NCBI RefSeq assembly: GCF_900142895.1
Contig: NZ_LT670847.1
Location: 1,302,001 to 1,366,000, forward strand
Direction of reading: 5' to 3'
DNA length: 64,000 bases
DNA from: Vreelandella subglaciescola
GTDB taxonomy: Bacteria > Pseudomonadota > Gammaproteobacteria > Pseudomonadales > Halomonadaceae
The position numbers were made by a program, and so were the translations under genes. The notes under the pieces were generated by a model. That model was not told the DNA's origin. It saw nothing but the letters and a program-made list of their open reading frames with translations, and searched no databases. Within the stretch, counting starts at the first letter, position 1, and each line of letters begins with the position of its first letter. Shown piece after piece: positions 1 to 64,000 of the stretch.

Positions 1-496
1 TCGCGCCGCCAGCGTCCAGCGCGGCGCGCTGAGCCTCGGCGTCAACGCCCAGTGCCATGCCGCTGGTAATGCAAAAACCGCGTTGGACAAGCTCCCGCGC
101 AAACGCCCGAGCGTTGGCCGCGCCTTCCGCCGTGGGACGACGACTGCCCACCACGGCAAGCCCGGGCCGAGTCAGTGCGTGCAGGTCGCCCTGCGCCCAA
201 AGCACGGCCGGCGGGTCGGGGATCTCGCTCAGCAGCGCGGGGAAATCGGGGTGATCGCGGTGTAAAACCGTGTGTTCGGGGGCTGCCTGCTCCCAGGCAA
301 GGCTTGAGTCGATGGCGGGCGTGAGCGGGCTTCTGGCCGGATGCTCAAGCCACAAACGCAGCGCCGTGGCCGCCTGGCGGGGCAATAGCACCAGCCAGCC
401 TTCCGGCCATTCGGGCGCCTGCGCAACAATTCTGGCCAGCCGCTGGGGCCCAAGCCCCGGCAGCGCAAAGACTGCCAGCCACTCCCTGGCGTTCAT
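1..496 (-). CDS. dprA: DNA-processing protein DprA, N-terminal part (cut by window edge)
   Basis: DprA (Smf) loads RecA onto incoming single-stranded DNA during natural transformation. Reading the minus strand from the ATG at 496 gives MNAREWLAVFALPGLGPQRL, the usual helical N-terminus. It continues to a Rossmann-like core with VVGSRRPTAEG and ITSGMALGVDAEAQ, which are hallmark DprA motifs. About 165 codons are present; the rest and the stop lie beyond base 1. A purine-rich GGAGAG stretch lies just upstream of the ATG. The gene follows the LysM gene by 48 bases on the same strand, an arrangement common in gammaproteobacteria where lysM-dprA diverges from def-fmt. Confidence 0.9.
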   Translation of the reverse strand, partial: MNAREWLAVFALPGLGPQRLARIVAQAPEWPEGWLVLLPRQAATALRLWLEHPARSPLTPAIDSSLAWEQAAPEHTVLHRDHPDFPALLSEIPDPPAVLWAQGDLHALTRPGLAVVGSRRPTAEGAANARAFARELVQRGFCITSGMALGVDAEAQRAALDAGGA

Positions 497-544
497 GCCT
501 CTCTCCTTGCAGCCGTTATCGCCGCGTTATCACCGTCCCGGCGC

Positions 545-1660
545 TTAGCGCGGCGGGCGTACCGCATCACCGACGGCCAGCGTGTTGGTGGCCTCCATGA
601 CGATAGCGTAGCTGATTTTGTCGTAAGGCCGGAACACCACCAGCGTGCCGGCCGTCTCGTCGGGCAGTTTGACCAGTTCTTCGGTGCGCGGATCAACCAC
701 CCGCTCGCCCTGCTGATCGATACGCAGCACGTGGCCGGGCTGAAGGCCATCTTCGGTGCCCAGATCAATCGCGATCACCTGCAGGCGGCCGATAAAACGT
801 ACGCCGCCGGGCACGCCGACAATATGGCCGGCAACATCATGCTGCGGCACGCGTGGCCTCATATCCTGTGGCTGCAGGCGGGTTTCAAGCGGCAGCAGGA
901 TGTCGTTATTGCGCACCTCCTGAGCGGCTTTTTGTACGCTCAGTTTGACCACGTCGCCATCGCGGCTGATCAGCGCAGCCTCGCCGATGCCAATAAGCTC
1001 ACGGCCCAGCGGTTGGCCGGCGACGTCCTGGTAGCGCTCACCGGGGCGAAAAATGCCCAGCGGCGCGCCTGACGTCAACGCGGCAACATCCGCTGAATCC
1101 GCCACGCGGGCAAAAATCGGGTCGCCCGCCCCGCTGATAAGGCGCTTGTTATCCCCGGCAATAACATACGCCAGCTCGTTCAGCGGCTCGGCGTCAGCCA
1201 CAATGCGATGCTCGCGTAAAAACGCCTCAAGCACGCTCATCGGCAGCGGCGTAATCACCTCGCGGCGCGGCAGCGCACGCATCTCGGGCGAGATTTTTAC
1301 CACGTTGCGGCCACGCTCAAGGCTGATGCACGGTCGACCATCGCAGTCGCGCAGGGTGAGAACGTCACCGGGGTAAATAAGGTGCGGGTTATCGATCTGC
1401 GGATTTTTCCGCCACACGCTGGGCCAACGCCAGGGCGAGTGTAAAAAATGCCCTGAAATATCCCACAGGGTATCGCCGGCTTTGACCGTATAGCGTTGCG
1501 GTGCGTCATCGCGTATTCGTACGCCGTCTGCCCCCGCTGTCTGGCTGAAAACCGGGCTTGAAATCGAGCTTAAAAACGAGCATAGAAACAGTATGGCGAA
1601 CATGCCCGCCGCCATCCGCCCAACACCTCGCCTGCTACGCTGCCTGTCATGTACTGCCAT
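545..1660 (-). CDS. LysM-domain exported peptidoglycan-binding protein
   Basis: A 371-residue protein with an N-terminal signal segment (residues about 16-40, a hydrophobic run containing AILFLCSFLSS). A single LysM domain follows (about residues 55-105), with YTVKAGDTLWDIS and the distal NPHLIYPGDVLTL. The remaining 260 residues have no enzyme motif that I recognise. LysM domains bind N-acetylglucosamine in peptidoglycan, so this is probably a periplasmic or cell-wall-associated protein. I chose the ATG at 1660, which has an AGG 5 bases upstream; an in-frame ATG at 1615 (MAAGMFAILF) is also possible. It heads a transcription unit with dprA and diverges from def. Confidence 0.85.
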   Translation of the reverse strand: MAVHDRQRSRRGVGRMAAGMFAILFLCSFLSSISSPVFSQTAGADGVRIRDDAPQRYTVKAGDTLWDISGHFLHSPWRWPSVWRKNPQIDNPHLIYPGDVLTLRDCDGRPCISLERGRNVVKISPEMRALPRREVITPLPMSVLEAFLREHRIVADAEPLNELAYVIAGDNKRLISGAGDPIFARVADSADVAALTSGAPLGIFRPGERYQDVAGQPLGRELIGIGEAALISRDGDVVKLSVQKAAQEVRNNDILLPLETRLQPQDMRPRVPQHDVAGHIVGVPGGVRFIGRLQVIAIDLGTEDGLQPGHVLRIDQQGERVVDPRTEELVKLPDETAGTLVVFRPYDKISYAIVMEATNTLAVGDAVRPPR

Positions 1661-1748
1661 GTACCTGTTCGCCCTGTGATGAGTCGTACACGTTATCTCA
1701 ACCGCTGAAACGGCTTTTGGCACCTGATCGCGTCTCTGACGTCCGCTG

Positions 1749-1777
1749 TCGGCATGCCCAGACGAGCATGATATAAT
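1749..1777 (+). promoter_or_regulatory. Predicted sigma-70 promoter of the def operon
   Basis: A perfect -10 element TATAAT lies at 1772-1777 and is preceded by TGA, giving an extended -10. A -35-like TCGGCA (4 of 6 matches to TTGACA) lies at 1749-1754 with a 17-base spacer. The predicted start is about 80 bases before the def ATG. It lies in the only gap between the divergent lysM and def units. Confidence 0.65.
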
Positions 1778-1865
1778 GATCGGTAACCAAGCACACAAGC
1801 CGGCCCTTCCTTTTACACACGGCTTGGGTGCCTCACGGAATCAGCATAACGGTACAGATAACGCT

Positions 1866-2378
1866 ATGGCTAAACTACCTATATTAACCTTCCCTGACGA
1901 CCGGTTGCGAAAAACCGCCGCCCCGGTTGAAACGGTTGACGATGAGGTGCGCACGCTGGTCGATAACATGATTGAAACCATGTACGACGCCCGCGGCATC
2001 GGCCTTGCGGCCACCCAGGTGGATGTTCATCGCCGCGTGGTGGTGATGGACGTCAGCGAAACCGGCAACGAGCCGCTCGTGCTCATCAACCCGAGCTACG
2101 AAGCACTTGGCGATGACAAGGAGCCGCTCTCGGAAGGCTGCCTTTCCATTCCCGAATACTACGCCGAAGTGCCGCGTTACCTGCGCATCAAGCTCAGCGC
2201 GCTTGACCGCGAAGGCACGCCCTACGAGCTTGAGGCCGATGACCTGCTCGCGCACTGCATCCAGCACGAGCTCGACCACCTGGAGGGCGTGCTGTTTGTG
2301 GACTACCTCTCGCCGCTCAAGCGCGAGCGCGTGCGCAAGAAAATGCAAAAACACTACAAGCCGATGCAGGACGCCTAG
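1866..2378 (+). CDS. def: Peptide deformylase
   Basis: Removes the formyl group from the N-terminal methionine of nascent proteins; a metal-dependent cytosolic enzyme. All three family motifs are present in the 170-residue product: GIGLAATQV (residues 44-52), EGCLSIPE (90-97, metal ligand Cys92) and HELDH (134-138, metal ligands His134 and His138, catalytic Glu135). The ATG at 1866 gives the normal N-terminus [15 protein letters not shown]; an upstream in-frame ATG would add 30 atypical residues. It is followed after 115 bases by fmt, the enzyme that adds the same formyl group. An imperfect-loop hairpin (arms 2398-2405 and 2433-2440) sits in that gap and may weakly separate the two genes. Confidence 0.97.
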
Positions 2379-2493
2379 CGCGCCGCTGACCGCTTTCAAG
2401 GCCGGATTATCCCGCAGCAGCGCCCGGGTTTTCCGGCCTTTCGCCGTTGGGCTATCCTAGTCACCACCTTTTCGTTTCAGGGTTGCGTTGTTC

Positions 2494-3498
2494 ATGTCAC
2501 CACTGCGCGTTGTTTTCGCCGGCACGCCGGATTTTGCCGCGGCAAGCCTCAAGGCTCTATTACACAGCCATCACGAGGTGGTCGCTGTGTATACCCAGCC
2601 CGATCGCCCCGCCGGCCGCGGCCGCAAGTTGACGCCGGGCCCGGTCAAAACGCTGGCGCTTGAGCATTCGCTTGACGTCTTTCAGCCCGCCACGCTAAAA
2701 GACGCCGACGCCCAGGCGGCGCTGGCCGCGCTCAACGCCGATGTGCTGGTGGTGGTGGCCTACGGCCTGCTGCTGCCCCAGGCAGTGCTGGATATTCCAC
2801 GGCTGGGATGCGTCAACGTGCACGCCTCGTTGCTGCCGCGCTGGCGCGGTGCCGCGCCGCTGCAACGCGCGATTGAAGCCCGGGACACCGAATCCGGCGT
2901 CGCCATCATGCAGATGGATGCCGGGCTTGATACCGGCGGCGTGCTCAGCGAGGCGCGCGCGCCGATCACCGCGACCACCACCGGCGGCGAACTGCACGAC
3001 ACGCTGGCAGCGCTGGGCGCCGACACGCTCACCGGCACGCTTGACGCGATAGCCGAAGGCCGCGCCCACACCACGCCGCAGCCCGCCAACGGCGCGACCT
3101 ACGCCGCCAAGCTTTCCAAGGCCGAGGCCGAGCTGGATTTCACCCGTCCCGCCGCCGAGCTTGCCGCCAGGGTGCGCGCCTTCAACCCCTGGCCGGTGGC
3201 CTGGTGTACGCTGGGCGAAGAACGCCTGCGGCTGTTTATGGCCAGCGCCGAAGCAGTGAGAGCCAGCGCCGAGGAAGGCCAGCAAGAAGCCGCCCAGCTG
3301 CCCGGCACTTTACTCGCGCCGGATAACGACGGCTTGCGCATCGCCTGCGGCGAAGACGGCAATGAGGTACTACACGTGACTCACGCGCAGCTGCCCGGCG
3401 GCAAAGCCCTGCCCGTACGCGAACTGTTGAATGCCCGTCAGCCACGCCTGGCCGCCGGTAACCGCCTGGGCCGCCCCAGCGAAGGAACCCCACAATGA
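2494..3498 (+). CDS. fmt: Methionyl-tRNA formyltransferase
   Basis: Transfers a formyl group from 10-formyltetrahydrofolate to initiator Met-tRNA. The 334-residue protein has the formyltransferase fold at the N-terminus ([14 protein letters not shown]). The signature [11 protein letters not shown] begins at residue 112. The expected catalytic triad is Asn108, His110 and Asp146 (in MDAGLDTGG). A C-terminal tRNA-binding domain begins around residue 205. I chose the ATG at 2494 over a TTG two codons earlier. Its last four bases overlap the rsmB start (ATGA), so the two are probably translationally coupled. Confidence 0.97.
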
Positions 3499-4844
3499 CC
3501 TCGCCCCGCGATACGAAACCCGGCTCGACCGGCCTTGACGTCCGCGCTGCTGCCGCCCGCGCCCTGACGCCAGTGCTCAAGGATCAGGGCTCGCTTGCCG
3601 GCCTTGATGAACACAGCGTCATCCCCCGCGACCGCGGCTTGCTCAAGGAGCTGTGCTTTGGCACCTGCCGTCGCCTGCCGCGTCTTGAAGCGCTGGCCGG
3701 CGTGCTGCTGCGCCAGCCGTTCAAAAAGCGCGACCAGGACGTACAGGCCTTGCTGCTGCTGGGGATTTATCAGCTGCTGTACATGCGCATTCCCGCCCAC
3801 GCGGCGGTGGGTGAAACCGCCGGTGCCGCACGGCTGTTGGACAAGGCCTGGGCCACGCGGGTGCTTAACGGCTGCCTGCGCCGCCTACAGCGCGAATCCG
3901 CTGCGCTACAGACGCAGGTTGACCGCGACCCCAGCGTCGCGCTGGCCCACCCCGCCTGGCTGTTGAACGCGCTGAAAAAGGCCTGGCCCGACCAGTGGCG
4001 GGAGCTGGCGGAAGCCAATAACCAGCCCGGCCCCATGACGCTGCGCGTTAATGCCCGCCACGGCCATCGCGAAGCCTACCTTGCCGCTTTGACCGAGTGC
4101 GGTCTGGAAGGCCGGCCATGCCCGCACGCCCCGGATGCCATTACGCTGGAAACCCCCTGCGACGTCACTACCCTGCCCGGCTTCAAGGAAGGCCACGTCA
4201 GCGTGCAGGACGAAGCCGCCCAGCTCAGCGCCGTGCTGCTGGGCCCGGTGCTCGCGCCGCGCCCCGGCGCCCGCGTGCTGGATGCCTGCAGCGCTCCCGG
4301 CGGCAAGACCGCGCACCTGCTCGAGCAGTTCGACATCGCCATGACCGCGCTGGACAGCGACAGCGGACGGCTGGGGCGGGTCGAAGGCACGCTTGAGCGC
4401 CTCGGCCTGCATGCTGAGCTGCACCACGCCGACGCCAGCCAGCGCGGCGACTGGAGCCAGGGCGAGTTCGACGCCATTCTGCTCGACGCGCCCTGCTCGG
4501 GAAGCGGCGTTATTCGCCGCCACCCGGATATCAAGCGCCTGCGCCGCCCCTCGGACATCACCAAGCTGGCCGCGCTGCAGGGGCGCATCCTGGACAACCT
4601 CTGGCCGCTGCTGGTCGAAGGCGGCACCCTGCTCTACGCCACCTGCTCGGTACTGCCGGAAGAAAACGCCGAGCAGGTCAGTGCCTTTCTCGCACGCACC
4701 CCGAACGCTCGCGTCACCACGCCCGACGACGTCGCCTGGGGGCAGGTCAGCGGCGACGGCCGGCAACTGTTCCCGCAGCTTGAAAGCCACGACGGCTTTT
4801 TCTATGCGCGGCTAGAGAAGCGCTCGACGACGGACGCCCACTAA
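3495..4844 (+). CDS. rsmB: 16S rRNA (cytosine-967-C5)-methyltransferase RsmB
   Basis: Methylates C967 of 16S rRNA using S-adenosylmethionine. The 449-residue protein has an N-terminal NusB-like RNA-binding domain (about 1-140). A Rossmann methyltransferase domain follows with the SAM-binding CSAPGGKT near residue 264. The two cysteines of RNA m5C methyltransferases are present: PCSGSG near 333 (release) and TCSVLPEEN near 383 (nucleophile). Start and length match the RsmB/Sun family. It sits in the conserved def-fmt-rsmB-trkA order. Confidence 0.96.
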
Positions 4845-4848
4845 CGCG

Positions 4849-6222
4849 ATGAAAATCATTATTCTCGGCGCCGGCCAGGTCGGCGGCACGCTGGCGGAAC
4901 ATCTGGCGCGCGAAGAAAACGACATCACCGTGGTGGATACCGACGGCGATCGGCTGCGCGAGCTGCATACCAAGCTGGATATCCGCACTATTACCGGCCC
5001 CGGCTCGTACCCGATCACGCTGCGCGAAGCCGGCTGCGAAGACGCCGACATGCTGATCGCGGTGACCAACACCGACGAAATCAACATGATTGCCTGTCAG
5101 GTGGCGCACACGCTGTTTCGCACGCCGACCAAAATTGCCCGGGTGCGTACCACCGCCTACCTGACGCGCAAGGGGCTTTTCGCTCACGAGGCGATTCCCA
5201 TCGACGTGCTGATCAGCCCCGAGCAGGTGGTCACCGACCACGTACGCCGCCTGATCGAACACCCCGGCGCGCTGCAGGTGCTCGAGTTTGCCGGCGGGCT
5301 GGTACAGCTGGTGGCGGTCAAGGCCTTCTACGGCGGCCCGCTGGTGGGCCAGGATCTGGCGTTCCTGCGCCGCCACATGCCCAACGTGGATACCCGCGTG
5401 GCGGCCATTTACCGCCGCAACCGGCCGATCATCCCGCGTGGCGACACCGTGATCGAAGCCGACGACGAAGTGTTCTTCCTCGCCGCCCGGCGCGATATCC
5501 GTGCGGTCATGAGCGAGCTGCGGCGTATCGAGCGCACCTTTCGCCGTATCGTCATTGCCGGCGGCGGCCACATCGGCGAGCGTCTGGCCGAACATCTGGA
5601 ACACAGCCATCAGGTCAAGATCATCGAGCACAGCCTGAAACGCTGTACCCAGCTGTCCGAACGCCTTGACCGCACCGTGGTGCTGCACGGCAGCGCGACC
5701 AGCAAGCGCCTGCTGGAAGAAGAAAACATCGAAGACTGCGATATTTTCTGCGCGCTGACCAACGACGACGAGGTCAACATCATGTCGTCGCTGCTCGCCA
5801 AGCGTCTCGGGGCCAAAAAGGTGCTGACCCTGATCAACAACGCCGCCTACGTCGACCTGGTGCAGGGCGGCGAAATCGACATCGCCATCTCGCCCCAGCA
5901 GGCCACCATCGGCAGCCTGCTTACCCACGTGCGCCGCGGTGATATCGTCAACGTGCACTCGCTGCGCCGCGGCGCGGCCGAGGCCATCGAGGCCATCGCC
6001 CACGGCGACAAGCAGTCGTCCAAGGTGGTCGGGCGCAGCATTAGTGACATCGACCTGCCTCAGGGCACCACCATTGGCGCCATTGTGCGCGGCAAGAAAG
6101 TGATGATCGCGCGGAGCGACGTAATGGTAGAGTCAGGCGACCACGTGATTCTGTTCGTCATCGACAAGCGGCGCATCCGCGACGTCGAGCGCCTGTTTCA
6201 GGTCGGGCTGAGCTTTTTCTGA
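4849..6222 (+). CDS. trkA: Trk potassium uptake regulatory subunit TrkA
   Basis: Cytosolic NAD(H)-binding gating subunit of the Trk K+ uptake system. The 457 residues contain two tandem RCK (TrkA-N plus TrkA-C) units. The first Rossmann motif [14 protein letters not shown] starts at residue 7 and the second, [14 protein letters not shown], near residue 237; each is followed by a TrkA-C domain. It starts 4 bases after rsmB and is followed 57 bases later by trkH, the membrane channel it controls. K+ uptake by Trk is a first-line response to high osmolarity, consistent with a salt-adapted host. Confidence 0.97.
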
Positions 6223-6279
6223 TATGCCGCACCTCCTGCGCCCACCCTGCGTGACCAACCACAAGGAGCCACGCCGACC

Positions 6280-7728
6280 ATGAGCCTGCGGGTGATTCTG
6301 CGTATACTGGGGCTTTTGCTGATGCTGTTCAGCCTCACCATGCTGCCGCCAATGCTGGTGTCGCTATGGTTTCGCGACGGCGCATGGAACGCGTTTGCCA
6401 TCGGTATCGCCATTACGGCGATCACCGGCCTGATGCTTTACCTGCCCAACCGCCGCGAGCACAAGGAGCTGCGCATCCGCGACGGCTTTCTCATCGCGGC
6501 GATGTTCTGGACGGTGCTGGCGCTGTTCGGCTCGCTGCCGCTGATGCTTTTCGGCGAAGCGGCGCTGTCGCTGACCGATGCCGTGTTCGAGTCGTTCTCC
6601 GGGCTTACCACCACCGGTGCCACGGTCATCACCGGAATCGACTTTCTGCCCGAGTCCATCCGCTACTATCGCCAGCAGCTACAGTGGCTTGGCGGCATGG
6701 GGATCGTGGTGCTGGCCGTAGCCATTCTGCCCACGCTGGGCGTCGGCGGCATGGCGCTGTATCGCACCGAAATCCCCGGCCCGCTGAAAGATTCCAAGCT
6801 CACCCCGCGCATCACCGAAACCGCCAAGGCGCTCTGGTACATTTACGTCACGCTGACCATCGCCTGCACGCTCGCCTACATGGCCGCGGGCATGGACTGG
6901 TTTGATGCCATCGGGCACAGTTTTTCCACCGTGGCCATCGGCGGGTTTTCCACCCACGACGCCAGCATCGGCTTTTTTGACAGCGCCGCCATCGAGTTGA
7001 TCTGTGCCGGGTTCATGCTGATTTCAGCGTTCAGCTTCAGCCTGCACTTTATTGCCTGGCGCGAAAAACGCCTGCTGCACTACTTTCAGGACCCCGAAGC
7101 GCGGTTTCTGATGCTCTTCCTGCTCGGGCTGGTCAGCATCACGACGATTACCCTGTGGCTGACGAATACCTACGACACCAGCCTGGGGCTGCGCCACGCG
7201 TTGTTCGAGGTGGTATCCGTTGCCACCACGTCGGGGTTTTCCGTGGCGGACTTTTCCACCTGGCCGGGCGCCCTGCCGTTTCTGCTGTTTGTCGCGGCCT
7301 TTGTCGGCGGCTGTTCCGGCTCCACCGCCGGCGGGATGAAGGTCATCCGCATTATCCTGATCCTGAAGCAGGGCATGCGCGAGGTCATGCGGCTGATCCA
7401 CCCCAACGCGGTGATCGCGGTCAAAGTGGGCAAGGTCAGCGTGCCCGACAGCATCGCCCAGGCGGTGTGGGGCTTTTTCTCGGTCTACGTGATGCTGTTT
7501 TTCCTGATGATGGTCGGCGTCATGGCCACCGGCGTCGATCAGATCACCGCCTGGTCGGCCGTGGGCTCAGCGCTCAACAACCTGGGGCCGGCGCTGGGCG
7601 AAGCCAGCACCCACTACGGCAACATGCCCGCCTTTGCCAAATGGGTGCTGGTGGTTGCCATGCTGCTCGGACGCCTGGAAATCTTTACCGTACTGGTGCT
7701 GTTTACTCCCGCTTTCTGGCGCCGCTAG
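6280..7728 (+). CDS. trkH: Trk potassium uptake channel subunit TrkH
   Basis: Membrane-spanning K+ channel/transporter subunit that pairs with TrkA. The 482 residues show the four-fold M1-P-M2 repeat of the family. The four selectivity-loop glycines are visible in FSGLTTTGAT, VAIGGFSTHD, VATTSGFSV and LNNLGPALGE. The GGCSGSTAGGMKVIR segment before the last repeat is typical. An AAGGAG lies upstream of the ATG at slightly long spacing. Its TAG stop lies inside a perfect 18-base palindrome (see the next entry). Confidence 0.96.
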   Translation: MSLRVILRILGLLLMLFSLTMLPPMLVSLWFRDGAWNAFAIGIAITAITGLMLYLPNRREHKELRIRDGFLIAAMFWTVLALFGSLPLMLFGEAALSLTDAVFESFSGLTTTGATVITGIDFLPESIRYYRQQLQWLGGMGIVVLAVAILPTLGVGGMALYRTEIPGPLKDSKLTPRITETAKALWYIYVTLTIACTLAYMAAGMDWFDAIGHSFSTVAIGGFSTHDASIGFFDSAAIELICAGFMLISAFSFSLHFIAWREKRLLHYFQDPEARFLMLFLLGLVSITTITLWLTNTYDTSLGLRHALFEVVSVATTSGFSVADFSTWPGALPFLLFVAAFVGGCSGSTAGGMKVIRIILILKQGMREVMRLIHPNAVIAVKVGKVSVPDSIAQAVWGFFSVYVMLFFLMMVGVMATGVDQITAWSAVGSALNNLGPALGEASTHYGNMPAFAKWVLVVAMLLGRLEIFTVLVLFTPAFWRR

Positions 7729-7735
7729 CGGCGCC
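7718..7735 (+). terminator. Perfect 18-base palindrome across the trkH stop codon, possible terminator
   Basis: GGCGCCGCTAGCGGCGCC is identical to its own reverse complement and includes the TAG stop at 7726-7728. It is followed by TTTCATTT. In RNA it would form a strong GC stem with a short, interrupted U-tract, so a weak intrinsic terminator is plausible. With essentially no loop, it could also be a protein-binding site. Confidence 0.4.
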
Positions 7736-7764
7736 TTTCATTTGCCGACGATCGAGACTCCTGC

Positions 7765-9009
7765 ATGAGCGAAGATGAAGTGCTGTCACCCGCGCCCAAT
7801 GCGCTACCTGCGACCAGCGGGCCGTTAAAAACCGTCACCGTAGGCGCCACGCAATACACCCTGCTGGGCACCGCCCACGTGTCCCGGGAAAGCGCCGACG
7901 ATGTCGACGCGCTGCTGGCCACCGGTGAGTTCGACGCCGTGGCCATCGAGCTGTGCGCCGCGCGCCACCACAGCATGACCCAGCCCGACGCCATGGGCGA
8001 ACAGGACCTGTTTCAGGTATTCAAGCAAGGGAAAGCCGGCATGGTCGCGGCCAGCCTGGCGCTGGGGGCCTTTCAGCAGCGCATCGCCGAGCAGTCGGGC
8101 ATTCAGCCGGGCGCAGAAATGCGCGCCGCGGTAGAGCAGTCGGAGCGGCTCAAGCTGCCCTTGTTGCTCATCGACCGCGACGTCGGCACCACCCTCAAAC
8201 GGGTCTATCACAGCGTGCCCTGGTGGCAGCGTTTCGGGCTGCTGTCGGGGCTTCTGGGCAGCGTGCTCTCGCGGCAGAAAATTTCCTCCGAGGACATCGA
8301 AAAGCTCAAGGAAGGCGACGTGCTGGAAGCCACCTTCAGCGAGTTTGCCGCCGAATCCGAAGCCCTGTATACGCCGCTGATCCGCGAACGCGACCGCTAC
8401 ATGGCGCTGCGTCTGGCCGAAACCGCGCCGCCCGGGCGCTATCGCCACGTGCTGGTGGTGATCGGTGCCGGGCATCTGCAGGGCACCGGCGAGCACCTTG
8501 ATGCACCGCTGCCGCAGGCGCCTGCCGAAGAGCGGGAAACCCTTGAGGCCACGCCGGCGCCGTCGAAAATCTGGAAGGCACTGCCCTGGGTGGTATCCGC
8601 GCTGGTGTTGATCGGGTTTGCCATCGGCTTTTCGCGCAATACCGATCTGGGCTGGCAGCTGGTCAGCGAGTGGTTTTTGATCAACGGCGTGCTTTCCGCC
8701 GGCGCTACCATTATCGCCCTGGCACACCCGGTAACGGTGCTGGCGACGTTTGTCGCCGCCCCGCTGACTTCCTTGAACCCGACCATCGGTGCGGGCTTTG
8801 TCGCTGCCGGCGTCGAGCTTTACATGCGCCGGCCCAAGGTGCGCGACTTCGCCACGCTGCGCCACGACGTCACCCAGCTGAAAGGCTGGTGGAAAAACCG
8901 CGTTTCGCGCACGCTGCTGGTGTTTTTATTCGCTACCCTCGGCTCGGCCGCCGGCACCTGGATCGCCGGCTTTCGCATCGCCGGCGCGCTGTTTGGCGGG
9001 GAGGCGTGA
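7765..9009 (+). CDS. TraB/PrgY-family membrane protein
   Basis: A 414-residue protein of the TraB family. The N-terminal domain has the family's TQYTLLGTAHVSRES and EFDAVAIELCAARH segments and the later VIGAGHLQGTG. The C-terminal third holds several hydrophobic helices (from about residue 275). TraB/PrgY proteins in enterococci quench peptide pheromones and the fold is related to the TIKI/erythromycin-esterase-like hydrolases; the substrate in proteobacteria is unknown. It lies 36 bases after trkH and its stop overlaps the GTG start of the next gene, so these may form the tail of the trk unit. Confidence 0.85.
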   Translation: MSEDEVLSPAPNALPATSGPLKTVTVGATQYTLLGTAHVSRESADDVDALLATGEFDAVAIELCAARHHSMTQPDAMGEQDLFQVFKQGKAGMVAASLALGAFQQRIAEQSGIQPGAEMRAAVEQSERLKLPLLLIDRDVGTTLKRVYHSVPWWQRFGLLSGLLGSVLSRQKISSEDIEKLKEGDVLEATFSEFAAESEALYTPLIRERDRYMALRLAETAPPGRYRHVLVVIGAGHLQGTGEHLDAPLPQAPAEERETLEATPAPSKIWKALPWVVSALVLIGFAIGFSRNTDLGWQLVSEWFLINGVLSAGATIIALAHPVTVLATFVAAPLTSLNPTIGAGFVAAGVELYMRRPKVRDFATLRHDVTQLKGWWKNRVSRTLLVFLFATLGSAAGTWIAGFRIAGALFGGEA

Positions 9010-9896
9010 ACCACGCGCGTGCCTCCTGGCAGGCTGATGCCCTGCTGCTGCTCGTCACGCTGATTGCCGCCGCCGGCTGGATTTTCTCCAAGGAAACCCT
9101 GGCCGGCATGCCGCCCATCGGCTTTATCGGCACGCGATTTCTGCTCGCCGGCGTCCTGCTCGCAGGCTTTGCCTGGCCGGGGCTGCGCCGACTATCTGCG
9201 GCGGCACTGCGGCGCGGGCTGCTGGTCGGCCTGCTGTTCAGCGCCGCCATTGCCTTTTGGGTGCTGGGGTTGGCGCATTCGCACCACCTGGGCGAAAGCG
9301 CTTTTATCAACAGCCTGGGCATTCTGATGGTGCCGGTCGTGGCGCGCCTGCTGTTCGGCGAGCAACCGCCGCGCACCACCTGGGTCGCCATGCCGGTGGC
9401 GCTACTGGGCTTTGCCCTGCTGTCGTTAAATACCGGCTTTCGGCTCGAAGCGGGGCAGCTGTTCATGCTCTGCTCGGCGGCGTGCTTTGCGCTGCTGATC
9501 AACGTCAACATCCGCGTGGTGCGCCACCTGCCGGCGCTGCCGCTCACCGCCTTGCAGCTGCTGGTGGTTGGCCTTGTGCTCACGCCGGCCTCGTTTGCTT
9601 TTGAGCACGGCGCCTATGCCCTCACCCCGGCGATTTGGGGCTGGTTTCTGTCCAGCGCCATTCTCGCCAGCGCGCTGCGGTTTTTCCTGCAGATCAAGGG
9701 CCAAAGCCTGACCACGCCCAGCCACGCCTCGGTGATCCTGATGCTCGAAGCGGTCTGGACGGCGCTGTTCGCCGCCCTCTGGTATGGCGAAACCATGACC
9801 GCTCTGCAGCTGGGCGGCTGCGGGCTGATCTTTCTCGCCCTGCTGATCAACCGCTGGCAGTGGATTGCCACCGCCCTGCGCCGCAGGCGGCCATAG
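9006..9896 (+). CDS. EamA/DMT-family transporter
   Basis: A 296-residue integral membrane protein with about ten hydrophobic helices in two EamA repeats, as in the drug/metabolite transporter superfamily. Typical EamA features include FIGTRFLLAG near the first repeat and SVILMLEAVWTALFAALWYGE in the second. I chose the GTG at 9006 because it overlaps the TraB stop (GTGA) and has a clear GGGGAGG 3-9 bases upstream. The substrate cannot be told from sequence; amino acids or other small metabolites are usual for this family. It converges on the BASS transporter with 6 bases between stops. Confidence 0.88.
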   Translation: MNHARASWQADALLLLVTLIAAAGWIFSKETLAGMPPIGFIGTRFLLAGVLLAGFAWPGLRRLSAAALRRGLLVGLLFSAAIAFWVLGLAHSHHLGESAFINSLGILMVPVVARLLFGEQPPRTTWVAMPVALLGFALLSLNTGFRLEAGQLFMLCSAACFALLINVNIRVVRHLPALPLTALQLLVVGLVLTPASFAFEHGAYALTPAIWGWFLSSAILASALRFFLQIKGQSLTTPSHASVILMLEAVWTALFAALWYGETMTALQLGGCGLIFLALLINRWQWIATALRRRRP

Positions 9897-9902
9897 CCCG
9901 TT

Positions 9903-10865
9903 CTAGCGAGTCACAGGACGCGACGTTTCTCCCGCCAACTCGCCTTCTCCTGACAAGGGGCGGCGCTTCCACCACCCGGCGAGCAAAGAGCCGGAAACGT
10001 TATGCCAGACCGAGAAAAGCGCTCCCGGCAAGGCCGCGCCGGCGGTGAAAAACTGGTTGGCAAGCGCGACGGCCAGGCCAGAGTTTTGCAACCCGACCTC
10101 AAAGGCAATCGTGCGGGCGGTACGCTCATCAAAGCGCATGGCTTTCGCCAACGCATAGCCGCCCGCCAGCCCCACGCCGTTGTGGGCAATGACAGCCAGC
10201 GCCACAATCGGGCCCAGCGTGGCCAAACGATCTGCATTCAAAGCCACCACAATGGCAATAATCAACACGATGGAGAGCATCGCCAAACTCGCTAGCGCAG
10301 GCTCTACCGCCTTGATGCGCTTGCCCAGCAGATGATGCACCACAACGCCCATCACAATGGGGCCGACCACCAGCTGCGCGATACTCAAAAGCATCCCCGC
10401 GGCCGGCACATCCACACTTTTCCCGACCAGTAGCAGGGTTAAAAGCGGCGTGGCCACCACGGAAATCAGCGTCGAGACCATCGTCATCGAGACCGACAGC
10501 GCGACCCGCCCGCCGGCAAGCCAGGTCATGACGTTGGACGATGTGCCGCCGGCGGTAGCCCCCACCAGCACCATTCCCACGGTCAGTTCCGGCGACAAGG
10601 AAAGCACGCGGGAGATGGCCAATGCCGCCAGCGGCATGATCAAAAACTGCAAGACCACGCCAACCGCAATCGGCGCGGGAGATTTCACCACGCGGGCAAA
10701 ATCACTGCCCGAGAGCGTCAGTCCCATCGCGAACATGATCACCATCAGCAGCAGCTTGATCTGCCCCGCCAACCCTGTAAACCAATCGGGCACCACTGCG
10801 GCCACCACGGCCAACAGCACCGCCCACACGGGGAAAAGTCGATTAAAACGCTCGAAATACCGCAT
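9903..10865 (-). CDS. Bile acid:sodium symporter (BASS) family transporter
   Basis: A 320-residue protein with about nine to ten hydrophobic helices. It carries BASS family signatures: MFAMGLTLSGSDF, VGATAGGTSSNVMTWLAGG (the crossover region around the sodium site) and FEVGLQNSGLAVALA. Bacterial members couple sodium to the uptake of organic anions such as pantothenate, ketopantoate or bile acids; the substrate here is not evident. SD AGGAG lies 9 bases before the ATG and overlaps the end of the DTW gene 6 bases upstream, so the two are cotranscribed. Sodium coupling would suit a halophile. Confidence 0.9.
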   Translation of the reverse strand: MRYFERFNRLFPVWAVLLAVVAAVVPDWFTGLAGQIKLLLMVIMFAMGLTLSGSDFARVVKSPAPIAVGVVLQFLIMPLAALAISRVLSLSPELTVGMVLVGATAGGTSSNVMTWLAGGRVALSVSMTMVSTLISVVATPLLTLLLVGKSVDVPAAGMLLSIAQLVVGPIVMGVVVHHLLGKRIKAVEPALASLAMLSIVLIIAIVVALNADRLATLGPIVALAVIAHNGVGLAGGYALAKAMRFDERTARTIAFEVGLQNSGLAVALANQFFTAGAALPGALFSVWHNVSGSLLAGWWKRRPLSGEGELAGETSRPVTR

Positions 10866-10871
10866 TATTTT

Positions 10872-11597
10872 TCACTCCTGAACAAGATGTTGCCGCGCCA
10901 GCAGCCGCTGCATGGCGGGGCTTGGCGTTTCGATCTTACGGTGGCCACGGCTGGCCGCGTAGCTTTGGTTGAAGGCATCAAAGTAGTCGTCGAGCACGTC
11001 GGCGGCATTGGCGTCGCCGCCCTGGCGTAGAAGCTCTGCGGCCACTTCCGCCGTGCACAGGTGATCGATGGAGGCCGGTTTGCGCAGCCGATAGCGGGTT
11101 TCGCGTGTGGTGCGCAGCGGCAGTACCGGCAATCGATCCAGATAGGGGCTTTTGCGAAAAATCCGCCGCGCCTGACGCCAGGTGCCATCCAGCAGGATAT
11201 ACACCGCCACTTTACCCGCCGCCTGCGCGCCTGTTACCGCGTCAATGCCCACCACGCGCCCGCTATCGTAGTCGGGCTGGTCGTCGGGAAACACCACAAA
11301 GGGCGCGTAGCGCGAATCATCCAGCAACGCCAGAAGCGTTGGGTCGGGATCGGTGCGGTGCCAGGTAAACACCCGCGTCTCCTCCAGCACATCGCCAATC
11401 AGCCGGCCGGTATTGGTCGGCTTGTAGTGCTCCATGCGGTGGGTAATCAACCATATCTGAGCACGGCTTTTGGCACTGACTCGATACGGGCACAGGCAGT
11501 TCAGCGCCGGCAGGTTGCACTCATCACAGCGCACCACAAAGCTGCCCCGCGCCTTGAACTCGCCGCGTACCGGCTGAGGATGTTCCTCACGCTGCAT
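10872..11597 (-). CDS. DTW-domain protein, tRNA-uridine aminocarboxypropyltransferase-like
   Basis: A 241-residue DTW-domain protein. The N-terminal zinc-ribbon-like CDECNLPALNCLCPY is followed by ITHRMEHYKPTNTGRL. The DTW-family motif appears as LLDGTWRQARRIFRKSPYL near residue 152. E. coli TapT of this family installs acp3U47 on tRNA from S-adenosylmethionine, which is the likely activity. GGGAG precedes the ATG. It diverges from bioB across a 173-base gap that holds the biotin operator. Confidence 0.88.
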   Translation of the reverse strand: MQREEHPQPVRGEFKARGSFVVRCDECNLPALNCLCPYRVSAKSRAQIWLITHRMEHYKPTNTGRLIGDVLEETRVFTWHRTDPDPTLLALLDDSRYAPFVVFPDDQPDYDSGRVVGIDAVTGAQAAGKVAVYILLDGTWRQARRIFRKSPYLDRLPVLPLRTTRETRYRLRKPASIDHLCTAEVAAELLRQGGDANAADVLDDYFDAFNQSYAASRGHRKIETPSPAMQRLLARQHLVQE

Positions 11598-11682
11598 GTG
11601 CGCTCCCGCTGCTTGTCATAAAGCGTGCAGTATAAAGCAGCCGCCGCCGCGTGACGACGCCGCGCCCTTGTTGACGCCCACC

Positions 11683-11714
11683 ATGTAAACCATTTTATTT
11701 TTTCGGGTTGACAT
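11683..11714 (+). promoter_or_regulatory. BirA-type biotin operator
   Basis: ATGTAAACC (11683-11691), a 14-base AT-rich spacer and GGTTGACAT (11706-11714) form an inverted repeat with 8 of 9 matching positions. The half sites and spacing match the BirA operator consensus known in proteobacteria (TTGTAAACC, 14-16 bases, GGTTTACAA). The right arm overlaps the -35 element of the bioB promoter, the right geometry for repression by biotin-loaded BirA. Confidence 0.85.
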
Positions 11715-11737
11715 GAAATACGTCGCATCGCTAAAGT
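11708..11737 (+). promoter_or_regulatory. Predicted bioB promoter
   Basis: A perfect -35 TTGACA (11708-11713) is separated by 18 bases from TAAAGT (11732-11737), which matches the -10 consensus at 4 of 6 positions. It overlaps the right half of the BirA operator and would start transcription about 25-30 bases before the bioB ATG. Confidence 0.65.
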
Positions 11738-11738
11738 C

Positions 11739-11770
11739 CCGTCAACTTAAAAAACATATAAGGTTGACAC
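11739..11770 (+). promoter_or_regulatory. Second, weaker BirA-like box or SD-masking hairpin at the bioB start
   Basis: CCGTCAACT (11739-11747), a 14-base spacer and GGTTGACAC (11762-11770) have exactly the spacing of the upstream operator, 56 bases away. The right half matches the BirA half-site consensus at 7 of 9 positions, the left only at 5 of 9. In RNA the inner arms GUCAAC and GUUGAC could pair across 16 bases, placing the bioB SD (AAGG) at the stem base. Whether it acts as DNA, RNA or neither is open. Confidence 0.4.
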
Positions 11771-12823
11771 ATGACCGAGACCGCCGCGCCACGCAATGAC
11801 TGGACCCTTGAACAGATCAATGCCCTGTTCACCCTGCCGTTCAACGACCTGCTGTTTGACGCTCAGAAGATACACCGCGAACACTTCGAGCCCAACGCGG
11901 TGCAAATCTCCACGCTGCTGTCGATCAAGACCGGCGCCTGCCCCGAAGACTGCAAATACTGCCCCCAGTCCGGCCACTACAATACCCAGCTGGAAAAGGA
12001 AAAACTGATGGCGGTGGACAAGGTGGTGACCCAGGCGCGCGCCGCCAAGGAAGCCGGCGCGAGCCGCTTCTGCATGGGGGCGGCTTGGAAAAGCCCCCGC
12101 GAGCGCGATATGCCGGCGGTCGAGGAAATGGTCCGCCAGGTGAAGACGCTGGGGCTTGAAACCTGCATGACGCTGGGCAGCGTGGACAACGCTCAGGCTG
12201 GCCGGCTGGCCGAGGCCGGGCTTGACTACTACAACCACAACCTCGACACCTCGCCGGAGTACTACGGCGAGATCATCACCACCCGCACCTTCGGCGAACG
12301 GCTGGAAACCCTCGACCACGTGCGCGGCGCGGGTATGAAGGTGTGCACCGGCGGGATTCTGGGCATGGGCGAAAGCGATCGCGACCGCAGCGCGCTGCTG
12401 CAACAGCTGGCCAGCCTCTCCCCGCACCCGGAGTCGGTGCCCATCAATATGCTGGTCAAGGTGCCGGGCACGCCGCTGGAAAACGTCGAAGACATGGACC
12501 CGCTGGAGTTTGTCCGCGCCATTGCTGTAGCGCGCATCATGATGCCGAAAAGCCATGTGCGCCTTTCCGCCGGGCGCGAGAACATGAGCGAGCCCACTCA
12601 GGCGCTGGCCTTCATGGCCGGGGCCAACTCGATCTTTTACGGCGACAAACTGCTGACCACCGACAACCCCCAGGCCGACCTCGACCGCGCGCTGTTTGCC
12701 AAACTCGGGCTGCACCCCGAAACCCGCGAGACCTGCGAAAGCGAAGCGCTTCACGACGAACGCCTTGCTCGGCAGGCGCATGCGGCCAAAGCCGACGCCT
12801 TAGCGGTGGATGCCAGTGCCTGA
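11771..12823 (+). CDS. bioB: Biotin synthase
   Basis: Radical-SAM enzyme that inserts sulfur into dethiobiotin, the last step of biotin synthesis. The 350 residues include the 4Fe-4S motif Cys57-x3-Cys61-x2-Cys64 ([14 protein letters not shown]). They also include [17 protein letters not shown] and the later SAGRENM and [12 protein letters not shown] regions that shape the TIM barrel and 2Fe-2S site. It is the first gene of the bio operon and directly follows the operator region. Its end overlaps the bioF start by 14 bases. Confidence 0.98.
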
Positions 12824-13997
12824 GCCCGTCTCTGCAACAGCGTCCGAATCAGTAGCGAACACAACGCCCTGGCCCGAACGCCTGGCCACCGCGCGCCATG
12901 AGCGCGAAGGCGCCCAGCGCTGGCGCCGCCGGCGGGTTAACCACGGCGCGGCGCTGGATTTTGCCGGCAACGACTATCTGGGGCTCGCGCTGGATCCGCG
13001 CGTCGCCGAGGCCGCGGCCGTGGGCGCACGCCGCTTTGGCGCAGGCGCAGGCGCTTCGCATCTGGTTAGCGGCCATTTGGCCGTCCACGAGGCGCTGGAA
13101 AACGCTCTGGCCGAGTGGCTCGGCCGCGAACGGGTATTGCTGTTTTCCACCGGCTACATGACCAACCTCGGCGTGCTTCAGGCGCTGGCCGACGGCGAGA
13201 CAGCGGTGTTTCAAGACCGCCTCAATCACGCCTCGCTGATCGACGGTGCGACGCTTGCCGGCGCGCGTTCCCGGCGTTTTCATCACCGCGACAGCAGCGA
13301 TCTGGAGCGCCTGCTTGCCCGCAGCCGCGCCGCGCACCGGCTGATCGTCAGCGACGGCGTGTTCAGCATGGACGGCGACGTCGCCGACGTTCACGCACTG
13401 GCCAACGCGGCCCGCCGGTACCAAGCTTGGCTGATGATCGACGACGCCCACGGCATCGGCGTGCTCGGCGAGCACGGCGGCGGCTGTAGCGAAGGCATGG
13501 GCAGTGCTGAGGTGCCGGTATTGGTCGGCACGCTGGGCAAAGCGCTGGGCACCGGCGGCGCCTTTGTCGCCGGAGACGCCGCGCTGATCGACCACGTCAC
13601 CCAGTTCGCACGTAGCTACGTGTACACCACCGCCCAGCCGCCGGCAGTGGCCAGCGCTACTCTCAAAGCGCTTGAGATTGTGCGCAGTGAACCCGAACAC
13701 CGTGCCCGCCTTAACGCCAACATCGCCACCTTTCGCCGCGAAGCCCAGCGTTTGGGTCTGCCGCTGGCCGATTCAACCACGCCGATTCAGCCGCTGATGC
13801 TGGGTGACGAGGCGCGCACGCTGCGCTGGGCCACCAGCCTTGAGCGTGCGGGCATTGCCGTGGGTGCTATTCGCCCGCCCACCGTGCCTTTGGGGCAGGC
13901 GCGACTGCGCATTACGCTCAGCGCGCGGCATACCCAACACGATATTGCACGGCTGCTCGATGGCCTTGCGCAGTGCCAGCGCGAGGTGGCGCCATGA
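12810..13997 (+). CDS. bioF: 8-amino-7-oxononanoate synthase
   Basis: PLP-dependent condensation of pimeloyl-ACP with alanine, the first ring-assembly step. The 395-residue alpha-oxoamine synthase shows [12 protein letters not shown], the PLP aspartate in [12 protein letters not shown] and the PLP lysine Lys244 in [12 protein letters not shown] chose the ATG at 12810, which overlaps bioB by 14 bases; the first ~20 residues are not conserved in style. It overlaps bioH by ATGA. Confidence 0.97.
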
Positions 13998-14764
13998 GTA
14001 CCGCGTTACGCTTGACGCTGCTTTCCGGCTGGGGCGTGGATTCGCGCATTTGGCAATCGCTCGCCCCACATTGGCCGGAAGGCGTCAACGTTACTACGCC
14101 CAACTGGCCGGGGTATTCTTTATCACGGGACGAAACTTCAACACGGGCCGACACCACGCCCGCGCTTGTCGAACCGGCCAGCCTGACCGCCACCGCTGAC
14201 GCCATGACCGATAAGTTGGCGCCAGACAGCGTTTGGGTCGGCTGGTCGCTCGGCGGGCTTTTAGCAACTGCGCTGACCGCGCATCTGCCCGCCCCGCAAG
14301 GGCTGATTCTGCTGGGCGCCGGCGCGCACTTTTGCACGGCGGGCGGCGTCACGCCCGACGCCCTTGCCGACTTCACCCGCGCCTTTGAGCGCTCGCCCAC
14401 GGCAACGTGGCGGCATTTTTTGCGCTGGCAAACTCGCGGCGAGCCTTCGCCCAGCGCGGCTTTTCGTGAGCTGAGCAGCCTGCTGGGCAGCACTCCGCCG
14501 GCAGATACGGCCACCCTTGCCGCGGGGCTTGGCTGGCTAAGCACGCTGGATAACCGCGAGCGGCTGGCCGCCTTGCCCTGCCCTGTAACGCATCTGGCGG
14601 GGAAAAACGATCCGCTATTAGGCGCCGAACCACAGGCCGAGCGGCTTGTCACGCGACTGACCCAGGCCGGGCACTGCCCGATGGTGTCTCAGCCCGCCGC
14701 GCTGGTTGAGGTGCTTCACCGGCTAGCCGCCGGTATGACCACGCGCCCCGTGGAGGCATCATGA
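13994..14764 (+). CDS. bioH: Pimeloyl-ACP methyl ester carboxylesterase
   Basis: Alpha/beta hydrolase that removes the methyl ester from pimeloyl-ACP, ending the disguised fatty-acid route begun by BioC. The 256-residue protein has the nucleophile elbow GWSLGG (Ser85), the acid Asp206 in GKNDPLL and His227 in AGHCPM. The ATG at 13994 overlaps the bioF stop; GAGGTGG lies upstream. A location between bioF and bioC, as in Pseudomonas bioBFHCD, supports BioH over other esterases. Confidence 0.92.
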   Translation: MSTALRLTLLSGWGVDSRIWQSLAPHWPEGVNVTTPNWPGYSLSRDETSTRADTTPALVEPASLTATADAMTDKLAPDSVWVGWSLGGLLATALTAHLPAPQGLILLGAGAHFCTAGGVTPDALADFTRAFERSPTATWRHFLRWQTRGEPSPSAAFRELSSLLGSTPPADTATLAAGLGWLSTLDNRERLAALPCPVTHLAGKNDPLLGAEPQAERLVTRLTQAGHCPMVSQPAALVEVLHRLAAGMTTRPVEAS

Positions 14765-15567
14765 CCACGCTTGCTTTGCAACGCGATACACCGCTAACGA
14801 CCGACTGGCAGGCGCGGGTTGCCCGGGCGTTTTCTCGCGCCGCGCCGCGCTACGACGAGCTGGCCACCGCTCAGCAGCGCATCGGCGAGGGGCTGTGGCA
14901 GGCGCTCCCGACTAACGCGTCAAGCGTATTGGACGTGGGCTGCGGCACCGGCTACTGGACCCAGCGCCTGGCCGAGCGCTACCCGGCCGCCCGCGTTATC
15001 GGCGTGGATATCGCCCCCGGCATGCTGGATCAGGCACGAAACCGCCCGACCCGCGTTGACTGGCGCCAGGGCGATGCCGGCGCGCTGCCCGTTGAGAGCG
15101 CGAGTATCGGGCTGGTGTTTTCCAGCCTTGCGCTGCAGTGGTGCACCGATATGGACGCCGTGATGGCCGAATTTTCCCGGGTGCTCGCCCCCGGCGGGCG
15201 GGCGGTTATCACCACGCTGCTTGCCGGCACGCTCGAAGAAATCGCCTTTGCCTGGCAGCGCCCCGAGGCGCTTTTGGCTTATAAAAGCGCCGCCCACTAT
15301 GGCCGCGCCGCCGAATCCGCCGGGCTTGATGTGGTGCGCCAATGCGAGCACCGCGAACGCTACTACTACCCCGATATGCGCGCGGTGATGGCCTCGATCA
15401 AGGGCGTGGGCGCACAGGTGCCGCGTCCCAGTTCCAGCGCTGCGCTGACTCGCCGCGACGTCGAGGCCGCCGCCGCCCGGCTGGAAACGCGCCGCACCCC
15501 GCAGGGGCTGCCGGTCAGTTACCGCTGCCTGACGCTGACGCTGGAACGGCCATCAACCCCGGAGTAA
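14761..15567 (+). CDS. bioC: Malonyl-ACP O-methyltransferase
   Basis: Methylates malonyl-ACP with S-adenosylmethionine so that it can prime fatty-acid elongation to pimeloyl. The 268 residues hold a class I methyltransferase fold with motif I VLDVGCGTGYWT (about 57-68), the acidic post-I IGVDIAPGML and SSLALQWCTDM (the BioC-typical LALQW segment). It overlaps bioH by ATGA and ends 5 bases before bioD. Confidence 0.95.
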   Translation: MTTLALQRDTPLTTDWQARVARAFSRAAPRYDELATAQQRIGEGLWQALPTNASSVLDVGCGTGYWTQRLAERYPAARVIGVDIAPGMLDQARNRPTRVDWRQGDAGALPVESASIGLVFSSLALQWCTDMDAVMAEFSRVLAPGGRAVITTLLAGTLEEIAFAWQRPEALLAYKSAAHYGRAAESAGLDVVRQCEHRERYYYPDMRAVMASIKGVGAQVPRPSSSAALTRRDVEAAAARLETRRTPQGLPVSYRCLTLTLERPSTPE

Positions 15568-15572
15568 CTGCC

Positions 15573-16265
15573 ATGAGCACCTATTTTGTTACCGGCACCA
15601 ACACCGATGCGGGCAAAACGCTGGTGACCAGCGCGCTGCTCTATGCGGCGCGGCGCCGCGATTACTCCACCCTCGGGTTAAAGCCCGTGGCCTCGGGCAG
15701 CGACGTAACCGAAAGCGGGCTGCGCAACGCCGACGCGCTGGCGCTGCAGGCGCACAGTGCCCCGCCGGTAGCGTATAGCACCGTCAATCCGTTTGCCTTT
15801 GCTCCGGCCATTGCCCCGCATCTGGCCGCCGCAGAGGCCGGCCGCCCGCTCAGCGCCGCCGCCATTATTGATGCGCTCAGGCAAACCCTAAAACAGACGC
15901 CGCGAGATTTTACTCTGGTAGAAGGCGCCGGCGGCTGGCGGGTTCCGCTCAACGCCGATGAGGATTTTTCTGAGCTGGCCGCCGGGCTCAAGCTGCCGGT
16001 GATCCTTACCGTGGGGCTGACGCTTGGCTGCCTGAATCACGCCCGGCTCAGCGCCGAAGCTATCGCCGCCGACGGCCTCAGGCTTGTCGGCTGGGTGGGC
16101 AGCGCGATTGACCCCGCGTTCAGCGCCGACACGCCGCGCTTCACTGCCAACCTTGAGCTGCTGGAGCGCAAGCTGGGCGCGCCCTGTCTGGGCATTATTC
16201 CTCACCTTAAAGCGCCCTCCGCCGAGGCGGCATCAACGTATTTGACCTTACAGGAACTGCAATGA
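15573..16265 (+). CDS. bioD: Dethiobiotin synthetase
   Basis: ATP- and CO2-dependent closure of the ureido ring. The 230-residue protein begins MSTYFVTGTNTDAGKT, with the P-loop at residues 8-16. It has the KPVASG segment and VEGAGGWRVPL, all BioD signatures. The ATG at 15573 matches family length and sits 5 bases after bioC; an upstream frame extension into bioC is spurious. It overlaps bioA by ATGA. Confidence 0.97.
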   Translation: MSTYFVTGTNTDAGKTLVTSALLYAARRRDYSTLGLKPVASGSDVTESGLRNADALALQAHSAPPVAYSTVNPFAFAPAIAPHLAAAEAGRPLSAAAIIDALRQTLKQTPRDFTLVEGAGGWRVPLNADEDFSELAAGLKLPVILTVGLTLGCLNHARLSAEAIAADGLRLVGWVGSAIDPAFSADTPRFTANLELLERKLGAPCLGIIPHLKAPSAEAASTYLTLQELQ

Positions 16266-17560
16266 CTTCCCCCGTCTGGCACCCCTACCAGCGCCTGAAC
16301 CATTCCTCCAACCCGGCCCCTAAACCACCCAAGGTAGTCGGCGGCGACGGCGCCTACTTCGAGTTGGAAGGCGGCGAGTGGCTGCTCGACGCCTGCTGCT
16401 CGTGGTGGTGCATGATCCACGGCTATCGTCACCCGCGCCTTGTTCAGGCCATTACCGACCAGGCGCAAACGCTGTGCCACGTGATGCTCGCCGGGCTTAC
16501 CCACGACCCCGCCGAGCAGCTTGCCCGTGAATTGGTGCGCATTACGCCCGAGGGGCTGAACCACGTGTTTTTCATCGACAGCGGTTCGGTGGGCATGGAA
16601 GTGGCGATGAAAATGGCGCTGCAGTATCACATCCTCACCGATCGTCCGGAAAAGACGCGCATGCTGGCACTCAAGCGCGGCTACCACGGCGATACCAGCG
16701 GCTGCATGGCGGTGTGCGACCCGGACAACGGCATGCACCGGCTGTTCAGCCCGCTTTTGCCACAGCACCACTTCGCCCCGGCGCCAACCGCCCCTTTTGA
16801 TGCTGCCCCCGACGACGTCGAGGGCGACCTTGCCGCCCTGCGCGAAGTGCTCGAGCGCCACCATCACGAAATTGCCGCGCTGCTGATGGAGCCGTTGCTG
16901 CAGGCCGCCGGCGGGCTGAACATGACCTCGCCGCACTACCTGCGCGGCGCCCGCGCGCTATGCGACGAGTTCAACGTGCTGCTGGTATTTGATGAAGTGG
17001 CCACCGGCTTTGGCCGCACCGGCAAGCTGTTTGCCGCCAACCACGCCGACGTGACGCCGGATATCATGGTGCTCTCCAAGGGGCTGACCGGCGGCTACAT
17101 CGGCCACGCCGCGACGCTTGCCACCGACCGCGTCCACGACGCCTTCAGGGGCGACAGCGACATCCACGCCTTTATGCACGGCCCCACCTTTATGGGCAAT
17201 CCGCTGGCCTGCCGCGTGGCGCTCGAGAGCCTGCGGGTGTTTGAGGAAGACGACTATCTGGGCAAGATCGCCCGGCTGAGCGAGGTATTAACCCGCGAGC
17301 TGAAGGACGACGCCGCACTTAACGCCTGTGACGCCGTGGCCGACGTTCGCGTGCTCGGCGCCGCCGCGGTGATCGAAGTCCACGACGCTAGCGCGCTTGA
17401 CGGCGTGCGCGAGTTTGCCCGGGAACGCGGCGTCTGGCTGCGCGCCTTCGGCCGCTGGATGTACACCATGCCCGCCTACATCACTAGCGAAAACGACCTG
17501 CAAAAAATCACCAACGTGATGAAGGCGTGGTTTTCATCCGGCCTCGCGGACCAACGCTAA
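16262..17560 (+). CDS. bioA: Adenosylmethionine-8-amino-7-oxononanoate aminotransferase
   Basis: PLP enzyme that aminates KAPA to DAPA using S-adenosylmethionine as amino donor. The 432 residues show WHPYQRLN near the N-terminus, the cofactor region LVFDEVATGFGRTG (242-254) and the Schiff-base lysine Lys273 in LSKGLTGG. Last gene of the operon, giving the complete late pathway bioB-F-H-C-D-A. Its 3' end overlaps the sirtuin gene on the other strand by 27 bases, tail to tail. Confidence 0.97.
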   Translation: MTSPVWHPYQRLNHSSNPAPKPPKVVGGDGAYFELEGGEWLLDACCSWWCMIHGYRHPRLVQAITDQAQTLCHVMLAGLTHDPAEQLARELVRITPEGLNHVFFIDSGSVGMEVAMKMALQYHILTDRPEKTRMLALKRGYHGDTSGCMAVCDPDNGMHRLFSPLLPQHHFAPAPTAPFDAAPDDVEGDLAALREVLERHHHEIAALLMEPLLQAAGGLNMTSPHYLRGARALCDEFNVLLVFDEVATGFGRTGKLFAANHADVTPDIMVLSKGLTGGYIGHAATLATDRVHDAFRGDSDIHAFMHGPTFMGNPLACRVALESLRVFEEDDYLGKIARLSEVLTRELKDDAALNACDAVADVRVLGAAAVIEVHDASALDGVREFARERGVWLRAFGRWMYTMPAYITSENDLQKITNVMKAWFSSGLADQR

Positions 17561-18259
17561 TTGACCCTCGCGCTGCCACTGGCGGGTAAGCGCGGGCACG
17601 CCCTCGCCCGCGGTCGCGCTGAGCGGCTGCACGCCGGGCGGGCTTAACGCACGGGCGTTGGGGTCCACCAGCGCGCAGGGAACCTCCACGTTGAGGTAGT
17701 CAAGCAGCAACGCCGCCGGCATAACGGCCAGCGACGTGCCTACCACCAGCAGAAAATCCGCCTCTTCGACCAGCGCACAGGCCTCGTCAAACAACGGCAC
17801 GGGCTCGCCGAACCAGACCACGTCGGGGCGCAGCTGGCTGCCCATGTCGCACAGGTCACCCAGCGCAATGCCGCCCCTGGGCAGCGGATAGCGCATGCGC
17901 GCATCGACGCTTGAGCGGGCGGTTAAAATCTCGCCGTGCAGGTGCAACACGCTTTTAGAGCCGGCGCGCTCGTGCAGGTCATCGATATTCTGGGTGATGA
18001 TGCTGACGCGAAACCCGGCCTGCTCAAGCCCGGCGAGCGCCTTATGCGCAGCGTTGGGCCGGGCACGGCGCACCTGCTCGCGGCGGCGGTTGTAAAATTC
18101 GAGCACGCGGCCGGGGTCGCGGCGAAAGCCCTCGGGCGTGGCCACGTCTTCAACGGCGTGGTTTGCCCACAGGCCGTCGCTGGCGCGGAACGTCTCGATG
18201 CCGCTTTCAGCGCTGATGCCCGAACCGCTGAACACCACCAGATGCGGCGTCTGGGTCAT
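17534..18259 (-). CDS. Sir2-family NAD-dependent deacylase lacking the zinc cysteines
   Basis: A 241-residue sirtuin with the NAD-binding SGSGISAESGIETFR (11-25), the TQNIDDLHERAG motif (89-100) and the catalytic His108 in HLHGE. It also has VVWFGEPVP and VVGTSLAVMPA. Sirtuins remove acyl groups from lysines, consuming NAD. The region after His108 that normally carries two CxxC pairs for zinc has no such cysteines (SSVDARMRYPLPRGG...LCDMGSQ); only two cysteines occur in the whole protein. This looks like a distinct zinc-less subgroup rather than canonical CobB. GAGGA precedes the ATG. Confidence 0.9.
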   Translation of the reverse strand: MTQTPHLVVFSGSGISAESGIETFRASDGLWANHAVEDVATPEGFRRDPGRVLEFYNRRREQVRRARPNAAHKALAGLEQAGFRVSIITQNIDDLHERAGSKSVLHLHGEILTARSSVDARMRYPLPRGGIALGDLCDMGSQLRPDVVWFGEPVPLFDEACALVEEADFLLVVGTSLAVMPAALLLDYLNVEVPCALVDPNARALSPPGVQPLSATAGEGVPALTRQWQREGQLALVREAG

Positions 18260-18287
18260 GTCGTCCTCGCTTTTGGGTCGAAAGCAC

Positions 18288-20051
18288 TCAGTGTATCAGC
18301 GCCGCCCGGGCGCCGTTAAACCGCTGTTTGTTGCGATACGGATAAACGTCGATCACCCGGCCGGCGCGAATGTCCTGCTGCAGGCCCTGCCAGTAGGCCG
18401 GGTCGAAAATTTCCGGGTGCAGGCGATAAAACTGCTCGCGGCGGGTGGGGTTGGCGATCAGGAACGGCCCGAATTCTTCGGGGAAAATATCGTTCGGGCC
18501 GATTGAAAACCACGGCTCGCCAGCGAGTTCCTGCTCGGGGTGGCTCGGCTTGGGAATCGCGCGAAAATGGCAGTCGGTGAGGTAGCTGATTTCGTCGTAA
18601 TCGTAAAAAATCACGCGCCCGTGGCGGGTGACGCCAAAGTTTTTCAGCAGCATATCGCCGGGAAAGATGTTGGCCGCCGCCAGCTGTTTGATGGCATTGC
18701 CGTAGTCTTTGAGAATCGTCAGCTGCTCGGCTTCGTCACAGTCTTTCAGGTAAAGGTTGAGCGGCGTCATCAGGCGTTCGGTGTAGCAGTGGCGGATAAT
18801 CACCTTGTCGCCTTTCAGCGCCACCGTGGAGGGTGCAACTTCGAGCAGGTGCGCCAGGCAGTCGGGGTCAAAGTGATCCTGGCGGGCAATAAAGTTGGAG
18901 AATTCCTGAGTATCGGCCATGCGCCCCACGCGGTCGTGGCGTTTGACCAGGCGATATTTTTCGCGCACCTGATCGTGGGTCACGTCCTTGGCCGGATCAA
19001 ACCTGTCCTTGATGATCTTGAACACCGTCTGGTGCGACGGCAGCACAAATACCGCCATCACCATGCCGCGCACCCCCGGCGCGATGATAAAGCGGTCGTC
19101 GCGCCGGGCCACCTGATGATTGAGCGCGCGGAAAAACGCAGTCTTGCCGTGTTTGAAAAAACCGATGGCGGCGTACAGTTCGCTTTCGGATTTTTGCGGC
19201 ATCAACGTCTGCAGGTAGCCCACGAACTCGTTAGGTACCGGCACGTCGACCTGAAAGTAGGCGCGGGTAAACGAAAACAGAATCGAGACTTCGTCGGGTT
19301 CGATCAGCACGGTATCCAGATGCAAACAAGCGATGCCGCTGCGTTCCTCGCCGTCCTCGCCGTGCAGCACCGGCAGGATCAGCGGCACCTGCTCGCCGCC
19401 GCCGCGAATGCGCCCCACCAGATACGCGCCCTTGTTGCGGTAGAACACGCTGTGCAGCAGCTCGATCTCGGCATTTTCTGCCTGCAAAATAGCGTCGGGC
19501 AGGTGCTCGCGCAAAAATTCGGCACCCAGCGCGGCGTCTTCTTCCGCGTCGGCGAATGGATTGTCCAGCGGTGCCTCGGTTAACGCCCAAACCAGCGCGG
19601 CCTGCCAGTCGTCATTGACCGACTGGCGCCGGCACAGCTCAATGCCCGAGCGGCGCGGGGCATCTTCCCGAGAGCTGTACACAAACATCCAGTCGTTGCG
19701 GATGTGGCGGTGATGAAAGATCGAGCAAAACAGCGAGTTGAAAAACGTCTCGGCCAGTTCGTAGTCCAGCCGATGGCTGATTAGCTCGGCGTAGCGGCTG
19801 CGCGCTTCACGCCAGTAGTCACAGTGGGCCAGCACGTCCTGATTGAAGGTGCGCTGCAGGCGCCCCAGAGTGTCGTCGACTTTCTCTTTGTACAGGTTGA
19901 TACGCCCGGCGTTGGCCTGCTGGGTTTCCTGCCAGGCGGCGTCGCGAAAGCGCCGGCGGGCGTCGCCGGTAATGGCCTGAAAGCGCGTGCGATATTCGTC
20001 AAAGCCGTGGAGTACGGTGGCGGCAAGGCGATAGGCGGCGGAAAGTTTCAC
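18288..20051 (-). CDS. aceK: Isocitrate dehydrogenase kinase/phosphatase
   Basis: Bifunctional enzyme that phosphorylates and dephosphorylates isocitrate dehydrogenase, switching flux between the TCA cycle and glyoxylate shunt. The 587-residue length matches E. coli AceK (about 578). It has the regulatory N-terminal half and a kinase-like C-terminal half with the ATP loop APGVRGMVMAVFVLPS, PFADAEEDAAL upstream, NIFPGDMLLKNFGVTRHGRV and FYDYDEISYLTDC. The start is a GTG at 20051 with AGGAG 7 bases upstream. Unlike in enterics, aceA and aceB are not adjacent. Confidence 0.95.
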   Translation of the reverse strand: MKLSAAYRLAATVLHGFDEYRTRFQAITGDARRRFRDAAWQETQQANAGRINLYKEKVDDTLGRLQRTFNQDVLAHCDYWREARSRYAELISHRLDYELAETFFNSLFCSIFHHRHIRNDWMFVYSSREDAPRRSGIELCRRQSVNDDWQAALVWALTEAPLDNPFADAEEDAALGAEFLREHLPDAILQAENAEIELLHSVFYRNKGAYLVGRIRGGGEQVPLILPVLHGEDGEERSGIACLHLDTVLIEPDEVSILFSFTRAYFQVDVPVPNEFVGYLQTLMPQKSESELYAAIGFFKHGKTAFFRALNHQVARRDDRFIIAPGVRGMVMAVFVLPSHQTVFKIIKDRFDPAKDVTHDQVREKYRLVKRHDRVGRMADTQEFSNFIARQDHFDPDCLAHLLEVAPSTVALKGDKVIIRHCYTERLMTPLNLYLKDCDEAEQLTILKDYGNAIKQLAAANIFPGDMLLKNFGVTRHGRVIFYDYDEISYLTDCHFRAIPKPSHPEQELAGEPWFSIGPNDIFPEEFGPFLIANPTRREQFYRLHPEIFDPAYWQGLQQDIRAGRVIDVYPYRNKQRFNGARAALIH

Positions 20052-20130
20052 GAGTATCTCCTGTGCGTTTCATCAAGCTTCGCTGAACCCGAAACCACAC
20101 GCGAGACGACTTTGGTGGCGCCTGCCGGCC

Positions 20131-20646
20131 TTACGCTATCGCTTCAATGTGGCTCAGGCGCAGACAGAACGCTCCGGCTTGGCGGTCGGCAATCAACAGG
20201 CCGAGCTGATAAATCGTCTCGGGCGACAGCGCCGGCGCCTGAACCAGACGCTTACCGCGGTGCACGGCTTCAAACTCGCCCCACCCGAAGCGCAGGGTTT
20301 GCCATTCCCCTGCGTCCGGGGTAAACGCCACGCGGTAGGCGCTGGTATCCCCCAGTGTGTGGCTCTTCAGGCGCAGCTGATAGGTGCGCCCGTCGCCATA
20401 TACGCGCAGGGCGATACCCTCGGCAGAAGCCAGCGTGCGTTCAAAGGCCTCGGGTTCGCGGCGCACCGAGGCAAACCCGCCGCCGTTGTCCAGCGAGGTT
20501 TCACCCACAAAGCGCCCTTCGCCCTCCGCGACGTGAAAGCCGCTTTTCGATACGCCGCCCATGACCCCATCATTCACCGCATACCAGCGCCCGGCCTCGG
20601 TTTGGGCTTCATCAGCGGCAAGGCGTGAAAAACATACGCTACTCAT
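20131..20646 (-). CDS. CIA30 family protein
   Basis: A 171-residue beta-rich protein with the CIA30 (complex I intermediate-associated 30, NDUFAF1-like) pattern: WYAVNDGVMGGVSKSGF near the N-terminus, FVGETSLDNGGGFASVR, RVYGDGRTYQLRLK and a closing YQLGLLIADRQAGAFCL. In mitochondria the family helps assemble respiratory complex I; the role of bacterial homologues is unclear and could be sugar-binding-like. GGGAG precedes the ATG. It is 79 bases upstream of aceK on the same strand. Confidence 0.88.
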   Translation of the reverse strand: MSSVCFSRLAADEAQTEAGRWYAVNDGVMGGVSKSGFHVAEGEGRFVGETSLDNGGGFASVRREPEAFERTLASAEGIALRVYGDGRTYQLRLKSHTLGDTSAYRVAFTPDAGEWQTLRFGWGEFEAVHRGKRLVQAPALSPETIYQLGLLIADRQAGAFCLRLSHIEAIA

Positions 20647-20789
20647 TAAAACTCCCTGACCCGCATCGTTGATGGGTTTGCTGCAACGTTTTTCATAGCG
20701 TTCTCCACGACGGCTCCCACAACTCTAGACTAGACTCAGCCGGTGGGTCACGCTTAACGCCCACCTTCATGCGTTACCCGGAGCCCGTC

Positions 20790-21410
20790 ATGTTTAATAC
20801 CACCGCGTGGAATCGCTTGCGCTACACCGCCTACGCGCCGCTGTATGACGCGATAGCCGGACGTGTGCTGCAAAAGCCGCGCGAAGCGGCGCTGGCTCAG
20901 GTGGACTGGGAAGCGGGTATGCGCGTGCTGCTGGTGGGCGCCGGCACGGGGCTTGATCTGCCGTTTCTACCGAGCAATATCGAGCTGCACGCCACCGATC
21001 TGTCAGCGGCGATGATCAAGCGCACCGCCAAACGCGCGACTCACCTGCGCCGCGATGCCAACTGCCGCGTGATGGACGCCGAGGCGCTTGACTACCCCGA
21101 CGCGCATTTTGACGTGGTGGTGATGCACTTTATCGTCGCGGTGATGCCCGACCCCGCACAAGGGCTTGCTGAGGCGCATCGCGTGCTCAAGCCCGACGGC
21201 CAGCTGTGCCTGCTGGACAAGTTCCAGCCTGATCACCGCCCCGCCGGCACCGGGCGCCGCCTGCTCAACGCCGTCACCTCAGCCATTGCCACCGACATCA
21301 CCCGCCAGGCGACGCCGTTACTCAGCGGCGCGGGCTTTGCCGTACGCTGCGATACGCCGGTGCTGATGGGGTCGCTGTTTCGTGCGCTTATTGCGGCCAA
21401 GCAAAGCTGA
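20790..21410 (+). CDS. Class I SAM-dependent methyltransferase
   Basis: A 206-residue methyltransferase related to phospholipid N-methyltransferase/UbiE-like enzymes: motif I VLLVGAGTGLDLPFLP, then HATDLSAAMIKR, MDAEALDYPDAHFDVVVMHF and a late HRVLKPDGQLCLLDKFQP. The substrate is not evident. I prefer the ATG at 20790 because GGAG lies 7 bases upstream; an ATG at 20769 would add seven residues. A lone plus-strand gene between minus-strand units, it converges on the SNF transporter with 13 bases between. Confidence 0.85.
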   Translation: MFNTTAWNRLRYTAYAPLYDAIAGRVLQKPREAALAQVDWEAGMRVLLVGAGTGLDLPFLPSNIELHATDLSAAMIKRTAKRATHLRRDANCRVMDAEALDYPDAHFDVVVMHFIVAVMPDPAQGLAEAHRVLKPDGQLCLLDKFQPDHRPAGTGRRLLNAVTSAIATDITRQATPLLSGAGFAVRCDTPVLMGSLFRALIAAKQS

Positions 21411-21423
21411 ACGTTCAGACTAT

Positions 21424-22806
21424 TCAAAGCAGGTTATACAGAAACACAGTGGCGATACCGGCAGGCGTCACGAACTTGAGTATCAGCATAAAGGCGTTGA
21501 AGGCGCCGCCTTGCAGACCAATGTCTTCAGCCAATCCATCCCGCGTGACGGCCCATCCGGCAAACAGGGCAATAGCCATCCCACCGAGAGGCATCAGGAC
21601 GTTGGAGACCAGAAAATCCAGCAGATCGAATACCGTCTTGCCTTCGAAGAAACCCATGAAGCCCAGCGGATACACCTCGCCCCACACGTTGAAAGACAGC
21701 ACCGTGCCGATGCCAATGAACCAAACAGCGATTCCACCACCCAGCGCGCTTTTAATTCGGCTGGCGCCTTTATGTTCCTCAAGCCATTCCACCACGGGTT
21801 CCAGCATGGAGATGGCTGAGGTAATGGCCGCCACCAGCAACAAGGCAAAGAAGAGAGTGCCAAATATAATACCGCCGCTCATCTGCCCGAAGGCCAACGG
21901 CAGCGTCACAAAAATAAGCCCTGGCCCGGCGCCGGGTTCCAGACCGTTGGCAAACACCAGCGGAAAAATAGCCAGCCCCGCCAGCAACGCCACGCCGGTA
22001 TCCAGCACGGCGATGGTCATGGCGGTTCGGGCAATGTTGATGTTTTTCGGCAAATAGGACCCATAAGCCATCAACACACCGATACCGATACTCAGCGTGA
22101 AAGCCGCATGGCCAAGGGCGATCAAGACGCCCTCGGTCGTCAGGCGGCTAAAGTCCGGTGAAAACATGAACTCAACGGCGCGACCAAAGCTGCCGCTGTT
22201 CATGGCGTAAATCACCATCACGATAAGCAATAGAAACAGCATCGGCATCAGTATGCCGACCGCTTTTTCAAGGCCTGAACGAATCCCCCGCGCCACGATA
22301 AATACCACGATAGCCATGAACACAGAATGCCAGAGCAACAGCTCCCAGGGATTCGCCAGCAGGTTATTGAACTGCCCGCCAATGGCCTCTGCATCGGCAC
22401 CCACGAACATCCCGACCGCCGCCTTGCCGATGTACACCAGCGCCCAGCCGCCGATCACCGCATAGAAAGACAGCACCAGAAACGACGCCACCACGCCATT
22501 CCAGCCGATGATGCGCCAGCCTTTAGCTGTGCCCTCGGTTTGCGTCAACGTGCGCATGGTGGCAATCGGACTCTGCCCGCCCCGGCGGCCGAGCATGATT
22601 TCAGCGATAAGCACCGGCACGCCGATAAGGAAGATACAGGCGAGATACACCAGTACAAAAGCACCGCCCCCGTTCTCACCGGTAATGTAGGGGAATTTCC
22701 AGATATTCCCCAGACCCACGGCAGAGCCCGCAGCCGCCATAATAAACGCCAGCCTGGATGTCCAGAGATTACCCGCCTGCTGGTGGGCATGCACCGTTTC
22801 ACTCAT
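21424..22806 (-). CDS. Sodium:neurotransmitter symporter (SNF/NSS) family protein
   Basis: A 460-residue membrane protein of the LeuT-fold NSS family. The N-terminal RLAFIMAAAGSAVGLGNIWK covers the first, unwound helix with the sodium- and substrate-binding glycines. FPYITGENGGGAFVLVY is also typical. About eleven or twelve helices are apparent, as in bacterial members. Bacterial members import amino acids with sodium; the substrate is unknown here. CGGAGAA precedes the ATG. A 58-codon hydrophobic ORF starts upstream on the same strand. Confidence 0.92.
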   Translation of the reverse strand: MSETVHAHQQAGNLWTSRLAFIMAAAGSAVGLGNIWKFPYITGENGGGAFVLVYLACIFLIGVPVLIAEIMLGRRGGQSPIATMRTLTQTEGTAKGWRIIGWNGVVASFLVLSFYAVIGGWALVYIGKAAVGMFVGADAEAIGGQFNNLLANPWELLLWHSVFMAIVVFIVARGIRSGLEKAVGILMPMLFLLLIVMVIYAMNSGSFGRAVEFMFSPDFSRLTTEGVLIALGHAAFTLSIGIGVLMAYGSYLPKNINIARTAMTIAVLDTGVALLAGLAIFPLVFANGLEPGAGPGLIFVTLPLAFGQMSGGIIFGTLFFALLLVAAITSAISMLEPVVEWLEEHKGASRIKSALGGGIAVWFIGIGTVLSFNVWGEVYPLGFMGFFEGKTVFDLLDFLVSNVLMPLGGMAIALFAGWAVTRDGLAEDIGLQGGAFNAFMLILKFVTPAGIATVFLYNLL

Positions 22807-22883
22807 TGCGTTCTCCGAATCATTGTTGTTGTCGGATCGTCATGGTTAAAAATCTATGCACATTTTGCTCAACCCTATGCACC

Positions 22884-23060
22884 TCACCGGCCGATGGCGT
22901 GGCAATAGCACAACGTACTAGAAGCCAGCGGCTGCGCACCGGCCGCCGGTTGAACGCTCGCTCGGGCGTCGCTGTCGTCAGCAAAGAAGCTCATCAGCGC
23001 CATCACGATGATGGAAAGCACAAAGTAAATGGCCAGCCGCTTCCAGAAGCTTATTTTCAT
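22884..23060 (-). CDS. Small single-span membrane protein, unknown
   Basis: A 58-residue protein, MKISFWKRLAIYFVLSI onward. It has one clear transmembrane helix (about residues 7-26) with positive residues before it and a polar tail containing a CYC pair near the C-terminus. AAGGA lies 9 bases before the ATG. It sits between DUF1653 and the SNF symporter, all on the minus strand. Some NSS symporters work with a tiny one-helix partner (MetS with MetP), which makes a partner role possible, but no sequence similarity to MetS is obvious. It could equally be a product unrelated to transport. Confidence 0.5.
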   Translation of the reverse strand: MKISFWKRLAIYFVLSIIVMALMSFFADDSDARASVQPAAGAQPLASSTLCYCHAIGR

Positions 23061-23108
23061 GGGAAAGGTCCTTGATTGTGGGGGCATATCGGGTATCGGC
23101 AGACAACG

Positions 23109-23324
23109 CTAGAACGCTTTTTCCAGGGCAAAACGCGGCCGGGTTTGCCCGTCTTGTTCGACCGTTTCAGTAAACATGGCAAGCGGGCGCACCCACAGGC
23201 CGTATTCGCCGTAAAGCGCGCGGTAGACCACCAGTGTCTCTTCATTTTCGCTGTGCTGTGCGCTGCCCAGCACTTCATACAGCGCGCCTTTGTAGTGGCG
23301 ATAAATACCGGGAACGGGGGGCAT
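23109..23324 (-). CDS. DUF1653 domain protein
   Basis: A 71-residue protein covering a whole DUF1653 domain: GIYRHYKGALYEVLG at the start, ETLVVYRALYGEYGLWVRP in the middle and a FTETVE segment near the end. Function is unknown. Its ATG overlaps the tcdA stop (TAATG), so translation is probably coupled to that gene. Confidence 0.88.
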   Translation of the reverse strand: MPPVPGIYRHYKGALYEVLGSAQHSENEETLVVYRALYGEYGLWVRPLAMFTETVEQDGQTRPRFALEKAF

Positions 23325-24193
23325 TACGTTGTCTCTCCTGACGGGGTTGATGAACTGCCGGAGGCCGCCGCGTGCGACGCCCGGGCTTTTTTGGCCAGGC
23401 GCGCCAGCACCTGCGAGGCGGCAACAAAGCCGAAGGTACCGGTCACGAACGTCGCGGCGCCAAAGCCGCTTTCGCAGTCCAGCCGCGTGGACTCACCGCT
23501 GGCCGGCTTTTGCTTGCATACCTCGCCGTCGGGCGCCGGGTAGGTCAGCTGTTCCTCGGAATACACGCACTCCACCGCAAAGCGACGCTTGAGGTTGCGC
23601 GAAAAGCCGAAGTCGCGGCGTAGCCGCGCGCGCACCCGGGAAAGCAACGGATCGTGCAGGGTGCGGGTCAAATCGGCCACCCGAATGCGCGTCGGGTCGG
23701 TTTGCCCGCCCGCCGCGCCGGTCACGGTGATGGGCATTTTGTGGCGTTTGCACCAGGCGATCAGCGCGGCCTTGGCCACTACGCTGTCGATAGCGTCGAC
23801 TACGTGGGTCGCTTCCCGCGGGATGCGTTCGTCAAGGTTGGTGGGCGTGGCGAAGGCGGTATCGGCGACGACCTCGATCTCGGGGGCGATCAGCCGGCAG
23901 CGCTCGGCCAGCACTTCGACCTTGGGACGCCCTACGGTGCCGTCAAGCGCGTGGAGCTGGCGGTTGACGTTGGAGATACAGACGTCATCCAGATCGATCA
24001 GGGTGAGCTTGCCGACCCCCGAGCGCGCCAGCGCCTCGACCGTCCAGCTGCCCACACCACCCACGCCCACTACCACTACGTGCGCGTGGCGAAACGCCTC
24101 GGCGGCGCGCGCGCCGTAAAGCCGGCGAATGCCGCCAAAGCGCAGGGCATAATCACTGGAGGGCATATCGCTATCGGCAGGGGTCTGGGTCAT
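23324..24193 (-). CDS. tcdA: tRNA threonylcarbamoyladenosine dehydratase TcdA
   Basis: E1-like enzyme that cyclises the t6A37 modification of tRNA to ct6A using ATP. The 289 residues show the ThiF/MoeB-type nucleotide site VVVGVGGVGSWTVEALARSG, then LIDLDDVCISNVNRQLHAL and VVDAIDSVVAKAALI. The TcdA-typical DPLLSRVRARLRRDFGF also appears. A hydrophobic glycine-rich segment near the C-terminus (SGFGAATFVTGTFGFVAAS) matches the CsdL/YgdL family. It overlaps the pseudouridine synthase upstream by ATGA, so two tRNA-modification genes are coupled. Confidence 0.93.
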   Translation of the reverse strand: MTQTPADSDMPSSDYALRFGGIRRLYGARAAEAFRHAHVVVVGVGGVGSWTVEALARSGVGKLTLIDLDDVCISNVNRQLHALDGTVGRPKVEVLAERCRLIAPEIEVVADTAFATPTNLDERIPREATHVVDAIDSVVAKAALIAWCKRHKMPITVTGAAGGQTDPTRIRVADLTRTLHDPLLSRVRARLRRDFGFSRNLKRRFAVECVYSEEQLTYPAPDGEVCKQKPASGESTRLDCESGFGAATFVTGTFGFVAASQVLARLAKKARASHAAASGSSSTPSGETT

Positions 24194-24969
24194 ATCAAGC
24201 TCGCGGTTGATTTAAGGGGCGGCGCGTTTGGCAAGACGCGCTGGCGGTCAAGCGGCAGGTGGCCGGCCCAGCCAAAGCGCTGGAACAGGGCTTGCATGGG
24301 CGTATCCAGCGCGCACTCAAGTTCGATGCGCTGGCCCAGCAGCGGATGTTCAAAGACCAGCTGCGTGGCCGCCAGCAGCAGCCGTGGTGCCTCGAGGCGC
24401 TGGGCAAAAAAGCGGTTGTGCACGCCTTTGCCGTGCCGGGCGTCACCAATGATCGGATAGCCGCGCCGCGACAGATGCCGGCGGATCTGGTGGCGTCGTC
24501 CGGTCAGCGGCCGCGCCTCCACCAGCGAGTAGCGCGCTTTGGGGTAGCGGTCGACCTGTACCGGCAGCTCGACGCTATCCAGTCGGGTAATCTCGGTGGC
24601 CGCCGGCATCGCAGGCATCTCGGCCTTGGGGCGAATGCCGTCTTCTTCGCGCAGCGCGTACTCCAGCCATTCGTGCTCGGGGGCCGCGCCGCGCACCACC
24701 GCCAGGTAGCGCTTGTCGACCCGTTGCTCGCTAAATGCCTCACACAGGCGGGCGGCCACCGCGGACGACAACGCAAACACCATCACCCCGGACGTCGGCC
24801 GGTCAAGCCGATGCACCGGGTAGACGCGCTGGCCGATCTGGTCGCGCAGCCGCTGGAGCAAAAACTCGGTCTCACCGCGCGACAGCGCCGAACGATGCAC
24901 TAAAAGCCCCGACGGCTTGTGCACGGCAACCAGGTGTTCATCCTGATAAAGGAGTGTCAATGGCGGCAT
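24190..24969 (-). CDS. truC: RluA-family pseudouridine synthase, TruC-like
   Basis: A 259-residue pseudouridine synthase. The catalytic aspartate lies in YPVHRLDRPTSGVMVF; the substrate-binding segments include KRYLAVVRG and LTGRRHQIRRHLSRRGYPIIGD. It has no S4 domain and the short length of TruC, which makes pseudouridine 65 in tRNA(Ile1/Asp). Assignment to TruC rather than another RluA member rests on length and the HNRFFAQRLEAPRL region. I chose the ATG at 24969, with AGGAGG 6 bases upstream. Confidence 0.85.
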   Translation of the reverse strand: MPPLTLLYQDEHLVAVHKPSGLLVHRSALSRGETEFLLQRLRDQIGQRVYPVHRLDRPTSGVMVFALSSAVAARLCEAFSEQRVDKRYLAVVRGAAPEHEWLEYALREEDGIRPKAEMPAMPAATEITRLDSVELPVQVDRYPKARYSLVEARPLTGRRHQIRRHLSRRGYPIIGDARHGKGVHNRFFAQRLEAPRLLLAATQLVFEHPLLGQRIELECALDTPMQALFQRFGWAGHLPLDRQRVLPNAPPLKSTASLI

Positions 24970-25101
24970 GGGCGCCTCCTGCAAAACAGGGCGCTATTGT
25001 CGCGGCTTGGCGTCAAGATGTCATCCACGCCGTCGAGCCGGCCAACTGCCGGCGCTAATAAAGAACGCTTTGTGAACATGGGGGGTTATCCAGGTGCGTC
25101 A

Positions 25102-25131
25102 TTGGGTCACGGCGCAAAATTTTGCTAGGCT
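25102..25131 (+). promoter_or_regulatory. Candidate sodC promoter
   Basis: TTGGGT (25102-25107) and TAGGCT (25126-25131) are separated by 18 bases; each matches consensus at 4 of 6 positions and a TGC extended -10 precedes the second. The leader then contains the palindrome CCCGCTAGCGGG before an AAGGAG ribosome site. Confidence 0.4.
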
Positions 25132-25200
25132 CAAAGGCAGAAGATTACCTCTTGGCCTGCCCGCTAGCGGGTCGCTTAACATCCGCAAGGAGAAATCACC

Positions 25201-25734
25201 ATGCGCTACACCGCACCGTTTACCGGTATTGCCGCCTCGCTGCTGCTGGCCGCCTCGGCCCACGCCGCCGATACGCTGGACGTTGACATGCACAGCGTCA
25301 GCGCCGATGGCGTCGGCGATTCTCTGGGTACCATGACACTTGAGCAAACCGACCACGGGCTGCTGCTCACGCCAACGCTTGAAGGGCTTGAAAGCGGCAT
25401 TCACGGCTTCCACGTCCACCAGAACGCCAGCTGCGAAGCGGACGACAACGACAGCGGTGATACCGTCGCCGCCCTGTCTGCCGGCGGCCACTATGACCCC
25501 GAGTCTACCGAGACCCACCAGGGCCCCTACGGCGATGGCCACCTCGGTGATTTGCCGGTACTCGCCGTCAATGAAAACGGCGAAGCCAACCTGCCTACGC
25601 TGGCGCCGCGCCTTAGTCTTAAAGACATGAGCGGGCGCAGCCTGATGATTCACGCCGGCGGTGACAACTACTCCGACGAGCCGCACCTGGGCGGCGGCGG
25701 CACCCGCGCTGCCTGCGGCGTCGTGAACAAATAA
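25201..25734 (+). CDS. sodC: Periplasmic copper/zinc superoxide dismutase
   Basis: Converts superoxide to peroxide and oxygen in the periplasm. The 177-residue precursor has a signal peptide ending ASAHA-A (about residue 23). Metal ligands are recognisable: copper histidines in GFHVHQN, the bridging histidine in GGHYDP, zinc ligands in THQGP and HLGDL, and the last copper histidine in MIHAGGDNYSD. The disulfide pair is Cys in NASCEAD and in RAACGVV. AAGGAG lies upstream of the ATG. It converges on bfr across a shared terminator. Confidence 0.96.
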   Translation: MRYTAPFTGIAASLLLAASAHAADTLDVDMHSVSADGVGDSLGTMTLEQTDHGLLLTPTLEGLESGIHGFHVHQNASCEADDNDSGDTVAALSAGGHYDPESTETHQGPYGDGHLGDLPVLAVNENGEANLPTLAPRLSLKDMSGRSLMIHAGGDNYSDEPHLGGGGTRAACGVVNK

Positions 25735-25786
25735 ACGGCGCAGTAAACTGCAAGACGCGCTGCATAGCACAACAAACGGCACAGCA

Positions 25787-25816
25787 AAACGGGCAGGTCA
25801 TATGGCCTGCCCGTTT
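25787..25816. terminator. Bidirectional rho-independent terminator between sodC and bfr
   Basis: AAACGGGCAGG (25787-25797) and CCTGCCCGTTT (25806-25816) are perfect 11-base complements around an 8-base loop. The A/T ends supply a short U-tract in both directions, fitting two convergent genes. Confidence 0.8.
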
Positions 25817-25844
25817 CAGCATCACGCTACCCTGTCGACGGCGT

Positions 25845-26327
25845 TTATTCGTCGCCGGCCATTTGCATCTGGCGCTGCATGTAGTTCTGGATACCCACTT
25901 TCTCGATCAGGCCCAGCTCGGTTTCAATGTGATCGATATGGTCTTCTTCGTCGGCCAGCAGGTCGCGCAGCAAGTCGCGAGTGACGTAGTCCTTGACGCT
26001 TTCGGCGTAGGTCACGGCTTCGATGTAGTCGTTACGGCCGTCGTGCTCGATTTTCAGGTCGGACTCGAGCATTTCCTTGACGTTCTCGCCGATGTGCAGC
26101 TTGCCCAGATCCTGCAGGTTGGGAATGCCCTCGAGGAACAGGATGCGCTCGATCAGCTTGTCGGCGTGCTGCATTTCTTCGATGGATTCGTCGTATTCCC
26201 ACTTGGCCAGCGCCTTGAGGCCCCAGTCCTTGTACATTTTGGCGTGCAAAAAATACTGGTTGATCGCCACCAGCTCGTTGCCCAGCGCAATATTAAGATG
26301 CTCGATAACTTTCGGATCGCCTTTCAT
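25845..26327 (-). CDS. bfr: Bacterioferritin
   Basis: Haem-containing iron-storage ferritin. The 160 residues begin [31 protein letters not shown]. The diiron ligands are in LVAINQYF (Glu18 region), [19 protein letters not shown] and [15 protein letters not shown]; Met52-type haem ligation is compatible with EEMQHAD. The ATG at 26327 has AAAGGTGG upstream; a longer frame to 26432 is spurious. bfd, encoding its electron donor, lies 239 bases upstream on the same strand. Confidence 0.96.
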
Positions 26328-26347
26328 GACACCACCTTTTGGTTGGG

Positions 26348-26402
26348 CATTGCCCGCGACAATGCCAAAAATGCTTGATGGAACACTGCCCACGGCAATG
26401 CC
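26348..26402 (-). repeat. Tandem imperfect 19-base repeats upstream of bfr
   Basis: CATTGCCCGCGACAATGCC (26348-26366) and CACTGCCCACGGCAATGCC (26384-26402) agree at 16 of 19 positions and are spaced 36 bases apart. Each contains an inverted repeat (CATTG/CAATG type), so each can fold into a small hairpin in the RNA. They sit 21 and 57 bases before the bfr ATG. Confidence 0.55.
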
Positions 26403-26566
26403 GCAAACAATGCGGATCAGGCCTGGACGCATCCAGACGCGATCAACCAGGAGTTACAGGCACAACAAAGCCGACTCCCAGGATGTCTGGAAGTATAGGC
26501 TAAAAAACAAAAAACTTAAACGAATCATCACGTTGCTAACGCTAAATATAACAAGATAGATTCGCG

Positions 26567-26773
26567 TCAGACGGCGTAAGAAAGCCCCATACTGGCCTCG
26601 GCGCGCGCCTCACTGAGCGCTTCGCGGGTGACGGACTTCGCTACGCAGACGCACTTGCCGCACTGGGTGGAACACCCGGTCGCGTCGCGAACGTCTTGCC
26701 AGCTGCGCGCGCCGTCATCCACTTCACGCCGAATCTGGTGGTCGGTTACTCCTTTGCACACGCAAACATACAT
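26567..26773 (-). CDS. bfd: Bacterioferritin-associated ferredoxin
   Basis: A 68-residue 2Fe-2S protein that reduces ferric iron in bacterioferritin so it can be released. The cluster cysteines form the Bfd pattern: MYVCVCKGVTD (Cys4, Cys6) and STQCGKCVC (CxxC around 38-41). The gene precedes bfr, and a Fur-box-like sequence lies just upstream. Confidence 0.93.
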   Translation of the reverse strand: MYVCVCKGVTDHQIRREVDDGARSWQDVRDATGCSTQCGKCVCVAKSVTREALSEARAEASMGLSYAV

Positions 26774-26803
26774 GGCAACACCTCATACAAGACATGCCAC
26801 CAA

Positions 26804-26818
26804 TGTAAATGATTCCCA
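26804..26818 (-). promoter_or_regulatory. Candidate Fur box upstream of bfd
   Basis: On the minus strand TGGGAATCATTTACA matches the 7-1-7 Fur consensus TGATAATNATTATCA at 10 of 14 fixed positions. It ends 31 bases before the bfd ATG, in the expected promoter region. Fur repression of bfd under iron sufficiency is known in E. coli and Pseudomonas. Confidence 0.55.
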
Positions 26819-26844
26819 TACATCTTTGCAAGTGATAACGCCAC

Positions 26845-27330
26845 CTATTGCTTTTTCCCCGCCTTGGGCAATACCACAGTGCGCGTATCGGAGGCGAGAT
26901 CCGGCCAGCTGCGTTTTTCCGCATCAAACAGCACCCACCAGTACCCCATCCCCAGTGCGGCCAGCGACACCCAGGCCACCATGCAGCGCATCAGGCTCTG
27001 AAACAGGCTAATCGGGCCGCCATCCAGCGTTTGCACCCGCACCCGCCAGGCCTGCATGCCCAGCGTCATGCCGGCGCGGCGCCAGCAATAGGTAAAAAAG
27101 GCCGCCGTCGAACACACCAACAGCAGGCGCAGCGTGGCCACGGCCAGGCTGCCGGTACCGATACTTTCGGCACTGTGGCCCAGCACAAAGCGCATGAACG
27201 CCAGATGCGCCACCGCCACCACCAGCCAGATGGCCAGCACCAAAAAGCCGTCATAAAGCATCGCCGCCAGCCGCCTGGGCAAGGCGGCCGGCGTTACGCT
27301 ATCCAGCTGGGTAAAACGTCGTTGGGTCAT
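26845..27330 (-). CDS. RDD-family membrane protein
   Basis: A 161-residue protein with RDD hallmarks: RRLAAMLYDGFLVLAIW (Arg and Asp in the first helix), CWRRAGMTLGMQAWRVRV between helices 2 and 3, and a hydrophobic third helix. Some RDD proteins act as sodium/proton antiporters in halophiles, but most are uncharacterised. The ATG at 27330 gives family length. It follows lptG by 74 bases on the same strand. Confidence 0.88.
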   Translation of the reverse strand: MTQRRFTQLDSVTPAALPRRLAAMLYDGFLVLAIWLVVAVAHLAFMRFVLGHSAESIGTGSLAVATLRLLLVCSTAAFFTYCWRRAGMTLGMQAWRVRVQTLDGGPISLFQSLMRCMVAWVSLAALGMGYWWVLFDAEKRSWPDLASDTRTVVLPKAGKKQ

Positions 27331-27404
27331 GAAAGTCTCTTTAACAAAAGCGAACCAGGGGCTGTGCGAAAAATCGTCGAGCGCAGGCACTTTTCGGGCA
27401 GCAC

Positions 27405-28469
27405 CTAGCCGTTGCGGCGCAGCAGAAACAGTCCCGCAGCCGCGCAGACAAGGGTCGGCACCAGCACCGCCCATACCGGGGAAAAGCCGAAAATCGTCGA
27501 GGCAGGGGCGAGCAAATCCTGGGTGTACTTGAAGATCAGCCCGGTGATCACGCCGTAAAACACCCGCGTACCGGCGGCCACGGTGCGCAACGGCCCGAAC
27601 ACGAACGAGGCGGCAATCAGCACCAGCGAACCCATGGTCAGCGGCAGCAGCATTTTCTGCCAGAAGTACAGCAGCGGCTGCTCGGCATTACGCCCCTGAG
27701 ATTCAAGAAAGCGGGCGTAGGCGTAAAGCTCGCTGGGTGACTGACTGGCAATATCGCGCAGCAGCCGCTCAAGCTGCATGGGCGTCAACGCCGTGCCCCA
27801 GGTCTCGCTCTGATGGTGCTCGGTTTCGGTACGCTCGGGGTAAAAGCGCGTGGTGGACACATTGGCCAAACGCCACTCGCCGTTCTCCCAATAGGCGCGC
27901 TCGGCGTAGGACGCCTCGATCAACCGACGGTCGTCAAAGCGGTAGCGCAGCAGATCCAGCACCACGTCATCGGCGCGGATGGCGCCAAAGCGGTACACCC
28001 GATCATCTTCGATCTGCCAGGCGCTGCGGCTGGTCAGCAAGGCGCCCTCGCCCATGCGCTGCTCAAACTGCCAGGCTTCGGCAAACTGTTCGGTGCGCGG
28101 GCTGACAAACTCCGCCACAAAAAGCACGGCTACCACGACGAGCAACACGGGTTTCATGACGCCCCAGACGATGCGTGAAAGCGAGCGCCCTGCCGCGCGC
28201 ATCACGGTCAGCTCGTTGCTGGAGGCCATGCTACCAAGCCCTATCAGCGCCCCGATCAGCACCGCCACCGGCGCGTATTGATAAAACCGCCAGGGCAGCC
28301 GCATCCCCAGATACAGCAGCACGTCCAGGCTGCTGTAAGCGCCCTGCACGTCACCCAGATCGTCAATATAGGCAATAATGAAATCAAGCCCCAGCAGCAC
28401 GGCCTGCACCACGATAATTGACGCCAGCACGGTGCGCGCAATGTAGCGGTCCAATCGATCCATCAGCAT
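27405..28469 (-). CDS. lptG: LPS export ABC transporter permease LptG
   Basis: Inner-membrane subunit of the LptB2FG complex that extracts lipopolysaccharide for delivery to the outer membrane. The 354 residues start MLMDRLDRYIARTVLAS and have the six-helix plus periplasmic jellyroll-like layout, with the GLGSMASSNELTVMRAAG coupling helix that contacts LptB. The ATG at 28469 overlaps the lptF stop (TAATG) and has AAGGGG 8 bases upstream; an ATG two codons later is a close alternative. Confidence 0.94.
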   Translation of the reverse strand: MLMDRLDRYIARTVLASIIVVQAVLLGLDFIIAYIDDLGDVQGAYSSLDVLLYLGMRLPWRFYQYAPVAVLIGALIGLGSMASSNELTVMRAAGRSLSRIVWGVMKPVLLVVVAVLFVAEFVSPRTEQFAEAWQFEQRMGEGALLTSRSAWQIEDDRVYRFGAIRADDVVLDLLRYRFDDRRLIEASYAERAYWENGEWRLANVSTTRFYPERTETEHHQSETWGTALTPMQLERLLRDIASQSPSELYAYARFLESQGRNAEQPLLYFWQKMLLPLTMGSLVLIAASFVFGPLRTVAAGTRVFYGVITGLIFKYTQDLLAPASTIFGFSPVWAVLVPTLVCAAAGLFLLRRNG

Positions 28470-29545
28470 TAGCGCATCCCCTTGCGTTGCGAGTGCCATA
28501 ACAGCCCCAGGCCTAACGCCAGAAACACGCCGTGAATCGGCCATACGCCGAGTGCGGCAGGCAGCGTGCCGGCGTCGATGGCGTCCATCGCGGCCAGTAG
28601 CAAGCTTAGATAAGCCACGTACAGAAACACCGCGGGCAACAGCTTGGCAAAGCGCCCCTGACGCGGATTCACCTTGGATAAGGGCTGCGCTATCAGCCCC
28701 AGCACAAACACCATCAGCGGCAGCCCGGCCCGCCACTGCCACTGTGCCTTGGCAGCGGGGTCATCGCTTTGCCACAGCGCCGCGGTACTGCGGTATTCTG
28801 CGGCATCCAGCTCACGGCGATCACCGCTCAGCCCCAGACGAATGGTATAGCGCTCAAAGGCCAGATGCTCGGCGCGGTTCTCGCCCGGCGTCACCCCAAA
28901 GCGGTCGCCTTCCTCGAGGACCAGAAAGCGGCTGCCCGTTTCGTCACGAATTTCCTGATAGCCCTGCGCAGCCCGGGTAACGTAGTTGGGCATATCTTGA
29001 CCGCGGTTGCCCAGCTCATGGACGAAAACATCTTGCATCTGCTTGCCGTCACTGGAAAACCCGCTGATATAGGCCGTTCGCCCCTCGCCGAATTCCTGAA
29101 AGCGCCCGGGTGTCAGTATTGATGCATCCAGCCGGCTGCGCTGCTCCTGGATGATTTCTTCGTTGAGCATGCTGCCCCAGGGCGTCAACCATACGCTGCA
29201 CAGGCCCACCAGTACGGCGACCACCACCGAGGGCAGCAGCGTGATTTGTAGCAGCCTCAGCGGGCTGATGCCGCAGGCGACCATGACGGTAATTTCGCTG
29301 TTCATGTAAAGCTGACCATAGGCCAGCAGAATGCCCAGAAAAAACGCCAGCGGCAGCACCAGCTCCATAAATCCCGGCAGATGAAACAGCATCAGGTTGC
29401 CAAGGATGGTGACAGGGAAATCGCCTTCTGCCGCGTTGGCAAAATAGCGAATAAAACGGCTGCCCATAATCACCAGCAGCAGGATGCCAGCCACCGCCGA
29501 CATGGTGAGCAGCACTTCGCGGGTTAGGTAGCGAAATAAAATCAA
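28469..29545 (-). CDS. lptF: LPS export ABC transporter permease LptF
   Basis: Partner permease of LptG. It has FRYLTREVLLTM at the N-terminus, the coupling segment NSEITVMVACGISPLRL and a C-terminal helix bundle. I place the start at TTG 29545 (LILFRYLTREVL), because it matches the usual LptF N-terminus and has CGGAG 6 bases upstream. The frame also runs to an ATG at 29590, adding 15 residues not typical of the family. Product length is 358 residues. It diverges from pepA, an arrangement common in gammaproteobacteria. Confidence 0.93.
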   Translation of the reverse strand: MILFRYLTREVLLTMSAVAGILLLVIMGSRFIRYFANAAEGDFPVTILGNLMLFHLPGFMELVLPLAFFLGILLAYGQLYMNSEITVMVACGISPLRLLQITLLPSVVVAVLVGLCSVWLTPWGSMLNEEIIQEQRSRLDASILTPGRFQEFGEGRTAYISGFSSDGKQMQDVFVHELGNRGQDMPNYVTRAAQGYQEIRDETGSRFLVLEEGDRFGVTPGENRAEHLAFERYTIRLGLSGDRRELDAAEYRSTAALWQSDDPAAKAQWQWRAGLPLMVFVLGLIAQPLSKVNPRQGRFAKLLPAVFLYVAYLSLLLAAMDAIDAGTLPAALGVWPIHGVFLALGLGLLWHSQRKGMR

Positions 29546-29652
29546 CGCGGTCTCCGGCCAGTCTCGCAGGTTGCCATGCAATGCGCCCATGGCTTGGGTA
29601 CACTGGGGGCATTATCCCGATTCTCACAATGCTTGTCTTGTTTGGAGACGCC

Positions 29653-31173
29653 ATGCAATTTTCCGTTCAGACTGCCAACCCCGCCAAAGCCGAAACCGAC
29701 TGCGTTGTGGTGCCCGTGTTCAAGGACGGCGAGCTGCTGCCCGCCGCCGCCAAACTGGACGACGCCAGCGAGCGGCTGATTGGTCAGCTGGTGGAACGCG
29801 GCGACTTTGACGCCGCCCTTGGCAACGTGCTGATGGTGCCCTTTGCGCCGGGGCTTTGCACCGCGCGCCTGATGCTGGTCGGCCTTGGCGAACGGAAAAA
29901 ATGCCGGGAAGCCGCATTTCTCAAAGCGCTCGACGCCGCCTGCGAGGCGCTGATCAAGCTGCCTGCCGACGACGCCGTCATCGCCTTTACCGACGTGCCG
30001 CTTGACGAGCGCGACAGCGCCTGGAAAGCGCGCAAGACACTCGAGGCCATCGTCCGTGCCGGCTACCGCTTTGACCAGTTCAAATCGAGCCCCGCGCCGT
30101 TGCCCAGTCTCAAACGGCTGACGCTGACCGCCCGGGACAGCGACGACGCCCGGCGCATCGAAGACGGCGCGCGCGAAGGGCTCGCCATCGGGGACGGCAT
30201 CAACTACACCCGTACGCTGGCCAACCTGCCCGGCAACGTCTGTACGCCGCGCTACCTCGCCGAACAGGCCGAGGTGCTGGCGGCAGAGTCCGGCGGCGCG
30301 CTCACCGCCGAGGTCCTCGACGAAGACGCGCTGGAAGCCCTCGGCGCGGGTTCGCTGCTCTCGGTGGGGCGCGGCAGCGTCGAGCCCACACGGCTGATCG
30401 TGATGCACTACCGCGGCGCCGACGACCCCGACGAGGCGCCCCACGTGCTGGTGGGCAAAGGCATCACCTTTGACTCCGGCGGCATTTCGCTCAAGCCCGG
30501 CGCCGGCATGGATGAAATGAAATTCGACATGGGCGGTGCGGCCAGCGTCTTCGGCACAACCCGGGCGGTGCTCGGCATTCGTCCCAAATTGAACCTGGTG
30601 TTTATCGTCGCCGCGGCGGAAAACATGCCCGGCAGCGCCGCCACCAAGCCCGGCGACATCGTCACCACGCTCAAGGGGCTGACCGTCGAAGTGCTTAACA
30701 CCGACGCCGAAGGCCGCCTGGCGCTGTGCGACGCGCTGACCTACGCCGAACGCTTTGAACCGGCAAGCGTGGTGGATATCGCCACGCTCACCGGTGCGGT
30801 GATCACCGGCCTTGGCCACCACGCCAGCGGGCTTTTGTCCAACGATGATGATATCGCACTGGACGTGCTCGACGCCGGTGAAACTGCCTGGGACCGCGCC
30901 TGGCATCTGCCGCTGTGGGACGAATACCAGCAGCAGCTGGACTCCAACTTCGCCGACCTGGCCAACATCGGCGGCGCACCGGCGGGCACCATTACCGCCG
31001 CGTGTTTTCTGTCGCACTTTGCCGACCGCTTCCCCTGGGCGCACCTCGATATCGCCGGCACCGCCTGGCATTCGGGCAAGCAGAAAGGCGCCACCGGCCG
31101 TCCGGTCGGGCTTCTGACCCAGTACCTGCTGGATCGGCAAAACGATGCTGACGTAGAACCCAGCGAGCGCTAA
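29653..31173 (+). CDS. pepA: Leucyl aminopeptidase
   Basis: Cytosolic M17 zinc/manganese peptidase removing N-terminal residues; the E. coli protein also binds DNA (XerCD, carAB). The 506 residues include the metal and catalytic region GKGITFDSGGISLKPG (catalytic Lys269) and the signature VEVLNTDAEGRLAL, plus the late AGTITAACFLSHF and GTAWHSGKQKGATGRPVGLL. The ATG at 29653 has GGAG 6 bases upstream. Confidence 0.97.
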   Translation: MQFSVQTANPAKAETDCVVVPVFKDGELLPAAAKLDDASERLIGQLVERGDFDAALGNVLMVPFAPGLCTARLMLVGLGERKKCREAAFLKALDAACEALIKLPADDAVIAFTDVPLDERDSAWKARKTLEAIVRAGYRFDQFKSSPAPLPSLKRLTLTARDSDDARRIEDGAREGLAIGDGINYTRTLANLPGNVCTPRYLAEQAEVLAAESGGALTAEVLDEDALEALGAGSLLSVGRGSVEPTRLIVMHYRGADDPDEAPHVLVGKGITFDSGGISLKPGAGMDEMKFDMGGAASVFGTTRAVLGIRPKLNLVFIVAAAENMPGSAATKPGDIVTTLKGLTVEVLNTDAEGRLALCDALTYAERFEPASVVDIATLTGAVITGLGHHASGLLSNDDDIALDVLDAGETAWDRAWHLPLWDEYQQQLDSNFADLANIGGAPAGTITAACFLSHFADRFPWAHLDIAGTAWHSGKQKGATGRPVGLLTQYLLDRQNDADVEPSER

Positions 31174-31185
31174 TATAGAATGCCC

Positions 31186-31207
31186 TGGCGGGCGTTAGCG
31201 CCCGCCA
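31186..31207 (+). terminator. GC hairpin after pepA
   Basis: TGGCGGGCG (31186-31194) and CGCCCGCCA (31199-31207) form a perfect 9-base stem with loop TTAG, 13 bases after the pepA stop. No U-run follows (TTGGTGG), so it may stabilise or weakly terminate the pepA message rather than end it outright. Confidence 0.4.
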
Positions 31208-31299
31208 TTGGTGGCTATACATTCAGCTTTCACGCCCCACTTTCACGTCAGTCTTTTCACGCCGGCGCCAACACGCTGGTTTTAGCGGAGAATATACCC

Positions 31300-32400
31300 G
31301 TGCCCTCAGCCACGTTTCAGACCCAGCCGTCCAATCAGCCGACGGCCGATAACATCCGCGACAACATTCTCGACGCACCCGGGTTTGGCATCCACTTCAG
31401 CGACCACATGGTGCATATCCGTTGGACGCAGGATGCCGGCTGGCACGCACATGGCGTACGCCCTTACGGTCCGCTGACTCTCGATCCGGCTGCCGCGGTG
31501 CTGCACTACGGCCAGGAAATTTTCGAAGGCATCAAGGCCTACCGCCACGCCGACGGCTCGGTGTGGACCTTCCGTCCGGAAAAAAATGCCGAACGTTTTC
31601 GCCGTAGCGCCCGCCGCCTCGCCCTGCCGGAGCTTTCCGACGACGACTTTATCGGCGCGCTCAAGGCGCTGCTGGCACAGGATCACGCCTGGGTACCCAC
31701 CCCCGCCGACGCGTCCGACGAGTGCAGCCTTTATCTGCGCCCGTTCATGATCGCCTCCGAGGCGTTTCTGGGTGTACGTCCGTCACACGAGGTGGATTTT
31801 TACGTCATCGCCTCCCCGGCGGCGGCCTACTTCAAGGGCGGCGTCGAGCCGGTCTCGATCTGGCTTTCCAGCCACTACAAGCGCGCCGCCCCCGGCGGCA
31901 CCGGCTTTGCCAAATGCGGCGGCAACTACGCCGCCTCGCTTGCCGCGCAAAAGCAGGCCGATGCTCAGGGCTGCAGCCAGGTGGCGTTTCTCGACGCGGC
32001 GGAAAACCACTGGATCGAAGAGCTTGGCGGCATGAACCTGTTTTTCGTGTTCAAGGACGGCCGGCTTGTCACCCCGCGCCTGACCGACACCATTCTCGAA
32101 GGCGTGACCCGCGACTCGGTGCTGACGCTTGCACGCGACGAAGGCCTGACGCCGGAAGAGCGCCCGATCAGCCTCGACGAATGGCGCGAAGGTGCCGAGT
32201 CCGGCGAGATCACCGAAGTCTTTGCCTGCGGCACGGCCGCGGTCATCACCCCGGTCAGCGAGCTGGTTACCGAAGACGAACGTATTCGCCTGTCCGCCGG
32301 CGGCGACAACGCCGTGGCCAAGCGCCTGCGCACCAAACTGCTGGACCTGCAGTACGGCCGTAGCGAAGACACCCACGGCTGGCTGACGCGGCTGGTTTAA
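31300..32400 (+). CDS. ilvE: Branched-chain amino acid aminotransferase
   Basis: PLP fold-type IV enzyme interconverting Leu/Ile/Val and their 2-oxo acids. The 366 residues have the long-form BCAT architecture: LHYGQEIFEGIKAYRHADG, FRPEKNAERFRRSA, the PLP lysine Lys205 in GFAKCGGNYAAS and EELGGMNLFFV. A late ACGTAAVITPV loop completes the set. I chose GTG 31300 with GGAG 9 bases upstream; frame extension to 31180 is atypical. Its location between pepA and holC is not the usual neighbourhood. The next gene is 29 bases downstream. Confidence 0.92.
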   Translation: MPSATFQTQPSNQPTADNIRDNILDAPGFGIHFSDHMVHIRWTQDAGWHAHGVRPYGPLTLDPAAAVLHYGQEIFEGIKAYRHADGSVWTFRPEKNAERFRRSARRLALPELSDDDFIGALKALLAQDHAWVPTPADASDECSLYLRPFMIASEAFLGVRPSHEVDFYVIASPAAAYFKGGVEPVSIWLSSHYKRAAPGGTGFAKCGGNYAASLAAQKQADAQGCSQVAFLDAAENHWIEELGGMNLFFVFKDGRLVTPRLTDTILEGVTRDSVLTLARDEGLTPEERPISLDEWREGAESGEITEVFACGTAAVITPVSELVTEDERIRLSAGGDNAVAKRLRTKLLDLQYGRSEDTHGWLTRLV

Positions 32401-32429
32401 GCGCGACAGGCAACAATGCAGGGGCCTTT

Positions 32430-32861
32430 ATGGCGCGCATCGACTTTTACATTCTGCAAGATACCACCCTCGACGCGCGCCTGGCGTTTGCCTGCAGGCT
32501 GGCGGAAACCATCTGGCGCAAGGGCTACCGCCTGCACCTGCACTGCGCCGACCGCGCACTGGCCGAGCAGGCCGACGCCGCGCTCTGGGACTTTCGCCCC
32601 GATGCCTACCTGCCCCACGCGCTGGAAGACAGCGATATGGCCGCGAGCGTCCCCGTGACGCTCGGCTGGCAGGCGCTACCCGTGCCCCGGGGCGACACCG
32701 CACTGTTGAACCTGCACCCCGAGATTCCCGAAGGGTTCGAGCGCTACGCCCGGGTGGCCGAGATCATCAACCAGCACCAGGACGTCCTCATGGCCAAACG
32801 CGCCTGCTGGCAGCGCTACAAGGCGCAGGGCCACGAGGTGGTTCCCCACAAACTTGGCTAG
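32430..32861 (+). CDS. holC: DNA polymerase III subunit chi
   Basis: A 143-residue clamp-loader-associated subunit that links the polymerase to single-strand-binding protein. Typical features are IDFYILQDTTLDARLAFACRLAE near the N-terminus, LWDFRPDAYLPHAL and the central VTLGWQALPVPRGDTALLNLHPEIP. pepA, holC and valS usually sit together; here an aminotransferase and an MFS gene are interposed. Confidence 0.93.
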   Translation: MARIDFYILQDTTLDARLAFACRLAETIWRKGYRLHLHCADRALAEQADAALWDFRPDAYLPHALEDSDMAASVPVTLGWQALPVPRGDTALLNLHPEIPEGFERYARVAEIINQHQDVLMAKRACWQRYKAQGHEVVPHKLG

Positions 32862-32920
32862 CCGTTAAGCGCCGTTCGCCAAGTGCCTTGCCATTCATGC
32901 CGCTTTCCCACGGTGGGTTT

Positions 32921-34096
32921 ATGCTGCGTTCGCAACTCGCGCGTTTTCCGTTAACCACGATCGTTATCGCGCAGTTTTTTGGCACCTCGCTATGGTTCAG
33001 CGTCAACGGCGTGGGCCAGGCGTTGCAGCAGACCATTGGGCTAAGCACAGGCGATTTGGGGCTGCTGACCATTGCCGTGCAGGCGGGGTTTATTACCGGC
33101 ACCTTGACGATTGCCACCACCGGGCTTGCCGATCGGGTGCGCGCCAACCGCCTGTTTGCCGGCTCCGCGGTGGCCGGGGCGGTGGTCAACGTCGCGTTTA
33201 TTCTCGCCGCCGACCAGCTGGCCGCCGGCGCGCTGCTGCGTTTTCTGACCGGGCTGTGCCTGGCAGGCATCTACCCGCTGGGGATGAAGCTGGTAGTCAG
33301 CTGGACGCCCCGTCAGGCCGGCGCTGCCCTCGGCTGGCTGGTGGGCATGCTGACTCTGGGCACCGCCTCGCCGCATCTGCTGCGCGGGCTGATGCTGGCG
33401 CTGCCGTGGCAGTGGCCGCTGGTGCTGGCCTCGGCTTTGTCGCTGGTCGCCGCCGCGCTGATTTACACCCTGGGCGTCGGCCCGCACCTTCCGCAAACGC
33501 CGCCTTCCGGCCCGCCCTGGGCCGTGGCGCGGGCGTTTAAACAGCGCCACTTTCGCGCCGCTGCGCTGGGCTATTTCGGCCACTCGTGGGAGCTTTACGC
33601 CTTCTGGGCGCTGGTGCCGCTGCTGGTAGCACGCGAGCTGGCGCGCATTGATATCTCGCTGAGCAGTGTGGCCTGGCTCAGCTTTGTGGTGATGGCGGTG
33701 GGTACGCCGGGCTGCGTGCTCGCCGGCAAGGCCAGCCGGCACTACGGCAGCGCCGCCGTGGCGCGCACGGCACTGGCGACATCGGGCGCGCTGTGCCTGT
33801 TTTATCCGCTGCTGGGCAGTGCGCCGCCGCTGTTGCTTATCGCGCTGCTGCTGGTGTGGGGCGTCAGCGTGATTGCCGATTCGGCACAGTTTTCGGCGTT
33901 GGCCTCAACCCACGCGCCGCCGGCACGGCTGGGCGCGGCGCTTGCCGGCATGAACGCGATCGGCTTTGCGCTGACCATCCCCGCGATTGCGCTGGTGACC
34001 ACGCTGTGGGCCGATCAGGGGCTCGCGGTGCTGTGGTGGCTATTGCCGGGGCCAGCGCTGGGGCTCATCGCCATGCGTCAGGCCGGCCGCGCGTAG
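32921..34096 (+). CDS. Major facilitator superfamily transporter
   Basis: A 391-residue protein with about twelve hydrophobic helices. The loop 2-3 region GLADRVRANRLFAGSAVAG corresponds to MFS motif A. NSFxxSLWFSVNG-like FFGTSLWFSVNGVGQ after the first helix is common in this nitrate/cyanate-like or arabinose-like subgroup. The substrate is not evident. I favour the ATG at 32921 with GGTGGG upstream; an ATG at 32897 would add eight residues. Confidence 0.87.
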   Translation: MLRSQLARFPLTTIVIAQFFGTSLWFSVNGVGQALQQTIGLSTGDLGLLTIAVQAGFITGTLTIATTGLADRVRANRLFAGSAVAGAVVNVAFILAADQLAAGALLRFLTGLCLAGIYPLGMKLVVSWTPRQAGAALGWLVGMLTLGTASPHLLRGLMLALPWQWPLVLASALSLVAAALIYTLGVGPHLPQTPPSGPPWAVARAFKQRHFRAAALGYFGHSWELYAFWALVPLLVARELARIDISLSSVAWLSFVVMAVGTPGCVLAGKASRHYGSAAVARTALATSGALCLFYPLLGSAPPLLLIALLLVWGVSVIADSAQFSALASTHAPPARLGAALAGMNAIGFALTIPAIALVTTLWADQGLAVLWWLLPGPALGLIAMRQAGRA

Positions 34097-34104
34097 AACA
34101 AGGC

Positions 34105-34134
34105 CTGACGCACCCCCGCGTCACGCGTTATACT
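34105..34134 (+). promoter_or_regulatory. Candidate valS promoter
   Basis: CTGACG (34105-34110, 4 of 6 to TTGACA) and TATACT (34129-34134, 5 of 6 to TATAAT) are separated by 18 bases. A hairpin with arms CGGCAGC (34135-34141) and GCTGCCG (34150-34156) would lie at the very start of the message. Confidence 0.5.
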
Positions 34135-34215
34135 CGGCAGCATTTTTACGCTGCCGCCCAATGACATGAATTCGATGCTGCGCCTCGGCGCGGCGTCTCT
34201 GCTGTGAGTGACCCC

Positions 34216-37062
<2,847 letters not shown>

Positions 37063-37113
37063 CCCGCGCCGCGCTTTGGCTAACGTCCTTGTAAGCGACC
37101 GCAATGCCACTGC

Positions 37114-37140
37114 AAACGCCCGCCCCGCGCGGGCGTTTTT
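37114..37140 (+). terminator. Rho-independent terminator of valS
   Basis: AAACGCCCGC (37114-37123) and GCGGGCGTTT (37129-37138) form a perfect 10-base stem with a 5-base loop, followed by T-residues to 37140. It lies 52 bases after the valS stop and separates valS from the accessory operon. Confidence 0.88.
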
Positions 37141-37229
37141 ACGTTCCGATGAACCTTTGCAGATACCCGCCGTGGTTAACGTTTTACCAGCGTTGAAAGG
37201 ACTTATTAAGCCAAGCATTATTCTTTGAC

Positions 37230-37235
37230 TATAAT
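37230..37235 (+). promoter_or_regulatory. Candidate -10 element for the 37-46 kb operon
   Basis: A perfect TATAAT occurs 68 bases before the kinase ATG in an AT-rich stretch. No good -35 is found at 16-18 bases, so an activator or another sigma factor could be involved. I see no TPP-riboswitch-like sequence in this gap. Confidence 0.4.
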
Positions 37236-37303
37236 ATGTGTAAGATCCGTAACGCTTTTTCCAAGCCTGCATCGACTGATTTCAGCCCCATAGGGAAGCG
37301 CTT

Positions 37304-38338
37304 ATGCCCATCGCTATTGAACCGCTGGAGGCGGCGCTCCAGGACGCCGGCATCACTTGTCGGGCGCTTGAGCCCATGGCCGATACCGGCCTCGCCCACG
37401 ACCACGTTTGGCTGCACCGCGACGGCGACGACTGGGTGGCACGGCTGCCCAAGCAAAGCCAGATGGACCTCTCGCCGGAAGACAATCTGACCTATCAGGC
37501 AGCTTGCTACCGGCGCGCGGCCGAAGGCGAACACGCCCCGCACCTGCACGCCGTGCTGCCCCCCAGCGATACCCTGCCCCGCGGCGGGCTGGTGGTAGAC
37601 GCCGTGCGCGGCCGGCCGGCCGAACTGCCCGAGGACTTGCCCCGCATTGCCGCGGCGCTGGCGAGCCTGCATAGCCTGGCGCTGCCAGCGCCCGGGCAGC
37701 GTACCCCGCTGCTGGCTCCCGCCAATCCGTGGCGTGCCATGCGCAATGAAATCGCCGAGCAGGCCCTGTTTGTGGAAACGGCTCAGCTGCCGGACGCCGT
37801 CAGCCGGCGCATTCACGCCGCACTCAAAACCCTGCCGGCGCAGCTGGACGATACCGTCGCCTGCCTGATCAGCTTTGATGCCCACCCGGGCAATTTTTTG
37901 ATCGACCCGAGCGGTCGCGCCGTGCTCGTCGATCTGGAAAAGTGCCGTTACGGGTTGGCCGGCATCGATCTGGCCCACGCCAGCCTGTATACCTCAACCA
38001 CTTGGGACATGAACAGCTACGCCGTGCTCACGCCGGACGAAGTCGCCACCTTTTACCAGCGTTGGCACAACGCATTGGGCGATACTTCGCCGAGTACCGA
38101 AACGCTGCTGGCCTGCCGCCGCGCCACCTGGCTCTGGTCGCTCACCTGGTGCGCCAAGTGGCGCGCCCAGCATTTGCAGGCGCGCGATGCCAAGCGCCGC
38201 GGCGAAGACTGGTCCGCCGAGCTGAGCGACCCGGCGCTGATCGAGCACGTGCGCGACCGCGTGGAGCACTATCTTTCGCTGCCGGCCATCGACGGCGTGG
38301 AAGAAGAGCTGGATCACCTGGACGACGTGCTTTATTAA
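37304..38338 (+). CDS. APH/choline-kinase-fold phosphotransferase, possibly thiamine- or aminoalcohol-kinase-like
   Basis: A 344-residue protein with the aminoglycoside-phosphotransferase kinase fold. The catalytic loop reads SFDAHPGNFLIDPSG, with Asp192 and Asn197; the metal-binding aspartate is in VLVDLEKCRYG (Asp212). The usual catalytic-loop His is replaced by Ser or Phe. The family covers antibiotic kinases, choline kinase, homoserine kinase II and thiamine kinase; nothing here suggests drug resistance. The next two genes are a YnjB/YnjC-type transporter, a family sometimes annotated as putative thiamine transport, so a kinase trapping an imported small molecule is a reasonable guess. 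It lies 60 bases upstream of that transporter. Confidence 0.75.
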   Translation: MPIAIEPLEAALQDAGITCRALEPMADTGLAHDHVWLHRDGDDWVARLPKQSQMDLSPEDNLTYQAACYRRAAEGEHAPHLHAVLPPSDTLPRGGLVVDAVRGRPAELPEDLPRIAAALASLHSLALPAPGQRTPLLAPANPWRAMRNEIAEQALFVETAQLPDAVSRRIHAALKTLPAQLDDTVACLISFDAHPGNFLIDPSGRAVLVDLEKCRYGLAGIDLAHASLYTSTTWDMNSYAVLTPDEVATFYQRWHNALGDTSPSTETLLACRRATWLWSLTWCAKWRAQHLQARDAKRRGEDWSAELSDPALIEHVRDRVEHYLSLPAIDGVEEELDHLDDVLY

Positions 38339-38398
38339 CGACGTGCCTGCCCACACCTGACAGCCCCTACTTTGCCTGCTGACACAAGGAACGATGCC

Positions 38399-39670
38399 AT
38401 GCCTGCCCGCCAACTGCTGCGCCCTCTGCGGGTGACCCGCCTTTTCGCCGTGCTGTTTGCCGGGCTATGCACCGCGCTGACGCTGCCCGCCTTTGCCGCC
38501 ACTTCCCAGGCGCCCGACCCCGACGACTGGGGCGCGGTGCTCAAGCGCGCCGAGGGCCAGACGGTGTACTGGAACGCCTGGGGCGGCGATTCGCGCACCA
38601 ACCGCTACATCGGCTGGGTGGCACGGCAAATGGACGAGCGCTACGGCGTTGATGTCGAACACGTCAAGCTGGATGACACCGGCAGCGCCGTGGCCCGGGT
38701 GCTGGCTGAAAAACAGGCCGGCAACAACGACGACGGCAGCATCGACCTGCTGTGGATCAACGGGGAAAACTTCGCCGCCATGCGCGAGCAAGACCTGCTG
38801 TTTGGCCCCTTTGCCGGCGCGCTGCCCCACTTTGCGCTGACGCGTCCAGCGGCAAATCCCGAGGTAATTACCGATTTCACCCTGCCCACCGAGGGCTACG
38901 AGTCGCCCTGGGGCAAAGCACAGATCACCTTCTACTATGACAGTGACATGCTGGATGGCGCCGACAGCGACACGCCGCCGCGCAGCATGGCCGCGCTGCT
39001 CGATTGGGCGCGCGCGCACCCGGGGCGTTTTACCTATCCGCGCATTCCCGACTTTACCGGCAGCACCTTTTTAAAGCAGGCGCTGATCGAGCTGACGGAA
39101 CAGGGCGATGCGTTGTATCAGCCGGTATCGGAAAGCGACTTTGACGCCGTCACCGCCCCGCTCTGGGACTACCTCGACGCGCTGCACCCGCACCTGTGGC
39201 GCCGCGGCGAGAGTTTTCCTGCCTCCGGCCCGCGGCTGCGCTCGCTGATGGGTGACGGCGAACTATCGCTGGCGTTTTCGTTCTACCCCACCGACGCCGC
39301 CGTCGCGGTGCAGGAATACCAGCTGCCGCCCAGCGTGCGCAGCTACGTGCTCGACGGCGGGACTCTGGGCAACGTGCATTTCGTCGCCATTCCCTACAAC
39401 TCGCCGCACAAGGCCGGGGCCATGACGCTGGCCAACTTTCTACTCTCGCCGGTTGCCCAGGCAAAAAAGCAGTCCCTCGACTACTGGGGGGATCGCACCG
39501 TGCTCGACGTGGCCCACTTGAGCGACGCTCAACGGGCGCTGTTTGACGCCCAAAGCGACAACCCCGCGCTGCCGTCGCCCGAGGCCTTTTCCAACACCCT
39601 CGCCGAGCCGCACCCCAGCTGGATGACCGCGCTGCAAGACGCCTGGCTTGAGCACTACGGGGTGAACTAA
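38399..39670 (+). CDS. ABC transporter substrate-binding protein, YnjB family
   Basis: A 423-residue periplasmic binding protein with a signal peptide (hydrophobic TRLFAVLFAGLCTALTLPAFA, cleaved near residue 33). The mature part resembles E. coli YnjB: WGGDSRTNRYIGWVARQM, DLLWINGENFAAMREQDLLF and SPWGKAQITFYYDS. AAGGA lies 10 bases before the ATG. Family members bind an unidentified small ligand. It is 2 bases from the permease gene. Confidence 0.88.
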   Translation: MPARQLLRPLRVTRLFAVLFAGLCTALTLPAFAATSQAPDPDDWGAVLKRAEGQTVYWNAWGGDSRTNRYIGWVARQMDERYGVDVEHVKLDDTGSAVARVLAEKQAGNNDDGSIDLLWINGENFAAMREQDLLFGPFAGALPHFALTRPAANPEVITDFTLPTEGYESPWGKAQITFYYDSDMLDGADSDTPPRSMAALLDWARAHPGRFTYPRIPDFTGSTFLKQALIELTEQGDALYQPVSESDFDAVTAPLWDYLDALHPHLWRRGESFPASGPRLRSLMGDGELSLAFSFYPTDAAVAVQEYQLPPSVRSYVLDGGTLGNVHFVAIPYNSPHKAGAMTLANFLLSPVAQAKKQSLDYWGDRTVLDVAHLSDAQRALFDAQSDNPALPSPEAFSNTLAEPHPSWMTALQDAWLEHYGVN

Positions 39671-39672
39671 GC

Positions 39673-41403
39673 GTGCTACGGCTGGCCCCGGCGCTGGTTA
39701 TCGCCCTGCTGACGCTACCCGTGGCCGCGGGGCTGGGCATGATTTTACTGCCCGCCTTTGGTTACCTGCCGGTGCTGGGCGGCGACGCCGCAAGCCTGAC
39801 CCCGTTTCACATGCTGTTCGCCCAGCCGGGGCTGTGGCGCTCGGCCGCGCTGAGCATGGCCAGCGGCCTTGTTACGCCGTTTATCGCGCTGAGCGTGGTG
39901 GTGCTGTTTCTGGCCGCCGGGCGCGATAGCCGGCTGGATCGCAGCATTCGCCGGCTGGTCTCGCCGTTTCTGGCCGTGCCCCACGCCGCGCTGGCTTTCG
40001 GGCTGGCGTTTTTGATTGCCCCCTCGGGGCTTTTGATGCGGCTGGTGTCACCGTGGCTCAACGGCGTCAGCCACCCGCCGGACGCGCTGATCGTCAACGA
40101 CCCGCTGGGCCTGTCGCTGATGGCCGGGCTAATCCTCAAGGAGATTCCCTTTCTGCTGCTGATGAGCCTGGCCGCACTGCACCAGCTGCAGCCCGAAAAG
40201 CGCGTGGAAATCGCCCGCTCGCTGGGCTATGCGCCCACGGTTGGCTGGCTGAAAACGGTGCTTCCCGTGCTCTACCCGCTGATTCGTCTGCCGGTTTACG
40301 CGGTGATCGCCTACGCCACATCAAACGTGGATATGGCGCTTATTTTAGGCCCGACACTGCCGCCCACCCTGGCCGTTTCCATCCTCGGCTGGTTCAACGA
40401 CCCCGACCTCAACCGGCGCTTCATGGCCTCGGCGGCGGCCGTGCTGCAACTCGGCGTGACGCTTGCCACGCTGCTGACGTGGTGGCTTGGCGAGCGGCTG
40501 GTGGCGCGCTGTTTACGCCCTTGGCTCACCAGCGGCGGCCGCCGGCGCGGCGAAGCCACGTTGCGCCGTTTGGGTCGCAGCGGGCTGACCGGCGCCAGCT
40601 TGACGGCCGTTGCCGCGCTGGCCGGCCTGGTGATGTTCTCGTTCGCGGGATTCTGGAGCTTTCCCGATGCCCTGCCGCAAACCTGGACATTTGACCACTG
40701 GCAGCGCGTCGCGCCGATGCTTTCCGGCGCACTCGGCAACACCACATTGATTGCCCTTGCCGCCACGTTTATGGCCACCGCGCTGGTGCTCGCCGTATTG
40801 GAAAACGAACACCGGCAAAATATTCGCCCTGCCCGCGCGCCATGGCTGCTATACGTGCCGCTGATCGTGCCGCAAATCGCCTTTTTATTCGGCCTGGTGG
40901 TAGCCGCCGAAAGCCTCGGCGTAGCGCCGCAAACCGGCCTGGTGATTGCCGGACACCTGCTGTTTGTGCTGCCCTATGTGTACCTGTCGCTGGCTGACGC
41001 CTACCGCCAGCTTGACCCGCGCTGGTTTGAAGTGGCGCGCTCGCTTGGCGTCTCGCGCAACGCCGCTTTCTGGCGGGTGCGCCTGCCGCTACTGGCCGCG
41101 CCATTATTGACCGCGTTTGCCGTAGGGCTTGCCATCAGCATCGGCCAGTACCTGCCCACCCAGCTGCTCGGTGCCGGGCGAGTGAACACCGTCACCACCG
41201 AGGCCGTCGCACTGGCTGCGGGCGGCAACCGGCGCTTGATCAGCGTGTGGGCGCTGGTTCAGGCTTTTCTACCGCTGCTGGGCTTCGTGCTCGCTGCGGC
41301 ACTACCGCGACTTTTAACTTCCCCCGGGCGCATACTGCGAGGCAGACCGCCGTATCCGGCAAATGCCAGCGCCCCACACGTCATCGGCAAAAAGGACCCC
41401 TAG
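39673..41403 (+). CDS. ABC transporter permease, YnjC family (two fused permease domains)
   Basis: A 576-residue membrane protein with about twelve helices in two tandem binding-protein-dependent permease domains. Each carries an EAA-type coupling loop: AALHQLQPEKRVEIARSLGY and DAYRQLDPRWFEVARSLGVS. This matches YnjC and ThiP/FbpB-type permeases. GTG start 2 bases after the previous stop. No nucleotide-binding subunit is encoded next to it or anywhere in the window; in E. coli the equivalent ynjD follows immediately. Confidence 0.88.
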   Translation: MLRLAPALVIALLTLPVAAGLGMILLPAFGYLPVLGGDAASLTPFHMLFAQPGLWRSAALSMASGLVTPFIALSVVVLFLAAGRDSRLDRSIRRLVSPFLAVPHAALAFGLAFLIAPSGLLMRLVSPWLNGVSHPPDALIVNDPLGLSLMAGLILKEIPFLLLMSLAALHQLQPEKRVEIARSLGYAPTVGWLKTVLPVLYPLIRLPVYAVIAYATSNVDMALILGPTLPPTLAVSILGWFNDPDLNRRFMASAAAVLQLGVTLATLLTWWLGERLVARCLRPWLTSGGRRRGEATLRRLGRSGLTGASLTAVAALAGLVMFSFAGFWSFPDALPQTWTFDHWQRVAPMLSGALGNTTLIALAATFMATALVLAVLENEHRQNIRPARAPWLLYVPLIVPQIAFLFGLVVAAESLGVAPQTGLVIAGHLLFVLPYVYLSLADAYRQLDPRWFEVARSLGVSRNAAFWRVRLPLLAAPLLTAFAVGLAISIGQYLPTQLLGAGRVNTVTTEAVALAAGGNRRLISVWALVQAFLPLLGFVLAAALPRLLTSPGRILRGRPPYPANASAPHVIGKKDP

Positions 41404-41404
41404 C

Positions 41405-42130
41405 GTGGCTGAGACTGTTCCCACTTTAACGGAGCCGGCACGCATCAGCATCGTGGTGCCGGTGCTCAATGAAGCTACGACGCTTGTCGCCGCTCTTGAG
41501 GCGCTGCAGCCGCTACGCCGGCGCGGGGTCGAGCTGATTGTGGTCGACGGCGAAAGCCGCGATAAAAGCGCCAGCCTTGCCCTGCCGCTGGCCGACACCG
41601 TGATGACCAGCACCCCCGGCCGCGCCACCCAGATGAACATTGGCGCCAGCGCGGCCAGCGGCGACGTGCTGCTGTTTTTGCACGCCGATACGCGCCTGCC
41701 CGACAATGCGCTCGAACAACTAAACCAGGCGCTTGCCGCCCACCGCTGGGGGCGCTTTAACGTCACGCTCGAGGGAAGCAGCTGCTGGCTTGGCATGATT
41801 GCCACGCTGATGAACGCCCGCTCGCGGCTCACCGGCATTGCCACCGGGGATCAGGCCATGTTCATGAGCCGCGCCGCGTTTGCCGCCGCCGGCGGCTTTC
41901 CCGAGCAGCCGCTAATGGAAGATATCGAGCTGAGCCAACGGCTCAAAAGGCACGGCAGACCCGCCTGCCTGAAAGCCCGGGTGATCACTTCCGGCCGGCG
42001 TTGGGAGCAGCACGGCGTTTGGCGCACGATATGGCTCATGTGGCGGCTACGCCTTTACTACTGGCTCGGCGCCGATCCTGAAGATCTCGCCCGCGCGTAC
42101 CTGAAAAAAGAGCCCCGCGATGCCCGCTGA
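41405..42130 (+). CDS. Family 2 glycosyltransferase, TIGR04283 type
   Basis: A 241-residue GT-A glycosyltransferase: ISIVVPVLNEATTLVAALEAL at the N-terminus, LIVVDGESRDKSASLA, RATQMNIGASAASGDVLLFL and the metal region HADTRLP. GDQAMFM and LMEDIELSQRLKRHG follow. These features match the TIGR04283 group, labelled arsenosugar-biosynthesis-associated in some genomes. I chose GTG 41405, one base after the permease stop with AAAAGGA upstream; an in-frame ATG at 41363 overlaps the permease. No signal or membrane span is evident. Confidence 0.87.
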   Translation: MAETVPTLTEPARISIVVPVLNEATTLVAALEALQPLRRRGVELIVVDGESRDKSASLALPLADTVMTSTPGRATQMNIGASAASGDVLLFLHADTRLPDNALEQLNQALAAHRWGRFNVTLEGSSCWLGMIATLMNARSRLTGIATGDQAMFMSRAAFAAAGGFPEQPLMEDIELSQRLKRHGRPACLKARVITSGRRWEQHGVWRTIWLMWRLRLYYWLGADPEDLARAYLKKEPRDAR

Positions 42131-42797
42131 TAATGCTTTTGTGGCCGATGCGCCGGTGCAGCTGCACCTGCTGGCCAAGGCGCCGCTGGCCGGGCGTGCC
42201 AAAACGCGGCTGATGCCGAGGCTTGGCGCCCAGGGCGCGGCCAGCGCTCACGTCGAGCTGGTCACCCAGTGCGTGGCCAACGCCTGCCGGGCGATGCCCG
42301 CTGCCCGCGTGACGCTGTGGACGGCACTCGACCACGATCACCCGCTGTTTGCCACTTTGCAGGCACGTTGTGGCATCAAGCTCGCGCCCCAGCCCGAGGG
42401 CAATCTGGGCACCCGCATTCACCATGCGCTGGCCAGCCGCGAAGGCCCGGCGATGATCATGGGCAGCGACTGCCCCTCGATTACCCCCGATCTCATCCAG
42501 ACCTGCGCGGCGCGGTTGGCGACACATCCCGTGGTGATTTTGCCCGCCGAAGACGGCGGCTACGGGCTGATCGGCATTCACTCCATCACCCCTGCCGACA
42601 CCCAGGCGCTGTTTGCCGACATTGCCTGGGGCAGTGGCGCAGTGCTGGCGCAAACCCGCGAGCGGCTGGCAGCCCTTGGGCTGAACGCCGCCTTTCCCGC
42701 GACCGTCTGGGACGTTGACCGTCCCGAGGACTGGCAGCGCTACCGACGGCTGTTCCCCTCACCCTCTTTCTCATCGTCAACCCGGAGTCGCCCGTGA
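42120..42797 (+). CDS. DUF2064 / TIGR04282 nucleotidyl- or glycosyl-transferase-like protein
   Basis: A 225-residue protein with a GT-A/nucleotidyltransferase-like fold: LLAKAPLAGRAKTRLMPRLG at the N-terminus, MIMGSDCPSITPDLI in the centre and ILPAEDGGYGLIGI. It closes with VWDVDRPEDWQRY. This is the DUF2064 family, usually found next to TIGR04283 proteins. The exact reaction is unknown. It overlaps the previous gene by 11 bases and the next by 4 (GTGA). Confidence 0.87.
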   Translation: MPADNAFVADAPVQLHLLAKAPLAGRAKTRLMPRLGAQGAASAHVELVTQCVANACRAMPAARVTLWTALDHDHPLFATLQARCGIKLAPQPEGNLGTRIHHALASREGPAMIMGSDCPSITPDLIQTCAARLATHPVVILPAEDGGYGLIGIHSITPADTQALFADIAWGSGAVLAQTRERLAALGLNAAFPATVWDVDRPEDWQRYRRLFPSPSFSSSTRSRP

Positions 42798-44962
42798 ATC
42801 GACAACGTCTGCTGCTCATTGTCCTACTGCTGGTCGCCATCGTGGCCTTTTTTGCTACCGGGGCCCACGAGTGGTTCAGCCTGGAGACGCTCAAGACCTA
42901 CCAGAGCGATTTTCAGGCCATGTTTAACGACTCTCCGTGGCAAGTGGCCGGGGCTTTTTTCGCTGTTTATGTGCTGGTCACTGCGCTGTCTTTGCCAGGC
43001 GCGGCGATTCTGACCCTGCTCGGCGGGGCGCTGTTCGGGCTGGGCATTGGCCTGGTGCTGGTGTCCTTTGCCAGCGCCATCGGCGCGACGCTGGCCTTTC
43101 TGATCTCGCGCTACCTGCTACGCGGCCCCATTGAGCGGCGCTTTCCCGGCCGTCTGGCGGCGATCAACCGGGGCGTGGACAAGGACGGTGCATTTTATCT
43201 GTTCAGCCTGCGGCTGGTGCCGGCGTTTCCGTTTTTCATCATCAATCTGGTCATGGGGCTAACGCGGCTCAAGGCGCGGACGTTCTACTGGGTCAGCCAG
43301 GCGGGCATGCTTCCCGGCACGCTGGTGTTCGTCAACGCCGGCGGCCAGCTGGGCGAGATCGAGCGCCTGAGCGACGTAGTCTCCCCGGGGCTGGTGGCCT
43401 CCTTTGTGCTGCTGGCGGTGTTCCCCTGGCTTGCCCGGCGGATGATGCAGGCGGTGCAGCGGCGCAAGGTCTATCAGGGCTTTATCCGGCCTTCGCGCTT
43501 TGACTACGACCTGCTGGTGATCGGTGGCGGTTCGGCGGGGCTGGTCAGCGCCTACATCGGCAGCGCGGTCAAGGCGAAAGTCGCGCTGGTGGAGTCGGGC
43601 GCCATGGGCGGCGACTGCCTCAACACCGGCTGTGTGCCCTCCAAAGCGCTGATTCGCGCCGCCCGCGCTGCCCACGAAATACGCACCGCCGAGCGCTTTG
43701 GCGTCACATCAGGCGAGCCGCAGGTCGATTTTGCCAGGGTTATGGGCCACGTTCACCAGGCGATTGCCGGGGTCGAACCCCACGACAGCGTCGAGCGTTA
43801 TACACAACTGGGCGTTGACGTGCATCAGGCCCACGCCCGGCTAAAAACGCCCTGGGAGGTGGCCGTCGGCGGGCAAACGCTCAGCGCCCGGCATATCGTC
43901 ATCGCCACCGGCGCGCGTCCCAACGTACCGCCACTGCCCGGGATCGAGACGGCCCGGGTGCTGACCTCGGAAAACCTGTGGACCCTTGACGAGCTACCCG
44001 AGCGGCTGGTGGTGCTGGGCGGCGGCGCCATCGGCTGCGAGCTGGGCCAGAGCTTTGCCCGGCTGGGCAGCCAGGTAACGCTGGTGGAAGGCGGCGATCA
44101 GCTATTGGGCCGCGAAGACAGCGAGGTGGGCGAGCATATGTCGCACACCCTGGAAAGCGAGGGCGTGACGGTACTGACCCGCGCGCTGGCGCATGAAATT
44201 ACCCACTACGACGGCCAGCAGCTGCACATCGAGCGCCGTGGCCATGAGGCGGGCGCTGAGGGTGAGGCCGCCAGCGAGCATCAGACGCTGAATTTCGACT
44301 ATCTGCTGGTCTGCGTCGGGCGTCGCGCCAACGTCGAAGGGCTGGGGCTTGACGCCCTGGGCATCACCACGGAAGACAACGGTACCCTGGCGCTCAACCG
44401 CCAGCTGCAAACTCGCCTGCCCAACGTTTGGGCCTGCGGCGACGTGGCCGGCCCCTATCAGCTAACCCACGCCGGCGCGCACCAGGCCTGGCACGCGGCG
44501 GTCAACGCCCTGTTCGGCGGGCTCAAACGCTTTAACGTGGACTATCGCTTCATCCCCGCGGTGGTTTACACCCAGCCCGAAGTGGCACGCGTGGGGCTAA
44601 GCGAGCGCGACGCCGACGAACAGGGCATCGCCTACGAGCTCACCCGCTACGCCATGAGCGAAAGCGACCGTGCCATTGCCGAAGACGCCACCGGCGGCTT
44701 TATCAAGGTGCTAACCGTCCCCGGGCGGGACAAGATTCTGGGCGCGACCATCGTCGCCGAAAACGCCGGCGAATGGCTGGGCGAGTTCAGTCTGGCGATG
44801 AAGCACGGCCTGGGGCTCAACAAGCTGCTGGGCACCGTGCACCCTTACCCCACGCTCAGCGAAGCGGCCAAGGCCACTGCCGGCGCGTGGAAAAACGCCC
44901 ACAAGCCCGAGCGCGTGCTGGCGCTGCTCAAGCGCTACTTTCGCTGGCGGCGCGGGGCATGA
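42794..44962 (+). CDS. TVP38/DedA-like membrane domain fused to a MerA/Lpd-type disulfide reductase
   Basis: A 722-residue two-part protein. Residues about 1-235 are a TVP38/TMEM64 (VTT) membrane domain with GAAILTLLGGALFGLGIG and RLVPAFPFFIINLVMGLT. From about residue 238 a class I pyridine nucleotide-disulfide oxidoreductase follows: FAD site YDLLVIGGGSAGL, redox-active pair Cys275 and Cys280 in GDCLNTGCVPSK, and NAD site LVVLGGGAIGCELGQS. ACGDVAG and the dimer-interface His-Glu dyad in HPYPTLSEAAK (about 682-692) complete it. The C-terminal CC pair of true mercuric reductases is missing, so the substrate is probably another thiol, disulfide or quinone. GTG start with CGGAG upstream. Confidence 0.92.
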   Translation: MNRQRLLLIVLLLVAIVAFFATGAHEWFSLETLKTYQSDFQAMFNDSPWQVAGAFFAVYVLVTALSLPGAAILTLLGGALFGLGIGLVLVSFASAIGATLAFLISRYLLRGPIERRFPGRLAAINRGVDKDGAFYLFSLRLVPAFPFFIINLVMGLTRLKARTFYWVSQAGMLPGTLVFVNAGGQLGEIERLSDVVSPGLVASFVLLAVFPWLARRMMQAVQRRKVYQGFIRPSRFDYDLLVIGGGSAGLVSAYIGSAVKAKVALVESGAMGGDCLNTGCVPSKALIRAARAAHEIRTAERFGVTSGEPQVDFARVMGHVHQAIAGVEPHDSVERYTQLGVDVHQAHARLKTPWEVAVGGQTLSARHIVIATGARPNVPPLPGIETARVLTSENLWTLDELPERLVVLGGGAIGCELGQSFARLGSQVTLVEGGDQLLGREDSEVGEHMSHTLESEGVTVLTRALAHEITHYDGQQLHIERRGHEAGAEGEAASEHQTLNFDYLLVCVGRRANVEGLGLDALGITTEDNGTLALNRQLQTRLPNVWACGDVAGPYQLTHAGAHQAWHAAVNALFGGLKRFNVDYRFIPAVVYTQPEVARVGLSERDADEQGIAYELTRYAMSESDRAIAEDATGGFIKVLTVPGRDKILGATIVAENAGEWLGEFSLAMKHGLGLNKLLGTVHPYPTLSEAAKATAGAWKNAHKPERVLALLKRYFRWRRGA

Positions 44963-46116
44963 TCGAGCTGACGCTTATCGGTGCGGGACACGCCCACGCC
45001 TTTGTGCTCGAGGCCTTTGCCCGCATGCCCGAGCCCGACGTCAACCTGACAGTCATCAGTGAAAGTCGTCTGGCGGCCTATTCGGGCAGCGTGCCCGCCT
45101 GGCTGGCCGGTCAGTGCCGGCTGCGCGAGACGCAAATCGACGTCGCCGGACTGTGCCAGCGCGCCGGCGCCCGGCTAATCGAGCAGCGCGCCGCGCACGT
45201 CAACGCTGCCGCCCGTGAGATCACGCTTGAAAGCGGCGAGCGCCTGAACTTTGACCTCGCCTCTTTCAACGTTGGCGCCACGCTGCGCCACCCAGACACC
45301 ATGCAGGAGCAAGATGACTCAGCGCTGCCGTTCATGCTCGCCATGCGCCCGCTATCTGCACTTGCCCCACGTTGGCAGACGCTGTGCGCGCGGGTCGATG
45401 CGCTACCCCGCGAAAGCGTACAGCGGGTGGTGAGCGTGGGCGGCGGTGCAGCGGGGTGCGAAACGCTGCTGGCCGTGCTCGCCGAGCTGCGCGCACGGCG
45501 CCCGGACGTGCGCTTTGAGGGGGCGCTGCTGAGCGCCGACGGCGCGCTGTTACCCGGCGCGGGCAAGCTGCCGCGAATGCTGCTGGGTCGTGCCCTGCGC
45601 CGCGCCGGCGTGCACGTCCACAGCGGCATACGCGGTGAGGCACTGACCAGCGGCGGCGTGCTCAGCCAACACGGCGATAATATAGCGGCGGATATCGTGC
45701 TCTGGGCCACCGGTGCGGTGGGGCACGAATGGTTGTCAGAAAGCGGTCTGGCGAGGGATCGCCGAGGATTTATCAAGGTGGCGCCAACGCTGGAGGCGAG
45801 CGGCCAGCAGGGGATTTTTGCCGCCGGCGACTGCGCGGCCTTTGAGCCGGCGCTGCCCAAGGCCGGCGTTTACGCCGTGCGCATGGGGCCGCACCTTGCC
45901 GCCAACCTGCGCCGCGCCTCCCGCCACGAACCGCTAACGGCGTGGCAGCCGCCTCGACGAGTGCTGGCGCTGATTGGCACCGGCGACGGCCGCGCCATTG
46001 CCAGCTACGGCGCGCTCGGCGCCTCGGGAAAATGGCTATGGCGGGCGAAGAAACGCATTGATGAACGCTTTATCGCCCGCTTCAACCCGCCGTTTGACAA
46101 CGGTTCGGGCGCCTAG
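44959..46116 (+). CDS. NADH-dehydrogenase-II-like flavoprotein resembling the N-terminal half of SelD fusions
   Basis: A 385-residue FAD/NAD(P) oxidoreductase. The first nucleotide site is LTLIGAGHAHAFVLEAF (5-21), followed by AAYSGSVPAWLAGQ. The second site VVSVGGGAAGCETLLAVLAE is near 155, and GIFAAGDCAAF near 286. The GxGHAH start and the SGSVPAW-like segment match the flavoprotein domain that precedes selenophosphate synthetase in bifunctional SelD proteins (TIGR03169). Here the protein ends without a SelD domain. It overlaps the upstream fusion gene by ATGA and is the last gene of the operon. Confidence 0.82.
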   Translation: MIELTLIGAGHAHAFVLEAFARMPEPDVNLTVISESRLAAYSGSVPAWLAGQCRLRETQIDVAGLCQRAGARLIEQRAAHVNAAAREITLESGERLNFDLASFNVGATLRHPDTMQEQDDSALPFMLAMRPLSALAPRWQTLCARVDALPRESVQRVVSVGGGAAGCETLLAVLAELRARRPDVRFEGALLSADGALLPGAGKLPRMLLGRALRRAGVHVHSGIRGEALTSGGVLSQHGDNIAADIVLWATGAVGHEWLSESGLARDRRGFIKVAPTLEASGQQGIFAAGDCAAFEPALPKAGVYAVRMGPHLAANLRRASRHEPLTAWQPPRRVLALIGTGDGRAIASYGALGASGKWLWRAKKRIDERFIARFNPPFDNGSGA

Positions 46117-46123
46117 TGTCGGC

Positions 46124-46618
46124 CTAGTTGGCCTTGCGCCAGCCGCCGATCACCCGGCTATCGGGGCCGAAGAACACCAGTCGGTCGTGGTCAATCAAAT
46201 AGCCGTAGGCGTTTTCCAGCATATCGGTCACGCGCTTGGCGTCGTCAAGCGCGGGGCAAGCCTTGCGCGTGGTGGCCAGCTCGTCAATGCTGATGCGCTG
46301 CTTGCCGCCCAGGCTTGCCTGACCGGTAAAGCGATTGCAGCCGTCGCTGCCGCTAACGCTACCGTCGGGCGCAATACGGAAATGCGCCGGTTCGGGCAGC
46401 GTCACGCGCTCGTGAGTGCCGAGCAGCAGCAAATTCCAGCGCTGATCGATCACCTCGCCGCTCAGCGGCTTGTCGTCGGAGACGTCAGGATTGGCAGGGC
46501 TGGTTACCGGCGGCGCGCTTGAACAGGCAGCCAGTAGCGTCATTGACGCCGCCACGCCGGCGAGCTGAAAGCGCTGCTTTAGGCGGCCTCTTTGCTTGCC
46601 TGGGGCACGCTGTGTCAT
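46124..46618 (-). CDS. META-domain lipoprotein (HslJ-like)
   Basis: A 164-residue lipoprotein. The signal peptide ends with lipobox LLAAC (Cys around 32). A single META domain follows with WNLLLLG, the hallmark SGSDGCNRFTGQ and TTRKACPALDDAKRVTDML. HslJ-type META proteins are outer-membrane or periplasmic and linked to stress or novobiocin tolerance in E. coli. GAGGAA precedes the ATG. It ends a five-gene minus-strand run that begins with aroG. Confidence 0.9.
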   Translation of the reverse strand: MTQRAPGKQRGRLKQRFQLAGVAASMTLLAACSSAPPVTSPANPDVSDDKPLSGEVIDQRWNLLLLGTHERVTLPEPAHFRIAPDGSVSGSDGCNRFTGQASLGGKQRISIDELATTRKACPALDDAKRVTDMLENAYGYLIDHDRLVFFGPDSRVIGGWRKAN

Positions 46619-46647
46619 GGGGTTTCCTCGATGTATAACGCAGCGGG

Positions 46648-47088
46648 TTACCAGCTGCCGGTGTTTTCCATGGATGCCCAGGGCTCGGCGGGTTCCAGCG
46701 GCTCGCCCTTTTGCAGCAACTCGACCGAAATACCGTCGGGGGAGCGTACAAAGGCCATGTGGCCGTCACGGGGCGGACGGTTGATGGTGACGCCGCTATC
46801 CTGAAAGTGCTGGCACAGCGCGTAGATATCGTCGACGCGGTAGGCCAGGTGACCAAAATTGCGGCCGCCGTCGTAGGTTTCCGGGTCCCAGTTGTGAGTC
46901 AGCTCGAGTTCTGGCGCCTGCTTTTCGGCCGAGCGGCTCTCGTCTTCCGGCGCGGCCAAAAAGACCAGCGTAAAGCGGCCTTTCTCGCTGTCCTTGCGGC
47001 GCACTTCTTTCAGGCCGAGCAGGTCGCAGTAAAAATGCAGCGCGGCGTCCAGATCGCTCACGCGCACCATGGTATGAAGATATTGCAT
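46648..47088 (-). CDS. gloA: Lactoylglutathione lyase (glyoxalase I)
   Basis: Converts the methylglyoxal-glutathione adduct to lactoylglutathione; a nickel or zinc enzyme. The 146 residues hold two VOC beta-alpha-beta units. The four metal ligands fit His5 ([10 protein letters not shown]), the Glu in PELELTHN, the His in [11 protein letters not shown] and the Glu in [16 protein letters not shown] precedes the ATG. 29 bases separate it from the META gene. Confidence 0.95.
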
Positions 47089-47120
47089 ATCAGCTCCTCG
47101 AACGTTTCAGGGCAAGGTGG

Positions 47121-47873
47121 CTACGGGGCGATACCTTCGCCGCAGCCGCTGTACTGATCACCGTCAATGGACAGCGTGACCCGTGCAGGATGAGGCTTGC
47201 CGCTCATATCGTCAAAGCAGGCGCCGGATTCGATGCGTACACGAAAAAAGCGCGAGGCGTCAGCGTTTTCCAGCACCACGCGGCCGGCGGCGTTGTCCAT
47301 TACGCTCATCATGTAGGGCAGCGTTTCGGTGGTTTCACCGTAGTCGGTGGATAGCGTCAGCGTGGGCGCCTTGTTGTCCAGCTCGACCGTCCAGCCGGGC
47401 TCGTTGCCGTGGGCCAAAAACATCACGCCGGGATGGTCGGCGCGGGTGCGCGCCGCGCGTTTGTTCGCCAGTTGGCACTGCAGCTGGCCGCGCGGCGTTT
47501 CTACCTGGGCTTTATCGCCACGATTCCAGAAGCTGATCCCGCCGTTCTGGTAGCGTGCGCCGCTCGCCACCACCGCCTGGGGCAGGCGCCAGGCGCCGTG
47601 CAGCGACCACAGCCGCAGGGTTTCATCGCCAAAGGCGGTGACCAGATTCTGGTTGGCTGGCGCGCAGCGCCACGCCTCAAAGCGTTCGGCCTCGCCGGGA
47701 AACAGCATGGGCGGCAACAGCGGAGCCGAGGCTATGGATGTATCCGGCGCCGTCTGGCGCGGCCCGTCGGTAGCCTGATCAGCCGCTGAAGGCGCTGCAC
47801 CCTGGCTCGCACAGCCGCCGAGTACCAGCGCCGCGGCGCCGAGCAGCGGCACCACGTGATAATGGGTTGGCAT
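47121..47873 (-). CDS. MliC-like / COG3650 lipoprotein
   Basis: A 250-residue lipoprotein with lipobox LVLGGC (Cys about 21). Its central region FEAWRCAPANQNLVTAFG up to CQLANK resembles the MliC lysozyme-inhibitor domain, with AVVASGARYQNGGISFWNRGDKA matching the inhibitory loop pattern. The C-terminal half has the COG3650-type HGNEPGWTVELDN and CFDDMSGKPHPARVTL. Together these suggest a periplasmic protein that may protect against c-type lysozyme. GGGAG precedes the ATG. Confidence 0.78.
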   Translation of the reverse strand: MPTHYHVVPLLGAAALVLGGCASQGAAPSAADQATDGPRQTAPDTSIASAPLLPPMLFPGEAERFEAWRCAPANQNLVTAFGDETLRLWSLHGAWRLPQAVVASGARYQNGGISFWNRGDKAQVETPRGQLQCQLANKRAARTRADHPGVMFLAHGNEPGWTVELDNKAPTLTLSTDYGETTETLPYMMSVMDNAAGRVVLENADASRFFRVRIESGACFDDMSGKPHPARVTLSIDGDQYSGCGEGIAP

Positions 47874-47940
47874 GAAGTCTCCCTGGTTTTTTATAACGTG
47901 CTCAGCTTGTTATAGCGCACTCAAAGCGGTGGTGTCGCGT

Positions 47941-48456
47941 TCAAGGCCGCTTGTACGCTTGCAGGTCGTCGGGGTTGAACCCTTCAACGTGCTCGGGCAG
48001 CTCAAGTTCTTCGCGCTTGAGTTTTACCTGCATTTTTTCGGCCAGCCGTTCGGCGTCGTCGTCGGTGGTGCGGTCGTTCATCTCGGCCATCTGCGCCATA
48101 CCCTGATGGTAAAACGAGACGAGATCCAGCGCCGTACGGTCGTCGTTGTCCATGGCGCGGCGCAAGGTCGAGAGATAGCCGCTGACCTGCCCCAAGTGGT
48201 GTTTGAGCTGCCAGGCATAGCGCACCTCGGTCATCCACGGGCGATCCTTGAGGACGGCAAACATCGCGCTGGTGGCCAAAAGCCCCAGCAGTACGCCCAA
48301 CGCATTCAGCGCCAGGCTGCTGCCAAACGCCGCGGTCAACAGCATGGCAAACAGCATGCCGAGCACGACGAACTGCCCCGCCATCACCAGGCTGATAATC
48401 CGCGACTTGCGTCGATACGCGTGGGTATCCTGATGTTGGAGTATAAAGCGTGCCAT
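47941..48456 (-). CDS. DUF3087 membrane protein
   Basis: A 171-residue protein with two adjacent transmembrane helices (about residues 22-67) and a soluble C-terminal part rich in acidic and basic residues. It contains HLGQVSGYLSTLRRAMDNDDRTALDLVSFYHQG, matching DUF3087. The function is unknown. AAAGG precedes the ATG. It starts 29 bases after the aroG stop. Confidence 0.82.
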   Translation of the reverse strand: MARFILQHQDTHAYRRKSRIISLVMAGQFVVLGMLFAMLLTAAFGSSLALNALGVLLGLLATSAMFAVLKDRPWMTEVRYAWQLKHHLGQVSGYLSTLRRAMDNDDRTALDLVSFYHQGMAQMAEMNDRTTDDDAERLAEKMQVKLKREELELPEHVEGFNPDDLQAYKRP

Positions 48457-48485
48457 GAACGGCCTTTTGTGTGATGGGTTAATGT

Positions 48486-49559
48486 TTACGCCAGCCGCTC
48501 GGCGGCGGTTTTCAGCAGGCGCTCGGTGGTGTCCCAGCCGATACAGGCATCGGTCACGGAGACGCCGTGGCGTAGTGTACTACCCAGCGATTGTTTGCCC
48601 TCGTGCAAGTGGCTTTCAAGCATCAGCGCGGCCAGATTGAGGTTGCCCGCCTCGCGCTGGGCGAGCACGTCGAGCATTACTTCGCTCTGGCGGCGATGAT
48701 CCTTGCGCGCATTGGCGTGGCTGCAGTCCACCATCAGCCGCGGGTTTTGCCCGGCGCTCTCCAGCGCCGCCGCCGCTGCGCGCACGTGCGCCGCCTGATA
48801 GTTGGGTTCACCGCTGCCGCCGCGCAATACCAGATGGGTGTGCGGATTGCCCGGCGTTTGCTGCACCACCGGCCGGCCGCCGGCATCCATGGCGAAGCGC
48901 TGGTGCGGGTGGGCAGCAGCCGCCATGGCATCAACCGCGACCTGCACGCCGCCGTTGGTGGCATTCTTGAACCCCACCGCTGCGCCCAAATCGCTTGCCA
49001 GTTCGCGGTGCAGCTGGGATTCCGTGGTGCGGGCCCCGATGGCCACCCAGCTGAGCAGATCATCCAGATACGGCGCAAGCATGGGTTGCAAAAGCTCGGT
49101 GGCAATCGGCAGACCACATTCGGCGACGTCGCGCATCAACTCGCGAGACAGCTCAAGCCCCCGGGCGATGTCGCCGCTGCCGTCAAGGTCGGGGTCGTAG
49201 GCCAGACCCTTCCAGCCCACCGTGGTGCGCGGCTTTTCCACGTAGACACGCATCACCGGCAGGATTTGCCCGGCGACGTCGTCGGCAAGCGCGGCAAGGC
49301 GTTCGGCGTATTCAAGGGCCGCGCGGGGATCGTGCACCGAGCACGGCCCCACCACCACCAGCAGGCGCGAATCCTCGCCCGACAAAATACGCTTTACCGC
49401 CGCACGCTGGGCGCTGATTTGCGCGCTCAGTGCGCGGCTGACAGGATACGCGGCGCTCAGCGCGTCGGGCGTGGGCAAGGCGTTCGCAGCGCTTGGCGAT
49501 GCGGTGGAAGACGAGGTGACGGCCGTGGCAGATTCAAGGGCAGCAGCAGTGGCATTCAT
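48486..49559 (-). CDS. aroG: 3-deoxy-7-phosphoheptulonate (DAHP) synthase, class I
   Basis: First step of the shikimate pathway: condensation of erythrose-4-phosphate with phosphoenolpyruvate. The 357 residues carry VVGPCSVHDPRAALEYAERL, MRVYVEKPRTTVGWKG, IGARTTESQLHRELAS and VGFKNATNGGVQVAVDAM. MVDCSHANARKDHRRQ and LMLESHLHEG complete the type I AroF/G/H barrel. The N-terminal ~30 residues are low-complexity Ala/Ser/Thr. Which aromatic acid inhibits it cannot be told with confidence. The leader (49563-50068) indicates attenuation control by aromatic amino acids; GGAG lies upstream of the ATG and a leader ORF stops 3 bases before it. Confidence 0.95.
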   Translation of the reverse strand: MNATAAALESATAVTSSSTASPSAANALPTPDALSAAYPVSRALSAQISAQRAAVKRILSGEDSRLLVVVGPCSVHDPRAALEYAERLAALADDVAGQILPVMRVYVEKPRTTVGWKGLAYDPDLDGSGDIARGLELSRELMRDVAECGLPIATELLQPMLAPYLDDLLSWVAIGARTTESQLHRELASDLGAAVGFKNATNGGVQVAVDAMAAAAHPHQRFAMDAGGRPVVQQTPGNPHTHLVLRGGSGEPNYQAAHVRAAAAALESAGQNPRLMVDCSHANARKDHRRQSEVMLDVLAQREAGNLNLAALMLESHLHEGKQSLGSTLRHGVSVTDACIGWDTTERLLKTAAERLA

Positions 49560-49562
49560 GGG

Positions 49563-49730
49563 TTAACTCTCCGTACGCAAGGGACATCGTTGGCTCTTGC
49601 CACCCGCATGTACACGGCCGGAGGTGGCAGCTGCTGCCGGCCGCGCGGGGCTAAATCGCCACCCGTAGTCGTACGCCGGATAGCCGTACAAAACGGGAGA
49701 TTCGATGTTGGCCGGTGCGCGGTAACTCAT
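49563..49730 (-). CDS. Second aromatic-rich leader peptide of aroG
   Basis: A 55-codon ORF directly before aroG. AGGAG lies 8 bases before its ATG, and its TAA stop is 3 bases from the aroG ATG, so ribosomes finishing it could restart on aroG. The peptide contains VLYGYPAYDYGWRFSP (residues 13-28), with four Tyr, one Trp and one Phe within 12 residues. Its YGY and AYxYG-W-F order echoes the upstream leader. The downstream codons overlap two alternative stems. I know of no named family for it. Confidence 0.75.
   Translation of the reverse strand: MSYRAPANIESPVLYGYPAYDYGWRFSPARPAAAATSGRVHAGGKSQRCPLRTES
49598..49643 (-). promoter_or_regulatory. Mutually exclusive stem pair inside leader 2
   Basis: Stem A pairs 49637-49643 with 49615-49621 (7 bases, CGGCCGG with CCGGCCG). 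Stem B pairs 49623-49629 with 49598-49604 (7 bases, TGCCACC with GGTGGCA). The 5' arm of B lies inside the loop of A, so both cannot form together. The 5' arm of A starts about four codons after the Trp/Phe codons at 49661-49653. No U-run follows. Confidence 0.5.
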
Positions 49731-49799
49731 GGTGCAGCTCCTGTGTAATCAATCGCTTTAGCGGATACTTCCAATTTTTTCGGGCCGACGTATAAACGC

Positions 49800-49835
49800 A
49801 AAAAACCCCGGCTGGGGATTACCCACCGGGGTTTT
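49800..49835 (-). terminator. Attenuator terminator between leader 1 and leader 2
   Basis: On the minus strand AAAACCCCGG (49835-49826) pairs with CCGGGGTTTT (49811-49802) around a 14-base loop, and a run of six T's ends the structure (49805-49800). It is a strong rho-independent terminator placed inside the leader, 40 bases after the leader 1 stop and 240 bases before aroG. Confidence 0.85.
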
Positions 49836-49854
49836 CGCGGCAGGCAACCCGTAG

Positions 49855-49900
49855 GGGGATGCCCGTTGGCGCGACTCAATCGCCGGCCACGGCCATCCCC
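49855..49900 (-). promoter_or_regulatory. Long competing hairpin of the aroG attenuator
   Basis: On the minus strand GGGGATGGCCGT (49900-49889) and ACGGGCATCCCC (49866-49855) are complementary at 11 of 12 positions. The 5' arm overlaps leader 1 codons a few triplets after its aromatic run. This is the usual position for the pause or protector hairpin of an amino-acid attenuator. Downstream GGGTT (49853-49849 region) can pair with AACCC of the terminator arm as an antiterminator. Confidence 0.6.
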
Positions 49901-49989
49901 TGGCTAAACCAGTAACCATAGCCATAGGCAAACGCGGTGCATTGCACCGGTGCAAAAAATACCCTGTAAGCGAAATCGACGGTATTCAT
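49876..49989 (-). CDS. First aromatic-rich leader peptide of the aroG attenuator
   Basis: A 37-codon ORF, MNTVDFAYRVFFAP at the start, with FAYGYGYWF at residues 20-28. In total it holds five Phe, four Tyr and one Trp among 37 residues. The aromatic run is followed by the competing hairpin and terminator, the standard leader-peptide arrangement. The initiation site is weak (CAGG upstream). Codons 11-18 span a perfect 14-base palindrome TTGCACCGGTGCAA (49942-49955). Confidence 0.8.
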   Translation of the reverse strand: MNTVDFAYRVFFAPVQCTAFAYGYGYWFSQGMAVAGD

Positions 49990-50038
49990 ACGTGTTGCCT
50001 GCGGGTCGTGTTGCCGTGAAAATAAAACCACTGGCGCC

Positions 50039-50068
50039 AGAGTAGCCTGATCACAGCCCCTCTGGCAA
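50039..50068 (-). promoter_or_regulatory. Candidate promoter of the aroG leader
   Basis: On the minus strand TTGCCA (50068-50063, 5 of 6) and TACTCT (50044-50039, 3 of 6) are 18 bases apart. Transcription would begin about 45 bases before leader 1. Confidence 0.35.
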
Positions 50069-50077
50069 GACGGCCGG

Positions 50078-50203
50078 CTAGCCGGTAAATGTCTGGATCC
50101 AGCCGATGGTGGCAGGCAGGCAGGTCATGCCCACCAGCACGATCAGCCCCATCAGGATGGAGAGAAAGCCGGTATCGTCGTAAGAGTTTTCATCGCGGGC
50201 CAT
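50078..50203 (-). CDS. 41-residue single-span membrane protein, unknown
   Basis: MARDENSYDDTGFLSILMGL continues to one hydrophobic helix (about residues 13-34) and a short ITGF-like end (TIGWIQTFTG). AAGGAGG lies 6 bases before the ATG, one of the strongest ribosome sites in the window. This makes translation likely despite the small size. It sits between the aroG leader and fre, all on the minus strand. I do not recognise the family. Confidence 0.6.
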   Translation of the reverse strand: MARDENSYDDTGFLSILMGLIVLVGMTCLPATIGWIQTFTG

Positions 50204-50329
50204 ACAAGCCTCCTTGTGGTTGATACGTTTCAAGCGGACTTCTGTCCGCGTGCAGAGCCTTGGTTTATCAAGCTGAGCATCTCAAACCCAGCCTTTCAAA
50301 TCCAGTTTAGCAAACTCTTGGCCGGCGTT

Positions 50330-51073
50330 TCAGGCTTTATCGCGCGGAGCGTAGCTGAACACATCGGAAAATACCCGGGTTTGGTCGATGCCTTTGGCTT
50401 CCAGAATATCCAGGCAGGCATACACCATGCCCGGAGAGCCGGACAAATAGATATCGCATGCCTCGGATGCAAGTTCGGCGTTTTCCAGCGCTTCGTCGAT
50501 GCGCCCAGCGTGGTGGATAATTCGCTCACCGTCGGCCAGCGGCTCTTCCAGCGGCAGCTCGGTCACCGCATGAAAGCAAAACTGCGCCCGGGTTTGTGCC
50601 CAGTGCGTGGCCAGCGGCTCGAGGTAAAGTTCGCGGTGCTCACGGGTAGCCCACCACAGGTCGATCCGGCGCTCGGGGGTGTGTTCAAGGGCGGCCTCAA
50701 CGATGGCTTTCATCTGGGCAAAGCCGGTGCCGGCCGCAATCAGCAGCAGCGGACGCGCACTGCTTTCATCGAGTACGCAGTCGCCGCCGGGCAGGCGCAC
50801 GGTGAGCTGGTTGGCGACCTTTAACAGCTCGCGCAGCCGCGCCGAGTTGCTGCGTTCCGGCCAGTGCTGCACGTGCAGCTCCAGCCGGCCGTCGCCGCGC
50901 GCGGCGCTGGCGATCGAGAACGGCACCCAGGTCGAGTCGTCCAGCGCCAGCTCCAGATACTGCCCCGGCGCATGGCGCATGGCTTCGGCGCGTCCTTCAA
51001 GGGTGACGCCAAACACATCGGGATTCAGACTTTCCACTTCGGTGACCTGACAGGTCATCGTCCTTGCGCTCAT
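50330..51073 (-). CDS. fre: NAD(P)H-flavin reductase, Fre/LuxG type
   Basis: A 247-residue ferredoxin-reductase-fold enzyme: flavin-binding RHAPGQYLELALDD and WVPFSIAS, a phosphate-binding LLLIAAGTGFAQMKAIVE (nucleotide site) and a C-terminal DIYLSGSPGMVYACLDILEA. It reduces free flavins with NAD(P)H. The neighbour ubiD needs prenylated FMN; the pairing of ubiD with fre also occurs in E. coli. AGAGG precedes the ATG. Confidence 0.9.
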   Translation of the reverse strand: MSARTMTCQVTEVESLNPDVFGVTLEGRAEAMRHAPGQYLELALDDSTWVPFSIASAARGDGRLELHVQHWPERSNSARLRELLKVANQLTVRLPGGDCVLDESSARPLLLIAAGTGFAQMKAIVEAALEHTPERRIDLWWATREHRELYLEPLATHWAQTRAQFCFHAVTELPLEEPLADGERIIHHAGRIDEALENAELASEACDIYLSGSPGMVYACLDILEAKGIDQTRVFSDVFSYAPRDKA

Positions 51074-51129
51074 GCAAACCTCTTGTTCAGCGTCTCATAC
51101 GGGCGACGCGACGTCGTGAATGATGAATG

Positions 51130-52632
51130 TCAGCCGCTGCTGCCGCTTCGCGCCGGCGGCAGCGGTATGCCGATACCCAGCGATTCCCAGCGTTCGTCCA
51201 CGCGCGCCTTGATGGCGCTGTCCATGGCGATGGGTTCGCCCCACTCGCGGGTGGTTTCGCCGGGCCATTTATTGGTGGCATCAAAACCCATCTTGGAGCC
51301 CAGCCCCGATACCGGCGAGGCAAAATCAAGATAGTCGATAGGGGTGTTTTCCACGATAACCGTATCCCGCGCGGGGTCCATGCGCGTGGTCATCGCCCAG
51401 ATCACGTCTTCCCAGCGGCGTGCGTCGACGTCGTCGTCAAGCACCACCACAAACTTGGTGTACATGAACTGGCGCAGGAAACTCCACACCCCCATCATTA
51501 CCCGCTTGGCGTGCCCCGGATACTGCTTTTTCATGGTCACCACCGCCATGCGGTACGAGCAGCCTTCCGGCGGCAGATAAAAATCCACGATCTCGGGGAA
51601 CTGCTTGCGCAGAATGGGCACGAACACTTCGTTGAGCGCCACGCCCAGAATCGCCGGCTCGTCGGGCGGGCGGCCGGTATAGGTCGAGTGGTAAATGGCG
51701 TCGCGGCGCTGGGTGATGCGCGTTACGGTAAACACCGGAAACGACTCCACCTCGTTGTAGTAGCCGGTGTGATCGCCAAACGGCCCTTCGGGGGCGGTGT
51801 CGTCGGGGTAAATGTAGCCTTCGAGAATGATCTCGGCCGAGGCCGGCACGTCGAGCTCGGCGTGGCCACACTTGACCAGCTCGGTGCGCGAGCCGCGCAG
51901 CAGTCCGGCAAAGGCGTATTCCGACAGCGTATCGGGCACCGGCGTCACCGCGCCGAGAATCGTCGCCGGGTCGGCGCCCAGTGCCACCGCCACGGGGAAC
52001 GGCTCGCCAGGGTGCGCCTGCTGAAACTCCTGAAAGTCCAGCGCCCCGCCGCGATGCGACAGCCAGCGCATGATCAGGCGGTTTTTGGCGATTTTCTGCT
52101 GGCGGTAAATGCCCAGATTCTGGCGTTCCTTGTGCGGCCCACGGGTCACCACCAGCGACCAGGTCACCAGCGGCGCGGCGTCGCCCGGCCAGCAGTGCTG
52201 AATGGGCAGACGATCAAGATCCACGTCATCGCCTTCGTACACCACTTCCTGCACCGGCGCACGCTTGACCATTTTCGGCCCCATGCTCAGCACCTGCTTG
52301 AAAATCGGCAGCTTTTGCCAGGCGTCTCTGAGCCCCTTGGGCGGATCGGGCTCTTTCAAAAACGCCAGCAGCTTGCCGACTTCGCTAAGCGCCTCGACCG
52401 AGTCTTCGCCCATGCCCAAGGCCACCCGTTCGGGCGTGCCGAACAGGTTACCGAGCAGCGGCATGTCGTGCCCCTTGACGTTTTCAAACAGCAGCGCCGG
52501 GCCACCGGCGCGCAGGGTACGATCGCAAATTTCGGTGATTTCGAGGTAAGGGTCCACCTCGGCGCTGACGCGTTTAAGCTCGCCTTTCGCTTCAAGCGCC
52601 TCGATAAAGTCACGTAGATCGCGGTATTTCAC
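51130..52632 (-). CDS. ubiD: 4-hydroxy-3-polyprenylbenzoate decarboxylase
   Basis: Prenyl-FMN-dependent decarboxylase of ubiquinone synthesis. The 500 residues start [20 protein letters not shown] and include [20 protein letters not shown] and the active-site region [36 protein letters not shown] is further C-terminal. GTG start with AGGAA upstream. The window does not contain ubiX. It lies 68 bases downstream of rho. Confidence 0.96.
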
Positions 52633-52700
52633 GACGGAGTTCCTGTTCTCTTGGGCGTCACCGATGCCGGTAACGCTCGCCGGCAGGGCTGCGATGGCGA

Positions 52701-53960
<1,260 letters not shown>

Positions 53961-54479
53961 CGGTGTGTTAGAACGTTGCTCGTGGAAGCGAGGCGCCAGG
54001 CGCCAAGAAGAAAGGGGCGTGAAAATTCGCCGTATGATGCGTTCAGATTCCGAGAAGGCGCGTGTTCAATATGTACGGGGTCAGGCTGAACCGACAGTAT
54101 CGGGTGTCAGCTTGAAGATATTAACGCCTGTTAAATACGTATGTTAAGTACGTCCAGCATTGGGAAAGCTGGCTCAACGGATAATCTGACGACTTGGACA
54201 TCTGGTCAGCTCTACCACTGCTGTGAACCCGACGATTGAGTGACCTTATCATGAAATAAAGCCGAAAAACCGCGAAAAACGTCTGATGCACATGTGATGT
54301 GGAGGTTGGATAGAGCTCGGGATGACCGAAGCGACGCTGCGGTACAGTCTGCTATGCGCCTTTCGGTTCAAACCAGTTACTGGATGGTAGTCAAGCCCTG
54401 CGGCAAACGCAAGCCCTTGCCGATTGACAATTATGCAGGGGCCCCGCAACCTTGCCCTAGCCAACCGGAAGGACAGCTC
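53961..54479. other. Divergent control region between rho and ppx
   Basis: A 519-base gap with no convincing gene. It must carry promoters for rho (minus) and ppx (plus), but I cannot name clear -35/-10 pairs. Two 11-base direct repeats, GTTAAATACGT (54130-54140) and GTTAAGTACGT (54143-54153), lie 13 bases apart. A GGCGCCAGGCGCC repeat sits close to rho. The plus-strand frame continuing upstream of the ppx ATG looks non-coding. Rho genes often have long autoregulated leaders. Confidence 0.5.
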
Positions 54480-56066
54480 ATGCCCAAGGACACGCCTTTT
54501 TCCGTCGCCGACGCCAATAACGCTACCCTGCCCTCAGCTCCACATGTCAGGCAGCAGCCGCAACGTCGCGCACAGGAACGTCGCGCCACGTTAAAACGCG
54601 TGGCCGCCATTGATCTGGGCTCCAACAGCTTTCACCTGCTGGTGGCCAACTGCCGGCAAGGGCGCTTGCAGATCGTTGCCCGGCGCGGTGAAAAAGTCCA
54701 GCTGGCGTCGGGGCTTGGCGATGACGGCCAGCTCGACGATGCCGCGATACAGCGTGCGCTGGGCTGTCTGGGCCGCTTCTCTGCCTTTTTACGCAATATT
54801 GCCCCGGAAAACCTGCGCATTGTCGGCACCAATGCCCTGCGAGAAGCCGACAACAGCCGCGCCTTTATCGATCAGGCGGAAGCTCAGCTTGGCTATCCCA
54901 TTGAAATCATTGCCGGCCGTGAAGAAGCCCGGCTTATCTATCTGGGCGCGGCGCATGCGCTAGCCGAGCACGGCCGGCGGCTGATAGTGGATATTGGTGG
55001 CGGTTCCACTGAACTCATCATTGGTGAAGCCTCCGAACCGCTGGCGCTGGAGAGTCTGCGAATGGGCTGCGTGACCTTCTCCCGGCGTTTTTTCGCTGAC
55101 GGCAAGATAACCTCGGCGAACATGCGCCGTGCCGAACTGGCCGCGCTTTCCGAGCTCGTGCACATTCAGCGTGCCTATCAGCAGCTGGGCTGGGATGAGC
55201 TGGTGGGCACCAGCGGCACGGCCAAAGCGGTCGCCAGCGTGCTGTACGCGCACGGCGACACCCCTCAGCAGGGTATTATTACTCGTACCGGGCTGCATAA
55301 GCTGCGCAAACGCCTGCTGGACTGCAAACGCCTGGACAAAGTCGCGCTTGACGGGCTGAAGGCCGACCGCGCCAGCATTCTGCCCGCCGGTGTGGCAGTG
55401 CTCACCGCGATCTTTGAAGCCTTTTCCCTTGAACGCATGCGCTTTGCCGAGGGCGCCCTGCGTGAAGGCGTACTCTACGATATGGTGGGCCGCGACCACG
55501 CCGCAGACTCGCGCGGCAAAAGCATCGAGACGCTCAAGTACCGCTACAGCGTCGACCCGCGTCAGGCGCACAACGTGGCGACCACCGCAGGGCAGCTTTT
55601 TGACCTCGCGCGCCAGACCTGGCCACTGGGCGACGAACAGCGACGCTATTTGTGCTGGGCTGCCGAGCTGTATGAACTCGGCCTTGCCGTGTCGCACAGT
55701 CGCTTTCATCGTCACGGCGCGTACCTGATCGAACACTCCGACATGGCCGGCTTTTCCCGCCCCGAGCAGCAGCTGCTGGCTTTTCTGGTGCGCGCCCACC
55801 GGCGTAAATTCCCCCAGAAAGAGTGCCTGATGCTGCCCCGGGCCCGTCAGCAGGATGCCGCCCGTCTGGCGCGGCTGTTGCGCCTGGCCGTGTTGTTCAA
55901 TCACTCGCGTCCGCAACAGGCACCGGCCGACCTGCCCGTCAACATTGTGGATGAGGTACTTGAAGTGGCGCTTTCACCCGGCGACCGCGATTCCTTGCTG
56001 GGTGCTGACCTGGAACAGGAAGCCGCCTACCTTGACGCCGCCGGCTATGGCCTCTCACTGATCTAG
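54480..56066 (+). CDS. ppx: Exopolyphosphatase
   Basis: Processively hydrolyses inorganic polyphosphate; related GppA enzymes cleave pppGpp. The 528 residues show the ASKHA phosphate-loop VAAIDLGSNSFHLLVA, GTNALREADN and the second phosphate site LIVDIGGGSTELIIG. FAEGALREGVLYDMV and a C-terminal HD-like domain (SRFHRHGAYLIEHSDM) follow. The N-terminal ~40 residues are an extra polar extension. The ATG at 54480 has AAGGA upstream. The stop overlaps that of tilS by four bases, tail to tail. Confidence 0.93.
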   Translation: MPKDTPFSVADANNATLPSAPHVRQQPQRRAQERRATLKRVAAIDLGSNSFHLLVANCRQGRLQIVARRGEKVQLASGLGDDGQLDDAAIQRALGCLGRFSAFLRNIAPENLRIVGTNALREADNSRAFIDQAEAQLGYPIEIIAGREEARLIYLGAAHALAEHGRRLIVDIGGGSTELIIGEASEPLALESLRMGCVTFSRRFFADGKITSANMRRAELAALSELVHIQRAYQQLGWDELVGTSGTAKAVASVLYAHGDTPQQGIITRTGLHKLRKRLLDCKRLDKVALDGLKADRASILPAGVAVLTAIFEAFSLERMRFAEGALREGVLYDMVGRDHAADSRGKSIETLKYRYSVDPRQAHNVATTAGQLFDLARQTWPLGDEQRRYLCWAAELYELGLAVSHSRFHRHGAYLIEHSDMAGFSRPEQQLLAFLVRAHRRKFPQKECLMLPRARQQDAARLARLLRLAVLFNHSRPQQAPADLPVNIVDEVLEVALSPGDRDSLLGADLEQEAAYLDAAGYGLSLI

Positions 56067-57376
56067 CCATTGCCGCTCGCCGGCCCTCGACGCTCGGCAT
56101 GATGCGTCGTCAAGCGCCAGCCTTCTGCCTGATACAGCAGCGTATCGGGCGCCTTGAGCACGGCCACGCAGGTCTCCCCCGCCCACAGCACAATCACTGC
56201 GTCGCGCTCCCAGGGCGGCACGCCACTCTCGGCCAGCAGCCGCTTGAGATCCCGCCGGCCGCGTCCGGCCAGCCGGATAACCTCGCCGCCGCGTCGCCAG
56301 GTGGCGGTCAGCGGCGTTTTAAGCAGCGCGTTGCCGTCCCGGCTCGCCCACCATTCTGACTGCACCGCGCGTGCGGTTAACGGCTCTTCAGCCAACGACG
56401 TTTCCGTTAACAAATACAGCCGCCCGCGCCATAGCCGCGCGCAAGCGCCCGGCCAGGCAACATGCACCTGGGCATCGGCGGCGGCATTCAACTGATCGAG
56501 CAGCGTATCAAGCCGCCGCGCAGGCGGTGTGGCAAGCCCGCGCTGCCGGCAAAAGGTGCGCACCAAAAGCCGCTGGCGCGCCCGCGAGCGGGTGGCCAGC
56601 GCGGCAGCGTCGAGCTGATCGGGGGCGAGTTTGAGCGTAGCCAGTTCTTCGCTGGCATAGGCCTCAAGCAGCGCGTCAGCATCCTGCATGTGATGGGCGG
56701 CGGTGCCAAGCGCGCGTTCGGCGTGGGGCCAGCGCTGAGTCAATAGGGGGAGTACGCGGTGGCGCAGGTAATTGCGCTCAAAGACGGTATCGGCGTTGGT
56801 GGGGTCGTCGCACCAGACAAGCGTGCCGGCGCGTTCAAACGCCTGCGCTTCATCGACAAGGGAGCGATGCGGCACCTCCAGCCACGGGCGCAACAGCGTT
56901 ATGCCGCCACTGTCCCGGCGCGCTGGCATGGCGCCAAGCCCGCGCGTCCCGCTGCCGCGCAGCGCGGCCAGCAGCCAGGTTTCGGCCTGATCGGTGCGGT
57001 GCTGAGCCAGCCACAGCGTGTCGCCTTGGGGCAGGTGCTGGGCAAAGGCCGCGTAACGCGCCTCCCGGGCGGCACCCTCCACGCCCATGCCTTTAGCGCT
57101 CACGGCCACCCGCGCCACCGTCAGCGCCACGCCCAGCCGCCGGCACAGCGCGCGGCAGTGGTGTTCAAAATCCGCGGCGGCGTCCTGCAAGCCGTGATTG
57201 ACGTGCAGCGCGTAAAGCGCGCGGCCCTGCGCGTGGCAGACCTCGGCGGCAAGCGTCAGCAGCAATGAGGAATCCATCCCGCCGGAGAGTGCCACCCAAA
57301 CGCCGCGCCCCGGCGGGGTCTCCACCAGGGCGCGTTCGAGCAGGGCGGGCAGCGTGTTATGCCGCGGGCGCGCCAT
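56063..57376 (-). CDS. tilS: tRNA(Ile)-lysidine synthetase
   Basis: Adds lysine to C34 of the AUA-reading tRNA(Ile), changing its identity; essential. The 437 residues have the PP-loop [17 protein letters not shown] (SGGMDS 31-36), a [22 protein letters not shown] helix, the N-type ATPase core and a C-terminal domain with VQSEWWAS and [19 protein letters not shown]. Its start overlaps the accA end by 20 bases. Confidence 0.95.
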
Positions 57377-58313
57377 AGCTCATCAGCCGCTCGTAGCGAC
57401 GTGCCAGCAGCGTCTCGGTATCCAGCCCTTCAAGCCGCTCAAGGCTTTGGCTGAGCGATTCTTTCACCCGCTCGGCGGTTTGTGCGTAGTAGCAGTGGGC
57501 GCCGCCCAGCGGCTCCTTGATCAGCGAGTCGACAAAGCCGAGCTCCTGCAGACGCTCGGCGGTAATGCCCATCGCCTGTGCTGCTTCGGAGGCTTTGGTC
57601 GCGCTCTTCCACAGGATCGAGGCGCAGCCTTCCGGCGAAATCACCGCGTAGGTCGAGTACTGCAGCATGGCCAGCTCGTCGCATACGCCAATCGCCAGCG
57701 CGCCGCCGGAGCCGCCTTCGCCGACCACGGTAGAAATGATCGGGGTTTTCAGCCGCGACATCACCGCAAGGTTGTTGGCAATCGCTTCGGACTGACCGCG
57801 CTCTTCGGCGCCGATGCCCGGGTAGGCGCCGGGGGTGTCGATAAAGGTGAATACCGGCAGGCGAAAGCGCTCGGCCATTTCCATCAGACGGCAGGCTTTG
57901 CGGTAGCCTTCCGGGCGCGGCATACCGAAATTACGCCGCACTTTTTCTTTGACGTCGCGGCCTTTCTGATGGCCAATCACCATCACCGGCTTGTCATTCA
58001 GGCGCGCAATGCCGCCCACCAGCGCCGGGTCGTCGGCAAAGTGGCGGTCGCCGTGCAGCTCGTCAAAATCGGTAAATACGTGCTCGAGGTAATCAAGCGT
58101 ATAGGGGCGCTTGGGGTGGCGTGCCAGCTGCGTCACCTGCCAGGGCGTGAGATCCTTGAAGATGGACTCGGTCAGCTTGCGACGCTTGGCCTCCAGACGT
58201 TCGATTTCATCGGCGAGGTTGACCTGACTGTCGGAGCTGACCAGACGCAGTTCTTCAATTTTTGCCTGTAACTCGGCAATCGGCTGTTCAAAATCGAGGT
58301 AGTTGGGATTCAT
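57357..58313 (-). CDS. accA: Acetyl-CoA carboxylase carboxyltransferase subunit alpha
   Basis: With AccD, transfers carboxyl from biotin-BCCP to acetyl-CoA, the first step of fatty-acid synthesis. The 318 residues begin [20 protein letters not shown] and include [41 protein letters not shown] and [28 protein letters not shown] follows. The ATG at 58313 gives the family length; upstream frame extension is not coding. The biotin this complex needs is made by the bio operon at 11.8-17.6 kb. Confidence 0.97.
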
Positions 58314-58433
58314 GGACGGTGCCTGTAAAAAAAGCCTGTAAAAAGTAAGCCTTGTCGGATCGAGCATCTCTTAAAGGGCATTATCGCAGCTTGGCCCTGC
58401 CACGCAAGGCAGACGCACGGCGTGGCGCCAACG

Positions 58434-61400
58434 TCAGCGGTAGCGCAGCTTGACGCCGGTCTGGCCCTGGACATCGCGCAGCGCCAGCAGCAGGTCATCA
58501 CTTGGCGCCACCCGCCAGGTGTCATCGAGCGCCAGCCACGCCGTCGCCTCGGGATGGCGATATTGCAGGCGCACCGGCAGGCCATCGGCGTCGCGGTGTG
58601 GCGTCAGGCTATCACGCAGGCTGGCGACCAAACGACCGTTGACCTGGGTGGCGTCCAGCGCCACATCCACCGACTGCCCGTAGCGCACCCGCGCGGTGAC
58701 CATCGGCGTGACGTCCTTGCCGCGCAGTTTGATCCCGCCCGCGTAGTCATCGGTGGAGACTTCGCCTTCCACGATAATGATCTGATCGGTCTCGATCTGG
58801 CCGCGTAGCGCCTCGAACGCCTCGCCAAACAGCGACGCCTCGATGCGCCCGGTGCGGTCGTCCAGGGTAATGAACGCCATGGTGTCGCCGCGTTTGGATT
58901 TCATCGTACGCACGCCCACCACCAGCCCGGCCACGCGCTGGGGCTCCCGCGACGGCGTCAAATTGCTGATGCGGGTGGAAACAAAGCGCTTTAGCTCGCG
59001 CTCGTATTCATCAATCGGATGGCCGGTCAGATAAAGCCCCAGGGTATCTTTTTCACCGGACAGCCGCTCGCGGTCGGTCCATTCGCGCACGCCGCGGTAG
59101 TCGGCGTAAACGTCGCGATCCTCTGCCGGGGCAAAGGCCTCACCGAACATATCCACCATGCCCAGATTCTGGTTGGTGTGATTCTGCGCCGCGGCCTTGA
59201 GCGCGTCTTCCGTCGAGGCGGCCAGCAGTGCGCGATTGTCGCCCAGCTTATCCAGCGCGCCGGCGCGAATCAGGGCTTCAAGGGTGCGCTTGTTCATGCG
59301 CTTGGGGTCAAGCCGGCGACAGAAATCAAACAGGTCGGTGAACGCCCCGCCGCTTTCCCGCGCTTCGACAATCGCGCCAATCGGGCCTTCGCCCACCCCG
59401 CGAATCGCGCCCAGGCCGTACACCACGCGCCCGTCGGTATCCACGGTAAATTTGTAGCCGCCGACGTTGACGTCCGGCGGCGTGACGGTCAGCCCGAGGT
59501 GGCGGCATTCTTCGATCAGCGGCACGACCTTGTCGAGGTTGTCCATTTCCGTGGACATCACCGCGGCCATGAACGGCCCCGGATAGTGCGCCTTGAGCCA
59601 CGCCGTCTGATACGACACCAGCGCGTAGGCCGCCGAGTGGGACTTGTTGAAGCCGTAGCCGGCAAACTTCTCCACCAGATCGAAGATGTTGCCCGCCAGA
59701 TCTTTGCCGATGTCGTTTGCCGCGCAGCCTTCCATGAAGCCGGCGCGCTGCTTGGCCATTTCTTCGGGCTTTTTCTTGCCCATGGCGCGGCGCAGCATAT
59801 CCGCCTGACCCAGGCTGTAGCCGGCCATCACCTGGGCAATCTGCATGACCTGTTCCTGATACAGGATGATGCCGTAGGTGGGCGCGAGCACGGGTTTCAA
59901 CACCTCATGCTGATAATCCGGGTGTGGATAAGATACTTCGGCGCGGCCGTGCTTACGGTTGATAAAGTCGTCGACCATGCCCGACTGCAGGGGGCCGGGG
60001 CGGAACAGCGCCACCAACGCGATCATGTCGTCGAGCGAATCCGGCTGCAGACGCTTGATCAGCTCCTTCATGCCGCGGGATTCGAGCTGGAACACCGCGG
60101 TGGTTTCAGCCTTTTTGAGCATCTCGAAGGTAGGCTTGTCGTCCAGCGGGATGGCGGCGATATCCAGCGGCGCCTCGTCGTCCACGGCGCGTATCTTGTC
60201 GACCATCTCCAGCGCCCAGTCGATGATCGTCAGGGTACGCAGGCCGAGAAAGTCAAACTTCACCAGCCCGGCGTCTTCGATGTCGTTCTTGTCGAACTGC
60301 ACCATCAGCCCCGAGCCGTCTTCGTCGCACAGCAGCGGCGAGAAATCGGTCAGCTTGGTCGGCGCGATCACCACCCCGCCGGCGTGCTTGCCGGTGCCGC
60401 GCGTGGTGCCTTCGAGCTTTAACGCCATCTCCCAGATTTCTTCGGCGTCTTCATCGGCGGCGATAAACTCCTGCAGCGCGCTCTCGGCCTCGATGGCCTT
60501 GCCCAGCGTCATGCCCACTTCAAACGGGATCAGCTTGGAGAGCTTGTCGCCCAGCGAATACGGCTTGCCCTGGGCGCGGGCAACGTCGCGCACCACGGCC
60601 TTGGCCGCCATGGTGCCGAAGGTGACGATCTGCGAGACGGCGTCGCGCCCGTAGCGGCGGGCGACGTAGTCAATCACGAGGTCGCGCTTTTCCATGCAGA
60701 AATCGACGTCAAAGTCGGGCATGGAGACACGTTCGGGGTTGAGAAAACGCTCGAACAGCAGGTCGTACTTGATCGGGTCCAGGTCGGTGATCTTCTGCGC
60801 GTAGGCCACCAGCGAGCCGGCGCCCGAACCGCGCCCCGGTCCTACCGGCACGTCGTTATCCTTGGCCCATTGGATAAAGTCCATGACGATCAGGAAGTAG
60901 CCGGGAAAGCCCATCTGCAGAATGATGTTGAGTTCGAAGTCCAGCCGCTCGCGGTAGCGGGCGTCAATCTCGCGGTAGTCTGCGCCGTCGCGGGGGTAGC
61001 GCTCGGCGGGATAAAGAAAGTCCAGCCGTTCGGTCAGCCCGTCGTGGGACACCTTGCGGAAAAATTCGTCCTGGGTCATGCCCTCGGGGATGGCAAACTC
61101 GGGCAGAAAGATTTCGCCCAAGCGCACGTCAACGCTGCAGCGCCGGGCAATCATCACGCTGTTTTCGAGCGCCTCGGGAATGTCGGCAAACAGCTCGGCC
61201 ATTTCGTCGGGGCTCTTGAGGTACTGCTCCTCAGTATATTTGTTTTCGCGGCGCGGATCGTCCAGCGCCTTGCCCTCGCCGATGGCCACCCGGGTTTCGT
61301 GCGCCCAGAAGTCGTCGCGCTCGAGAAAACGCACGTCGTTGGTGGCCACCACCGGCGTACCCGACTCCAGCGCCAGCGCTACGCTTAAGTGCACGCAGTC

Positions 61401-61934
61401 TTCTTCCAGCGGCCGACCGGTGCGCGTCAGTTCCAGATAAAAGCGCTCGGGAAACGCCGCCTGCCATTCATCCAGCAGCGCCCGAGCATCGCGCTCGTGA
61501 TCGCTCAGCAGGTGGCGGCCAATATCGCCTTCGCGGCCGCCGGACAGCGCAATCAGCCCGGCGCTTTGCTCAAGCACCCAGCGCCTGTCCAGCAGCGCAC
61601 GCCCCTGGCGCTGGCCGTCGGTCCAGCCGCGGGAAATCAGCTCGGTCAGGTTGCGGTAGCCGGTGTCGTTCATCGCCAGCAGCGTGAGGCGGTACGGGTG
61701 CGCCGCGTCGTGAGGGTTGGCCAGCCACACGTCGCTGCCGATGATCGGCTTGAGCCCCGCGCCCTGGGCCGCGGTGTAGAACTTGACCAGCCCGAACAGG
61801 TTGGTTTCATCGGTCAGCGCCAGCGCCGGCATCTCGCGCTCGGCGGTGGTGCTCACCAGCGGCTTGATTTTCACCAGCCCGTCGACCAGAGAGAACTCGC
61901 TGTGAACGCGCAGATGAACAAAGGGAACTGTCAT
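58434..61934 (-). CDS. dnaE: DNA polymerase III subunit alpha
   Basis: Catalytic subunit of the replicative polymerase. The 1166 residues (E. coli 1160) start with a PHP domain (FVHLRVHSEFSLVDG). The palm carries the catalytic aspartates in VSMPDFDVDFCMEKR, and GPGRGSGAGSLVAYAQ precedes it. YQEQVMQIAQVMAGYSLGQAD and the C-terminal OB-fold (VAGLVVGVRTMKSKRGDTM) complete the DnaE1 layout. The ATG at 61934 is the first with the correct N-terminus. Confidence 0.98.
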   Translation of the reverse strand: MTVPFVHLRVHSEFSLVDGLVKIKPLVSTTAEREMPALALTDETNLFGLVKFYTAAQGAGLKPIIGSDVWLANPHDAAHPYRLTLLAMNDTGYRNLTELISRGWTDGQRQGRALLDRRWVLEQSAGLIALSGGREGDIGRHLLSDHERDARALLDEWQAAFPERFYLELTRTGRPLEEDCVHLSVALALESGTPVVATNDVRFLERDDFWAHETRVAIGEGKALDDPRRENKYTEEQYLKSPDEMAELFADIPEALENSVMIARRCSVDVRLGEIFLPEFAIPEGMTQDEFFRKVSHDGLTERLDFLYPAERYPRDGADYREIDARYRERLDFELNIILQMGFPGYFLIVMDFIQWAKDNDVPVGPGRGSGAGSLVAYAQKITDLDPIKYDLLFERFLNPERVSMPDFDVDFCMEKRDLVIDYVARRYGRDAVSQIVTFGTMAAKAVVRDVARAQGKPYSLGDKLSKLIPFEVGMTLGKAIEAESALQEFIAADEDAEEIWEMALKLEGTTRGTGKHAGGVVIAPTKLTDFSPLLCDEDGSGLMVQFDKNDIEDAGLVKFDFLGLRTLTIIDWALEMVDKIRAVDDEAPLDIAAIPLDDKPTFEMLKKAETTAVFQLESRGMKELIKRLQPDSLDDMIALVALFRPGPLQSGMVDDFINRKHGRAEVSYPHPDYQHEVLKPVLAPTYGIILYQEQVMQIAQVMAGYSLGQADMLRRAMGKKKPEEMAKQRAGFMEGCAANDIGKDLAGNIFDLVEKFAGYGFNKSHSAAYALVSYQTAWLKAHYPGPFMAAVMSTEMDNLDKVVPLIEECRHLGLTVTPPDVNVGGYKFTVDTDGRVVYGLGAIRGVGEGPIGAIVEARESGGAFTDLFDFCRRLDPKRMNKRTLEALIRAGALDKLGDNRALLAASTEDALKAAAQNHTNQNLGMVDMFGEAFAPAEDRDVYADYRGVREWTDRERLSGEKDTLGLYLTGHPIDEYERELKRFVSTRISNLTPSREPQRVAGLVVGVRTMKSKRGDTMAFITLDDRTGRIEASLFGEAFEALRGQIETDQIIIVEGEVSTDDYAGGIKLRGKDVTPMVTARVRYGQSVDVALDATQVNGRLVASLRDSLTPHRDADGLPVRLQYRHPEATAWLALDDTWRVAPSDDLLLALRDVQGQTGVKLRYR

Positions 61935-62031
61935 GGGAGTCTCGATGATAGCCTCGACAAAACGCATGAAAAGAAAGATGCAGGAAAGGCAAACCGCCGG
62001 CAGCCGTGACGCAAAAGCCCGACGTAAAAAC

Positions 62032-62673
62032 CTAGATCAGCGCCAGCTGGCGAGCCACCGGAGCGAAGCTGCGACGGTGCTCGTCAAGCGGCCCCAGACG
62101 CTCAAGGGCGGCCATGTGCGCCTGGGTAGGATAGCCCTTGTGGCGGGCAAAGCCGTAGTCGGGGTAGCGCGCGTCCAGCTCAAACATCTGGGCGTCGCGG
62201 GCCACCTTGGCAAGTATCGAGGCGGCGGCAATGGCCGCGTGGCGGGCATCGCCCTTGACCACCGCCTGCCCCGGTAGCGTATGCCCCGGCAGGCGGTTGC
62301 CGTCCACCAGCAGATACTCCGCCGCGGGCGCCAGGGCGTCAATCGCGCGGCGCATGGCCAGATGCGTGGCGTGGTAAATATTCAGCGCATCCACTTCGGC
62401 CGCGCTGGCCTCGGCCACGGCAAAGCTCAACGCGTGCTCACGAATCTCGATGTCCAGCGCTTCGCGGCGCCTCGCGCTGAGTTTTTTCGAATCGGTTAGT
62501 CCGGCGATCGGCCGCGACGGGTCAAGGATCACGGCGGCCGCCACCACGCTGCCGATCAGCGGCCCGCGCCCGACTTCGTCGATGCCGGCCAGCCGCTCGC
62601 CCTGATAGGCAATCTCGAGCGGGGCGTACTCAACGGCGGTGCGCTTGGCCTTGGGGCGTTCGGCGTGACTCAT
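62032..62673 (-). CDS. rnhB: Ribonuclease HII
   Basis: Cuts RNA strands in RNA-DNA hybrids and excises misinserted ribonucleotides. The 213 residues show the active-site acid pair in [32 protein letters not shown] and the third aspartate in [11 protein letters not shown], then [16 protein letters not shown]. Its start overlaps the lpxB stop (ATGA). Confidence 0.96.
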
Positions 62674-63854
62674 GGCGGCTCCTCATTGAACGACGCCTGA
62701 TTGAGCGACTGCCCTGCCGCCAGCGCCTCGATGGCGTCAACCGCGCGGGCGCTGGCGCCGCGCTGAAGCGCGGCGTGCATAGTGGCAAAGCGTGCCTCCA
62801 GCGCGGCGCGCTCATCGGCATCATCCAGCATCGCGGACAGCGACTCGGCAATCGTCTCGGGCGTGGCGGCGTCCTGGATCAGCTCGGGCACGATGGCCTC
62901 GCCGGCGATGAGGTTGGGCAGCGAAATCCACGGCGTTTTCACCAGCCGCTTGGCCAGCCAGTGTGTCGCCGGGGCCATTTTATACGCCACCAGCATCGCC
63001 CGGTGGCAAAGCATGGCTTCCAGCGCAGCGGTGCCCGAGGTCAGCAGTACCGCATCGCTTGCCACCATCGCTTCGCGGGACTGACCGTCGACCAGCGTGA
63101 TCCGTGCGGCAAGCGCCGGATGCTCGGCCAACAGCGCGGCAAGCGCCTCGTGCCGAGCGGGGCTGGCTGCGGGAATCACCACCTGCAATGCCTCAAAGCG
63201 GCGGCACAGCGCCTCGGCGGCGGCCAGAAACGTCGTCCCCATAAAGCGGATTTCGCTTGCCCGTGAGCCCGGCAGAATCGCCAGCGTCAGCGCCTCGGGC
63301 GTAAGCCCCAGCGCCTTGCGCGCGGCCTGACGATCGTTCTCCAACGGCATTTCGTCGGCCAGCGGATGGCCGACAAACGCCACCGGCACGCGGTGCTCGC
63401 GGTAAAAATCGGCCTCGAAAGGCAGCAGGGTCAGCATCGCATCGACCGAACGGGCAATGCCTTTTACCCGCCCCTGACGCCACGCCCATACCGAGGGACT
63501 GACGTAGTGCGCGGTGGTGATGCCCGTGCTGCGCAGCGCGCGCTCAAGCCCCAGATTGAAATCCGGGGCGTCGATGCCCAGCATCACGTCGGGCTGCCAC
63601 GCCAGCGCGTCGGCTTTCAGGGTGCGGCGCACGCGCAGCAGTTCGGGAAGATGCTTGACCACCTCCACCAGCCCCATGACCGACAGCGTTTCCAGCGCAA
63701 AGCAGCTGTGCATGCCCTCGGCGAGCATGCGCGGGCCGCCGATGCCACGAAACGCGACGCCGGGGTGGCGCGCCTTGAGTTCACGCATCACACCAGCGCC
63801 GAGAATATCGCCGGACAGCTCGCCGGCCACGATGTAGATACGCGTAAGCGCCAT
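62670..63854 (-). CDS. lpxB: Lipid-A-disaccharide synthase
   Basis: Condenses UDP-2,3-diacylglucosamine with lipid X to form the lipid A disaccharide. The 394 residues carry the GT19 pattern: [60 protein letters not shown] and [12 protein letters not shown]. It lies 43 bases downstream of lpxA, as in other gammaproteobacteria. Confidence 0.97.
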
Positions 63855-63897
63855 GACAGGACTCGCCTCTTAACGCACCATTCTTAACGGGCTTTTT

Positions 63898-64000
63898 TTA
63901 ACGGACGATGCCGCGCGTCGAGCATTCGATGGACGCCGCAAAGCGCTCCACTTCGGCCGTCGTATAGCGTTCGCGCATGGTGCCCAACGCTTGCTCCACG
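63898..64000 (-). CDS. lpxA: UDP-N-acetylglucosamine acyltransferase LpxA, C-terminal end (cut by window edge)
   Basis: Only the last ~33 codons are present: VEQALGTMRERYTTAEVERF and a terminal ECSTRGIVR before TAA at 63898-63900. The helical ending with a xRGI(x)R terminus matches LpxA, and lpxA directly before lpxB is the conserved order. Identity rests mainly on position and this ending. Confidence 0.8.
   Translation of the reverse strand, partial: VEQALGTMRERYTTAEVERFAASIECSTRGIVR

Follow-up and report, generated by a model that had tools for sequence, protein, structure and literature searches.

A twin aromatic leader ahead of the DAHP synthase gene aroG is a probable variant of leader-peptide attenuation

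Two short aromatic-rich open reading frames (ORFs) precede the DAHP synthase gene aroG in the window, by which we mean the whole stretch of 64,000 nucleotides analysed here, and this twin aromatic leader is real and probably a variant of leader-peptide attenuation. Both ORFs, a set of conserved helices, their alternative folds and a constraint on codons are established computationally, and we consider it probable that the DAHP synthase gene is governed by a leader made of two modules, with module 1 acting as a ribosome-mediated transcription attenuator and module 2 consisting of the second aromatic ORF. On computable features, module 1 probably works like an attenuator of the trp/phe type, with a switch by ribosome position that is predicted from modelling. 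The leader would sense Tyr, Trp and Phe and would turn expression ON under starvation. ORF1 would be translated while it is being transcribed, and a shortage of Tyr-, Trp- or Phe-tRNA would halt the ribosome on its Y-W-F core. The halted ribosome should then allow hairpin 1:2 to form just ahead of it, leaving segment 3 free to pair with segment 4 and thereby block the terminator (ON). With charged tRNAs, the ribosome would instead pass through segment 1, segment 2 would capture segment 3, and the terminator would form (OFF); the RNA released in this OFF state would be the Rfam RNA P15 in Pseudomonas. Because module 2 lies downstream of the terminator, it is present on read-through mRNA only, and its W-R-F codons lie about one ribosome footprint ahead of a conserved hairpin. 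We propose more tentatively, and with somewhat more doubt than confidence, that module 2 tunes aroG translation via ribosome coupling at overlapping stop and start codons. Under this reading P15, an Rfam small RNA with no stated role, becomes a candidate attenuator, open to experimental test, for the enzyme that opens the aromatic pathway in Pseudomonas and Halomonas, both of which are genera used in biotechnology. Genomes that carry the second leader and genomes that lack it would then form a ready-made comparison, and the leader would offer a clear example in which to examine selection on codons for their decoding speed in attenuators.

Organization of the leader and the module 1 RNA

On the minus strand, the order of elements ahead of aroG (ATG at 49559) is a promoter-like motif, ORF1, the terminator, ORF2, and aroG itself (Table 1). 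All of the coordinates in a preliminary description of this locus were re-derived and all of them hold, including those of ORF1 (37 codons with the run FAYGYGYWF; peptide MNTVDFAYRVFFAPVQCTAFAYGYGYWFSQGMAVAGD), of a hairpin complementary at 11 of 12 positions (arms GGGGATGGCCGT, from 49900, and ACGGGCATCCCC, to 49855), of the U-run terminator, and of ORF2 (55 codons, YGYPAYDYGWRF), which has its own AGGAG site and stops 3 nt before the aroG ATG. A GTG at 50031 is a possible alternative start of ORF1. The motif class TTGnnn-N15-18-TAnnnT occurs upstream of the ORF1 core in 40/46 Pseudomonas-type loci (148-164 nt away from it) and in 14/50 Halomonadaceae loci (127-293 nt, 154 in the window), with 1.4 expected in either group; the output of a generic scan of 49500-50300 did not include the promoter-like TTGCCA-N18-TACTCT.

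Table 1. Features of the aroG locus in the window
Feature	Position	Strand	Basis or occurrence
Promoter-like TTGCCA-N18-TACTCT	50039..50068	-	Motif class upstream of ORF1 core
ORF1, first aromatic leader peptide, 37 codons	49876..49989	-	Core in 51/51 Halomonadaceae (L029 by eye) and 46/46 Pseudomonas-type loci
ORF1 core F-A-Y-G-Y-G-Y-W-F-S	49903..49932	-	Y-W-F Phe codon TTT in 95/96 loci
Segment 1, within ORF1	49889..49900	-	Helix 1:2: 97.5% of cells paired, both-side changes at 3/8 pairs
Segment 2	49855..49866	-	Partner of segment 1 or segment 3
Segment 3	49839..49851	-	Partner of segment 2 or segment 4
Segment 4, antiterminator partner within terminator	49815..49825	-	Helix 3:4: 93.6% of cells paired, both-side changes at 3/8 pairs
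Intrinsic terminator with U-run	49799..49835	-	Sequence, folding, covariation
Shine-Dalgarno (SD) of ORF2, AGGAG	49738..49742	-	ATG and SD in 91/92 loci
ORF2, second aromatic leader peptide, 55 codons	49563..49730	-	46/51 Halomonadaceae, 46/46 Pseudomonas-type loci
UGG-CGA-UUU-AGC (W-R-F-S), nearly nucleotide-invariant core of ORF2	49650..49661	-	CGA 91/92, TTT 91/92; 12-mer once in genome
Hairpin A, arms 49646-49637 and 49621-49612	49612..49646	-	Stem of at least 7 bp in 78/81 family loci, 7.9 expected
Helix B, GCCACC 49628-49623 / GGTGGC 49604-49599	49599..49628	-	95.4% of cells paired, both-side changes at 2/6 pairs
aroG Shine-Dalgarno CGGAG, within ORF2	49569..49573	-	Sequence
aroG, class I DAHP synthase	48486..49559	-	TIGR00034, 439.5 bits (cut-off 173.2); PF00793

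We compared the leader across the loci of aroG relatives, 51 from Halomonadaceae and 46 of the Pseudomonas type (two of these 46 from unplaced Gammaproteobacteria MAGs). Two contigs were present in both of two collections and appear twice, as L017/L036 and L022/L038. Both ORFs are kept across the Halomonadaceae and Pseudomonas-type loci. The ORF1 core was found by pattern in 50 of the 51 Halomonadaceae loci, with L029 recognized by eye as Y-W-R-W-F, and in all 46 of the Pseudomonas-type loci; an ORF1 start with an SD was found in 36/50 and 46/46, respectively. ORF2 is missing from five Halomonadaceae loci, namely four of Salinicola and L029. Core windows over the relatives are 42-64% aromatic in frame 0 versus 0-25% in the other two frames, a comparison in which the Y-W-F and W-R-F residues favour frame 0 by construction, since the loci were anchored on them. 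The position two codons before Y-W-F encodes Tyr, Trp or Phe in 43/50 Halomonadaceae loci by way of TAT, TAC, TGG, and TTT/TTC, and thus the conserved feature at this position is simply an aromatic residue. Variant cores also exist: the ORF1 core reads Y-W-R-W-F, with an inserted W-R, in five genomes of genus g19 (L029, L205, and L209-L211), and the ORF2 core reads Y-W-R-W-R-F in genus g7 (L202-L204 and L206-L208). The variants look like cores lengthened by a TGGCGC unit, which hints at a relationship between the ORF1 and ORF2 cores; an origin of the pair by duplication is unproven.

Three features expected of an attenuator were found in module 1, as ORF1 is a short predicted ORF with clustered codons for the products of the pathway, an intrinsic terminator lies ahead of the structural gene, and a conserved, mutually exclusive antiterminator is provided by helix 3:4, which covaries. 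The RNA from 49935 to 49795 folds 3.3 sd better than dinucleotide shuffles, and the 5' arm of hairpin 1:2 lies inside ORF1, a point that the preliminary description did not mention. Module 1 alignments comprised 41/50 Halomonadaceae and 42/46 Pseudomonas-type loci after near-identical sequences had been dropped, and covariation was assessed against shuffles that keep the relatedness among sequences. In the 41 Halomonadaceae sequences, helices 1:2 and 3:4 together have 95.5% of their cells paired, with 38 cells changed on both sides (10.6 in shuffles) and six pairs so changed (3.0 in shuffles). The competing set, helix 2:3 plus the terminator, has 88.1% of its cells paired, with 35 both-side-changed cells (12.1 in shuffles) and eight pairs (4.9 in shuffles), while its further pair types are unexceptional, being reached in 64/500 shuffles. 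Controls in which the helices were slid drop to 30-66% paired cells, a comparison that favours the module 1 helices because they were first drawn on L039, one of the aligned sequences. Helices 1:2 and 3:4 thus covary strongly, whereas in Pseudomonas helix 3:4 carries an internal mismatch in many sequences. A terminator scan of 49500-50300 on both strands found one site, that of module 1, with 0.9 expected, so the terminator call rests on conservation rather than on the scan. In the folded structure of the window, segment 4 is part of a long helix.

To relate these folds to the position of the ribosome, we used a virtual ribosome, with RNA folded only ahead of its edge (placed at an assumed 15 nt from the P site) and with the probability of a helix averaged over its five best pairs. 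In 38 of the 41 aligned Halomonadaceae sequences, with RNA made as far as segment 3, P(1:2) was 0.87 with Tyr in the P site, P(1:2) was 0.31 and P(2:3) 0.75 with Trp in the P site, and P(2:3) was 0.88 with Phe or any later codon there. Once segment 4 had been made in these same sequences, mean P(3:4) was at least 0.95 as long as the P site had not passed Tyr, was 0.86 on Trp, and ranged over 0.56-0.70 thereafter. The switch in the model occurs as the P site advances from Tyr to Phe; it is incomplete at equilibrium and depends on kinetics. The 42 Pseudomonas-type sequences switch at the same step and in the same direction in the model. Without a ribosome, Halomonadaceae RNA folds ON, the early Pseudomonas-type transcript forms an extra hairpin over the Tyr-Trp codons plus 2:3 (OFF), and the Pseudomonas-type fold is mixed once segment 4 has been made. 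In the window, the early transcript switches between Tyr and Trp in the P site, and at equilibrium the antiterminator wins at most later ribosome positions (0.99 vs 0.005), so that termination there needs helix 2:3 to have formed first, as the RNA emerges. The folding model predicts that a stall up to the Y-W codons leads to antitermination and that helix 2:3 wins in the emerging RNA when the ribosome has passed Phe. The earlier claim that the first leader comes with a complete attenuator is thus backed by covariation and by modelled folding with the ribosome at different positions.

ORF2, its helices and its codons

ORF2 holds a second hairpin beyond its core, which the preliminary description did not include. 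The stem of this hairpin A starts 3-17 nt past the core Phe codon (78/81 loci, under a criterion of at least 7 bp with 6 G-C pairs), and its arms have been rewritten with pairing kept in genera g7, g10, g15, and g19. It is overlapped by helix B, either as a pseudoknot or as an alternative. Alignments for module 2 used 36/46 Halomonadaceae and 34/46 Pseudomonas-type loci, again with near-identical ones dropped, and hairpin A and helix B together have 96.4% of cells paired, with 8 both-side-changed cells versus 1.5 in shuffles. Both helices are absent in Pseudomonas-type loci with a short ORF2 (e.g. L048, L085, and L090), and the ORF2 RNA from 49735 to 49545 folds only 1.7 sd better than shuffles.

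The ORF2 stop codon of Halomonadaceae lies between a 4-nt overlap with the aroG start and 7 nt before it in 41/46 loci, and this proximity suggests coupling in that family. It also bears on the strongest of the rival explanations, in which ORF2 is a mere translational coupling device whose aromatic codons act as a flow brake and not as a sensor. Besides the position of the stop, this explanation can draw on the abundance of CGA, since at least two CGA codons occur in 91/92 ORF2s, the core CGA being joined by at least one further in-frame CGA after the core (49589-49587 in the window, near the ORF2 end). However, the stop of Pseudomonas-type loci is 28-50 nt upstream of the aroG start, mostly with a G+C-rich hairpin in between, and a core that is 42-46% aromatic would be superfluous for plain coupling; we regard this explanation as rather unlikely. 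As to how ORF2 might act on aroG, modelled opening energies of the aroG start under an ORF2 stall gave a weak trend of ~1.7 kcal/mol in 37/46 Halomonadaceae loci, which is reversed in six Halomonadaceae loci, the window among them, and does not appear in Pseudomonas. With the ribosome ~30 nt past the core, the Halomonadaceae aroG start reopens beyond the stall level. A blocking of the aroG ribosome site by ORF2 was rejected on these grounds, as the trend is weak, reversed in the window and absent in Pseudomonas. Pairing with an anti-SD CUCCG was likewise rejected: candidate helices were found, and their covariation was unconvincing. Thus, from the earlier proposal that the first leader controls transcription and the second translation, the former part stands with module 1 as the attenuator, but for ORF2 the accessibility trend is weak and in the window opposite.

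An alternative role for ORF2 is that of a second transcription attenuator or a Rho-sensitive region, comparable to the tandem attenuators of mgtCBR. The ORF2 core, its spacing to the hairpin and its position do resemble those of ORF1, but across both strands of 49500-50300 the sole terminator-like site belongs to module 1, and the same scan of the window found no U-run terminator after ORF2, which makes this role unlikely in our estimation.

The codons of the two cores are nearly frozen. The core Phe codon is TTT in 186/188 cases across both cores, the exceptions being one TTC and one Tyr, as compared with 15/133 aroG Phe codons in Halomonadaceae and 8/223 in Pseudomonas-type loci (4-11%). Similarly, the Arg codon of W-R-F is CGA in 91/92 loci (89/90 distinct ORF2 leaders), as opposed to about 4% of the aroG Arg codons (66/1521 in Halomonadaceae and 43/1171 in Pseudomonas-type loci), and none of 82 Arg codons at the eight ORF2 positions before the core is CGA. 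Within aroG, CGA is the least used codon of the CGN box, but AGA and AGG are at least as rare. Because the loci share ancestry, none of these counts represents independent events. Tyr codons of ORF2 before the core, counted in 49/51 and 46/46 distinct leaders, follow normal usage in Pseudomonas (TAC 90, TAT 17) and depart from it in Halomonadaceae (TAT 89, TAC 31). Outside the core, Pseudomonas ORF1 prefers TTT over TTC by 65 to 15, and thus a part of the codon freeze is a general wobble-codon bias.

Pairing was rejected as the cause of the frozen UGGCGAUUUAGC, because no consistent partner was found (helices of at least 6 pairs, best five each, 29 loci). The most frequent partner of the ORF2 core was module 1 segment 3, as GGGUCGCC with GGCGAUUU, and this pairing was dropped as an explanation because of a mismatch wherever segment 3 is GGGCCGCC (e.g. 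L014). In the window, the ORF2 core UGGCGAUUU (49661-49653) is complementary, with G-U pairs, to segment 3 (49850-49843); the segment 3 partner is GGGUCGCCA in several Pseudomonas-type loci, and the complementarity is not universal. A programmed frameshift was also rejected, since the UAG of the other frame (ATT TAG) disappears in loci with ACC in place of AGC (14/46 of the Pseudomonas type), and no slippery heptamer was seen on reading the ORF2 loci. CGA codons are slowly decoded, and decoding speed appears to be the likeliest cause of the frozen codons. It is conceivable, albeit doubtful, that the two leaders act in series as a sensor and share one stall cassette, U-G-G (C-G-A) U-U-U A, in which exact codons and not amino acids alone are selected. 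The wobble-read UUU and the rare CGA would then hold the ribosome at a set step before a hairpin, module 1 would gate transcription, module 2 would gate the translation of escaped mRNAs, and codon identity would set the gain. If true, this would amount to a combined transcription-translation attenuator for one amino acid family with programmed codon pausing.

Distribution of the two modules

To sample the family, we drew 121 genomes evenly and found module 1 with its model in 110 of them, spanning 20/24 genera. Every one of the 103 genomes whose AroG is close (E < 1e-110) has the attenuator, as do 7 of the remaining 18, and it lies beside aroG wherever coordinates allow checking. Among those 110 genomes, the ORF1 core was found by pattern in 105, and the other five, of genus g19, have Y-W-R-W-F. 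Relatives that keep aroG and lack either ORF had been named beforehand as evidence against a two-stage sensor, and such relatives do exist in part: ORF1 is kept, but the W-R-F core of ORF2 is present in 81/110 and missing in 29/110 of the family genomes with ORF1. ORF2 is therefore separable, and the pair is not an obligate two-stage sensor. Of these 29 loci, 16 were inspected. Module 1 is apparently directly before aroG in 23 of the 29 (g3, g4, and four of g19), which include 10 that were inspected, the rest of g4 judged by coordinates and the rest of g3 unchecked, while the spacer is kept in the other six (g8, g17, and two of g15). Hence about 23 of the 110 genomes lack ORF2 altogether, and 29 lack its W-R-F core. 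This distribution implies that ORF2 was lost or changed several times, or gained. Two of the loci, L226 (G007, MTYFYFEIGAWYYV...) and L223 (G109, MRYYSYFSGFPFHWRS...), have a second ORF with seven aromatic residues and no W-R-F; weaker aromatic-rich second ORFs occur in G046 and G017, and no aromatic ORF was seen on inspection of the locus without W-R-F in G090.

Beyond the family, a class-wide search with the module 1 model matched 19/274 genomes at E up to 0.01. Four matches were strong (the genome of the window, G015, G282, and G291), and the other 15 were weak (E above 2e-5), 10 of them covering the terminator part only. Neither core was found in 13 distant aroG loci from other phyla (L099-L111, with L101 cut off and having no upstream sequence), and a search of plasmids with a Pseudomonas-type ORF1 peptide returned no match. 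The locus L115 comes from outside the order; ahead of its aroG lies an element resembling ORF1/P15 that scores 69.8 bits, slightly below the P15 cut-off, and an Arg-rich short ORF occupies the place of ORF2, with no recognisable ORF2 core.

Relation to P15 and to known leaders

Rfam RF00627 (sRNA P15) was scored on 20 of the 97 loci, with P. aeruginosa outside the set, and exceeded its cut-off before aroG in 12/12 Pseudomonas-type and 0/8 Halomonadaceae loci. With 21.9 bits the window stays below the cut-off of 70 and is counted as a P15 counterpart, not as a member. The P15 match extends from the aromatic codons of ORF1 into the terminator, where it stops, and a model built solely from Halomonadaceae recovers the P15 position in a different family (G282, E 7e-17). 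We read P15 in Pseudomonas as the probable terminated product of module 1 of the aroG leader. P15 could alternatively be a free-standing, trans-acting small RNA that lies next to aroG incidentally, or a riboswitch. Its Rfam type is "Gene" and not cis-regulator, a terminated leader could act in trans in the way that the available text of PMC7298713 describes a trans role for the Sinorhizobium trp leader peptide, and P15 was suggested as a riboswitch in 2008 from a synteny shared with a TPP riboswitch, according to the available text of PMC2527527. These alternatives appear improbable, as the RNA overlaps the conserved in-frame aromatic core and the stop of ORF1, carries mutually exclusive helices, and has a counterpart in 103/103 family genomes with a close AroG, beside the gene where this is checkable. 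It is very improbable, in spite of the conserved in-frame cores, that ORF1 or ORF2 encodes a working small protein, given that both peptide ends vary among genera, neither ORF has a Pfam or NCBIfam match, and RNA helices overlap much of the conserved tail.

Leader-peptide transcription attenuators of the trp, phe, his, and leu type are well established. The aroG leader shares with them a short ORF rich in codons for the end product, alternative hairpins, an intrinsic terminator and a biosynthetic gene downstream, but it differs in addressing three aromatic amino acids and their common first enzyme and in having a second leader ORF after the first. Its wiring would also be the reverse of trp, because here a stall allows 1:2 to form and thus leads to the antiterminator. 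A literature search returned neither an aroG leader peptide in Pseudomonas or Halomonas nor a twin-leader arrangement, a result that is no proof of absence as subscription papers lay outside its scope. The earlier statement that no described case matches therefore stands for the pair but not for its first half, which Rfam holds as P15 in Pseudomonas, and tandem attenuators as such are known from Salmonella mgtCBR (PMC3641672). As far as the available text of that source goes, mgtCBR has tandem attenuators, mgtM and mgtP, through which two signals act on transcription; both leaders have two short ORFs, one of which senses charged tRNA in mgtCBR, whereas the aroG leader has aromatic codons in both ORFs and no terminator-like site after the second. 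The ermBL/ermBL2 pair (PMC8274638) similarly places two leader peptides before one gene under translational control, but its induction is by erythromycin and the available part of the source mentions no transcription attenuator. The Corynebacterium glutamicum aroF leader, F-Y-F, is another aromatic leader before a DAHP synthase gene, but it belongs to another phylum and is reported as a single leader in the available text (PMC4046766).

The source genome is a single contig of 3.11 Mb, and its nearest named relative by AroG is Halomonas colorata (75%). The cores TGGCGATTTAGC and TAYTGGTTTAGC each occur once in it, at the aroG locus, with no other copy among exact matches. No aromatic leader lies within 600 nt of its second DAHP synthase gene (L002, G000:C1:580509-581516; 47% identical). 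Upstream of the leader, at 50203-50078 (-), lies an ORF with an AGGAGG site for a 41-aa small membrane-type protein (MARDENSYDDTGFLSILMGLIVLVGMTCLPATIGWIQTFTG), which had no match in Pfam or NCBIfam, and a similar peptide is found at the same place in L029.
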